This document shows, one piece after another, positions 1 through 39,591 of a stretch of DNA of 39,591 nucleotides. The number at the start of each line of letters is the position of its first letter. The first letter of the stretch is position 1. A model generated the notes under the pieces. That model did no database searches and was not told the DNA's origin. It was given only the letters and a program-made list of their open reading frames with translations. The translations under genes were made by a program, and so were the position numbers. The DNA is taken from assembly GCA_016650365.1 (NCBI GenBank), contig JAENVV010000063.1, positions 1 through 39,591 on the forward strand, given 5' to 3'. The DNA is from Acidimicrobiia bacterium. Lineage in GTDB: Bacteria > Actinomycetota > Acidimicrobiia > Spongiisociales > JAENVV01.

Positions 1-827
1 AAAATGATTCCTGACTCAACCGTCTTGAGCGCTTCTATCGTCCGGTTGAGTCCGTCGGTATCGCCCTCGGTTTTGACTACATCGGTCAGGCCTCGTCCTG
101 CGAACAGGTCGCTTATCTTGCCAATCCCATGAACCGTCAAGCCGGCGGCTTTGGCGTGGTCGAGCAGGGTGTCTGAGTGGGGCGGCATGGCGTAATCGTG
201 ACGTTTGTAGGTGCGTTGAAAGGCCCCCGGCCGACCGATGAAGGGTCGAGCGATGACCCGGCCGATCAGGTATTCATCGCAGTGCCTCCGGGCGATCTCG
301 CAGACCCGGTAGAGCTCGTCGATCGGGGCAATCTCCTCGTGGGCGGCAATCTGGAACACGGAATCGGCCGAGGTGTAGAGGATGAGTTCGCCCGATTCAA
401 GATGTCTCGGACCCAACTCCTCGATGATGACTGTTCCGGAGGCGGCGTAGTTACCGATGAACGTGTGACCTGATTCCTCTTCGATGGCGTGGATCAGGGC
501 ATCGGGAAATCCGGTATCCGTGAAGGTTTGAAACGGTGTTTTCGTGATGATGCCAGCCAATTCCCAGTGACCGGTGGTTGAGTCCTTTGCCGCTGATGCT
601 TCGGCGAGCCTGCCGTATGCCATCGTCGGGCTGGTGACCGGAGGCATGCCGGCCAGGCTGCTGTGCAGGTTGCCGAGTCCAGCCGCACTGAAGTTCGGGA
701 GGTCAAACCCTCCGACTGCCATGGCCGTGTGTCCGAGTGTGTCCGACCCGGCGTCCCCGTATTCGGCAGCATCCGGGGCTTCTCCGGCTCCACAGGAATC
801 CATGACAATGATGATCGCTCGCTTCAC
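1..827 (-). CDS. deoB: Phosphopentomutase DeoB, 3' end cut off by the window edge
   Basis: It interconverts ribose 1-phosphate and ribose 5-phosphate (and the deoxy forms) in cytosolic nucleoside salvage. The first 275 residues are visible; DeoB is usually about 390-400 long, so the C-terminus lies outside the window. The start is GTG at 827, preceded by GGAGGA with 7 nt spacing. The N-terminus reads KRAIIIVMDSCGAGEAPDA, where Asp10 is the expected Mn2+ ligand of the alkaline-phosphatase fold, followed by GSDTLGH. The motif KDSTTGHWELAG holds the threonine that is phosphorylated in this family. It appears to be the last visible gene of a minus-strand run from ppc through upp, and upp shares its salvage theme. 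Identification is secure. Confidence 0.95.
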   Translation of the reverse strand, partial: MKRAIIIVMDSCGAGEAPDAAEYGDAGSDTLGHTAMAVGGFDLPNFSAAGLGNLHSSLAGMPPVTSPTMAYGRLAEASAAKDSTTGHWELAGIITKTPFQTFTDTGFPDALIHAIEEESGHTFIGNYAASGTVIIEELGPRHLESGELILYTSADSVFQIAAHEEIAPIDELYRVCEIARRHCDEYLIGRVIARPFIGRPGAFQRTYKRHDYAMPPHSDTLLDHAKAAGLTVHGIGKISDLFAGRGLTDVVKTEGDTDGLNRTIEALKTVESGII

Positions 828-852
828 GATGTTGTCCTCCTGATCGACGAGC

Positions 853-1044
853 CTACTCAAGGACAGCTCCGGCGATGCCGTGATGGGAGGCCCGGCGTGG
901 CGGGTGGCGGTCTGCGTTGTGGGTGGACAGGTCGATCCAACGGTCCTCCAGGCTGTCAAGGCCTTCGATGGCCGTGTGTGAAAGGTGTGGGCCCAGCGAC
1001 GGATCAGACCTGCACAGACCGGGCACCGCTGGCGGAACGTGCAC
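853..1044 (-). CDS. Doubtful small ORF between the ATL gene and deoB
   Basis: A 63-codon frame begins with GTG four nt after the stop of the alkyltransferase-like gene and ends 25 nt before the deoB start. Most third codon positions are G or C, as in the neighbouring genes, and it fits neatly in the minus-strand run. Against it, the product is rich in His, Pro and Arg, matches no family I recognise, and has no clear ribosome binding site. It may be non-coding spacer. Confidence 0.25.
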   Translation of the reverse strand: MHVPPAVPGLCRSDPSLGPHLSHTAIEGLDSLEDRWIDLSTHNADRHPPRRASHHGIAGAVLE

Positions 1045-1048
1045 CTGC

Positions 1049-1315
1049 CTATCTGGAAACCTTGCCGTTCTTCACGGCGATTCCTTCGGCGCGCAGCCGT
1101 TGGGCATGCTCACGTTCGTGGCCGGGAACCAGTCGACCGGCCGCATTGACGACTCGCCACCAGGGAAGTCCGTCGGACCCTCTGAGGATGTTGCCGACGG
1201 CTCGAGCGGCCCCGGGGAAACCCGCCTCGGCGGCGACTTCGCCGTAGGTGACGACATCGCCGGGCTTCAGGGCGGTGAGAACCTCACGGACGGCTTCCTC
1301 GAAGTCGGGTTGCAT
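1049..1315 (-). CDS. Alkyltransferase-like protein (ATL), MGMT-like fold with Trp in place of the reactive Cys
   Basis: An 88-residue protein equivalent to the DNA-binding C-terminal domain of O6-methylguanine-DNA methyltransferase. Family hallmarks are PGDVVTYGEVAAEAG, then GAARAVGNILRG (recognition helix with the Arg finger), then PWWRVVNAAGRL. In true MGMT the last motif is PCHRV; here Cys is Trp and His is Trp, so it cannot accept an alkyl group. Known ATLs bind O6-alkylguanine and hand the lesion to nucleotide excision repair. The start is ATG at 1315, 8 nt after the upp stop, so it is probably co-transcribed with upp. The class call is secure; the in vivo role is inferred. Confidence 0.88.
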   Translation of the reverse strand: MQPDFEEAVREVLTALKPGDVVTYGEVAAEAGFPGAARAVGNILRGSDGLPWWRVVNAAGRLVPGHEREHAQRLRAEGIAVKNGKVSR

Positions 1316-1323
1316 GGCCAGGT

Positions 1324-1944
1324 CTACACCGTACCGAAGAGTCGATCTCCCATGTCGCCGAGCCCGGGACGGATGTAGTAGTGATCGTTGAGGTCGCGGT
1401 CGATGGAGGCAATCACGAGGTCTACGTCGGGATGCTCCTTTTGGACGCGGTCAACGCCAACCGGGGCAGCAATCACGCATATGGCCGTGATATCGACCCC
1501 GCCACGGTTTTTGATCATCTGGATCGCGTAGGACAACGATCCGCCGGTCGCCAGCATCGGCTCGAGGACCAGCACTTTCTTTCCGGCCATATCGGGCAGT
1601 TTGATGTAGTACTCCTCGGGCTTGATCGTGATCTCATCGCGGGCCACGCCGACATACCCAACTGAAACATCGGGTAGCAGTGCCAACACGGCATCGATCA
1701 TGCCGAGCCCCGACCGCAACACGGGGACCGCCACGATGCCCTGCGCAATTTTGGTCCCGGTAGTTCTTTCCAGCGGCGTTTCGACTTCGATGGTCTCTTC
1801 CACAAGCCCTTTGGCGGCTTCGTGAACGAGGGACAGGCTGACCCGTCTGGCTGCGGAGCGGAAGGTCTCAGCGTTCGACTGGTTGGAGCGGAGGATGGAC
1901 AAATAGTGATTGGTAATCGGGTTATCCACAACGGTCAGGCTCAT
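1324..1944 (-). CDS. upp: Uracil phosphoribosyltransferase
   Basis: It converts uracil and PRPP to UMP and diphosphate in cytosolic pyrimidine salvage. At 206 residues it is the normal family length. It opens with VVDNPITNHYLSILR, carries LVHEAAKGL and PVLRSGLGM, and has the PRPP loop LVLEPMLATGGS (Glu where most members have Asp) followed by the C-terminal YIRPGLGDMGDRLFGT, which shapes the uracil pocket. No SD site precedes ATG 1944, but a TACTAT box ends 8 nt upstream, so it may have its own leaderless transcript as well as read-through from ppc 50 bp away. Confidence 0.97.
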   Translation of the reverse strand: MSLTVVDNPITNHYLSILRSNQSNAETFRSAARRVSLSLVHEAAKGLVEETIEVETPLERTTGTKIAQGIVAVPVLRSGLGMIDAVLALLPDVSVGYVGVARDEITIKPEEYYIKLPDMAGKKVLVLEPMLATGGSLSYAIQMIKNRGGVDITAICVIAAPVGVDRVQKEHPDVDLVIASIDRDLNDHYYIRPGLGDMGDRLFGTV

Positions 1945-1952
1945 ACGGCGCG

Positions 1953-1958
1953 ATAGTA
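1953..1958 (-). promoter_or_regulatory. Candidate -10 box for upp
   Basis: TACTAT on the minus strand ends 8 nt before the upp ATG, so transcription would begin at or within 1-2 nt of the start codon. No convincing -35 is visible. It belongs to a recurring TAnnnT pattern in this window. Confidence 0.35.
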
Positions 1959-1994
1959 ATGGCCCGATGGGTGTCGGTGCACCCTCGGGACGGT

Positions 1995-4727
1995 TCAGCC
2001 GGTGTTGCGAAGGCCGGCCGCGATCCCATTGACGGTGAGTAGCAGTGCTCTGCGTAGTTGAGGGTCCCCGCCCTCATCGGAACGGGAGCGGGCCAGCAAC
2101 GTCACCTGGAGGTAGTTGATCGGATCGAGATATCGATCCCGCACCGACAATGTCCTGGCGAGCGTCGGTGCTTCCGCCAGCAGTTCGTGGCGGGTGGCGG
2201 TCGCCACCTCCGCAAGGGTCAGCTCGTACTCGGCCCGGATGACTTCAAGGATGTCTTTGGCCTCGTCTTCGACCAACAAGTCGACATATCGGTCGGCAAT
2301 GGCAAGGTCGGTCTTGGCGAGGGTCATCTCTACATTTGAGAGGAACGTTGAAAAGTATGACCAGGTCTTGTACATCTCGGTCATCGCTTCCCCGTAGCCG
2401 GCCTGGCGGGCAGCCGCCAGGCCGCTCCCAACTCCGAACCATCCGGGGATGATTTGACGGGTTTGAGTCCAGCCGAACACCCAGGGGATGGCCCGTAGAC
2501 CGTCGAGGCCGGTCGAGTCGCGCCGACGGGAGGGGCGTGAGCCAATGTTGAGATCGCCTAGCTCGTCAACGGGAGTAGACCGCAGGAAATAATCGACGAG
2601 GCGATCGGAGTCGACCAGGCTCCGGTACGTAGCGAACGCAGCATCCGACACAGTCTCCATGACTTCGTCCCAGTGGCCAAGTACCGCTTCGCTTTGGCGT
2701 GGAGTCTTGTGAAGGGTGGAGGCTTCGAGTACTGCAGCAAGCGTCAACTCAAGGTTGCGGCGGGCCAATTCCGGCAGACCGTACTTGTCGGAGATGACTT
2801 CGCCCTGCTCGGTGAGTTTGATAGGCCCGTCGATGGTGCCAAACGGCTGGGCCATAATCGCGGCGTGGGTGGGGCCGCCTCCGCGACCGACGGTGCCGCC
2901 TCGACCGTGGAACAGGCGCAAGCGAACGCCGTGTTTCATCGCCGTGTTTCTCAAATCACGTTGAGCCTTGTATATCTCCCATTGCGATGTGGTGATGCCA
3001 CCGTGTTTGTTGGAGTCCGAGTAGCCCAGCATGACTTCCTGAACGTCATGATGAGCAGCAACGATCGACCGGTACGACGGCTCCGACAGCATGTCGTCGA
3101 GAATCGCACCGGCCACTCGCAACTCGTCGATCGTCTCGAGTAAAGGCACAAAGCCGATCCGGGCCACGTTCGTATGTACGTCAATCAGGCCGGTCTCCCT
3201 GGCAAGTACGGCGGCCGCGAATACGTCGCCGGCGTCGCGGGTCATCGAGATGATGTAGGAGTCGATAACATCGATCCCAAATCGATCCTGGGCATCTCGG
3301 ATCGTATGAAACGTCCCCATGGTCGAGTCAGTCGAGGGGGTCAAAAGGGTCGTGGGTGACGATAGGGGACGCCGGGCGGTCAGTTCATTGGCGAGGAACC
3401 GGGTGCGTTCGCCGGGACTTACGGCTCGATAGTCGATGTCGAGGCGCTGATAGAGCACGGCAAGCAACTCGTGGTGACGCTCCGAATGTTCCCGAACGTC
3501 CATGGTCGCCATACGGAATCCGAAGGCCGCCACGGTGCGGATGAGGCGCAGTAGGGGTCCGTTTGCGATGAATGTTCCCCGGTGGTCGAGCAGGGAATTG
3601 CGCATGACGGTCAGCTCGTCGAGAAGCTGGATCACGCCCGGGTAGGCAGTCCCCGGCCGGTGGTGGGTTCCCTCGGCGAATCTGTCTCGGGTGTTGCGAA
3701 GGCGCTCGTGTATGTACGAGCATTTCAGTCGGTACGGCTCGGCCGCGTTCATCGATCCGAATCGGTCGAACACCTGGGGGAGTGCGATCCGGTCTGCGGC
3801 AAGGGAATCCTCCAGCTCTGACGAGATACCCTGGACCGCCAGCGATGATGACAGCTCTGCCGACAGCGCCTCGACGGCTTTGATGATGTTGCGCAAGCCG
3901 TGCTCATGCTGAATCTCAAGGACCCGCATCGTCACCGCCGGAGTCACAAACGGATTGCCATCTCGATCACCGCCGACCCAGGTTCCAAAGCGGATCGGGG
4001 TCGAATACGGATCGACCACGGTCCCGAGTCGCTGCATCTGCAGGTCATATTCCTCCAGTAGCCCGGGTATCACGTCTGTGAAAAGCTGATCGAAGTAGAA
4101 GATGATCGATCGAGCTTCGTCGATGGGTTCGGGTCTATCGAGGCGGAGTTCGTCTGTCTGCCAGATGAGCTCGATGAGTTCCGCGGTCCTTCGATCGATC
4201 CGCCGTTGGTCGGCGTCGGTGGCTCGTGGATCGAGTCGGGCTTCGAGCAGTCCGGCGATGTCGTTGAGTTTCGTCAAGATCGAGCGCCTGGCCGCTTCCG
4301 TCGGATGCGCGGTGAATACCGGCCCGAGCTCGATCCGAGACAGAATCCGATCGAGTTCGTCCTGTGGCATGTTTGCGGCCAGGATTCGGTCCACCGAGGC
4401 TTCAAGCCACTCGCGATCTTCTCCGACCGGGGCAGCTAGTTCATCAACCCGATGGGTTTGCTCGGCGACGTTGGCGAGATGGAAGTAGGTCGTGAACGCC
4501 CTGACCAGCCGGATGGTGGTGTCGAGATCCTGGCTTTCGAGGAGCCCTTCGAGGCGGCGACCGGTTTCAGCGCTTGGATGGTCTCGCTGCTGGCGAGTGA
4601 GCCTGCGGACTTCCTCGACCAGGGACAGTAATTCCGGCCCATGTTGTCGGATCAACGTTTCCCCGAGTTGGGCGCCCAATCGCCGAATATCGGCTCGCAA
4701 CAGGAGGTCGTCGGTTTCCTCGATCAC
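1995..4727 (-). CDS. ppc: Phosphoenolpyruvate carboxylase
   Basis: It carboxylates PEP with bicarbonate to oxaloacetate, replenishing the TCA cycle. At 910 residues it fits the bacterial family. The catalytic His is His141 in VFTAHPTEAARRSI. GGDRDGNPFVT follows at about residue 270, LGYSDSNKHGGITTS near 570, and the glycine-rich loop FHGRGGTVGRGGGP near 607. The C-terminus ends in RNTG (QNTG in many homologues), keeping the terminal Gly. The start is GTG 4727: an in-frame stop lies a short way upstream and a TACGAT box ends 6 nt before it, suggesting a leaderless mRNA. It is divergent from ffh across 87 bp. Confidence 0.97.
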   Translation of the reverse strand: MIEETDDLLLRADIRRLGAQLGETLIRQHGPELLSLVEEVRRLTRQQRDHPSAETGRRLEGLLESQDLDTTIRLVRAFTTYFHLANVAEQTHRVDELAAPVGEDREWLEASVDRILAANMPQDELDRILSRIELGPVFTAHPTEAARRSILTKLNDIAGLLEARLDPRATDADQRRIDRRTAELIELIWQTDELRLDRPEPIDEARSIIFYFDQLFTDVIPGLLEEYDLQMQRLGTVVDPYSTPIRFGTWVGGDRDGNPFVTPAVTMRVLEIQHEHGLRNIIKAVEALSAELSSSLAVQGISSELEDSLAADRIALPQVFDRFGSMNAAEPYRLKCSYIHERLRNTRDRFAEGTHHRPGTAYPGVIQLLDELTVMRNSLLDHRGTFIANGPLLRLIRTVAAFGFRMATMDVREHSERHHELLAVLYQRLDIDYRAVSPGERTRFLANELTARRPLSSPTTLLTPSTDSTMGTFHTIRDAQDRFGIDVIDSYIISMTRDAGDVFAAAVLARETGLIDVHTNVARIGFVPLLETIDELRVAGAILDDMLSEPSYRSIVAAHHDVQEVMLGYSDSNKHGGITTSQWEIYKAQRDLRNTAMKHGVRLRLFHGRGGTVGRGGGPTHAAIMAQPFGTIDGPIKLTEQGEVISDKYGLPELARRNLELTLAAVLEASTLHKTPRQSEAVLGHWDEVMETVSDAAFATYRSLVDSDRLVDYFLRSTPVDELGDLNIGSRPSRRRDSTGLDGLRAIPWVFGWTQTRQIIPGWFGVGSGLAAARQAGYGEAMTEMYKTWSYFSTFLSNVEMTLAKTDLAIADRYVDLLVEDEAKDILEVIRAEYELTLAEVATATRHELLAEAPTLARTLSVRDRYLDPINYLQVTLLARSRSDEGGDPQLRRALLLTVNGIAAGLRNTG

Positions 4728-4733
4728 CCGCTG

Positions 4734-4739
4734 ATCGTA
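4734..4739 (-). promoter_or_regulatory. Candidate -10 box for ppc
   Basis: TACGAT on the minus strand ends exactly 6 nt before GTG 4727, which would put the transcription start on the first base of the start codon. There is no SD site and no clear -35. Confidence 0.4.
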
Positions 4740-4774
4740 GCTGGTGCGCTCGATGGCCGGTTCCTGACCCGGTT

Positions 4775-4803
4775 TTCACGCAGTGATCGGCCGCCGATAC
4801 ACT
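4775..4803 (+). promoter_or_regulatory. Candidate promoter for the ffh operon
   Basis: TTCACG (4775-4780) and TACACT (4798-4803) are separated by 17 bp, each matching the sigma-70 consensus at four of six positions. A start near 4810 would leave a leader of only about 5 nt before ATG 4815, consistent with the absence of an SD site. Confidence 0.4.
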
Positions 4804-4814
4804 GTCGGCTTCAT

Positions 4815-6170
4815 ATGTTCGACTCACTGTCTGATCGTTTCACCGGTATTTTTTCGAGCCTGCGTGGCAAAGGTCGGCTATCGGAAGCCGATGTCGACAA
4901 GGCGCTCCGTGAGGTCCGACTGGCGCTTCTCGAAGCCGATGTCAACGTTTCGGTTGCCAAGAATCTGCTCGCCAGGATCAAGGAGCGTGCCCTCGGTGCC
5001 GCGGTGCATGCGAGTCTGACTCCCGGTCAGCAGGTCATCAAGATCGTTCACGAGGAGCTGATAACGACCCTCGGCACCACAGAAGTCGGCTTGAAGTTCA
5101 CGGGTAAGGAACCGTTTACGATCCTTATGGTTGGATTGCAAGGTTCCGGCAAGACGACGACGAGTGGCAAGCTGGCGAAGTACCTGCGGGCCCAGGGGAA
5201 AAACCCATTACTGGTCGCTGCTGACCTTGCCCGCCCGGCCGCCATCGACCAACTGGAAACGCTCGGGGCGAGCATCGGCATCCGCGTATATTCGGAGCGA
5301 AAGTCCAAGCCGGGCAAGGTCGTGAAGGCGGCGATGAAGGAAGCGGTCAGGGCCGGACACGACGTGGTTATTGTCGACACCGCCGGACGGTTGGCTATCG
5401 ACAAAGCGCTGATGGACGAACTGGCGGATATCCGCAAGATCTCCGACCCCGACGAGGTACTCCTCGTGGTGGACGCCATGACCGGCCAGGATGCGGTCAA
5501 CGTTGCGCAGGGCTTTCTTGAATACACCGACCTCACCGGCTTCATCCTTTCGAAACTTGACGGCGATTCCCGGGGTGGAGCTGCCATCTCGGTGCGGGAG
5601 GTCACCGGCCGACCCATCAAATTTGCGGCGGTCGGAGAGTCACTCAATGATTTCGAGGTGTTCTATCCAGAGCGCATGGCATCGCGCATTCTCGGGATGG
5701 GCGATGTACTCACCCTCATTGAAAAGGCCGAGGAAACGTGGGACCTCGAAGAGGCTGAGCAGATGGCCGAAAAGCTCCGAAAGGCCGAATTTGACCTTGA
5801 GGACTTCCTCGCCCAGTTCCAACAGATCCGGCGGATGGGGCCACTTCAGGGATTGCTTGCTATGCTTCCAGGCGCCAACGAGGCCCTACGAGATGTCGAA
5901 ATATCCGACAAGGACTTGGGCCGGGTTGAAGCGATCATCAGATCGATGACACCTGAAGAACGGCACAGCCCTCGGTTGATCGACGGAAGTCGTAAACGGA
6001 GGATTGCGCGGGGCTCTGGAACGAGTCCTCAGCAGGTCAACGCCTTGCTGAAACAGTTCGGCGAGACACAAAAGATGATGAAGATGTTGGCCGCAGGCAA
6101 AAGCGTCCCCGGGCTACCCGGAATGCCAGGCATGCGGCCGCAACGAAAGAACAAGAGCAGGAAGAGGTGA
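4815..6170 (+). CDS. ffh: Signal recognition particle protein Ffh (SRP54)
   Basis: The GTPase of the SRP binds signal sequences on ribosomes and docks with FtsY at the membrane. The chosen ATG at 4815 gives 451 residues beginning MFDSLSDRFTGIFSSLRGKG, the typical Ffh start; an in-frame extension back to 4641 would overlap ppc and is not Ffh-like. The N domain is followed by the G domain with GLQGSGKTTT (about 108-117), DLARPAAIDQL, DTAGR (near 190) and SKLDGD (near 248). The methionine-rich M domain contains RRMGPLQGLLAMLPG, and the C-terminus is basic. It heads ffh-rpsP-khpA-rimM. No 4.5S RNA gene was seen nearby. Confidence 0.98.
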   Translation: MFDSLSDRFTGIFSSLRGKGRLSEADVDKALREVRLALLEADVNVSVAKNLLARIKERALGAAVHASLTPGQQVIKIVHEELITTLGTTEVGLKFTGKEPFTILMVGLQGSGKTTTSGKLAKYLRAQGKNPLLVAADLARPAAIDQLETLGASIGIRVYSERKSKPGKVVKAAMKEAVRAGHDVVIVDTAGRLAIDKALMDELADIRKISDPDEVLLVVDAMTGQDAVNVAQGFLEYTDLTGFILSKLDGDSRGGAAISVREVTGRPIKFAAVGESLNDFEVFYPERMASRILGMGDVLTLIEKAEETWDLEEAEQMAEKLRKAEFDLEDFLAQFQQIRRMGPLQGLLAMLPGANEALRDVEISDKDLGRVEAIIRSMTPEERHSPRLIDGSRKRRIARGSGTSPQQVNALLKQFGETQKMMKMLAAGKSVPGLPGMPGMRPQRKNKSRKR

Positions 6171-6174
6171 GCAG

Positions 6175-6543
6175 ATGGCGGTCAAGATCCGCCTGATGCG
6201 GTTGGGCAAAAAGAAGCAGCCCGTATATCGAGTCGTCGTAGCTGATGGCCGCCAACCGCGCGATGGAAGCTATATCGATGCTATCGGACGATACGATCCC
6301 CGTCAGGAGCCTTCGTTAATCGAAATCGATAACGACAAGGCTGTTACCTGGCTCAATGATGGCGCCCAGCCGACGGAGGCCGCCCGCAAGTTGTTGGAGA
6401 TCTCCGGGGCATGGACGCAGTTCAAGATTTCCCGTGGCGAGATCCACACTGTGGCATCAAAGCCGGCCCCAAAGAAGGAAGCACCCGTCGAACCAGTTGC
6501 TGAAGTGGCTGAGGTCGAAGGCGATTCCGGCGAGGAAGAATAA
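6175..6543 (+). CDS. rpsP: 30S ribosomal protein bS16
   Basis: A small-subunit assembly protein. The N-terminal 80 residues match bS16: VKIRLMRLGKKKQPVYRVVV, then DGSYIDAIGRYDP and GAQPTEAARKLL. Residues of about 95-122 form an acidic Ala/Pro/Glu tail common in high-GC relatives. The start ATG lies 4 nt after the ffh stop, with a GAGGTGAGCAG stretch upstream that includes the ffh TGA and gives an SD-like AGGTGA. Confidence 0.98.
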   Translation: MAVKIRLMRLGKKKQPVYRVVVADGRQPRDGSYIDAIGRYDPRQEPSLIEIDNDKAVTWLNDGAQPTEAARKLLEISGAWTQFKISRGEIHTVASKPAPKKEAPVEPVAEVAEVEGDSGEEE

Positions 6544-6546
6544 ATC

Positions 6547-6798
6547 ATGCCAAAAGGTGACATCGTCGAGAGCGTCGTCTCATACATCGTCAAGGCCATC
6601 GTTGATGACCCCGATGCTGTAGAAGTGACAGTCATTGAAGAAGGACCCGATGAGGTAACCGCCGAAGTGCGGGCTGCCAAATCAGATATGGGTCGCGTGA
6701 TCGGGAGGAGAGGTCGGGTTGCCAAAGCGATCAGGACGATCGCCCAGGCGGCCGCCGACGAAGAAGGCCTGACTGCAGGCGTCGAGTTTCTCGACTAG
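6547..6798 (+). CDS. khpA: KH-domain RNA-binding protein KhpA
   Basis: An 83-residue single KH-domain protein found between rpsP and rimM in many Gram-positive bacteria and Actinomycetota. The GxxG RNA-binding loop is GRRG inside DMGRVIGRRGRVAKAIR. The expected alpha-beta order is seen: an N-terminal helix (VVSYIVKAIVDDPDAV), two strands, then the GxxG helix-turn-helix. KhpA often works with KhpB/EloR, which is not in this window. ATG 6547 follows the rpsP stop by 3 nt, so translational coupling is likely. Confidence 0.95.
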   Translation: MPKGDIVESVVSYIVKAIVDDPDAVEVTVIEEGPDEVTAEVRAAKSDMGRVIGRRGRVAKAIRTIAQAAADEEGLTAGVEFLD

Positions 6799-6822
6799 TC
6801 GCCGGACGCGGTCTTCAAGACC

Positions 6823-7326
6823 TTGAACGATCAAATTATCATCGGCCACGTCGCCAGAGCCCACGGGCTCAAAGGGGACGTGGCCGTTGTCTTCTATTCG
6901 GATCATCCTGAACAGTTCAGACCCGGATTTCAGTTCGGTGGCACCACCGGACCCTTCACCATTGAACGGGTTCGAACCGGCGCCGGGGTCTTCCTTATCA
7001 AGTTTGCCGAAGTTTCCGACCGGAATACCGCTGAGCTGATGCAAGGCGTCCAATTGACCATGACCGAGTCTCATCTGCGTGAATTGGACGAGGGGGAGTA
7101 TTGGCCATCCCAGCTGACGGGATTGGAAGTTCGTGACCCCTCGGGCGCTCGGAGGGGTGAGATCATCGAAGTTGTCACAGGTGGAGCGCAAGACCGGTTG
7201 GCGATCCAGGTTGCCGATGGCCGGGTCGAGGTTCCGTTTGTCGACGCGTTGGTGCCAACCGTCGACATCGAAGGAGGCTTCGTGATTGTCGAGGCCATTG
7301 CGGGCCTACTCGACATCGGTGAGTGA
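6823..7326 (+). CDS. rimM: Ribosome maturation factor RimM
   Basis: It binds uS19 and assists maturation of the 30S head. At 167 residues it begins NDQIIIGHVARAHGLKGDVAV, the standard N-terminal beta-barrel signature, and ends in a PRC-barrel domain (YWPSQLTGLEV, then RLAIQVADGRVEVPFVDALV). The best start is TTG 6823, 25 nt after khpA, with a poor SD; no in-frame ATG is suitably placed. Unlike many genomes, trmD does not follow: it lies about 8.3 kb downstream beyond an accessory block. Confidence 0.96.
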   Translation: MNDQIIIGHVARAHGLKGDVAVVFYSDHPEQFRPGFQFGGTTGPFTIERVRTGAGVFLIKFAEVSDRNTAELMQGVQLTMTESHLRELDEGEYWPSQLTGLEVRDPSGARRGEIIEVVTGGAQDRLAIQVADGRVEVPFVDALVPTVDIEGGFVIVEAIAGLLDIGE

Positions 7327-7331
7327 GTCGC

Positions 7332-7592
7332 CTAGTGGGGATGCTTGTTGAGAACGGTCAGCAAGCCGGCAACTCCGCCGTAAAACCCACCACCAACAAT
7401 CGCTACCCAGATTGATGTAACGAGGGCTTGGCCGAGACTCAGATGAGCGCCGAAGAACATCATCGCGAAGAAGACCATGAACGTGGTCGGGGTTCCGATG
7501 AGGAACCCGACTTTCAACGCCTTGCTCATTTGAGCTGAATTGGTGGCGTCCTGGGCGTCTTTGTCGAGCTGGTCGGTCGATGTATCAGTCAC
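7332..7592 (-). CDS. Small two-helix membrane protein, function unknown
   Basis: I do not recognise a family. The product has 86 residues: about 24 polar, acidic residues, then two hydrophobic segments, roughly 28-48 (VGFLIGTPTTFMVFFAMMFF) and 54-80 (rich in Gly), and a short basic tail ending NKHPH. The composition indicates an inner-membrane protein with both ends probably cytoplasmic. The start is GTG 7592, with a perfect TATAAT ending 7 nt upstream, so the mRNA may be leaderless. It converges on rimM with a 5-bp gap. Confidence 0.7.
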   Translation of the reverse strand: MTDTSTDQLDKDAQDATNSAQMSKALKVGFLIGTPTTFMVFFAMMFFGAHLSLGQALVTSIWVAIVGGGFYGGVAGLLTVLNKHPH

Positions 7593-7599
7593 GCCCTGG

Positions 7600-7605
7600 A
7601 TTATA
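7600..7605 (-). promoter_or_regulatory. Consensus -10 box for the small membrane protein
   Basis: A perfect TATAAT on the minus strand ends 7 nt before GTG 7592. No SD site is present, so initiation at the 5' end of the mRNA is likely. A -35 is not obvious. Confidence 0.5.
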
Positions 7606-7646
7606 TGCAGGTCGTGATGGCGTTTAGTTCATCTTGGCAGGCCGAC

Positions 7647-7652
7647 TAGCGT
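7647..7652 (+). promoter_or_regulatory. Weak candidate -10 box for cofG
   Basis: TAGCGT ends 7 nt before the in-frame GTG at 7660. If this box is real, cofG starts at 7660 rather than at GTG 7651, which overlaps it. Confidence 0.25.
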
Positions 7653-8796
7653 GAGGACCGTGCATCCCGGTCCTGACCCAGAACTTGCCATTGCCTATCT
7701 CGACGGTACGGTTGGTGCCGATCCCCTGTTTGTCGAGGCACGACGATTGCGTGATGAGGGGAAGGGGCGGATCGTCACATACTCGCCAAAAGTCTTTATT
7801 CCTTTGACCACGATGTGTCGGGACCAGTGCACGTACTGCACATTCGTCAAACCTCCCGGAAATGGGGGGGAATATCTCACACCAGACGATGTGCTTGCAA
7901 TCGCCCTGGCCGGTGACCGCCATGGATGTACCGAAGCCTTGTTCACATTGGGCGATGCGCCAGAAGACAAATACCCGGCCGCCAGAGAGTTCCTGGCGTC
8001 GGTCGATTGCACGACGACCATGGACTATGTCGTGGCGATGACTGAACGAGTTCATGCGGAAACCGGGCTCTTTCCCCATGCCAATCCCGGGGTGATGGCT
8101 GAGAATGCGGTGGCCCGGTTACGGCGATCGAATCCCTCCATTGGACTGATGCTCGAGAACATTTCGCCCCGACTTACCGAACCCGGAATGCCCCACTTCA
8201 ACTGCCCCGATAAAGTGCCAGCTGTCAGAGTTGCCACAATCGAAGCGGCCGGACGCCAGAAGGTTCCATTCACGTCCGGGATTCTGGTTGGAATCGGCGA
8301 GACCAACGCTGAGATCGTAGATTCGTTGTTTGCCCTTGCCGACTTGCAGAGCCGCTGGGGGCATATCCAGGAGGTCATCATCCAGAACTTCCGGGCGAAG
8401 GCTGATACTCGCATGCGGTTCGGTGCCGAGCCGATCCCGAGTTGGTTTGCCAGGGTGGTAGCACTTGCTCGCTGGATCATGGGTCCGACCATGAACGTTC
8501 AGGTTCCGCCGAACCTGACCGAACGGTATGAGACGTACCTTGAGGCAGGAATCAACGATTGGGGTGGGGTTTCGCCCTTGACGATCGACTGGGTTAACCC
8601 CGAAGCGCCCTGGCCTCATCTGGCTGATCTCACCGCACGGACCACGGCGGCCGGCTTTGAGCTTCGGTCCCGGCTACCGGTCTACCCCGAATACATATCC
8701 GACGGTTGGCTTGACGCCGCGGTCCTGACGAAGGTCCGGGAGGCCACCACCGACGATGGGTACGGACATACTCCACAATTGGCCGAGAAAGGTTAG
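7651..8796 (+). CDS. cofG: 7,8-didemethyl-8-hydroxy-5-deazariboflavin (FO) synthase subunit 1, CofG
   Basis: A radical-SAM enzyme that, with CofH, makes FO, the chromophore of coenzyme F420. The cluster motif CRDQCTYC gives Cys56, Cys60 and Cys63. Downstream are FTLGDAPEDKYP, HANPGVM and the radical-SAM barrel, with SGILVGIGET near residue 212. In mycobacteria and streptomycetes CofG and CofH are usually fused as FbiC; here CofG ends with its own stop and CofH follows after 9 bp. The start is uncertain: GTG 7651 (381 aa) or GTG 7660 (378 aa), neither with an SD site. Confidence 0.95.
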   Translation: MRTVHPGPDPELAIAYLDGTVGADPLFVEARRLRDEGKGRIVTYSPKVFIPLTTMCRDQCTYCTFVKPPGNGGEYLTPDDVLAIALAGDRHGCTEALFTLGDAPEDKYPAAREFLASVDCTTTMDYVVAMTERVHAETGLFPHANPGVMAENAVARLRRSNPSIGLMLENISPRLTEPGMPHFNCPDKVPAVRVATIEAAGRQKVPFTSGILVGIGETNAEIVDSLFALADLQSRWGHIQEVIIQNFRAKADTRMRFGAEPIPSWFARVVALARWIMGPTMNVQVPPNLTERYETYLEAGINDWGGVSPLTIDWVNPEAPWPHLADLTARTTAAGFELRSRLPVYPEYISDGWLDAAVLTKVREATTDDGYGHTPQLAEKG

Positions 8797-8799
8797 ATT
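8794..8799 (+). promoter_or_regulatory. Candidate -10 box for cofH
   Basis: TAGATT, which begins with the cofG stop codon, ends exactly 6 nt before ATG 8806. This suggests a separate leaderless cofH transcript in addition to read-through from cofG. Confidence 0.4.
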
Positions 8800-8805
8800 C
8801 CTCGG

Positions 8806-10662
8806 ATGTTCACAACGTTCTTGCGGGTCCGCCCGACCTCCAGCATCCATGAACTAACCGCCGCGACGAGGGCTCGCGAGGGCACGACCACCCTGGAAGT
8901 CGACGGCCTCAACGCGGCTGATCGAACGGCCTGCCTGGCCGGTGGCCTGTTGCCGGTCGAAACAGCCGGGCCCGATGGAAAGCCGGCCGCCTGGGTGGTG
9001 GGTCCAGAAGATGCTCTGCGACTCGCCAAGCTGGCCGTGCCAGGGTGGCGGATTTCAGTGAGGGCTGACGGGGAGCGAGCCGTCATACTCGACGCGCTGG
9101 CCCGAAGCCAGGCATGTTTCCTACGGGTTGGTCGATCCGAGGTTGTCGAATATGTCGATCTGGTCGGCCTTCCCGGTTTGGAAGCGGTCGTTTCGGTGTT
9201 TGTCGACACCGTCGAAGATGCCAGGACCGCCTGGGAGGCAGGAGCGCGGGATCTTCTTCTTCGCGATTGGTCCAATAGCCAGATCGGTGAGCTCCGCTCG
9301 GTGGTCGGTGACCTGCGGGAACGGACGGCGTTCCCGGCCGGCGTGACGGTCGATGAGGGGAGAGTGGCTCTCGACGATGATGTCTTTACGGCGTGGCTGA
9401 ACCTGATAGATGCTGCCGGGTGGGCTCGTCCCAGGTACAGCTGGGCCCCCGGCAAGGATGAGGCGCCACCCGTCCCGTCCGGGCGGGTATCGGCTCAGTG
9501 GCCAGATGGTGTGTGGGTCGGTGGCCAGGCGCCAGCTGCGCTCGATGGGGCCGGTTCCCTCCGACCGATCCTGCAACGTTCTCTCGAGGGAGTCGCACCG
9601 ACCGTCGATGAGCTCGAGCAGCTCTTTCAGGCCAGAGGCGATCAGGTTGATGCGGTGGCGTTCGTCGCAGATTGTTTGCGAGAAAGAACGAATGGACCGC
9701 AAGTCACATACGTCGTGAACCGCAATATCAACTACACGAACATGTGCTATTTCAAGTGCGGGTTCTGCGCATTCTCCAAGGGACCCAAGAGCCTTAACCT
9801 GCGCGGCGATCCGTATTTGATGGGAGTCGATGAGATCGTCGGCTGGACCAAGGAGGCCTGGGACCGGGGGGCGACGGAGGTCACCCTGCAAGGCGGGATC
9901 CACCCGGAGTTCACGGGTGACTTCTATGCGGGCGTCGTTCGGGCCATCAAAGCCGAATTACCGGAAATGCATATCCATGGGTTCACGCCGCTAGAGGTCT
10001 GGCAAGGTGCCGAGACGCTTGGTGTCTCCGTGAAAGTGTTCCTCTCCCAACTCAAAGAGGCCGGTCTCGGAACGTTGCCAGGAACTGCGGCCGAAATACT
10101 CGACGATTCGGTCAGGGAACACCTGTGTCCGGACAAGATTCGAACCTCCCAGTGGTCAGAAGTCATGATTACGGCCCATGAGATGGGCTTGCGGGCTACG
10201 GCGACGGTGATGTTCGGCCATATTGACGCCCCGCGATCATGGGCGAATCACTACGAGGTAATACGCCAGATTCAGCGGCGAACCGGCGGCTTCACGGAGT
10301 TCGTTCCCCTGTCTTTCGTTCATATGGGCGCCCCGATTTGGTTGCGGGGCCGTTCCCGGCCCGGACCGACCTGGGACGAAGTGGTTTTGATCCACGCCGT
10401 AGCCCGGATCGCGTTCGATGGGCTAATCGACAACATCCAGGCGTCGTGGGTGAAACTCGGTGTCGATGGCGCCCAGCGTCTGCTGTCCGCCGGCTGCAAT
10501 GACTTAGGTGGGACGCTCATGGGTGAGATCATCACCCGTTCGGCCGGGGCGGCGCACGGAACGGAGATAACGCCGGAGGAACTCCGTACCGCCATCGTGG
10601 ATGTTGGCCGGATCCCGGCATTGCGCAGCACGCTCTATGAGGTTCTCCAGACCACCTTCTGA
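8806..10662 (+). CDS. cofH: FO synthase subunit 2, CofH, with a long N-terminal extension
   Basis: The C-terminal half (from about residue 245) is a full CofH radical-SAM domain that joins 5-amino-6-ribitylamino-uracil to tyrosine. It contains VTYVVNRNINYTNMC, the motif CYFKCGFC (Cys314, Cys318, Cys321), TLQGGIHPE, PGTAAEILDD, ATVMFGHID, TGGFTEFVPLSF and NDLGGTLM. Stand-alone CofH has these cysteines near residue 70-80, so about 235 extra residues precede the domain in one uninterrupted frame. The extension looks alpha/beta (for example VVSVFVDTVEDARTAWEAG followed by ARDLLLRD) but matches nothing I can name and is not a second CofG. No SD site is seen; the start rests on TAGATT-6-ATG. Confidence 0.93.
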   Translation: MFTTFLRVRPTSSIHELTAATRAREGTTTLEVDGLNAADRTACLAGGLLPVETAGPDGKPAAWVVGPEDALRLAKLAVPGWRISVRADGERAVILDALARSQACFLRVGRSEVVEYVDLVGLPGLEAVVSVFVDTVEDARTAWEAGARDLLLRDWSNSQIGELRSVVGDLRERTAFPAGVTVDEGRVALDDDVFTAWLNLIDAAGWARPRYSWAPGKDEAPPVPSGRVSAQWPDGVWVGGQAPAALDGAGSLRPILQRSLEGVAPTVDELEQLFQARGDQVDAVAFVADCLRERTNGPQVTYVVNRNINYTNMCYFKCGFCAFSKGPKSLNLRGDPYLMGVDEIVGWTKEAWDRGATEVTLQGGIHPEFTGDFYAGVVRAIKAELPEMHIHGFTPLEVWQGAETLGVSVKVFLSQLKEAGLGTLPGTAAEILDDSVREHLCPDKIRTSQWSEVMITAHEMGLRATATVMFGHIDAPRSWANHYEVIRQIQRRTGGFTEFVPLSFVHMGAPIWLRGRSRPGPTWDEVVLIHAVARIAFDGLIDNIQASWVKLGVDGAQRLLSAGCNDLGGTLMGEIITRSAGAAHGTEITPEELRTAIVDVGRIPALRSTLYEVLQTTF

Positions 10663-10696
10663 GCCGGGGATTCACGCTAGATCGCCCCTCGGGGAG

Positions 10697-10702
10697 TAAC
10701 GT
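10697..10702 (+). promoter_or_regulatory. Candidate -10 box for the split-barrel flavoprotein gene
   Basis: TAACGT ends exactly 6 nt before ATG 10709, the spacing expected for a leaderless start. A GGGGAG stretch lies just upstream but is too far from the ATG to act as an SD site. Confidence 0.4.
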
Positions 10703-10708
10703 CCTGGG

Positions 10709-11254
10709 ATGGGCAGCTCCTTTGACTCTGTTTCTCATGAAACCGCCGCCTGGATCGGGCAACAGCGGATGTTTTTTGTCGCGACCGCCCCACTCGGCGA
10801 GTCCGGCCATGTCAACGTTTCACCGAAAGGCCTTGATACGTTCCTTCTGGTCGGACCCAACCAGGCGGCCTATCTCGATCTGACCGGGTCCGGGGCCGAG
10901 ACGATCGCTCACCTGCGTGAAAATGGCCGGATCACCTTCATGTTTTGTGCATTCGAAGGAAACCCTGAGATCGTCAGGTTGTATGGCCGGGGCCGGGTTG
11001 TTTTTCCCCAAGACGACGAATTTGTGAGTCTGGTCAGCAGGTTTGCGCCCCGGCCCGGCATCCGATCCGTGATCGTGGCTGATATCGACAGAGTCGGGTC
11101 GTCCTGCGGATTTGGTGTGCCTTTGATGGAGTTCTCTGGTGATCGGGACCGGCTCGATCGCTGGGCGATGGCCAAGGGCGAGGCCCACCTGCCGGGTTAT
11201 TGGGCATCGAAGAACGCCAGAAGTATTGATGGTTTGCGGGCGGTGGGTGATTGA
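10709..11254 (+). CDS. Pyridoxamine 5'-phosphate oxidase-like FMN-binding protein
   Basis: A 181-residue split-barrel flavoprotein of the PNPOx-like superfamily. The visible pattern is QQRMFFVATAPLGESGHVN, then SPKGLDTF, then LTGSGAETIAHLRENGRIT, and near the C-terminus SSCGFGVPLM and YWASKNARSIDGL. This subgroup is widespread in Actinomycetota and its substrate is generally unknown. The superfamily includes both FMN and F420 users, and placement directly after cofG-cofH makes an F420-linked role conceivable, but nothing in the sequence proves it. Its stop overlaps the next start (TGATG), so it is coupled to the histidine kinase gene. Confidence 0.85.
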   Translation: MGSSFDSVSHETAAWIGQQRMFFVATAPLGESGHVNVSPKGLDTFLLVGPNQAAYLDLTGSGAETIAHLRENGRITFMFCAFEGNPEIVRLYGRGRVVFPQDDEFVSLVSRFAPRPGIRSVIVADIDRVGSSCGFGVPLMEFSGDRDRLDRWAMAKGEAHLPGYWASKNARSIDGLRAVGD

Positions 11255-12360
11255 TGGCGTCACTCGAAACCACTCTGCGGCGGATCATCGTGGGTTATCG
11301 GGCGATTGCGATGCTCTGGTTGCTTTCGTTGGCTCTGGTTGCCCTGACTTCCGCCCAGCAGGCAGAACGCCCGGCGGTCATCGTTGCTGCAGTCGCATTG
11401 GCCGCGGCCTGGACGGCTCTGACCCTTTGGGTCTCGTTTTGGCGGCCGGCAATGTTTCGAAGTTGGGCATTCCTAGGTCTCGACACTCTCGTAAGCGCCC
11501 TGATCCTGGTCTCTCCCAACCTGGCTGGATCCCCGAACTTCGTCGGGGGATACCCGCTCTCGTCGGTTCTCATCGGCGTTCTCGGAAAGGGATTGCCGGG
11601 GGCGGCGGCACCGGTGCTCGTTCTCGTGAGCCTGGTACTCATCCAGATCGGGATTGGAGATCGGATCGGCGACCCGACGGTGCTCAGTTCGAACGTGTTG
11701 ATTTACCCGTTCATGGCCGCCCCGGTGACCTGGGCCGTTGGAGCGCTGAGACGTTCGGACCGAATGCGAATGTCTGCCGAAAGGAATCTGGAGGAGGAGC
11801 GAGCTGATCGGATCCGGGCAGAAGAACGGTCGGATTTGGCCGCTCATCTTCACGACTCCGTTTTGCAGACCCTGGCGCTCATTCAACGCAGTAGTACGGA
11901 CCCCGATGAAGTTGTGGCGTTGGCGAGGGGTCAGGAGCGTGACCTGCGCGCCTGGTTGTATGGGTCACAACTCGACGGCGAATCTTTCGAATCGACTTTG
12001 ATTGCCTCGGCGGCCGAAGTCGAAGACGCCTACAAGGTGCGTGTGGAGTTGGTTACGGTCGGTGATGCCTACCTCAATGATGGTTTACGGAGCCTCGTCG
12101 CCGCGGCCAGAGAGGCGATGGTCAATGCAGCCAAGCATTCTGGAGCATCGGAGGTCTCGGTTTTCGCCGAGGTCGCCAACGAACGGGTGATGGTCTTTGT
12201 GCGCGATCGGGGATCCGGCTTTGACCAGAACAACGTTCCGCCTGATCGAAAGGGCGTGTCGGAATCCATCAAGGGTCGGATGAGCCGTCACGGCGGTTCT
12301 TCGGTAATTCAGTCGGATCCAGGCCTCGGAACGGAAGTCCGGCTTACCATGCAGCTATGA
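11254..12360 (+). CDS. NarL/DegS-type sensor histidine kinase
   Basis: A 368-residue membrane kinase. Residues 1-165 hold about six hydrophobic segments with short loops and no large external domain, so the signal is probably sensed in or near the membrane. A short coiled stretch rich in Arg and Glu leads to a HisKA_3 domain with AAHLHDSVLQTLALI, where His200 is the phosphorylation site. The ATPase domain follows, with REAMVNAAKHSGA (N box), VFVRDRGSGFD (G1) and GVSESIKGRMSRHGG. ATG 11254 overlaps the upstream TGA. A TTG one codon earlier is possible but less likely. The 3' end overlaps the regulator gene by 4 nt. Confidence 0.93.
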   Translation: MASLETTLRRIIVGYRAIAMLWLLSLALVALTSAQQAERPAVIVAAVALAAAWTALTLWVSFWRPAMFRSWAFLGLDTLVSALILVSPNLAGSPNFVGGYPLSSVLIGVLGKGLPGAAAPVLVLVSLVLIQIGIGDRIGDPTVLSSNVLIYPFMAAPVTWAVGALRRSDRMRMSAERNLEEERADRIRAEERSDLAAHLHDSVLQTLALIQRSSTDPDEVVALARGQERDLRAWLYGSQLDGESFESTLIASAAEVEDAYKVRVELVTVGDAYLNDGLRSLVAAAREAMVNAAKHSGASEVSVFAEVANERVMVFVRDRGSGFDQNNVPPDRKGVSESIKGRMSRHGGSSVIQSDPGLGTEVRLTMQL

Positions 12361-12998
12361 CGGAACCGATTCGGGTATTCATCGTTGATGATCATGATCT
12401 ATTCAGAGCGGGAGTCCGCAATGAATTGGGGTCGGCGATTGAGGTCGTCGGCGAGGCCAGCGAGGTTGACGCTGCTATCGAGCTTATCGCTGAGCGTTCC
12501 CCCGATGTGGTGCTCCTCGATGTCCACATGCCTGGCGGGGGAGGCAAGGCGGTTCTGGAGGGGGTCAACGAAGCAAACCCGGGCGTGGCTTTCCTGGCTT
12601 TGTCGGCCTCGGACGCCGCCGAAGATGTTGTGGCAATCATCCGGGCAGGCGCTCGCGGTTATGTGACGAAAACGATTGCCCCCCATGAGCTCGTGGCGGC
12701 CATCGAACGGGTTCATGGTGGTGATGCGGTGTTCTCGCCGCGATTGGCCGGGTTTGTACTTGACGCGTTCTCGCACATTGCGATTGCCGACATCGATCCG
12801 GAGTTGGATCTTCTTACCGATCGTGAGCGCGATGTGCTGCGTCACATTGCCAGGGGGTATACCTACAAAGAGACCGGGGAACAGTTGTTTATTTCCGTCA
12901 AAACGGTCGAGTCACACATGTCGTCGGTTTTACGCAAGCTTCAACTGTCAAACCGGCATGAGCTGACCAAATGGGCCACCGATCGCAAGCTTATTTAG
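12357..12998 (+). CDS. NarL/LuxR-family response regulator
   Basis: The cognate regulator of the kinase, overlapping it by ATGA. It has 213 residues. The receiver domain (1-120) has the acidic pair in FIVDDHDLFRAGV, phospho-acceptor Asp55 in VVLLDVHMPG, and the conserved Lys in GYVTKTIAPHEL. The C-terminal LuxR helix-turn-helix (about 147-210) reads LTDRERDVLRHIARG, then LFISVKTVESHMSSVLRKL. Targets are unknown. The gene converges with the acidic YbjQ-domain gene, leaving 6 bp between stops. Confidence 0.95.
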   Translation: MTEPIRVFIVDDHDLFRAGVRNELGSAIEVVGEASEVDAAIELIAERSPDVVLLDVHMPGGGGKAVLEGVNEANPGVAFLALSASDAAEDVVAIIRAGARGYVTKTIAPHELVAAIERVHGGDAVFSPRLAGFVLDAFSHIAIADIDPELDLLTDRERDVLRHIARGYTYKETGEQLFISVKTVESHMSSVLRKLQLSNRHELTKWATDRKLI

Positions 12999-13004
12999 CG
13001 CTGT

Positions 13005-15524
13005 TCAGCGGGCGGTGATTGGTTTCAGGGTGACCGCAGTGCCTGAGACCGTCACAAGTATCTGATCCCCAACCGGTTGAATGGCATGCGCCACCGCGAC
13101 GATGGCGTGAGCGCCCCGGAGAACCCCGTCCTCGGTGAGTGCATCAATGGCCGCTCTCCGGCCGATTGCCACCGTCTCGACGTCGTGCGAGGCAACCATC
13201 GAGTCCGCCACGGCCAGGCCGAGGAACTCATCGATGTCGTATCCGGAAACGGTTGGCAGGTTGGTTACGATCATGCGCCACGTTTCGACTCCCTCGTCGT
13301 CTTGCACCCAACCCTCGTAGGCCTCGTCACTTCGGGTACCCCAGTCTTCCGGGATTGGTTTCTTCTCACTGACTCCGGTGGTAGTCGTCCCTACGATCGC
13401 AGGTGGGTTTGTGGAGATTGGTGAGTTGGATTCTGCGCCGGTTTGCGGGCTGAAATCCATCGGGACGTCCGATGGAAACATTGCCTCAACCGCGGCCGCC
13501 GGGTCATCTCCGGTCGATTTAAGGTCGTCGGCGTCGACTTTGGTCAGATCTGAATCGTGGCCAGACGAGAATGGGTCGGGATCGAAGCTGGGGGTGGTGG
13601 CCTGCATGGGTGGCAGGGGTGGGATGGGGCTTGCGTCGTCGTTGATCTCGACGGATCCCGGGTCTGCCTGGGTTTCGCCATCCGGCTGGGGCGCGTCGAC
13701 CCCGTCAGCACCGTTGTCTTCGTTTGTCAGGACGGCCACATATTCGGAATCTTTTGCCTCGCCGGCTCGAGTTTCGCCGTTGTCGGCGTCGGCCGCCGGT
13801 TCCGTTGCCTCGCCCGAGGTATCCGTGTCCGTGTCCTCAGCTGAGACCTCATCTGAGACCTCAGATGAGACCTCAGCTGGGGACTCAACAGGCGAGTCAT
13901 CTGCGGACTCGGCGGGCGCCGCGACCGACGGGCCGATTTCCGCATGGGGTTCGTCGTCAACAAGAAAATCCGGGAGGTCGTCAACGGTCGGACTATCGCC
14001 AGGCGTGAACCTGACTGGCTGCTCGGTTTCGATTGCGGCGGCCGCGGCCGCAACAGCCGCGATGGCAGCTTCGCCTGATCCGAAAATCGCAGCAAATGGA
14101 TCGTCCGGCCCCTCGGGTGCACCACCAAGCACAGCTCCGAAGATCGACTCAGGGCTCTCAGGCGTCTCACTCGTCTCGCCGTCTCCAAGGCTCTCAAGCT
14201 CGTGATATACCGAGGGGGGCGACGTATGGGTGCTGAAATCGGGCTCGGCGAAATCCGAAGAGATGTCAAGGGTGGCGTCACCTGGCGCGGACTCCGGTTC
14301 ATCTTCGGCCTCGTCATCGACCGGAACGTCGAGGTTGAGGTGGGTTTCGACGTCGGGGTCGGTTGTCATCTCTGGACCGTTGGCAGGCATACCAGCCATC
14401 TCGATTTCGACCGCTACGTCATCGACCGGAGCGTCGATGGAAGTCATGAACTCCGGAAAGAAGTCGTGCGCGTCACCGGTTGGCACGTCGGACGGATCCA
14501 AGGTAATCGAATCGGCGGTCTGATCGCCCAAAGCTTGCAGTGTCTCGGCGAGTTCGGCTTCAATACTTTCGACATCCTCGAACGCCATATCGATAGGACC
14601 CTGGTCGTCAAGCGAGTCGGCGTCGCCGGTTAGTTCGATGGAGCCAAAGTCTACGGATCCTTCGTCGAACTGAATGGCGGCGATATCGGGTACGTCCACA
14701 GCCGAGAGATCGCCGAATGATGAGGAGATGTCTTCGAGTGGTGCGGGCAAGTCTTCAAAAATGGCGTCGCTCGCGCCTAGTCCCGGGATGTCGATCGAAG
14801 TGTCGGCCGCCAGGTCGCCAAAGGCGCCCTCCAGACCTTCTCCGGCAATCTCCGGGGGGGCTGGAAGGGGTTCTTCCGATGATGCAGCGTCCGAAGAAGG
14901 TTCGGTTTCAGACGCGTCTGGCGCATCGACGGGCGATGAGTCGTCCCCCGTGGCCATGGCACGTGGGGGAACGGTTGGGGAACTCCCGAACAGCCCGGAT
15001 GCGGCCAATAGCGGGTTGAGGCGACGTCGGGATGGAACCGGCGAGTCGTCCGTCTCGGATGCGCCTGCCGAACCTACCTGGTCTGGATCGATTTCGAGCG
15101 CTGAGAGGTCACCCGACTCGCCTTCGACGAGGTCACTGGACTCTGCGGTGTCAGATGCCTGAGTTTCGGCGCTGTCTGAGAACCCTTCGAAGTCGGCAAA
15201 TCCGCCAAGATCACCGAGATCCAGATCTTGATCGCCCTTGGACTCGTCGGGAATGATCGGATCTTCTGAGGGTGCTTCTGGTGCGAACTCCAGGTCTGCG
15301 TCGACCGCAGCGTTGGATGGATGAGCCTCCGATAGCGACTCCTCCAGCGGACCAGGGATGGTCGACGCGCTCTGTGCTTCGATGGTTGATAGATCGGCAA
15401 GATCGTCAGGCAGGTCATCTTGATGTGCTTGGGGTGCAGGTGGCGCGGCGGCCTCGGTTGCGCTGTCCGTGTCGGGGTCGCCCAAACCCCATGGGTGACC
15501 GCTTGTGAAGTCGTTGTCAGACAC
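13005..15524 (-). CDS. Very acidic 839-residue protein with a C-terminal YbjQ-like (UPF0145) domain
   Basis: Residues 1 to about 720 are low-complexity, dominated by Asp, Glu, Ser, Ala and Pro, and are almost certainly disordered. There is an Ala run near the middle and a short SEVSDEVSAED-like repeat. The last 110 residues are folded: WRMIVTNLPTVSGYDIDEFL, a helix with AIGRRAAIDALTEDG, then GAHAIVAVAHAI and ILVTVSGTAVTLKPI. That follows the YbjQ pattern (TTPTLEG...GADAVVG...VSVSGTAV). YbjQ proteins are normally about 100-110 residues and their role is not settled. There is no signal peptide or membrane segment. GTG 15524 is preferred over ATG 15539 because the SD AGGAGA lies between them, about 6 nt before GTG. 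Confidence 0.8.
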   Translation of the reverse strand: MSDNDFTSGHPWGLGDPDTDSATEAAAPPAPQAHQDDLPDDLADLSTIEAQSASTIPGPLEESLSEAHPSNAAVDADLEFAPEAPSEDPIIPDESKGDQDLDLGDLGGFADFEGFSDSAETQASDTAESSDLVEGESGDLSALEIDPDQVGSAGASETDDSPVPSRRRLNPLLAASGLFGSSPTVPPRAMATGDDSSPVDAPDASETEPSSDAASSEEPLPAPPEIAGEGLEGAFGDLAADTSIDIPGLGASDAIFEDLPAPLEDISSSFGDLSAVDVPDIAAIQFDEGSVDFGSIELTGDADSLDDQGPIDMAFEDVESIEAELAETLQALGDQTADSITLDPSDVPTGDAHDFFPEFMTSIDAPVDDVAVEIEMAGMPANGPEMTTDPDVETHLNLDVPVDDEAEDEPESAPGDATLDISSDFAEPDFSTHTSPPSVYHELESLGDGETSETPESPESIFGAVLGGAPEGPDDPFAAIFGSGEAAIAAVAAAAAAIETEQPVRFTPGDSPTVDDLPDFLVDDEPHAEIGPSVAAPAESADDSPVESPAEVSSEVSDEVSAEDTDTDTSGEATEPAADADNGETRAGEAKDSEYVAVLTNEDNGADGVDAPQPDGETQADPGSVEINDDASPIPPLPPMQATTPSFDPDPFSSGHDSDLTKVDADDLKSTGDDPAAAVEAMFPSDVPMDFSPQTGAESNSPISTNPPAIVGTTTTGVSEKKPIPEDWGTRSDEAYEGWVQDDEGVETWRMIVTNLPTVSGYDIDEFLGLAVADSMVASHDVETVAIGRRAAIDALTEDGVLRGAHAIVAVAHAIQPVGDQILVTVSGTAVTLKPITAR
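13831..13878 (-). repeat. Four 12-nt tandem repeats inside the acidic protein gene
   Basis: On the plus strand the units are GTGTCCTCAGCT, GAGACCTCATCT, GAGACCTCAGAT and GAGACCTCAGCT. They are in frame and encode repeated acidic Ser/Glu/Val quartets. This is coding microsatellite expansion in the disordered region, not a CRISPR array. Confidence 0.8.
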
Positions 15525-15601
15525 CTGGATTCTCCTCATGGCGACGTATTAGGGAGGATACTCCACCCCCGGTCCTTCGACCTACTACCTTTCTATCGGT
15601 C

Positions 15602-16264
15602 ATGAGAGTCACGGTCCTAACCATCTTTCCAGAGTTTTTTGACTCTCCGCTCGGAGTGAGCATCGTCAAACGTGCCCGTGACCTCGGGGTTCTTGAGATC
15701 GACATTCGCGATCTCCGCACGTACGGACTCGGCACTCACCGACAGGTCGACGATGCTCCGTTCGGAGGGGGAGCGGGCATGGTGATGATGGTCGAACCCT
15801 TCCACAATGCCCTCGGACCCCTGGCTGAATCCCATCGGGTTCTCATGTCGCCGTCTGGCGACCGATTGACCCAGTCGACATTGGACCGATGGGCCACCCT
15901 GGATCATCTCACGCTCGTATGCGGGCGATACGAAGGAATAGACGAACGGGTGACCGATCACCATATCGACGAAGTTGTCTCATTGGCAGACGTGGTGCTG
16001 GCCGGCGGAGAAGTCGCTGCGCTGGCCATCATTGAGGGTGTGGCGCGGCTCCTCGAGGGTGTTCTGGGCAATCCCGAATCGACCGGGCATGAATCGTTCC
16101 GCGACGGACTCCTGGAGGAACCGCAATACACGCGTCCGTCGGAGTTCAACGGATGGACCGTCCCGGAAGTTCTCTTGAGTGGCGATCACGCCAGGATTGC
16201 CGCCTGGCGGCATGAGCAGCGTATCATTCGTACCCGAAACCGCCGACCCGACCTGCTGGATTGA
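15602..16264 (+). CDS. trmD: tRNA (guanine-N1-)-methyltransferase TrmD
   Basis: It methylates G37 next to the anticodon using S-adenosylmethionine, preventing +1 frameshifts. At 220 residues it begins MRVTVLTIFPEFFDSPLG and contains THRQVDDAPFGGGAGMVM, the knot-region motifs LVCGRYEGIDERV and SLADVVLAGGEVAALAI, and the catalytic-loop block SFRDGLLEEPQYTRPSEF followed by VPEVLLSGDHARI. ATG 15602 has no SD site. It is divergent from the acidic YbjQ-domain gene across 77 bp. Confidence 0.97.
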   Translation: MRVTVLTIFPEFFDSPLGVSIVKRARDLGVLEIDIRDLRTYGLGTHRQVDDAPFGGGAGMVMMVEPFHNALGPLAESHRVLMSPSGDRLTQSTLDRWATLDHLTLVCGRYEGIDERVTDHHIDEVVSLADVVLAGGEVAALAIIEGVARLLEGVLGNPESTGHESFRDGLLEEPQYTRPSEFNGWTVPEVLLSGDHARIAAWRHEQRIIRTRNRRPDLLD

Positions 16265-16287
16265 CACCCGACCAGGAGTGGTAACAT
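16261..16287 (+). promoter_or_regulatory. Candidate rplS promoter overlapping the trmD stop codon
   Basis: A perfect -35 TTGACA (16261-16266) includes the trmD TGA stop. TAACAT (16282-16287) lies 15 bp downstream, and ACATAT gives the alternative 17-bp spacing. Transcription would start near 16294, about 50 nt before rplS, giving rplS-lepB its own promoter. Confidence 0.5.
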
Positions 16288-16290
16288 ATT

Positions 16291-16311
16291 GGGCGCGTCA
16301 GCGCCTCTTTT
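16291..16311 (+). terminator. Short terminator-like hairpin between trmD and rplS
   Basis: GGCGC and GCGCC (16292-16296 and 16301-16305) pair around a GTCA loop and are followed by TCTTTT. The stem is only 5-6 bp, so it would be a weak terminator or a leader structure reducing read-through from trmD. Confidence 0.35.
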
Positions 16312-16344
16312 CCCGCCGCGGTGCCTTCCAAGGAGCCTCCAGTC

Positions 16345-16689
16345 ATGAATGAAATCGACCACATCGAAAGCGCTCAGCTGCGCACGGACCTTCCGAAGTT
16401 CGGACCGGGCGACGTCGTCAAAGTACACGTCCGGGTCGTCGAAGGCGGCCGGGAGCGGACCCAGGTCTTCGAAGGCGTCGTAATCGCCAAAAACGGTGGC
16501 GGGATTCGCGAATCTTTCACCGTCCGCAAAGTCAGTTTCGGTGTTGGCGTTGAGCGGGTATTTCCGCTGCATGCCCCGATCATTCAGCAGATCGAGGTCT
16601 CCAGACGGGGCGACGTACGACGCGCCAAGCTCTACTATCTTCGGGATCGGGTCGGAAAAGCCGCCCGCATCAAGGAGAAGCGGGACTGA
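16345..16689 (+). CDS. rplS: 50S ribosomal protein bL19
   Basis: A large-subunit protein at the inter-subunit bridge. ATG 16345 is chosen over an upstream in-frame GTG at 16321 because AAGGAG lies about 9 nt before it and the protein then begins [20 protein letters not shown], as bL19 does. It has 114 residues and contains [53 protein letters not shown] and a basic tail. The stop TGA abuts the presumed lepB start. Confidence 0.97.
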
Positions 16690-17363
16690 TTCCTCCATCA
16701 GAGCCAGCCTATCGGGATCCCTTCGCTGACTCGGCGGCCTACGAACCGCCGCCATCGATAACCGAGACAAAACCGAAGCGTAAATCGTTCCTCGCTGAGC
16801 TACCGATCCTCATCATTATTGCGCTCGCTATCGCAATCGTCCTCAAAGCGCTTCTGGTCCAGGCCTTTTGGATTCCTTCCCAGTCGATGGTGCCAACGCT
16901 TCTTGTCGATGACCGGGTTTTCGTCAACAAGCTGATGGCGTTCACTGATCTCGAACGAGGTGACGTGGTGGTTTTCATCTCACCGTTCATCGAAGCGGAC
17001 ACTCCGGCGGAACCGATCGGAACCCGGATCCTCGAGACCATCAAACAGACGTTTGGGATCACGAGTACGGCGGTTCCCGACGACCTGATCAAACGGGTCA
17101 TCGGGTTACCAGGCGAAACAATCGAGATCCGGGACAATCATGTGCTGGTAGATGGGACTTCTATCGACGAGCCGTATCTCGCCGAGAATGTCCAGATGGC
17201 CGATATGCCACCCCGAACGTTGCGCGACGACGAGTTGTGGGTCATGGGTGATAATCGAGACTTTTCTTCAGATAGTCGTCGGTTCGGGCCGATAAAGGTG
17301 AATAATGTCGTCGGGCGTGCTTTCGTAAGATTCTGGCCGACGGACCGTTGGGGCAGCATCTGA
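16686..17363 (+). CDS. lepB: Signal peptidase I; start codon not ATG, GTG or TTG
   Basis: It cleaves signal peptides of exported proteins on the outer face of the membrane. A proline-rich basic cytoplasmic tail (about 45 residues) precedes one transmembrane helix ([20 protein letters not shown]). Then come box [10 protein letters not shown] with nucleophile Ser67, general base Lys136 in [15 protein letters not shown], and box [16 protein letters not shown]. The first in-frame ATG is inside box B, just after the catalytic Ser, so the true start is upstream. No ATG, GTG or TTG exists in that stretch. CTG 16686 has AAGGAG 8 nt before it and overlaps the rplS stop (CTGA); ATT 16689 is the alternative. 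The gene is certain; the start is inferred. Confidence 0.88.
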
Positions 17364-17412
17364 ATTCGGCGGCCGTTGGGTACCGGGTAGATCTCGTTGA
17401 TAAGGACATGGT

Positions 17413-17709
17413 GTGAACGAAGAAGATCTTGAGCGATACGAGTCGGCTGTGGAACTCCAGTTGTACAAGGAGTATCGCGACGTTCTGCCCATGTTCAAGT
17501 TCGTCGTCGAGACCGAACGGCGGTTTTACCTGGCCAATAGTGTCGAAGTCAACGAGCGAGCTGCGAACGGGACGGTTTACTTCGAGGTCCTCCTGGAGGA
17601 TGCTTGGGTATGGGATATGTACCGTCCGGCAAGGTTCCTTCAACGAGTCAGGGTCATGAGCTTCCGAGATCTCAACATCGAGGAACTCGAGCCGGGCGTC
17701 CAGATCTAA
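17413..17709 (+). CDS. DUF2469 family protein, conserved in Actinomycetota
   Basis: A 98-residue acidic cytosolic protein of unknown function that is nearly confined to Actinomycetota and typically sits between the signal peptidase genes and yraN, as here. The characteristic block is LERYESAVELQLYKEYRDVL, then VVETERRFYLANSVEVN and a C-terminal VLLEDAWVWDMYRPARF. GTG 17413 has AAGGA about 6 nt upstream. It supports the taxonomic placement of the window. Confidence 0.93.
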   Translation: MNEEDLERYESAVELQLYKEYRDVLPMFKFVVETERRFYLANSVEVNERAANGTVYFEVLLEDAWVWDMYRPARFLQRVRVMSFRDLNIEELEPGVQI

Positions 17710-17711
17710 CC

Positions 17712-18041
17712 ATTCCAGGTCTCGACAAGCGTCAGGTCGGCCGGCTGGGGGAAGATCTCGCCTGCGGGTTCCTGGTTCGTCAGGGCCTGCGGATCATCGA
17801 ACGGAACGTTCGGGTTGGCCGCGGCGAACTCGATGTCATTGCCGGCCATGGTGACCTTCGAATCGCAGTCGAGATCAAAACGCTTTCGGATCCCGGCGAT
17901 GAGCCATTCCGCACCTTCACCCCGGCCAAACGACGTCAGGTAATCGCCCTGGCTTCCGGGTATCGCTGTGACCGATCCGATCTCGTTGTGGTCGAATTCG
18001 GCGGCAACGGTGTTCTGTTCCGCTGGCTGCCGGCTCAATGA
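17712..18041 (+). CDS. YraN/UPF0102 nuclease-fold protein; start uncertain
   Basis: A PD-(D/E)xK-fold protein of about 109 residues. The core is RLGEDLACGFLVRQGLRIIE, then GRGELDVIAGHGDLRIAVEIKT, carrying the E...D...ExK residues, then FTPAKRRQVIALASGY. UPF0102 proteins are predicted nucleases of unsettled role, and this gene neighbours comM and dprA in many bacteria. No ATG, GTG or TTG lies near the domain start. ATT 17712, three nt after the DUF2469 stop, is one possibility. The nearest canonical starts (TTG 17604, ATG 17610) would overlap DUF2469 by about 100 nt. It overlaps the zinc-ribbon gene tail-to-tail by 7 nt. Confidence 0.8.
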   Translation: MPGLDKRQVGRLGEDLACGFLVRQGLRIIERNVRVGRGELDVIAGHGDLRIAVEIKTLSDPGDEPFRTFTPAKRRQVIALASGYRCDRSDLVVVEFGGNGVLFRWLPAQ

Positions 18042-18229
18042 GCGTACGGGGTGGCCCGTCCCGATCGACGCGATCGATGCCAGCACCCATGATGCCAATG
18101 ACGTCGAAGGTCGGGAGTTTCTTCCGGGACCACGACGAGGTGGCCAACGCCAATCTCAATAACCGAATCGCAACCAGGACACTGGTAGGTCTTGCGTGCG
18201 GCGTACGGTTGAATTGCACTGATCGACAT
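18035..18229 (-). CDS. Small zinc-ribbon protein typical of Actinomycetota
   Basis: A 64-residue protein with YQCPGCDSVIEIGVGHLVVV followed by DLRRHWHHGCWHR: a CxxC pair and an HWHxxC group that look like one zinc site. Similar small proteins are common in Actinomycetota and are sometimes mislabelled ATP/GTP-binding proteins; no function is established. ATG 18229 is preferred over TTG 18238, because the latter overlaps the stop of the upstream 38-codon gene. It is probably the last gene of a three-gene minus-strand run. Confidence 0.8.
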   Translation of the reverse strand: MSISAIQPYAARKTYQCPGCDSVIEIGVGHLVVVPEETPDLRRHWHHGCWHRSRRSGRATPYAH

Positions 18230-18234
18230 GGTGC

Positions 18235-18351
18235 TCAACCGAAGAATCCCCAGATGATCGCTGCGGTCGCGGCGAGAATTGCTCCAGCGACCATGGCATA
18301 GTCGGCCATGCCGGGCGGCTCCCCTCCACCTCGAAACGGGTTCAGACCCAT
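18235..18351 (-). CDS. 38-residue single-helix membrane peptide
   Basis: ATG 18351 gives a 38-residue product beginning MGLNPFRGGGEPP, then MADYAMVAGAILAATAAIIW, one clear transmembrane segment, and a short FFG end. AAAGG lies about 9 nt upstream of the ATG. Similar tiny proteins with an N-terminal NPFR motif occur near this locus in Actinomycetota (recollection, not checked). It sits 22 nt after the enoyl-CoA hydratase gene and 5 nt before the zinc-ribbon gene, so the three are likely co-transcribed. Confidence 0.6.
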   Translation of the reverse strand: MGLNPFRGGGEPPGMADYAMVAGAILAATAAIIWGFFG

Positions 18352-18373
18352 GACGTACAAACCTTTCGCCCGT

Positions 18374-19141
18374 TCATCGTCCCTTCCAATGCGGCGAGCG
18401 CTTTTCGATGAACGCCCTGACACCTTCGCCGGCGTCTTCGGAGCCAAGGCAGATCGCCTGGGAGCGGGCCTCGTTGCTGAGAGCTTCCTCAAGCGAGAGT
18501 TCGAACGATCGATTGAGGGCTTGTTTGGTGAGGAGCTGAGCGACGGGAGCCCCTCCGAGGAAACTGATTGCCAGTTCCCTGGCTCGGGCAAGGAGCTGAT
18601 CCTGGTCGACGAGATCGATGCATAACCCGATTTGTCTGGCTTCGGTAGCGGATACGATCCGGCCGCTCAGCGAGATTTCCTTCGCTCGTTGCAAGCCGAC
18701 GATGCGCGGCAGGAGCCACGAACCGCCAAAATCGAGTGTCAGGCCACGCTTTGCGAAGATTTCCGAGAACCGGGCTTCGGGAGTGGCGATGACGACATCG
18801 CACGCCAGCGCCAGGTTCATTCCGGCTCCCACCGCCACGCCGTCGACGGCCGCGATGGTGGGTTTGGTGGTGCGTATCAGGGCGTTGGCGGCTGCCCCGA
18901 TCGCTTGCATATGGTTGTGGCGGGCCGCCACCCCATGTTGAGAAGAGTCAGCTGACAGGTTCGCCCCGGCACAGAAGTTACCGCCGGCCCCCGTGATGAT
19001 GAGGATCCGTTGCGCCGACAGTTCGAATTCCGTGACGTGATGATGAAGTGTTTCCCATCCGTCGGGGGGGATCGCGTTCATCCGGTCCGGCCAGTCGATG
19101 GTCAGGGTGCGGATTTGATCGTCGTCATCGATGCGAATCAT
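18374..19141 (-). CDS. Enoyl-CoA hydratase/isomerase (crotonase family)
   Basis: A 255-residue crotonase-fold protein. Oxyanion-hole segments are visible: NFCAGANLS near residue 55-63 and AAVDGVAVGAGMNLALACD near 100. In the active-site loop the sequence is RGLTLDFGGSWLLPRIVG. The Asp at this position is as in PaaG-type ring 1,2-epoxyphenylacetyl-CoA or double-bond isomerases rather than the Glu of classical hydratases, so an isomerase role is possible. The substrate cannot be deduced. ATG 19141 is preceded by TAACTT with 6 nt spacing, suggesting a leaderless mRNA. Confidence 0.88.
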   Translation of the reverse strand: MIRIDDDDQIRTLTIDWPDRMNAIPPDGWETLHHHVTEFELSAQRILIITGAGGNFCAGANLSADSSQHGVAARHNHMQAIGAAANALIRTTKPTIAAVDGVAVGAGMNLALACDVVIATPEARFSEIFAKRGLTLDFGGSWLLPRIVGLQRAKEISLSGRIVSATEARQIGLCIDLVDQDQLLARARELAISFLGGAPVAQLLTKQALNRSFELSLEEALSNEARSQAICLGSEDAGEGVRAFIEKRSPHWKGR

Positions 19142-19147
19142 GTCTCC

Positions 19148-19153
19148 AAGTTA
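19148..19153 (-). promoter_or_regulatory. Candidate -10 box for the enoyl-CoA hydratase operon
   Basis: TAACTT on the minus strand ends 6 nt before ATG 19141. The 6 nt between them (GGAGAC) are too close to the ATG to serve as an SD site. Confidence 0.4.
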
Positions 19154-19193
19154 CCCCGAGACGGTGAATGGGTTCGGCTTCTGGCCGCGGCGG

Positions 19194-19207
19194 AACCTGA
19201 ACAGGTT
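19194..19207. promoter_or_regulatory. 14-bp inverted repeat, possible operator
   Basis: AACCTG and CAGGTT are perfect arms around AA. It lies 53 bp upstream of the enoyl-CoA hydratase start, a position and size suitable for a dimeric helix-turn-helix regulator such as TetR. No regulator gene is adjacent. Confidence 0.35.
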
Positions 19208-19389
19208 GGGCATACTCAAGCTTTTTGGTCCTTTTTGCCGATAGTTGAGATACCACGTTGTCTCGGCGAAGAGCGATGTGGAGTGCTGGCACAAGACGCG
19301 TTGGAGGGTGATCGCCGATCTCCTGCTCTAGAGCAATCTAGATTTCGGTGGACCTCTTCATTCGTCTCGTGATGTGCAGGGCAGACCCT

Positions 19390-19426
19390 GTCCCGGGGCG
19401 CGAGCGCGCTGTGAACGCCCCGGGAC
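19390..19426. other. Perfect 11-bp GC-rich inverted repeat upstream of comM
   Basis: GTCCCGGGGCG (19390-19400) and CGCCCCGGGAC (19416-19426) are exact reverse complements around a 15-nt loop. No T run follows on either strand, so it is not a normal intrinsic terminator. It ends 54 bp upstream of the comM start. Confidence 0.6.
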
Positions 19427-19468
19427 GGAATGCCCACAGGACGCACCAATTCTGTCACAGGTCGGCGT

Positions 19469-19474
19469 TACGTT
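19469..19474 (+). promoter_or_regulatory. Candidate -10 box for comM
   Basis: TACGTT ends exactly 6 nt before ATG 19481, where ComM homology begins. There is no SD site, so a leaderless comM-dprA transcript is likely. Confidence 0.4.
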
Positions 19475-19480
19475 TCCGTG

Positions 19481-20953
19481 ATGTACGCATCAGTTTCATC
19501 AGTCGCTCTCAAAGGTGTTGAACCACAACCGGTAAGCGTCGAGGTCTTCATTGGCCGGCCCGCCTCGACCCCTATGACGATCGTAGGTTTGCCAGACACC
19601 GCGGTACGCGAAGCTCGCGAGCGGGTGAAAGCCGCCATTCTGGAGTCAGGTTTCCGATTCCCACATGGACGGGTGATCGTCAATCTTGCCCCGGCCGACC
19701 TTCCGAAGGTCGGCTCCGCCTACGACCTACCAATTGCCATTGGTGTGTTGGTGGCGGCCGGGCTGGTCCCGCCCCAAGCGGCCGGCGTCGTCGCGCTGGG
19801 GGAGTTGGCTCTTGATGGAACGGTTCGGCCGGCTCGGGGTGGGCTAGGGGCGGGTCTCGTGGCGAAGGGGAAGGGTATTCCGGCCGTCTTGGCTCCCGAT
19901 AGCGCTGCCGAAGCCGTCAGGGTGGATGGCGCCGATGTCCGGGCGGTTGGGTCTCTGGCGGAAGCTCTCGGGGTAGTACTCAGGGGCGAGCCCGGGCAAC
20001 CGATTCCGGTCGGGGCCTTGAAAAGCCAGCCGACGAGTGAGTTGGCCGAGGTTCGGGGCCAGGCGCTGGCGAGGCGCGCCCTTGAGATTGCCGCCGCCGG
20101 TGGACATCATTTGCTCATGTGGGGACCTCCCGGGTCAGGCAAGACGATGTTGTCTCGTTCGCTTCCGAGCGTGCTGCCCCCACTCACGGCCAATGAGTCA
20201 CTTGAGGTTGCTCAGATTTGGGCGGCCGGCGGCCGGGGCACTCCTAGCCGGGACCGGCGCCCCTTCCGATCGCCCCATCATTCAGCCACGCCCGCCGCTT
20301 TGATCGGAGGAGGTAGCGGGATTCCGGTTCCTGGAGAAGTCTCCTATGCCCATCATGGTGTCCTTTTCTTGGACGAGGTCGGCGAGTTTTCGGCCCAGCT
20401 TCTCAACCACCTCCGGCAACCTCTCGAGGACGGAACGGTGACGATTGCTCGTAAGGGCATTTCGGTACGGTTTCCTTCGAGGTTCCAGTTGGTCGGTGCC
20501 ACCAATCCGTGCCCGTGCGGCTATTTCGGGGATCCGCTGGTAGCGTGCGAGTGTCCACCGCCGGCGGTAGCGAAGTATCGAAGGCGATTGTCAGGTCCGC
20601 TCATCGACCGGTTTGACGTCCGGGTCTCAGTACCTCGGCCAGAACGAAACGAACTTCTTGGGGCGCCAGGGGAATCGTCAGAGGTGGTAGCCGCCAGGGT
20701 GTTGACAGCCAGGAAACGCCAGGTCGACCGGGGCTGCATCAATCGGCTGTTGAGCCGACGGCGGCTTGACGAAATGGACTGGCATCGGGACGCCAGGTCG
20801 CTCGTCGATCGGGCGTTTGACCAACTGGCGTTGACGGCACGCGGGTATGACCGGGTCCGGCGTGTGGCTCGAACGGTGGCGGATCTCGACGAGTCTGACT
20901 CCGTTGGCCCCCGCCATGTAGCGGAAGCACTCGGGTTTCGAGGGACCTGGTGA
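19481..20953 (+). CDS. comM: Mg-chelatase-like AAA+ ATPase ComM (YifB family)
   Basis: A hexameric AAA+ helicase that promotes branch migration of incoming DNA during natural transformation. It has 490 residues. The N-terminal Lon-like/ChlI domain starts YASVSSVALKGVEPQPVSVE, matching family N-termini, which fixes ATG 19481 against an in-frame upstream extension. Walker A GPPGSGKT is near residue 215 and Walker B VLFLDEVGEF near 293. NPCPCGYFGDP and CECPP (about 342-358) make a probable zinc site. The C-terminal helical domain follows. It overlaps dprA by GTGA. Confidence 0.95.
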   Translation: MYASVSSVALKGVEPQPVSVEVFIGRPASTPMTIVGLPDTAVREARERVKAAILESGFRFPHGRVIVNLAPADLPKVGSAYDLPIAIGVLVAAGLVPPQAAGVVALGELALDGTVRPARGGLGAGLVAKGKGIPAVLAPDSAAEAVRVDGADVRAVGSLAEALGVVLRGEPGQPIPVGALKSQPTSELAEVRGQALARRALEIAAAGGHHLLMWGPPGSGKTMLSRSLPSVLPPLTANESLEVAQIWAAGGRGTPSRDRRPFRSPHHSATPAALIGGGSGIPVPGEVSYAHHGVLFLDEVGEFSAQLLNHLRQPLEDGTVTIARKGISVRFPSRFQLVGATNPCPCGYFGDPLVACECPPPAVAKYRRRLSGPLIDRFDVRVSVPRPERNELLGAPGESSEVVAARVLTARKRQVDRGCINRLLSRRRLDEMDWHRDARSLVDRAFDQLALTARGYDRVRRVARTVADLDESDSVGPRHVAEALGFRGTW

Positions 20954-22011
20954 ACCGGAGAGATGCTGCCCTGCAGTTGGCGTACGCCCCGATGCATCCA
21001 GATCGCCGTCGGCAACTTTGTGTCGACCTGGGGGGCCCGGAGGGTGCCCTCCGCTCGATCTGGTCGGGAAAGGTGACGCTGCCCGAAGATGCGGTGGCTG
21101 CGACTCGGATACCCGCCGATGACCGTCGGGAGGCTCTGGCCGTCCTTGGAATCGGGCTGCGGTTTATGGGAGACCCCGACTATCCGGCAGGTCTGGCCGA
21201 TCTGGCCAATCCACCATCCGTGTTGTTCACGCGCGGTTCTGTTCCGCCGGTGCCCGGTATTGCGATCGTGGGGACCCGGAGAGCCACCGGCTATGGGTTG
21301 CGATTGGCCGAGAGTTTCGGGCGGGCCATGGCTGGTGATGGTCGAACCGTGGTCAGTGGGCTGGCGAAAGGGATCGACGGAGCGGCCCATCGGGGCATGG
21401 TGGGGGCGGGCGGTCGGGGTATAGCGGTCCTCGGGAGCGGGGTTGACCGGTGGTACCCGGCCGCGAATCGATCGCTTGGCGAGCAAATCCTGAAGAACGG
21501 ATCTGTGATCTCAGAGTACCCGCCCGGTACCCGACCCTCGCCGTGGCGCTTTCCGCCCCGTAACCGGATCATTGTTGGTCTGTCGGCGGTCGTGCTCGTT
21601 GTGGAAGCCGGGATGCCGGGAGGGGCAATGATCACCGGCCGAATGGCCACGGACGAGCATCGGGAGCTATTCGCGGTTCCGGGTGACATCGGTCGCCCCG
21701 CCTCGGTCGGATGCAATTTGCTGATTCGCGATGGGGGCTGGCCGGTACTCGGTATCGATGATCTGCGCGAAGCCGTCAACCGGATTCTCGGGCCGCCCGT
21801 TACGAACACCCAAGCCGCCGAAAAGCCCCGATCGGGGCTCGGCGTCCCTCCGGTGTCACCGTTGGTTGCCGCTTGCGACCCGGCCGGAACCCCCATAGAT
21901 GAGTTGGCCAAGCGATGTCATCAGTCGGTCACCGACGTTCTCGTGGCCATTACGGAATTGGAGCTTGCCGGGGTTGTGCGGGTTGAGGCGGGACGAGTGG
22001 TTCCGCAATGA
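20950..22011 (+). CDS. dprA: DNA-processing protein DprA
   Basis: It binds incoming single-stranded DNA and loads RecA. It has 353 residues. An N-terminal SAM-like helical region (1-80) precedes the Rossmann-fold DprA domain, with IAIVGTRRATGYG, TVVSGLAKGIDGAAHRG, AVLGSGVDRWYPAANRSL, SEYPPGTRPSPWRFPPRNRI and PGGAMITGRMATDEHRELFAVPGDI. A C-terminal winged-helix follows (ELAKRCHQSVTDVLVAITEL). GTG 20950 overlaps the comM stop. With comM it suggests at least potential for DNA uptake, but uptake-pilus genes are not in the window. Confidence 0.95.
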   Translation: MNRRDAALQLAYAPMHPDRRRQLCVDLGGPEGALRSIWSGKVTLPEDAVAATRIPADDRREALAVLGIGLRFMGDPDYPAGLADLANPPSVLFTRGSVPPVPGIAIVGTRRATGYGLRLAESFGRAMAGDGRTVVSGLAKGIDGAAHRGMVGAGGRGIAVLGSGVDRWYPAANRSLGEQILKNGSVISEYPPGTRPSPWRFPPRNRIIVGLSAVVLVVEAGMPGGAMITGRMATDEHRELFAVPGDIGRPASVGCNLLIRDGGWPVLGIDDLREAVNRILGPPVTNTQAAEKPRSGLGVPPVSPLVAACDPAGTPIDELAKRCHQSVTDVLVAITELELAGVVRVEAGRVVPQ

Positions 22012-22014
22012 GGC

Positions 22015-22043
22015 TTGACATTCAGCCAGTTCCTGGCCACTAT
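22015..22043 (+). promoter_or_regulatory. Candidate promoter of the aroG attenuator
   Basis: A perfect TTGACA (22015-22020) lies 3 bp after the dprA stop. CACTAT (22038-22043) follows at 17 bp, matching the -10 consensus weakly. The start would be near 22050, just before the leader-peptide ATG at 22052, so the peptide may be translated from a leaderless mRNA. Confidence 0.5.
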
Positions 22044-22051
22044 GCCATGCG

Positions 22052-22108
22052 ATGACTGTTGCTTGGTTTAGCCAGGACTATTTTTTTGGCCCCTCGGGGT
22101 CGAAGTAG
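22052..22108 (+). CDS. Aromatic-rich leader peptide of the aroG attenuator
   Basis: An 18-codon ORF, MTVAWFSQDYFFGPSGSK, ends in TAG. It has one Trp (codon 5), three Phe (6, 11, 12) and one Tyr (10), the end products of the pathway that DAHP synthase opens. It lies directly upstream of the DAHP synthase gene and its last codons form one strand of the antiterminator. Ribosome stalling at the aromatic codons would free that strand. This is the classical logic of amino-acid attenuation, inferred from sequence alone. Confidence 0.75.
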   Translation: MTVAWFSQDYFFGPSGSK

Positions 22109-22145
22109 TCGCGTTTAGCCATCGCACGAGAACTTCGACCCCGAG
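22093..22145 (+). promoter_or_regulatory. Antiterminator pairing of the aroG attenuator
   Basis: 22093-22106 (CTCGGGGTCGAAGT) is exactly complementary to 22132-22145 (ACTTCGACCCCGAG), a 14-bp perfect stem. Its 3' strand includes 22140-22145, the first six bases of the terminator stem, so the two structures exclude one another. Its 5' strand ends on the first base of the leader-peptide stop codon, where a terminating ribosome would cover it. Confidence 0.7.
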
Positions 22146-22166
22146 CCGCTGGCTCGGGTTTTTTTT
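22140..22166 (+). terminator. Intrinsic terminator of the aroG attenuator
   Basis: CCCGAGCC (22140-22147) pairs perfectly with GGCTCGGG (22151-22158) around a GCT loop and is followed by eight T (22159-22166). It lies 34 bp before the aroG start and after the leader peptide. Confidence 0.9.
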
Positions 22167-22200
22167 GCGCCGAGCGGCTCACACTGGAAGGCAGCTCTAG

Positions 22201-23268
22201 ATGACCGACAATCCAATTGTGATACCGACCTCGGTAGACGACACCCATATCAAGGAAATCGCCGCGTTGAAGCGGCCATCTCAGCTCAAACTTGAGATTC
22301 CCAACCGGTCCGAGAGCCTTGTGGCCGACTCCCGCCAGGCGATCGCAGACATTCTCCACGGTCGAGACACCAAGCGGCTTGTCGTGGTCATCGGACCATG
22401 TTCGATTCACGACGTCGAGGTTGCCGCCGAATACGCCGACAAGCTCATGGCGCTGAGAACCCGTTACGCCGATGAGCTACTGATCGTTATGCGTACCTAC
22501 TTCGAAAAGCCCCGGACCACGGTGGGGTGGACAGGATTGGTTTATGACCCACAACTGGACGGATCCGAAGATATCCCGACAGGCATCGAAGTATCCAGGC
22601 GTTTGCTTCAAACGATCAACGACATGGGCATGCCATGCGCAGTCGAGCTACTCGACCCGATCACTCCGCAGTACTTCGCCGACTTCCTGTCGTGGGCGGC
22701 GATCGGTGCCAGAACCGTCGAAAGTCAGGTTCATCGCCAGCTGGCGAGCGGTATGTCAGCTCCGATCGGTTTCAAGAACTCAACCGACGGTCGGGTCGAC
22801 GTCGCCGTTCATGCCATGAAGGCTGCCGAACGTTCCCATAGTTTCTTCAGCGTCAATTTCGAGGGTCAGCTCGCCATGGTGCGAACCAACGGCAACCCCG
22901 ATACCCATATTGTTCTTCGGGGCGGAGCCGGCGGGCCGAACTATGACGCGGCGGCCGTGAAGGATGCGGTTGCTCGAGGCAAGGCGCAAGGAATCGAGCG
23001 TCCGGTGATGGTCGATTGTTCTCATGGCAATTCGAAGAAGGATCACCGACGCCAACCGATCGTCGCCGATGAGGTGTTACGCCAATTCAAGTCTGGCCAG
23101 AACGGCATCATGGGCCTGATGGTTGAAAGTCACATAAACGCCGGCCGGCAGGACTGGGCGCCGGATGTAAAGCTCGACCATGGCGTGTCGATCACCGATG
23201 CTTGCATCGGGTGGGATGACACGGACCTACTCCTGGAGAAGGCTGCCAAAGTCGTTGCGGGTCGTTGA
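22201..23268 (+). CDS. aroG: 3-deoxy-7-phosphoheptulonate (DAHP) synthase, type I
   Basis: It condenses PEP and erythrose 4-phosphate, the first step of the shikimate pathway. At 355 residues it is of the AroF/G/H class. RLVVVIGPCSIHD contains the metal-ligand Cys, followed by MRTYFEKPRTTVGWTGL (PEP binding), GFKNSTDGR, VDCSHGNSKKD (ligand His), LMVESHINAG (ligand Glu) and SITDACIGWDD (ligand Asp). GGAAGG lies about 9 nt before ATG. Expression appears controlled by the upstream aromatic attenuator. Which amino acid inhibits the enzyme allosterically cannot be told here. Confidence 0.96.
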   Translation: MTDNPIVIPTSVDDTHIKEIAALKRPSQLKLEIPNRSESLVADSRQAIADILHGRDTKRLVVVIGPCSIHDVEVAAEYADKLMALRTRYADELLIVMRTYFEKPRTTVGWTGLVYDPQLDGSEDIPTGIEVSRRLLQTINDMGMPCAVELLDPITPQYFADFLSWAAIGARTVESQVHRQLASGMSAPIGFKNSTDGRVDVAVHAMKAAERSHSFFSVNFEGQLAMVRTNGNPDTHIVLRGGAGGPNYDAAAVKDAVARGKAQGIERPVMVDCSHGNSKKDHRRQPIVADEVLRQFKSGQNGIMGLMVESHINAGRQDWAPDVKLDHGVSITDACIGWDDTDLLLEKAAKVVAGR

Positions 23269-23299
23269 CCCCATCGGCTGGGGCAGCGAGGATGGGGCG

Positions 23300-24190
23300 G
23301 TGGTCCAAATACCTGATCCGCCCGCTTGGGCGCTTGATTCATTCGAACGGTACCTCGTTCGTCTAAAGGTCCAACGAGGATTGTCACCTCACTCGATCGC
23401 CGCATACCGACGAGACATCAGTCAATTCTTGGCCTTCTGTGACCGAGGGTCCATCCAATCCCTTGCTGAAATCGATCGGCGCTTCATACGACGTTTCCTG
23501 GCCTACCTCGACACCCTCGGTTATGCCCGGGGGAGTATTCGCCGCAAATCATCGTCGGTGAAAGGCTTTTTTGCCGATCTGGCTTTGCGTGGGGAAATCC
23601 CCAGTAACCCGGCCCAGCAACTTGCCAGGACGAAGACTCCTCAAAGACTGCCCAAAGCGCTACCACAGCGGGCGGTCGCCGAGTTCATTGAGGCAATCGA
23701 CGGCGACGAACCGATTGAACTGCGTGATCGGGCCATCCTCGAGACGTTGTATGCCACCGGGCTACGGGTCTCCGAGCTGGCCTCGTTGACGACGTCCATC
23801 GGGGGAGCAGACACCGTGACCGTGCGCGGTAAGGGCAACAAGGACCGGGTTGTTCCGATCGGCGGACCGGCTGTGCGAAGCATCGAACGATGGCTCGCCA
23901 AAGGACGCCCGCGGATGGTTGGATCGGTTCAGAACGATGCTCTCTGGATAGGTATTCGAGGAAGATCCCTCGATCCACGAGGTATACGGCGTATCATCCA
24001 GCAACGTGCGGGAACCTTCCCGCACGCACTGCGCCACTCGTTCGCGACGCATCTCCTGGAAGGAGGAGCAGATCTACGTGCTGTGCAGGAAATGTTAGGG
24101 CACGTTGAATTGGCGACCACGCAGCTTTACACTGCGATAACTCGAGACCACCTCAAGGCGACATATGAGCGAAGCCACCCGCGGGCATAA
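23300..24190 (+). CDS. xerC: Tyrosine recombinase XerC
   Basis: It resolves chromosome dimers at dif during division. GTG 23300 gives 296 residues with GAGGA about 7 nt upstream; an in-frame extension to 23180 would lie inside aroG. The N-terminal SAM-like core-binding domain has FERYLVRLKVQRGLSPHSIAAYRRDI. The catalytic domain has ATGLRVSELASL (Arg I), GKGNKDRVVPIG (Lys), FPHALRHSFATHLLEGG (HxxR), MLGHVELATTQLYT (His and nucleophile Tyr). Position before whiG is as in other Actinomycetota. XerC rather than XerD is from context; the partner is not in the window. Confidence 0.9.
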   Translation: MVQIPDPPAWALDSFERYLVRLKVQRGLSPHSIAAYRRDISQFLAFCDRGSIQSLAEIDRRFIRRFLAYLDTLGYARGSIRRKSSSVKGFFADLALRGEIPSNPAQQLARTKTPQRLPKALPQRAVAEFIEAIDGDEPIELRDRAILETLYATGLRVSELASLTTSIGGADTVTVRGKGNKDRVVPIGGPAVRSIERWLAKGRPRMVGSVQNDALWIGIRGRSLDPRGIRRIIQQRAGTFPHALRHSFATHLLEGGADLRAVQEMLGHVELATTQLYTAITRDHLKATYERSHPRA

Positions 24191-24947
24191 GTCATCCGAA
24201 GAACATGTTCAGCAGATGTGGGTGGACTTCAAGTCCACCGCCTCCGAACGAGCCCGTGAGGGTCTCATCCTCCATTATTCACCACTTGTGAAGTTCGTCG
24301 CGGGCCGCGTTGGCGTCGGCCTGCCGAGAAGCGTCGAGCAGTCCGATCTGATCTCGTACGGCATCTTCGGACTCATCGATGCCATCGATAAATTCGATCT
24401 CGAGCGTGGATTCAAGTTCGAGACCTACGCCATCAATCGTGTCAAGGGCGCCATCCTCGACGAGTTGCGGGCCCTCGATTGGGTCCCGCGTTCGGTCCGA
24501 GCTCGGGCCAGGGAGATCGAACGCTCCCTCCAGGAACTTGAGCACAAGCTGCAGCGGACGCCATCTGAAGAAGAACTGTCTGACAAGATGGAGATGCCAC
24601 TCAGTCAGCTTCAGGACACGCTGGGTGAGATTTCATCGCTCGGGTTGGTAGCTCTCGATGAACTCCTCGGCCGCGATTCGGACTCGTCGTCGGTGGGTGA
24701 CGTATTGCCTGATCCTCGCGGGATGACCCCGGAAGCTGCTTTCCAGGTCGAGGAGACCAAGCGGGTGGTTGCCGACGCAATCAACCGTCTTCCCGATCGG
24801 GAACGACTCGTCGTAACCCTTTACTACTACGAAGGATTGACGCTCGCAGAAATCGGAGAGGTGCTTGGGGTTACCGAATCGAGGGTCTGCCAGATTCATA
24901 CCAAAGCTGTCATGAGCCTTCGTAACCGCATGGCTGTTACCAACTGA
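24165..24947 (+). CDS. whiG: FliA/WhiG-family sigma factor
   Basis: A 260-residue sigma factor with regions 2, 3 and 4. Region 2 reads LILHYSPLVKFVAGRV, then DLISYGIFGLIDAIDKFD and FETYAINRVKGAILDELR. Region 3 has ALDWVPRSVRARAREIE and region 4 has LTLAEIGEVLGVTESRVCQI. FliA drives flagellar genes in motile bacteria; WhiG drives sporulation genes in streptomycetes. The order xerC-whiG-rpsB resembles the streptomycete locus. No flagellar or developmental genes are visible here. AAGG precedes ATG by 6 nt, and it overlaps xerC by 26 nt. Confidence 0.93.
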   Translation: MSEATRGHKSSEEHVQQMWVDFKSTASERAREGLILHYSPLVKFVAGRVGVGLPRSVEQSDLISYGIFGLIDAIDKFDLERGFKFETYAINRVKGAILDELRALDWVPRSVRARAREIERSLQELEHKLQRTPSEEELSDKMEMPLSQLQDTLGEISSLGLVALDELLGRDSDSSSVGDVLPDPRGMTPEAAFQVEETKRVVADAINRLPDRERLVVTLYYYEGLTLAEIGEVLGVTESRVCQIHTKAVMSLRNRMAVTN

Positions 24948-24972
24948 GCGACTCGCCCCCTACGGCTTCAGC

Positions 24973-24978
24973 TAGACT
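24973..24978 (+). promoter_or_regulatory. Weak candidate -10 box for the rpsB cluster
   Basis: TAGACT lies in the 183-bp gap between whiG and rpsB, followed by a GGACTC/GAGTCC hairpin (24983-25000). A start near 24985 would give a leader of about 145 nt, long enough for ribosomal-protein feedback. No -35 is clear. Confidence 0.25.
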
Positions 24979-25130
24979 TTCCCGGACTCGAACCTGAGTC
25001 CTGCCCGAAACGGGTGGCAAATACACACGCACCGGTAGAACTTCCATTGGTCAGACAAAAGTCTGCGGAAGGCGGTCTCCCCGCTGGCAATCCTGCCCAT
25101 CGGTGCGGAGGAACAACCATAAGGAGCAGC

Positions 25131-25892
25131 ATGTCTGTTGTCACAATCAAACAACTGTTGGAAGCCGGCGTCCACTTCGGTCACCGCACCCAGCGTTGGA
25201 ACCCGAAGATGAAGCCCTATATTTTTGGCGATCGCAACGGGATCCACATCATTGACCTACGCCAAAGCCTGGAGAAGGCCAACGAGGCGGCCGAGTTCGT
25301 CAAGAAGGAAGTCGCTGCCGGCGGTACCGTTCTGTTCGTAGGAACCAAGAAGCAGGTCGCAGGTGCCATAGCTGAGGCAGCCGACCGAGCCTCGATGCCG
25401 TACGTGAACTATCGCTGGCTCGGTGGCATGCTCACCAACTTCACCACCATTCAGAAGCGCATCTTCTACATGCGTGAACTGGAGCGTATGCACGAAACCG
25501 GTGAGTTTGCCGGTCGGCCCAAGAAGGAACGTCTCAAGCTCAGCCGTGAATACGAAAAGCTTCAGCGCAACCTTGGTGGCGTGGTGAATCTCAAGTCGAT
25601 ACCTAACTGCTTGTTCATCATCGACATCAACGTCGAGGCGACGGCTGTGAAAGAAGCAAACCGGCTTGGCATCCCCGTTATCGCGGTGGTTGACTCGAAC
25701 TGTGATCCGACCGGAGTCGATATCGTCATTCCTGGCAATGATGACGCCGTTCGGTCTGCGCAGCTCCTGGCCGGCATCATCGCCCAGGCAGCCATCGATG
25801 GGAAGCAACTCGTTGGCAAGTCCGATTTAGAAGAAATGACCGAAAAAGACGTCAGCTCAGAACCGACTGATGACGCCGCGGTAGAAGCATAG
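25131..25892 (+). CDS. rpsB: 30S ribosomal protein uS2
   Basis: A 253-residue small-subunit protein. ATG 25131 is chosen because AAGGAG lies 4 nt upstream and the product starts [20 protein letters not shown], the universal uS2 start; an upstream in-frame GTG at 25014 adds 39 non-homologous residues. Also visible are [36 protein letters not shown] and [13 protein letters not shown]. An acidic tail ends the protein. It heads the long conserved translation cluster. Confidence 0.98.
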
Positions 25893-25901
25893 GAAACCGG
25901 T

Positions 25902-26516
25902 ATGGCTGAATTTTCCGCTAAAGATGTACAGGAGTTACGGCAGGCAACGTCCGTTGGAATGATGGACGCCAAGAAGGCTCTGGTCGCGTCGGAAGGTGAT
26001 TTCGACAAGGCAGTCACCTACCTGCGTGAGAAGGGACTGGCCGCCACGGCCAAGCGGGCCGATCGGGACGCTTCGGAGGGTTGCATAGGGAGCTATCTCC
26101 ACAATCAGGCGGGACGCGATGTTCAGGGCGTCCTCGTTTATCTGTCATCCGAGACCGATTTTGTCGCCAAGAGCCCGGAATTCGTCGAAACCGCCCGTGA
26201 CATTGCGATGCATATCGCCTGGGGAAAGCCAGATTTCTTGACCAGGGAAGAAATCCCTGCAGAGGATCTCCGGAGCGAAGCCGACATTATCGCCAATCAG
26301 GCCAAGAATGAGGGTAAACCTGACACGGTCATCCCCAAGATTGTCGAAGGACGTCTTGAGAAGTACTACCAGGATCGGGTCCTGCTTGATCAGCCGTTCG
26401 TAAAGTCGGACAAGTTCGAAGGCACCGTTGGCGAATTGGTTCAGCAACTGGCCGCCAAGATGGGTGAGAACATCGCGATCAAATCGTTCTCCCGTATCGC
26501 CGTCGGCGAAAACTAG
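25902..26516 (+). CDS. tsf: Elongation factor Ts (short form)
   Basis: The nucleotide-exchange factor for EF-Tu. It has 204 residues against roughly 270-290 in most Actinomycetota, so one of the core subdomains is reduced, as in the short forms of Thermus and cyanobacteria. The UBA-like N-terminus has [20 protein letters not shown], and the EF-Tu-contacting motif [13 protein letters not shown] is intact. The C-terminus has [24 protein letters not shown] precedes ATG 25902, and it lies 9 nt after rpsB. Confidence 0.97.
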
Positions 26517-26524
26517 GAGCGCTC

Positions 26525-27232
26525 ATGGAACCTCGCCGGGTCCTCCTCAAATTGTCCGGGGAAGCATTTGCCGATGTCGAACTCGGATACGGGATTGATC
26601 CGGCGACGGTCCGGCGGGTAGCCAGAGAGGTTGCCGACGCGATCGAACAAGGAGTCGAAGTTGCCATCGTTGTTGGTGGCGGCAACATCTTCCGGGGCGT
26701 GTCTTCGGCCGCGGCCGGCATGGACCAGGCGAGCGCCGACTACATGGGGATGCTGGCGACGGTTATCAACGCCCTGGCGTTGCGCGACGCTCTCGAAAAG
26801 GAAGATGTCGAGACCCGGGTCCAGTCAGCCATCACGATGCAACAGCTTGCCGAACCGTACATTCGGCTTCGGGCGATCCGTCATCTCGAAAAAGGTCGGG
26901 TCGTTATCTTCGCGGCTGGGACCGGCAACCCGTTCTTCACGACGGACACTGCGGCAGCGCTCCGCGCGGCCGAGATCGGGGCGGACGAGGTGCTCAAGGC
27001 AACGATGGTCGATGGCGTCTATGACTCCGATCCGCGTATCAACCCGGACGCGGAGTTCATTCATGAAATCGGATACATGGAAGTCCTCGCTCGTGGCTTG
27101 AACGTCATGGACTTGACCGCCGTGACTCTGTGCAAAGAGAACAATCTTCCTATCAGGGTGTTTAGCCTTAGAGAACCGGGCAATATCACCAAGGTTGTGG
27201 CCGGAGCGGATCTCGGGACTCTGGTGCATTAG
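26525..27232 (+). CDS. pyrH: UMP kinase PyrH
   Basis: It phosphorylates UMP to UDP and belongs to the amino-acid-kinase fold, unlike eukaryotic UMP kinases. It has 235 residues. It opens [13 protein letters not shown], then [30 protein letters not shown] (UMP site) and [14 protein letters not shown]. The SD AGGAG starts within the tsf stop TAG (TAGGAG), 8 nt before ATG 26525. The same arrangement precedes frr. Confidence 0.98.
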
Positions 27233-27240
27233 GAGCGCGC

Positions 27241-27792
27241 ATGATTGACGAACTTCTGGCGGAAGCAGAACTGAAAATGGACGGTGCTGTCGAGCACGCT
27301 CAGCAAGAGTTCACCACCATTCGGACCGGTCGGGCCAACCCGGGCATTCTTCATCGGATCATGGTCGATTACTACGGTGCTCCGACCCCCCTCCAACAAC
27401 TCGCCACCTTTTCCGTTCCCGAACCTCGATTGCTGGTTGTTCAACCGTTCGACCGTGGATCGCTTCAGGAAATCGAGAAAGCGATCAGCAGTTCGTCTCT
27501 CGGGCTCAACCCTTCGAACGATGGAACGGTCATCCGGCTCGTATTTCCGCAGCTCACCTCGGATCGTCGTAAGGAGCTCATCAAGGTCGTCAAAGCCATG
27601 GCCGAGGATGGCCGGGTGGCGATTCGGAGCATTCGACGCGGTATCAAGGAAGACCTCGAAGCGCTTTCCGGCGAAGTGAGTGATGACGACATTCGACGGG
27701 CAGAGAAGAGCCTCCAGGATGCCACTGACCGCCACACGGCAAGAATCGATGAGCTCTTGGGTCACAAGGAGCAAGAGCTCCTGGAGGTTTAG
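27241..27792 (+). CDS. frr: Ribosome recycling factor
   Basis: It splits post-termination ribosomes together with EF-G. At 183 residues it is the usual length (about 185). Visible are TIRTGRANPGILHRIMVDYY, PTPLQQLATFSVPEPRLLVV, LNPSNDGTVIRLVFPQLTSD and RRKELIKVVKAMAEDGRVAI. AGGAG from the pyrH stop region precedes ATG 27241. Confidence 0.98.
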   Translation: MIDELLAEAELKMDGAVEHAQQEFTTIRTGRANPGILHRIMVDYYGAPTPLQQLATFSVPEPRLLVVQPFDRGSLQEIEKAISSSSLGLNPSNDGTVIRLVFPQLTSDRRKELIKVVKAMAEDGRVAIRSIRRGIKEDLEALSGEVSDDDIRRAEKSLQDATDRHTARIDELLGHKEQELLEV

Positions 27793-27795
27793 CCA

Positions 27796-28983
27796 ATGGC
27801 CGAAAATTCAGATGACGACCTCCCCTGGGTAGGCGATGATGCCGACAAGACCGACCAGTTGAGCCTCGAGGAGATCGAACAAGTTGCGGACCCGGGACCC
27901 GGTCATGACGCGGTCCCGCCCCAAGACGATGAGGACTTCCTCGGCGCTGACGAAGGGTTCGGACCCGGATCGAATCCGCTCGACGAGTTTTCTCGGGACG
28001 ACTATTTGGCCAACACGACGACCGAATATAAGGACCTTGCCGAGGAGATTCGAAAGATCGAGACGGAGGCCGTTCAGATGCAAGCCGTGGCCGCCCCGTT
28101 GCATGGGATAGATTCGGGTGTCGTCGGGTTTGAGGATGTCACCGGGACCGTCGAAGTCCCGATTGAACGCACGAAACCGAGCAGCGACCTTCCTGTACGG
28201 ATCGTATCCGGGCTGGCACTGGTGGCTCTTCTGGTCGGTTCGGCGGTCCTCGGTGGTTGGTGGTTCGTGGCTTTCCTCAGCCTCGTTTCGATCGTTGCGG
28301 TCGGGGAGTTCTATTCCGCGACCCGAACCGCCGGGTATAAGCCCATTGCCTTGCTCGGACTGTTGGCGGCCATCGGCGCTCCAATCGCAGGCTTCCGGGC
28401 CGGACCGGGAGGCGTGGCAGGTACGGTGATGGTCTCGATCGTCGGGGTGCTCGTGTTCTACACGATGCTCATCCGCGCAGACCCACTCGACAATGCGGCC
28501 GTCACGATATTCGGAATTGTCTGGATTCCCGGCATGCTGGGCTTTGCGACGTCGCTCGCCAGAGTCGATGACGCCGCCCAACTCATCATCGGTCTGGTTC
28601 TGATCTCAGCGGCAGTCGACACCGGTTCGTTCTTCGCCGGGCGTACGTTTGGCAAGACCCCCATGGCACCTGTCTTGTCTCCGAACAAAACTTGGGAGGG
28701 CCTGGCAGGCGGCGCAGCGGGCGCAGTTGCGATGACGATGGTCATCTCGCTCCTCGACCACTTCTCACTTTTCGAGCTGCCGGGCAGTTTGTGGCTTGGC
28801 CTGGCCATCTTCGTCACATCGCCGCTCGGTGACATCGCCGAATCCATGATCAAGCGCTCGTTGGGTATCAAAGACATGGGATCCATCGTCCCCGGACACG
28901 GCGGCCTGCTCGACCGGATCGATGCCTTGCTGTTCGCTGTGCCGATCGGCTATTACGTATTTCAAACCCTCGGCTACCTCTAG
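27796..28983 (+). CDS. cdsA: Phosphatidate cytidylyltransferase CdsA with acidic cytosolic tail
   Basis: It makes CDP-diacylglycerol from phosphatidic acid and CTP in the membrane, supplying phospholipid synthesis. It has 395 residues. About 130 N-terminal residues are acidic and soluble (for example PPQDDEDFLGADEGFGPG) and resemble no catalytic domain. About eight membrane segments follow. The C-terminal signature is present: SMIKRSLGIKDMGSIVPGHG, then GLLDRID, with the Lys/Asp and metal-binding Asp residues. It lies 3 nt after the frr stop. Confidence 0.95.
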   Translation: MAENSDDDLPWVGDDADKTDQLSLEEIEQVADPGPGHDAVPPQDDEDFLGADEGFGPGSNPLDEFSRDDYLANTTTEYKDLAEEIRKIETEAVQMQAVAAPLHGIDSGVVGFEDVTGTVEVPIERTKPSSDLPVRIVSGLALVALLVGSAVLGGWWFVAFLSLVSIVAVGEFYSATRTAGYKPIALLGLLAAIGAPIAGFRAGPGGVAGTVMVSIVGVLVFYTMLIRADPLDNAAVTIFGIVWIPGMLGFATSLARVDDAAQLIIGLVLISAAVDTGSFFAGRTFGKTPMAPVLSPNKTWEGLAGGAAGAVAMTMVISLLDHFSLFELPGSLWLGLAIFVTSPLGDIAESMIKRSLGIKDMGSIVPGHGGLLDRIDALLFAVPIGYYVFQTLGYL

Positions 28984-28986
28984 GCC

Positions 28987-30132
28987 ATGCCGGCCGAGCT
29001 GGTTGTTCTCGGTGCCACTGGTTCAATCGGCACTCAGACATTCGAGGTGGCTCGTCGACTCGACATTCCTGTCGTTGCCATGGCGGCCAGAAGCGGGTCC
29101 GAGGAGCTTTTTAATCTCGGTCTGACCTGGCCAGATGCCAAATTGGTGGTCGCCGCCGCCACCGATGATGAGCGGGTCAGATTTACTGATGCGTTTGGCA
29201 AGCGAGTTTCGTTTGGTCCCGAATCGGTCCAGGAAGTAGCCGCCACCCGCGGAGCGGTTGTCATCAACGGGATTGTTGGCTCAGTCGGCCTGGCCGCATC
29301 GGTTGCCGCTCTCGAGGCCGGCAACCGTCTCGGACTAGCCAACAAAGAGAGCCTCGTCGCCGGTGGCCCGGTTCTCCTGGCTGCCAGGGCGCGTACCGGC
29401 GCCGAGATCATTCCCGTGGACAGCGAACACTCGGCCATCTACCAATGTCTGAAGGGTGAACGGTCCTCGGATGTGGCCAGGATTGTTCTCACTGCATCCG
29501 GGGGCCCTTTTCTGGGGCGATCTCACCGCCAACTCGAGGCCGTAACTCCGTCCGAAGCATTGGCGCATCCCACCTGGGACATGGGCAAGAGGATCAGCAT
29601 CGATTCGGCGACGCTCGTCAACAAGGGCCTTGAGGTAATCGAGGCGCACTTCCTGTTCGATCTGCCCTTTGAACAAATCGACGTGGTGGTACATCCGCAG
29701 AGCATTGTCCATTCGTTGGTGGAATTTGTAGACGGATCTTCCAAAGCCCACCTGGGCGAGCCCGACATGCGCGTACCGATTCAATACGCGGTCACGTTTC
29801 CTCACCGGTCACCTGGTGGCCTGGCCCCGTTCGAACTGGGCGGCAAGACCTTGACGTTCCTAAAGCCGGATCGGGCGACCTTTCGGGCTCTCGATCTGGC
29901 GTATGAAGTTGGGAAGATGGGCGGCTCATCGCCGGCGGTCTTCAGCGCCGCCGATGAGGTGGCTGTGCAAGCGTTCCTGGAGGGACGGCTCAGCTTTCTC
30001 GGTATCGTCGACGTGATCGAGCGAACCGTGTCAAGAATGCCAACGGTCAACCTCGAGTCGGTCGCTGATGTTCTGGCGGTCGACGCCGAGGCACGGTCGG
30101 TCGCGGACCAGTTGATTTCTGGGGCGTGTTAA
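28987..30132 (+). CDS. dxr: 1-deoxy-D-xylulose 5-phosphate reductoisomerase
   Basis: The committed step of the MEP isoprenoid pathway: DXP to MEP with NADPH. It has 381 residues. VLGATGSIGTQTFEVARR is the NADPH-binding loop, followed by LANKESLVAGG, PVDSEHSAIYQCL (metal ligands Asp and Glu), LTASGGPF, HPTWDMGKRISIDSATLVNK and VHPQSIVHSLVEF. It is 3 nt after cdsA. ispG, another MEP gene, lies two genes downstream. Confidence 0.97.
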   Translation: MPAELVVLGATGSIGTQTFEVARRLDIPVVAMAARSGSEELFNLGLTWPDAKLVVAAATDDERVRFTDAFGKRVSFGPESVQEVAATRGAVVINGIVGSVGLAASVAALEAGNRLGLANKESLVAGGPVLLAARARTGAEIIPVDSEHSAIYQCLKGERSSDVARIVLTASGGPFLGRSHRQLEAVTPSEALAHPTWDMGKRISIDSATLVNKGLEVIEAHFLFDLPFEQIDVVVHPQSIVHSLVEFVDGSSKAHLGEPDMRVPIQYAVTFPHRSPGGLAPFELGGKTLTFLKPDRATFRALDLAYEVGKMGGSSPAVFSAADEVAVQAFLEGRLSFLGIVDVIERTVSRMPTVNLESVADVLAVDAEARSVADQLISGAC

Positions 30133-30150
30133 CCTGACATCAAGCTCAGA

Positions 30151-31275
30151 TTGGAGATCTGGCTAGTGGCTGGTGTCATATTGATGATTGGTGGTTTGTT
30201 CTTCTTCGTGATGGCTCACGAAGCGGGTCACTTCATTGCCGCCAAACTGACCAAGATGAAGGTCACCGAGTTCTTTTTCGGGTTCGGGCCACGCCTCGTT
30301 TCGTTCGTTCGAGGCGAAACGGAATACGGAATCAAAGCGATTCCTGCCGGCGGGTATGTCCGGATTATCGGTATGAACCCGCTCGAAGAGGTCGCGGCAG
30401 AAGATGTCGGCCAAACCTACCGGGAAAAGAAGTTCTGGGAGAAGGCGGTCGTGGTGCTGGCCGGAGTCACGGTCAACATGGCGCTCGGATATCTGATCTT
30501 TTTTGGTGCGTTATTGGCGTACGGCAACCTGGTTGACGCCGAACTGGTGCCAACCGTTTCAGCTGTTTCGGCCATCGAGGATGAAACGGCCAGTCCGGCT
30601 TTGGCTGCTGGCATCGAGGTTGGTGACACCATACTTGCCGTCGCCGGCGTCGAAACCCCCGATTGGGACTCCGTCGTTGCGGCGATCTCGGATCGTCCAG
30701 GGGAAACTGTCGATATCCTGATCGATCGGGCCGGTGAAGAACTCACCCTGGCTGCCACGTTGGCCACCCGAGAGTCGGTTACGGGCGGTGCGCGTGGTTT
30801 CCTGGGCGTTTCACCGTCGGAGATGGTTCCGGAGGTTGGTGTGATCGAAGCAGTCGGTCTGGCCGGCCGGCAAACTGTTGGGCTGGTTGGCCTGAGTTAC
30901 GGTTTCTTGTGGGACATGGTCAGCAACCTTGACGGTCTCGCGAAGGTGTTTGTCGGAGGACAGCTGGCTCAAGAGTCGCGTCCGGTGTCGATCGTCGGGA
31001 TCGGGCAGATTGGTGCTCAAGCCGGGGACACGATCGGGTGGAGCACGATTGTTCTATTTCTTGGATATATCAACGTCGTACTTGCCGTGATGAACGCTCT
31101 GCCCCTCTTTCCGCTCGACGGAGGGCACTTTGCCGTGGCGCTGTACGAGAAAGTCTTCAAACGGGAGGCGGATATCCGCAAGCTCATGCCGGTGGCGGCG
31201 GTGGTACTCGGATTGTTCATCTTCATCGGTATCGTGTCGATATACCTTGATGTCGTCCAACCGATTCAGTTCTGA
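30151..31275 (+). CDS. rseP: RseP-family intramembrane site-2 metalloprotease
   Basis: A membrane zinc protease that cleaves anti-sigma factors and residual signal peptides within the bilayer. It has 374 residues. The first helix carries HEAGH (residues 23-27; HExxH zinc motif), followed by VTEFFFGFGPRLVSF and IPAGGYVRIIGM. One PDZ domain spans about 130-205 (VSAIEDETASPALAAGIEVG, GDTILAVAGVETPDW). The third zinc ligand lies in NALPLFPLDGGHFAVALYE, before a final helix. The start is TTG 30151 with no strong SD. The TGA overlaps the ispG ATG by one base. Confidence 0.95.
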   Translation: MEIWLVAGVILMIGGLFFFVMAHEAGHFIAAKLTKMKVTEFFFGFGPRLVSFVRGETEYGIKAIPAGGYVRIIGMNPLEEVAAEDVGQTYREKKFWEKAVVVLAGVTVNMALGYLIFFGALLAYGNLVDAELVPTVSAVSAIEDETASPALAAGIEVGDTILAVAGVETPDWDSVVAAISDRPGETVDILIDRAGEELTLAATLATRESVTGGARGFLGVSPSEMVPEVGVIEAVGLAGRQTVGLVGLSYGFLWDMVSNLDGLAKVFVGGQLAQESRPVSIVGIGQIGAQAGDTIGWSTIVLFLGYINVVLAVMNALPLFPLDGGHFAVALYEKVFKREADIRKLMPVAAVVLGLFIFIGIVSIYLDVVQPIQF

Positions 31276-32480
31276 TGTTTGAACGTCGCATCACCCGTCA
31301 GATTTCGGTCGGCAATGTACCGGTCGGTGGCGGATCCCCGGTCAGTGTTCAATCCATGACGACTACCAAAACTGCCGACGTCGACGGCACCCTCGCTCAG
31401 GTGTACGCATTGGCTGGCGCCGGTGCCGATATCGTGCGAATTACCTGCAACGACGTCGAGGCCGCTCAGGGCCTGGCCGAAATCGTTCCGCGTTCGCCAG
31501 TGCCGATCGTTGCCGATATTCATTTCCAACACAAGCTGGCGTTGGCCGCCCTGGAAGCCGGCGTCGCTGCGCTTCGTCTGAATCCGGGGAACATACGCAA
31601 CGAGACCCACATCAAGACCGTTGCCAGAGCCGCCAAGGATCGCGGTGTCCCGATCCGGGTCGGGGTAAATGGTGGATCGCTTGATAAGGATCTTCTCGAT
31701 AAGTACGGCAGCGCCACCCCGGAGGCCCTGGTGGAGTCTGCCCTCAAGGAGATCAGATATCTTGAAGACGTTGACTTCACGGACATCAAGATTTCGGTGA
31801 AGCACAGCCACGTACCGTCGATGGTCGCCGCCTATCGGCTGCTTGCCGACGCAGTCGATTACCCCTTGCATCTGGGGGTCACCGAGGCCGGCCCCCTCCC
31901 GGGTGGGATCATCAAGGGTACAGCCGGGATCGGAACGCTTCTCAACGAGGGGATCGGGGACACCATCCGCTTTTCTCTCACAGCCGACCCGGTCGAGGAA
32001 GCCAAAACCGGTCGAGCACTGTTGGAATATCTTGGTCTGCGCGAGCGCAAGGGTCTCGATCTCATTGCTTGTCCCTCCTGTGGGAGAGCTGAGGTTGACG
32101 TCATCGATGTTGCCCGTCGCGCGCAGGAGGCTCTCGAAGCTGAGAACTTGCCTATTCAGGTGGCCATCATGGGCTGCGTCGTCAATGGACCCGGGGAGGC
32201 TCGGGAAGCTGACCTCGGCATAGCGGCCGGTCGTGGCAAGGGTCACATGTTTATCAAGGGCCAGGTAGTCAGGGTGGTCCCCGAGGACGAGATGGTCGAG
32301 GCGCTCGTGGATGAGGCTCGCAAACTCGTCGAACAGGGAGTCGAGGCCAGACTGGCGGCCGCAGATGCCAACGCCGAGCAATTGAGCCGGCTGGTTCGTG
32401 AACAACTCGTCGAGATCCAGGGTGATGCGAACGATGCTGCCTCGAAGAGAGCCCGGGTCGCCAAGGTGGCTTCCAACTAG
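31275..32480 (+). CDS. ispG: 4-hydroxy-3-methylbut-2-enyl diphosphate synthase IspG
   Basis: It reduces MEcPP to HMBPP, the penultimate MEP step, using a 4Fe-4S cluster. It has 401 residues. The TIM-barrel N-terminus has VPVGGGSPVSVQSMTTTKT and LRLNPGNIRN. The cluster ligands are in ACPSCGRAEVDV (Cys266, Cys269) and GCVVNGPGEA (Cys near 301). The Glu of the C-terminal domain follows. Residues 345-401 extend as an Ala/Arg-rich helical tail. Confidence 0.97.
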   Translation: MFERRITRQISVGNVPVGGGSPVSVQSMTTTKTADVDGTLAQVYALAGAGADIVRITCNDVEAAQGLAEIVPRSPVPIVADIHFQHKLALAALEAGVAALRLNPGNIRNETHIKTVARAAKDRGVPIRVGVNGGSLDKDLLDKYGSATPEALVESALKEIRYLEDVDFTDIKISVKHSHVPSMVAAYRLLADAVDYPLHLGVTEAGPLPGGIIKGTAGIGTLLNEGIGDTIRFSLTADPVEEAKTGRALLEYLGLRERKGLDLIACPSCGRAEVDVIDVARRAQEALEAENLPIQVAIMGCVVNGPGEAREADLGIAAGRGKGHMFIKGQVVRVVPEDEMVEALVDEARKLVEQGVEARLAAADANAEQLSRLVREQLVEIQGDANDAASKRARVAKVASN

Positions 32481-32543
32481 GAACCAACCAGGGGCCTCCG
32501 GCGGGTCGGCTAACCTCTGCCGGAACTCACGAGGAGACGAATT

Positions 32544-34253
32544 CTGCGCTGGTCACAGGCCTTCATCCCAACGCTACGCGACGATCCAGCCGAAGCTGAG
32601 GCGGTAAGTCACAAGCTGCTCATCCGGGCCGGGTTTGTCAGACAGCTCATGGCGGGCTCGTACTCGTTATTGCCGCCTGCCATGCGGGTTCGCGCCAAGA
32701 TCATGCAGATCATTCGTGAAGAAATTGACACCATCGGGGGTCAGGAGTTCCTGCTTCCGGTGTTGCATCCGGCCGAACCGTGGCAACAGTCGGGTCGTTG
32801 GGATCTGATCGGGGATGAACTGTTTCGCCTCAAAGACCGCAAAGAAGCCGACCTATGTTTGGCGATGACCCACGAGGAAATCTTCACAACTCTGGCCCTT
32901 GAGTTGAGCTCCTACAAGCAGTTACCCCAGGTCTGGTACCAGATTCAAACGAAGCTGCGAGACGAACCGCGCCCTAAATCCGGTGTGCTGAGGGTTCGAG
33001 AGTTCACAATGAAGGACTCATACTCATTCGATCTCGATCAGGCGGGGCTCGACGTGGCGTTTGCCAACCACTACACCGCATATCAGCGAATCTTTGCCAG
33101 GCTTGGACTGTCGGCGGTCCCCGTAGAAGCTTCGTCGGGAATGATGGGTGGGGCAGGTTCCGTTGAGTTCATGGTCCGGTCAGATGCCGGGGAAGATTGG
33201 ATTGTGGTCTGCCCAACCGGTGACTACTCCTCAAACGTTGAAACGGCTTCTGCGGTCCTTTCCCCGGTGGAAGATCCCACTCCGGCGTCCCTCGAGAAAT
33301 TCGCCACCCCCGGCGTCAGAACGATTAAGGGACTTGAGGCATTCGAAGGCGGAGCGGCCGCGAATCGCCAAATCAAGTCACTGTTCTATGTTGTCGATTC
33401 TGACCTCGTCGTCGTTCTCATGCGCGGTGATCACAGCCTGGTAGAGCAGAAACTCCTTGACGGGCTCAGCGTCGTTGAGGCAAGGCCGGCTACCGCCGAC
33501 GAGATATTCGCCGCCGTTGGCGCCCATCCCGGCAGCTTGGGGGCCGTTGGCGTCGAAGGGTTCCGGATCGTCGCCGACCTGGCTTTGAGAGACCGGGGGG
33601 GAATGACCACTGGAGCCAACGAGGACGATTTCCACTTCCGCAACGTCGACATGGACCGGGACATTCGCGTTGACGACTGGCTCGACTTGCGCGAAGTGCT
33701 TGCCGGAGAACCGTGTATCAATTGTGGAGCACCTCTCGAAGTTGAGAAAACCATTGAAATAGGCCACATCTTCAAGCTTGGAACCCGCTATTCAGAGCCG
33801 TTCGGTGCCACGGTGCTCGACGAAAACGGCAAGTCACAGTCGATATTCATGGGTTCGTATGGGATCGGCGTCGAACGCAATATGGCGGCGATCGTAGAAG
33901 CCAACCATGACAGCAAGGGCATTATCTGGCCGGTGAGTGTGGCGCCCTACCAGGTCGTGATAACCGTTCTCCGCCCTGAAGACGCTGATACCCTCGGCGC
34001 GGCGATCCGCGTGTATGACGAACTCCGAGTGGCGGGCGTTGATGTAATCCTCGATGACCGTAACGAACGCCCTGGTGTGAAGTTTGCCGACGCAGAACTG
34101 GTTGGTTTCCCGCTGAGAATCACGGTTGGACCGCGCGGGGTTGAGTCTGGTTTCCTTGAACTGGTGACCAGGGCGACCGGCGAAATCGAGGAAGTGTCGG
34201 TTGGCGACATTGTTGGCGTGACGCGAGACCGGTTGGTAGGCTCCCCGCAGTAA
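32544..34253 (+). CDS. proS: Prolyl-tRNA synthetase (bacterial type); start codon not ATG, GTG or TTG
   Basis: It charges tRNA-Pro. The first in-frame ATG (32649) would delete the conserved N-terminus RWSQAFIPTLRDDPAEAEAV, which is clearly encoded upstream, so the start lies near 32541-32546. Only ATT 32541 and CTG 32544 are available. GAGGAG is 7 nt before CTG and 4 nt before ATT, favouring CTG (569 residues, close to the 572 of E. coli ProS). Class II motifs are AMTHEEIFTTLALE and SGVLRVREFTMKDSYSFD. The editing (INS) domain spans about 225-400, and the C-terminal anticodon domain has DVILDDRNERPGVKFADAEL. Confidence 0.93.
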   Translation: MRWSQAFIPTLRDDPAEAEAVSHKLLIRAGFVRQLMAGSYSLLPPAMRVRAKIMQIIREEIDTIGGQEFLLPVLHPAEPWQQSGRWDLIGDELFRLKDRKEADLCLAMTHEEIFTTLALELSSYKQLPQVWYQIQTKLRDEPRPKSGVLRVREFTMKDSYSFDLDQAGLDVAFANHYTAYQRIFARLGLSAVPVEASSGMMGGAGSVEFMVRSDAGEDWIVVCPTGDYSSNVETASAVLSPVEDPTPASLEKFATPGVRTIKGLEAFEGGAAANRQIKSLFYVVDSDLVVVLMRGDHSLVEQKLLDGLSVVEARPATADEIFAAVGAHPGSLGAVGVEGFRIVADLALRDRGGMTTGANEDDFHFRNVDMDRDIRVDDWLDLREVLAGEPCINCGAPLEVEKTIEIGHIFKLGTRYSEPFGATVLDENGKSQSIFMGSYGIGVERNMAAIVEANHDSKGIIWPVSVAPYQVVITVLRPEDADTLGAAIRVYDELRVAGVDVILDDRNERPGVKFADAELVGFPLRITVGPRGVESGFLELVTRATGEIEEVSVGDIVGVTRDRLVGSPQ

Positions 34254-34284
34254 CCACCCGGGGTGATCCGGTCTGGACCGCTTC

Positions 34285-34293
34285 TGATATACT
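34285..34293 (+). promoter_or_regulatory. Extended -10 promoter upstream of rimP-nusA-infB
   Basis: TGATATACT is an extended -10 (TGn followed by TATACT at 34288-34293), 32 bp after proS. A start near 34300 gives a leader of about 100 nt before rimP, containing the hairpin at 34327-34351. Confidence 0.5.
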
Positions 34294-34326
34294 CTTTTCC
34301 ATACATCTTGGACGCTACGGACGAAA

Positions 34327-34351
34327 GTGGGCGCCCCGCCCGCTTTTCTTT
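34327..34351 (+). terminator. Terminator-like hairpin in the rimP-nusA leader
   Basis: GTGGGCG (34327-34333) pairs with CGCCCGC (34337-34343) around CCC, with one G-U pair, and is followed by TTTTCTTT. It lies between the extended -10 promoter and rimP, so it could act as a conditional attenuator of rimP, nusA and infB. Confidence 0.6.
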
Positions 34352-34401
34352 ATGCTCCAAATGAGGAAGATACGTCGGACAAAGACGGCGTGGAGGCCAA
34401 C

Positions 34402-34902
34402 GTGAGTGACGCTCCGAAGGAGCTATGGGAAGTGATTAGTGCCTATCTAGAGGCAGAACGGATCGAACTCGACGACCTTGAGTTGTTGGGTGGTCAGTCG
34501 CGCAAACGCTTGCGGGCAACGGTTGACGTGCCGGGTGGGTTAGATGTCGATACGCTCGGCGAACTCACGGCCGGGATTTCCCGTATTCTGGATGAGCACG
34601 ACGTCATAGTTGGAGGCTACGACCTGGAAGTCAGCTCACCGGGTCTGGAACGAAAACTCCGACGTCCCGAGCAGTTCAAGAAGGTGATCGGGAAAGAAAT
34701 AACGGTCAAAACCCGATTAGAAGTCGATGGCCAACGACGCCATGATGGTGTCCTGATAAGTGCAGCGGATGGAAATTTTGAAATGAGTATTAATGGGGAG
34801 GCCCGGACGGTCGGTTATGACCAGGTCCTCTCCGCCCGGGTGGTGTTTGTCTGGCCGCAGACCACCATGCCGGGCCAGAAGACGCAGGAGGACAGCGCAT
34901 GA
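34402..34902 (+). CDS. rimP: Ribosome maturation factor RimP
   Basis: It is needed for 30S assembly. GTG 34402 has GGAGG about 6 nt upstream, which decides the start against an in-frame GTG at 34327 inside the leader hairpin. It has 166 residues. The pattern is LWEVISAYLEAERIELDDLE, then SRILDEHDVIVGGYDLEVSS and SPGLERKLRRPEQFKKVIGK, then the SH3-like C-terminal domain ending at TVGYDQVLSARVVFVW. It overlaps nusA by ATGA. Confidence 0.95.
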   Translation: MSDAPKELWEVISAYLEAERIELDDLELLGGQSRKRLRATVDVPGGLDVDTLGELTAGISRILDEHDVIVGGYDLEVSSPGLERKLRRPEQFKKVIGKEITVKTRLEVDGQRRHDGVLISAADGNFEMSINGEARTVGYDQVLSARVVFVWPQTTMPGQKTQEDSA

Positions 34903-36026
34903 AGATGGATCAGGCAGTGATGGACGCGCTGGATTTGGTGGCGAGCGAACGTGGTGTCGCCGTTGAGACGATTCTTGACGCGCTCGCCAACGCGCTCGTT
35001 TCCGCGTACAAACGCTCACCAAGTGCCGCCGAAGAAGCTCGGGTTGTGATTGATCCCGACAGTGGCGACATTGTGGTGTATGCCCAGGAACTCGACGAAG
35101 AGGGCAATGTTACCGACGAGTGGGTCGACACTCCGGACGATTTCGGCCGGATAGCCGCCCAGACCGCCAAGCAAGTGATTTCGCAACGCCTCCGCGAGGC
35201 GAAACGCGATCAGGTCTTCGATGTGTATCAAACCCGCGAGGGTGACTTGATCACCGGCATCGTGCAGCAAGTCGACCACCGGTACTCGATTCTCGACCTC
35301 GGTGATGCCGAGGCGCTCATGCCTGGGTCGGAACGTATCCCGTACGAGCGGCTTGAGCGCGGCAACCGGGTAAAGGCGATCATTATTGAGGTTCGCAACG
35401 ATGCCAAAGGTCCTCAAATCATTGTGAGCCGGTCTCATCCGGACTTCGTTCGCAGGATGTTGGAACTCGAGGTTCCAGAACTCATGGACGGAACGATTGA
35501 AATCGTAGCCATCGCCAGGGAGCCAGGGCATCGCACCAAAATCGCCGTCAAGAGCAACGACCCGAAGGTCGACCCTAAGGGGGCCTGCGTTGGTGCTCGG
35601 GGCGCCCGGGTACGCCAGGTCGTCAATGAATTGCGTGGCGAAAAGGTCGACGTTGTCGAGTGGCGCGAAGACATCGGGCAGTTCATCGCCGAAGCACTCG
35701 GACCTGCCAAGGTTCAACAGGTGAATATTTCCGAAGAGGACAAGATCGCGACTGTGATCGTGGCCGATCATCAGCTTTCACTTGCCATCGGCAAAGAGGG
35801 ACAGAACGCCCGGCTGGCCGCAAGGCTGTCCGGCTACAAAGTTGACATTCAGTCCGATCAACCCGCCCCGGTAGAAGGTGCCGAGTCGGCGTCGGCGCCC
35901 GCCGCGCCGGATGACATTGTTCAAGGTGCCTCCGAAGACGTGGCGTCTTCCGAGTCGGATGACACCATTCAAGCCGCGTCGGATGACGCCGTTCAAGCAA
36001 CGACAGACGGGGACGCTGAGGAGTAA
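34899..36026 (+). CDS. nusA: Transcription termination/antitermination factor NusA
   Basis: It binds RNA polymerase and modulates pausing, termination and antitermination. It has 375 residues. The N-terminal RNAP-binding domain (1-125) is followed by an S1 domain (GDLITGIVQQVDHRYSILDL), KH1 (DPKGACVGARGARVRQVVNE) and KH2 (SLAIGKEGQNARLAARLSGY). The last 50 residues are acidic with a degenerate repeat of SDDxVQAA type. The stop overlaps the infB ATG, and the ylxR gene often found between them is missing. Confidence 0.97.
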   Translation: MKMDQAVMDALDLVASERGVAVETILDALANALVSAYKRSPSAAEEARVVIDPDSGDIVVYAQELDEEGNVTDEWVDTPDDFGRIAAQTAKQVISQRLREAKRDQVFDVYQTREGDLITGIVQQVDHRYSILDLGDAEALMPGSERIPYERLERGNRVKAIIIEVRNDAKGPQIIVSRSHPDFVRRMLELEVPELMDGTIEIVAIAREPGHRTKIAVKSNDPKVDPKGACVGARGARVRQVVNELRGEKVDVVEWREDIGQFIAEALGPAKVQQVNISEEDKIATVIVADHQLSLAIGKEGQNARLAARLSGYKVDIQSDQPAPVEGAESASAPAAPDDIVQGASEDVASSESDDTIQAASDDAVQATTDGDAEE

Positions 36027-38125
36027 TGGCTAAAGCACGAATTTATGAAATTGCCCGGGACCTGGGTCTCGATTCGAAAGATGTACTCGCCAAGGCCGAG
36101 GAGCTTGGACTTCCGGTGAAAACGGCGTCCTCCGGATTGGAGGCGTCCGATACGGTGCTGCTGAAAGCCGCCTTGGTTCCGGCGTCAACGGCCGAACCCG
36201 TGAAGAAGGTGGCCCCTAAACCTTCCGAGCCTCAGCCTGACCCTACGCCTGTCGCAACGGCCGAACCCGAACTCAAGGCCCAACCTGAGCCACCGCAGGC
36301 GATCGTCGAGGTCGCTCCGGAACCTGCTGAACCGGCCGTGGTCGCCTCACAACGGGGTGCTGTGACCGTGCTCATGGGCATTACGCCGAGTGGATTTGGT
36401 GATGTTATCGGCCGCCCAGGAACCGAGGTGGTGGCTGCACTCATTCAGATGGGCGAGCTGGTGGGTCTGGGAACTCCGATACCGGCTGACGCTTTCGAAT
36501 TGCTTGGTGATCACTTCAGTGTTGTGGTAACCGTTGAAGGTGGCGAAGCTGAAGAGGAAGAGGCTGCTTCCCTCATCAAGCCCAAGCGGACGTTTGATGA
36601 CGCTGACAGCGATTTGGTAGCCCGGCCGGCCGTCGTGACCGTAATGGGCCATGTCGATCACGGAAAGACCACCCTGCTCGATGTCATTCGCAAAACCAGT
36701 GTCGTCGAGGGCGAGCATGGGGGGATCACCCAGCACATCGCCGCCTATCAGGTCGATCATGATGGGGCATTGACCACATTCCTCGATACGCCTGGTCATG
36801 CGGCTTTCACGGCCCTGCGGGCGAGGGGAGCCAATGTCACAGATATTGTCGTTCTCGTGGTAGCTGCCGATGATGGGATCACGCCGCAAACCCAGGAGGC
36901 GATCAGTCACTCCAAGGCGGCGAATGTACCAATCATCGTCGCGATAAACAAGATGGACACACCCGGCGCGGATCCCCATCGGGTACGCGCTCAGCTCACC
37001 GAGTACGGATTGATCGCCGAGTCCCTCGGAGGTGACGTTCCAGCGGTTGAACTTTCTGCGCTCACGGGCGAGGGAGTCGATACCTTGCTTGAAGTGATTG
37101 ACCTGGTAGCCCAGGTCGAGGATTTCAGGGCCAATTCGAAGGCATCCGCGTCAGGCACGGTCGTTGAGAGCCAGTTGGATAAGGGCCGCGGGCCAGTTGC
37201 CACGGTGATCGTCCAGCGTGGCACCTTGCGCCGGGGAGATGCCTTGGTTGCCGGACCCATTTCTGGCCGGGTTCGCGCCATGTTGGATTTCAACGGTCAA
37301 GAGCTCAAGTCGGCCGGTCCGTCGACTCCGGTACTGGTGATGGGTTGGTCAGACGTTCCCACCGCGGGCGATGCATTTGATGTGCGGAAGAATGAACGGA
37401 TCGCCAGGCAAGAGGCGGCGGCCACCCTCGAGGGAATGCGTCAGGCCGAACTTGTGGTTCCGACCGCTCGTGAGAGGTTGACGTCCCTGCTCGAACAGCT
37501 CCGAACCGCCGATGAGGCCGAGCTTCGTTTGATTGTCAAGACCGACGCTCACGGTTCGATGGAAGCAGTCCGTGAAGCGACCAGCAAGATCACCCGCGAT
37601 GGCGGAACGATCACCATCGTGCATGGGGCGGTTGGTGGCATCACCGAGAACGATGTGAGTCTCGCCGAGGTGACCGAAGCTTTGATCTTCGGATTCAATG
37701 TCCGCCCCGATGCTCAGGCCCGTAAGGCCGCCGAAGCCAAGGGTATCCAGATTCGCACCTACAACATCATTTACGAACTGCTCAATGACATTGAAGCGCT
37801 TTTGGTCGGTCGCCTGGCTCCCGACGAGGTTGAGGCAGTTCTTGGCTCGGCTGAGGTTCGGGAAGTGTTCAAGGTCCCGCGTCGTGGAAATATCGCTGGC
37901 TGCTACATCACGGAAGGTTCCCTTACCCGTGGTGGAAAGGTCCGCCTCCTGCGAGCAGGGGTGGTCATCCACGACGGGGTCATCGGGACACTACGGCGAT
38001 TCAAAGACGACGTGCGCGAGGTCCAGGCTGGTTTCGAGTGTGGTGTCTCTCTTGAGGGCTACAACGATGTCAAAGAAGGCGACGTGATCGAAGCCTACGA
38101 GGTCCGAGAGGTGGCCCGCTCGTAG
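36026..38125 (+). CDS. infB: Translation initiation factor IF-2
   Basis: A GTPase that positions initiator tRNA on the ribosome. It has 699 residues, short for the phylum because the disordered N-terminal linker is only about 50 residues. An IF2_N domain (RIYEIARDLGLDSKDVLAKA) is followed by a Pro/Glu-rich linker and a second IF2_N-like domain near 110-170. G motifs are GHVDHGKTT (about 208), DTPGHAAF, NKMD and SAL. Domains II to IV follow, with the C-terminal initiator-tRNA-binding region ending GYNDVKEGDVIEAYEV. Confidence 0.98.
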   Translation: MAKARIYEIARDLGLDSKDVLAKAEELGLPVKTASSGLEASDTVLLKAALVPASTAEPVKKVAPKPSEPQPDPTPVATAEPELKAQPEPPQAIVEVAPEPAEPAVVASQRGAVTVLMGITPSGFGDVIGRPGTEVVAALIQMGELVGLGTPIPADAFELLGDHFSVVVTVEGGEAEEEEAASLIKPKRTFDDADSDLVARPAVVTVMGHVDHGKTTLLDVIRKTSVVEGEHGGITQHIAAYQVDHDGALTTFLDTPGHAAFTALRARGANVTDIVVLVVAADDGITPQTQEAISHSKAANVPIIVAINKMDTPGADPHRVRAQLTEYGLIAESLGGDVPAVELSALTGEGVDTLLEVIDLVAQVEDFRANSKASASGTVVESQLDKGRGPVATVIVQRGTLRRGDALVAGPISGRVRAMLDFNGQELKSAGPSTPVLVMGWSDVPTAGDAFDVRKNERIARQEAAATLEGMRQAELVVPTARERLTSLLEQLRTADEAELRLIVKTDAHGSMEAVREATSKITRDGGTITIVHGAVGGITENDVSLAEVTEALIFGFNVRPDAQARKAAEAKGIQIRTYNIIYELLNDIEALLVGRLAPDEVEAVLGSAEVREVFKVPRRGNIAGCYITEGSLTRGGKVRLLRAGVVIHDGVIGTLRRFKDDVREVQAGFECGVSLEGYNDVKEGDVIEAYEVREVARS

Positions 38126-38424
38126 CTGTTGTCGCGGCCGTCCTTGTTCTTGAGCTGAGAATGCCAGGCGTTCATTCCCTCAAGGAAAAGCGTCGGGTCC
38201 TCGCCAGGTTGGTCACGTCGGTTCGGTCTATCGCCGACGTGGTCACAGCCGAGGTAGGCCATCAGGACACCTGGCAGCGAACAGAACTTGCCGTGGCTTT
38301 TGTCTCGTCCAGCCTCCTTGTGGTCGACTCGATGGTCTTGAACGTGGTGGAATGTGCAGAGAACCAGCTGGAGATCGAACTGGTGTCCAGTTCGATCAGC
38401 TATTTAGAACCACCGGAGGCGTAG
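38122..38424 (+). CDS. ylxP: DUF503 (YlxP) family protein; start uncertain
   Basis: A small cytosolic protein of unknown function found between infB and rbfA in many Gram-positives. SLKEKRRVLARLVTSVRS and TAEVGHQDTWQRTELAVAFV are diagnostic. The only canonical start is ATG 38161 (87 aa), but family members begin one beta-strand earlier, and that strand (VVAAVLVLEL) is encoded just upstream. No ATG, GTG or TTG precedes it. GTA 38122, overlapping the infB TAG, has GAGGTG 8 nt before it; GTT 38128 is another possibility. The gene is clear; the 5' boundary is a guess. Confidence 0.78.
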   Translation, partial: VAVVAAVLVLELRMPGVHSLKEKRRVLARLVTSVRSIADVVTAEVGHQDTWQRTELAVAFVSSSLLVVDSMVLNVVECAENQLEIELVSSSISYLEPPEA

Positions 38425-38766
38425 ATGTCAGACCGGATGCGAAAGATCAACTCGTCCGTACATCATGTGATCGCAAGGGAGGTTGAGGATCTCAAAGACC
38501 CTCGATTGGGATTTGTCACGATCACCGGAGTGGAAACGGCACCCAATTTGCGCACCGCCCGGGTATTCTACTCCGTGCTGGGTCCGGCTGAACAGCAAGC
38601 AGCCACGCAGGCGGCTCTCGAGTCTGCCGCCCCCCGGCTAAGCCGGGCGATCGGTTCGTCGATCAGGATGAAGTACACGCCAACGCTGAGGTTCGAAATC
38701 GACCCGGCCATTGAATACGGCGTACGTATCTCTCAGAAGCTACGCGAACTTGACGAAGAAGAATGA
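38425..38766 (+). CDS. rbfA: Ribosome-binding factor A
   Basis: A KH-fold 30S maturation factor. It has 113 residues, starting SDRMRKINSSVHHVIAREVE, then LKDPRLGFVTITGVE, APNLRTARVFYSVLG and RMKYTPTLRFEIDPAIEYG. It begins directly after the ylxP stop and its TGA overlaps the truB ATG. Confidence 0.97.
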   Translation: MSDRMRKINSSVHHVIAREVEDLKDPRLGFVTITGVETAPNLRTARVFYSVLGPAEQQAATQAALESAAPRLSRAIGSSIRMKYTPTLRFEIDPAIEYGVRISQKLRELDEEE

Positions 38767-39591
38767 GCGATCGAGGGTTCCTGCTCATCGACAAACCGGC
38801 GGGTATGACATCACACGATGTCGTCGCGAGGGTTCGAAGGGCTATCAATATCCGCAAAGTGGGCCATGCGGGAACTCTGGATCCGCTGGCGACGGGACTA
38901 TTGGTCTGCGGGGTCGGACCGGCGACGAAACTCATGCGGTTTGTCCAGGACCTTCCGAAAGAATATGTCGGGCAGATCCAGTTCGGTGTCGCCACTGATT
39001 CCCTTGACGCAGATGGGGAAGAAACCTATCGCCGGCCCATGCTGGTTACCGAGGCCGACCTTGACGCCCTCATTGGGCAATTCACCGGTACGGTGTACCA
39101 GGTCCCTCCAATGGTCTCCGCTTTGAAAGTGGGGGGGCGGCGGCTCCATGAATTGGCACGCCAGGGGATCGAGGTCGAGCGCGAAGCGCGCCCGGTTGAG
39201 ATCTACTCTCTTCAGGTCCTCGACGTCAGGCCGCAGGAATATTCCGAGGCGGTCATCAGGGTCGTCTGCGCAAAGGGGACCTATGTTCGGGTTCTGGCAG
39301 ACGATCTCGCCAAAGCCCTCGGAGGGCGGGCTCACCTCAAGGCACTCCGTCGACTGAAGACCGGCTCATTGTCTGTCGAACATGCCGTCACCCTCGAGCG
39401 CCTCGATGCGCTGGGTGAGGCCGGTCGATGGGATACGGCTCTCCTCAGTCCTTTTGATACGCTGGCTTCGTTGCCACACTGTTTGCTCCGTTCCGAAGTT
39501 GCGGATCGGGTCCGTCATGGAGCCCGTTTGGCCGTCGAAGAAGTACCCGGACAATGGACCGAGGGCGATATTGTTCGGTTGGCCGATACCT
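38763..39591 (+). CDS. truB: tRNA pseudouridine-55 synthase TruB, 3' end cut off by the window edge
   Basis: It makes pseudouridine 55 in the T-loop of tRNAs. 276 residues are visible. The start is GFLLIDKPAGMTSHDVV, and the catalytic motif VGHAGTLDPLATGLLV carries Asp40. Also seen are KEYVGQIQFGVATDSLDADG, QVPPMVSALKVGGRRLHELA and CAKGTYVRVLADDLA. ATG 38763 overlaps the rbfA stop (ATGA). The frame is open to the right edge, so the C-terminus lies outside. Confidence 0.97.
   Translation, partial: MSDRGFLLIDKPAGMTSHDVVARVRRAINIRKVGHAGTLDPLATGLLVCGVGPATKLMRFVQDLPKEYVGQIQFGVATDSLDADGEETYRRPMLVTEADLDALIGQFTGTVYQVPPMVSALKVGGRRLHELARQGIEVEREARPVEIYSLQVLDVRPQEYSEAVIRVVCAKGTYVRVLADDLAKALGGRAHLKALRRLKTGSLSVEHAVTLERLDALGEAGRWDTALLSPFDTLASLPHCLLRSEVADRVRHGARLAVEEVPGQWTEGDIVRLADT

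Follow-up and report, generated by a model that had tools for sequence, protein, structure and literature searches.

Here, we analysed a 39,591-nt stretch of DNA (39.6 kb, referred to as the window) and found, upstream of the DAHP synthase gene aroG, a conserved leader which very probably constitutes a classical ribosome-mediated transcription attenuator of this gene. Its anatomy comprises the complete classical set of a 1:2 protector, a 2:3 antiterminator and a 3:4 terminator, and the attenuation reading gains support because aroG encodes the committed step of the pathway that fits the leader codons. Conservation and folding argue that Tyr10-Phe11-Phe12 is the sensor and that the switch would read the charging of Tyr- and Phe-tRNA, not that of Trp-tRNA. 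The following features were located:

22015–22020, plus strand: TTGACA as −35 box of the leader promoter, the same in each of the five genus genomes
22038–22043, plus strand: CACTAT as −10-like box at a distance of 8 nt from the leader ATG, with sequence and spacing unchanged across the five genomes
22052–22108, plus strand: leader ORF MTVAWFSQDYFFGPSGSK with its stop, 18 codons from ATG (22052) to TAG (22106–22108), predicted to be leaderless
22076–22110, plus strand: protector hairpin 1:2, the early-transcript fold in all five genomes, joining the control codons to the antiterminator strand
22079–22087, plus strand: control codons Tyr-Phe-Phe (TAT TTT TTT), base-invariant in all five genomes; in folding, a stall here frees segment 2
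22093–22106, plus strand: segment 2, antiterminator 5' strand, CTCGGGGTCGAAGT, 14 bp perfect with 22132–22145
22132–22145, plus strand: segment 3, antiterminator 3' strand, ACTTCGACCCCGAG, complement of 22093–22106
22140–22158, plus strand: perfect 8-bp intrinsic terminator hairpin 3:4, 8/8 pairs invariant
22159–22166, plus strand: terminator U-tract of eight T, invariant in all five genomes
22201–23268, plus strand: aroG, type I-alpha DAHP synthase, 355 aa (TIGR00034 aroFGH, 459 bits, cut-off 173)

Leader architecture

The 18-codon peptide named in the original prediction is encoded exactly at 22052–22108, and 5 of its 18 codons specify aromatic residues. CACTAT at 22038–22043 is a weak −10 box, scoring under the threshold of a sigma-70 consensus scan, and its distance to the leader ATG amounts to 8 nt throughout the genus; the promoter spacer likewise keeps its length of 17 nt in 5/5 genomes while its letters have diverged. 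No Shine-Dalgarno sequence was seen upstream of the ATG at 22052, either in the window or in the genus genomes. We infer from this arrangement that the transcript begins at the leader ATG or 1–2 nt upstream of it, and the idea of a leaderless leader mRNA, put forward from the window alone, is well supported by conservation and geometry.

Segment 2 contains the last leader codons and the first base of the stop codon, so that the predicted overlap of the leader stop with the antiterminator 5' strand is present but is confined to a single base, 22106. Its 14-bp pairing with 22132–22145 is confirmed by perfect complementarity. Equally present is the perfect 8-bp terminator with its eight T, located between leader ORF and aroG, and since the six bases 22140–22145 are common to antiterminator and terminator, the two helices are mutually exclusive. 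All sequence statements of the original prediction were thus correct, while the protector hairpin had been overlooked. This hairpin consists of a core (22085–22092/22097–22104) and a lower stem (22076–22081/22105–22110), and in folding it pairs TAT TTT TTT GGC CCC with the antiterminator strand itself.

Chance expectation and conservation

A search of both strands of the window for perfect terminators of 7 bp or more with a T-run yields this one alone. Aromatic leader, antiterminator and terminator occur in combination once in the window and not at all in 312 Mb of simulated sequence, generated as a first-order Markov chain with the composition of the window. On folding, the antiterminator alone (22093–22150) reaches −32.2 kcal/mol with z = −5.5, compared to z = −3.6 for the full leader and z = −3.8 for the protector.

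Within its order, type I-alpha AroG is restricted to this genus (five genomes, 1 of 61 genera), which limits direct comparison of the leader to these five. Their leader peptides read MTVAWFSQDYFFGPSGSK, MNIAWFSADYFFGPSGSK, MTVAWFSADYFFGPSGSK, MNVARFSTRYFFGPKGSK and MNVARFSSYYFFGPTGSK, and leader, control codons, promoter spacing and all three helices are kept in every one of them. Only 1 of 42 stem columns is variable versus 24 of 66 other transcript positions (Fisher p = 1.5e-5, a guide only, since the five genomes are related and their alignment columns hence not independent), and at fourfold-degenerate sites of aroG 118 of 152 vary. The 8 pairs of the protector core are invariant, as are 10 of the 14 antiterminator pairs (95.7% of cells paired). 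Two of the genomes have a shorter antiterminator of about 11–12 pairs, with a G–U pair and mismatches at its end. Covariation in the stems, which had been suggested as a check, was looked for in the five genomes and is absent: no helix of the three contains a compensatory pair, because the genomes are too close to each other in these nearly invariant stems. Support for the helices is therefore constraint, not covariation.

At the level of the peptide, the start, the stop, F6, Y10, F11 and F12 are invariant in 5/5 genomes, and the N-terminal half is variable. Conservation of the aromatic codons, also suggested as a check, accordingly holds for F6, Y10, F11 and F12 and fails for Trp5, which two genomes have replaced by Arg. 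Constraint extends to codon choice, with TAT and TTT control codons free of any base change in all five genomes, and with Phe always written TTT in the leader as opposed to aroG, which prefers TTC (36:4).

Conservation of an ORF with its control codons also speaks against a T-box or a metabolite-binding riboswitch in control of aroG, a possibility raised by the presence of alternative hairpins in the 5' region of a biosynthetic gene and one whose probability we regard as close to negligible. In Rfam, no family reached its gathering score in the window (the best weak matches, at E ≥ 0.39, fall far under the cut-offs), no leader family of the trp/phe type matched it, and the scan of 18 related loci returned neither a relevant family nor an attenuator match.

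A second reading concerns the product of the leader. Rhizobial TrpL is known as a short trans-acting RNA or peptide, and the terminated transcript of about 115 nt, structured and conserved as it would be, could in principle be the main product here, too. In C. glutamicum, accumulation of short attenuator transcripts has been described (PMC4046766). We nevertheless consider a chiefly trans-acting role very unlikely, given the variable N-terminal half of the peptide and the fact that attenuation in cis covers all conserved features.

Ribosome position and amino-acid sensing

For the cis-acting attenuator, we propose the following sequence of events. The promoter at 22015–22043 would start a leaderless transcript at the leader ATG or 1–2 nt before it. 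Under a shortage of charged Tyr-tRNA or Phe-tRNA, the ribosome would stall on Tyr10-Phe11-Phe12 and break the 1:2 hairpin, leaving segment 2 free to pair with segment 3, so that the terminator is blocked and aroG transcribed. With both tRNAs charged, the ribosome would proceed to the stop codon and cover segment 2, allowing 3:4 to form and transcription to end at the U-tract. Without translation, 1:2 would form first and 3:4 would then terminate.

This scheme was evaluated by ribosome-occupancy folding, in which covered bases are blocked and pairing probabilities are calculated per stall codon, under the assumption that the 3' edge of the ribosome lies 15 nt beyond the first base of the P-site codon. 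Upon stalling at any of Tyr10, Phe11 and Phe12, little or nothing of the protector remains and the antiterminator strand is free, and as long as arm 4 is not yet made, the antiterminator forms with about 10–14 expected pairs. With the ribosome anywhere from codon 15 to the stop, the antiterminator drops to 0 pairs and the terminator forms with 7.8–8.0 of 8 pairs. The outcome is near-identical across all five genomes. In the naked early transcript the protector forms in 5/5 genomes, and the minimum-energy structure of the naked full transcript is protector plus terminator, again in 5/5. The originally predicted logic, in which stalling favours read-through and completed translation favours termination, is hence well supported by conservation and geometry. 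At equilibrium, with segment 3 made and arm 4 not, 2:3 outcompetes 1:2 in the majority of these genomes, even when the ribosome is still at the start codon. Default termination would therefore depend on the kinetics of folding and transcription.

It had been proposed that one peptide senses all three aromatic end products, and for Trp this claim is not borne out. Codon 5 is Trp in three of the five genomes and CGG (Arg) in the other two (G004 and G002), and this codon is situated too far upstream for a stalled ribosome to open the protector: a stall at Trp5 in the genome of the window leaves the protector of the early transcript intact, with 13.9 expected pairs; Trp sensing is therefore disfavoured. 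In its favour, an upstream stall also permits 2:3 pairing in equilibrium folding, and aroG leaders of other taxa do have Trp adjoining Tyr and Phe. Set against the constancy of Y10, F11 and F12 in all five genomes, sensing of Trp by the same attenuator nonetheless appears unlikely.

Genomic context

A GGAAGG motif lies upstream of aroG, and relatives of AroG in the PDB are DAHP synthases annotated as Phe- or Tyr-sensitive. The genome encodes a second DAHP synthase, of type I-beta, which adjoins prephenate dehydrogenase; a third match to PF00793, the DAHP synthase/KDO8P synthase family, resides on contig C5 of this genome (G000; 7124–7840, L088). No combination of aromatic leader and terminator was found there upstream of the type I-beta gene, nor upstream of trpE or pheA.

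The hairpin sits about 130 bp past the dprA stop in the right orientation, so that hairpin and T-run might do no more than terminate dprA, with the small ORF present by chance. We regard this explanation as highly improbable, since it would leave aside the conserved promoter, ORF and competing helices that lie between dprA and the hairpin, as well as the constraint on codon choice and stems. Moreover, in a genome from another family of the order, dprA is directly followed by xerC, with neither terminator nor leader, and the sequence found around the aroG stop, GGTCGTTGACC, recurs there between the two genes. We infer that leader and aroG entered the space between dprA and xerC together, and that the terminator did not originally belong to dprA.

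In the AroG tree, the genus adjoins Nitriliruptorales. Co-transfer of the leader along with aroG was considered as well and is unsupported, as the nearest AroG relatives, from Nitriliruptorales and Nitrospirota, are without aromatic leader and terminator.

Downstream, in the window at 23200–24190, xerC follows within about 35 nt of aroG and itself overlaps whiG, and neither a promoter nor a terminator is predicted on the plus strand between the three genes. In this genus, control by the aroG attenuator may thus reach as far as xerC and whiG.

Relation to known attenuators

Of the known systems, the AroR attenuator of C. glutamicum aroF comes closest, described as a Phe-Tyr-Phe leader with read-through on Phe limitation (Neshat et al. 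2014, doi 10.1016/j.jbiotec.2014.05.033, via PMC11802643 and PMC4046766). Both systems place adjacent Phe and Tyr codons (FYF in AroR, YFF here) before a DAHP synthase gene, a likeness drawn from the description of the peptide and the gene context. They differ in peptide and in Actinomycetota lineage, and the AroR effect was measured in C. glutamicum, in contrast to the effect proposed here from sequence. With the classical attenuators of the Yanofsky type (trpL, pheL and the pheST leader), our leader has protector, antiterminator, terminator and control codons in arm 1 in common; unlike in these, the leader ORF is predicted to be leaderless and both the gene and the control codons are others.

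The uORFC-13-1 motif before aroF, a sequence-based proposal from 2021 for Acholeplasma and environmental sequences only (PMC8632094), likewise combines a Phe-codon uORF and a terminator before a DAHP synthase gene. Its uORF has an RBS and stems from an unrelated taxon (PMC8632094), whereas no Shine-Dalgarno precedes the leader described here, which we consequently do not assign to that motif. Leaderless leader peptides are on record for Streptomyces lividans (trpL1, ilvL, leuL) and C. diphtheriae (ilvB) (PMC8079986, PMC5784534). These resemble the present case, where the same is predicted, in having the ORF at the transcript 5' end in an Actinomycetota host, but concern other amino acids and other genes, and the S. 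lividans leaderless list is without a Phe/Tyr leader (PMC8079986, PMC5784534). A comparative study of Actinobacteria from 2005 found no conserved RNA structure before phenylalanine/tyrosine operons (PMC1262725). The open-licence papers searched report neither an attenuator from this lineage nor the betaproteobacterial leaders described below.

Related DAHP synthase loci

We further surveyed 117 loci picked by AroG similarity alone, scoring a leader when at least 4 aromatic residues fell within 8 codons and a terminator lay within 90 nt. Aromatic leader and terminator were found at 16 of the 117 loci versus 0.12 expected from shuffles, the 16 not being independent lineages (five are the genus of the window and two are near-identical Ralstonia); in the control, 1 of 2472 other windows of the surveyed loci qualified. 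Positive loci include Ralstonia (MSFAKFFYFYFWHLAPLAEGEGRLQQK), Azohydromonas, Malikia, Thiobacillus, a myxococcal MAG and several Actinomycetota. A 7–8 bp helix between leader and terminator arm was obtained for five of the Burkholderiales leaders tested (shuffle p 0.01–0.04); for the remaining leaders outside the genus, p ranged from 0.09 to 0.40. On the AroG tree, the leader label changes at least 4 times, and together with the Nitriliruptorales neighbours lacking such a leader this suggests convergence as opposed to shared descent with aroR.

Several groups of leaders stand out individually. Betaproteobacterial aroG leaders (L034, L039, L041, L042, L048, L058, L059, L079 and L082) are very rich in aromatic residues, e.g. 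MRFARFFFGFYWFSHRPGGGEARA, and mostly feature strong terminators and short antiterminators; no Rfam attenuator match was found among those scanned. In the Actinomycetota loci L121, L142, L144, L118 and L140, a Tyr-Trp-Arg-Phe or Trp-Tyr-Ala-Tyr-Phe core recurs, so that these leaders could sense Trp besides Phe and Tyr. Loci L105, L106 and L107 carry the leader MNVRFYYFIRRALRRDGPAGGVHPA and a 13-bp terminator about 260–290 nt upstream of the part with homology to DAHP synthase, a distance possibly due to an N-terminal extension of the gene. Regions upstream of more distantly related DAHP synthases, taken from small actinobacterial genomes, were mostly without a leader.

Discussion

Taken together, the evidence makes a convincing case for a conserved attenuator of known type, with a mechanism that is well supported at the sequence level. 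Attenuation by amino acids at the entry step of the shikimate pathway would thereby reach beyond Corynebacterium, and the leader offers a natural example in which conservation and geometry separate true control codons from incidental aromatic ones. The survey suggests that attenuators of DAHP synthase genes are common and were gained repeatedly.

A broader picture can be offered only tentatively, and as a whole we hold it to be possible but doubtful: aromatic attenuators would have arisen several times upstream of type I-alpha DAHP synthases in Actinomycetota, Betaproteobacteria and Myxococcota, with a taxon-specific response to Phe/Tyr or to Phe/Tyr/Trp, and in the present genus the cassette would have been inserted into the dprA-xerC-whiG cluster. 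If this is true, aromatic amino acids would, through the insertion, control both XerC, a recombinase, and WhiG, a sigma factor. For aroG, the predicted role of the attenuator is to turn the gene down when phenylalanine and tyrosine suffice.
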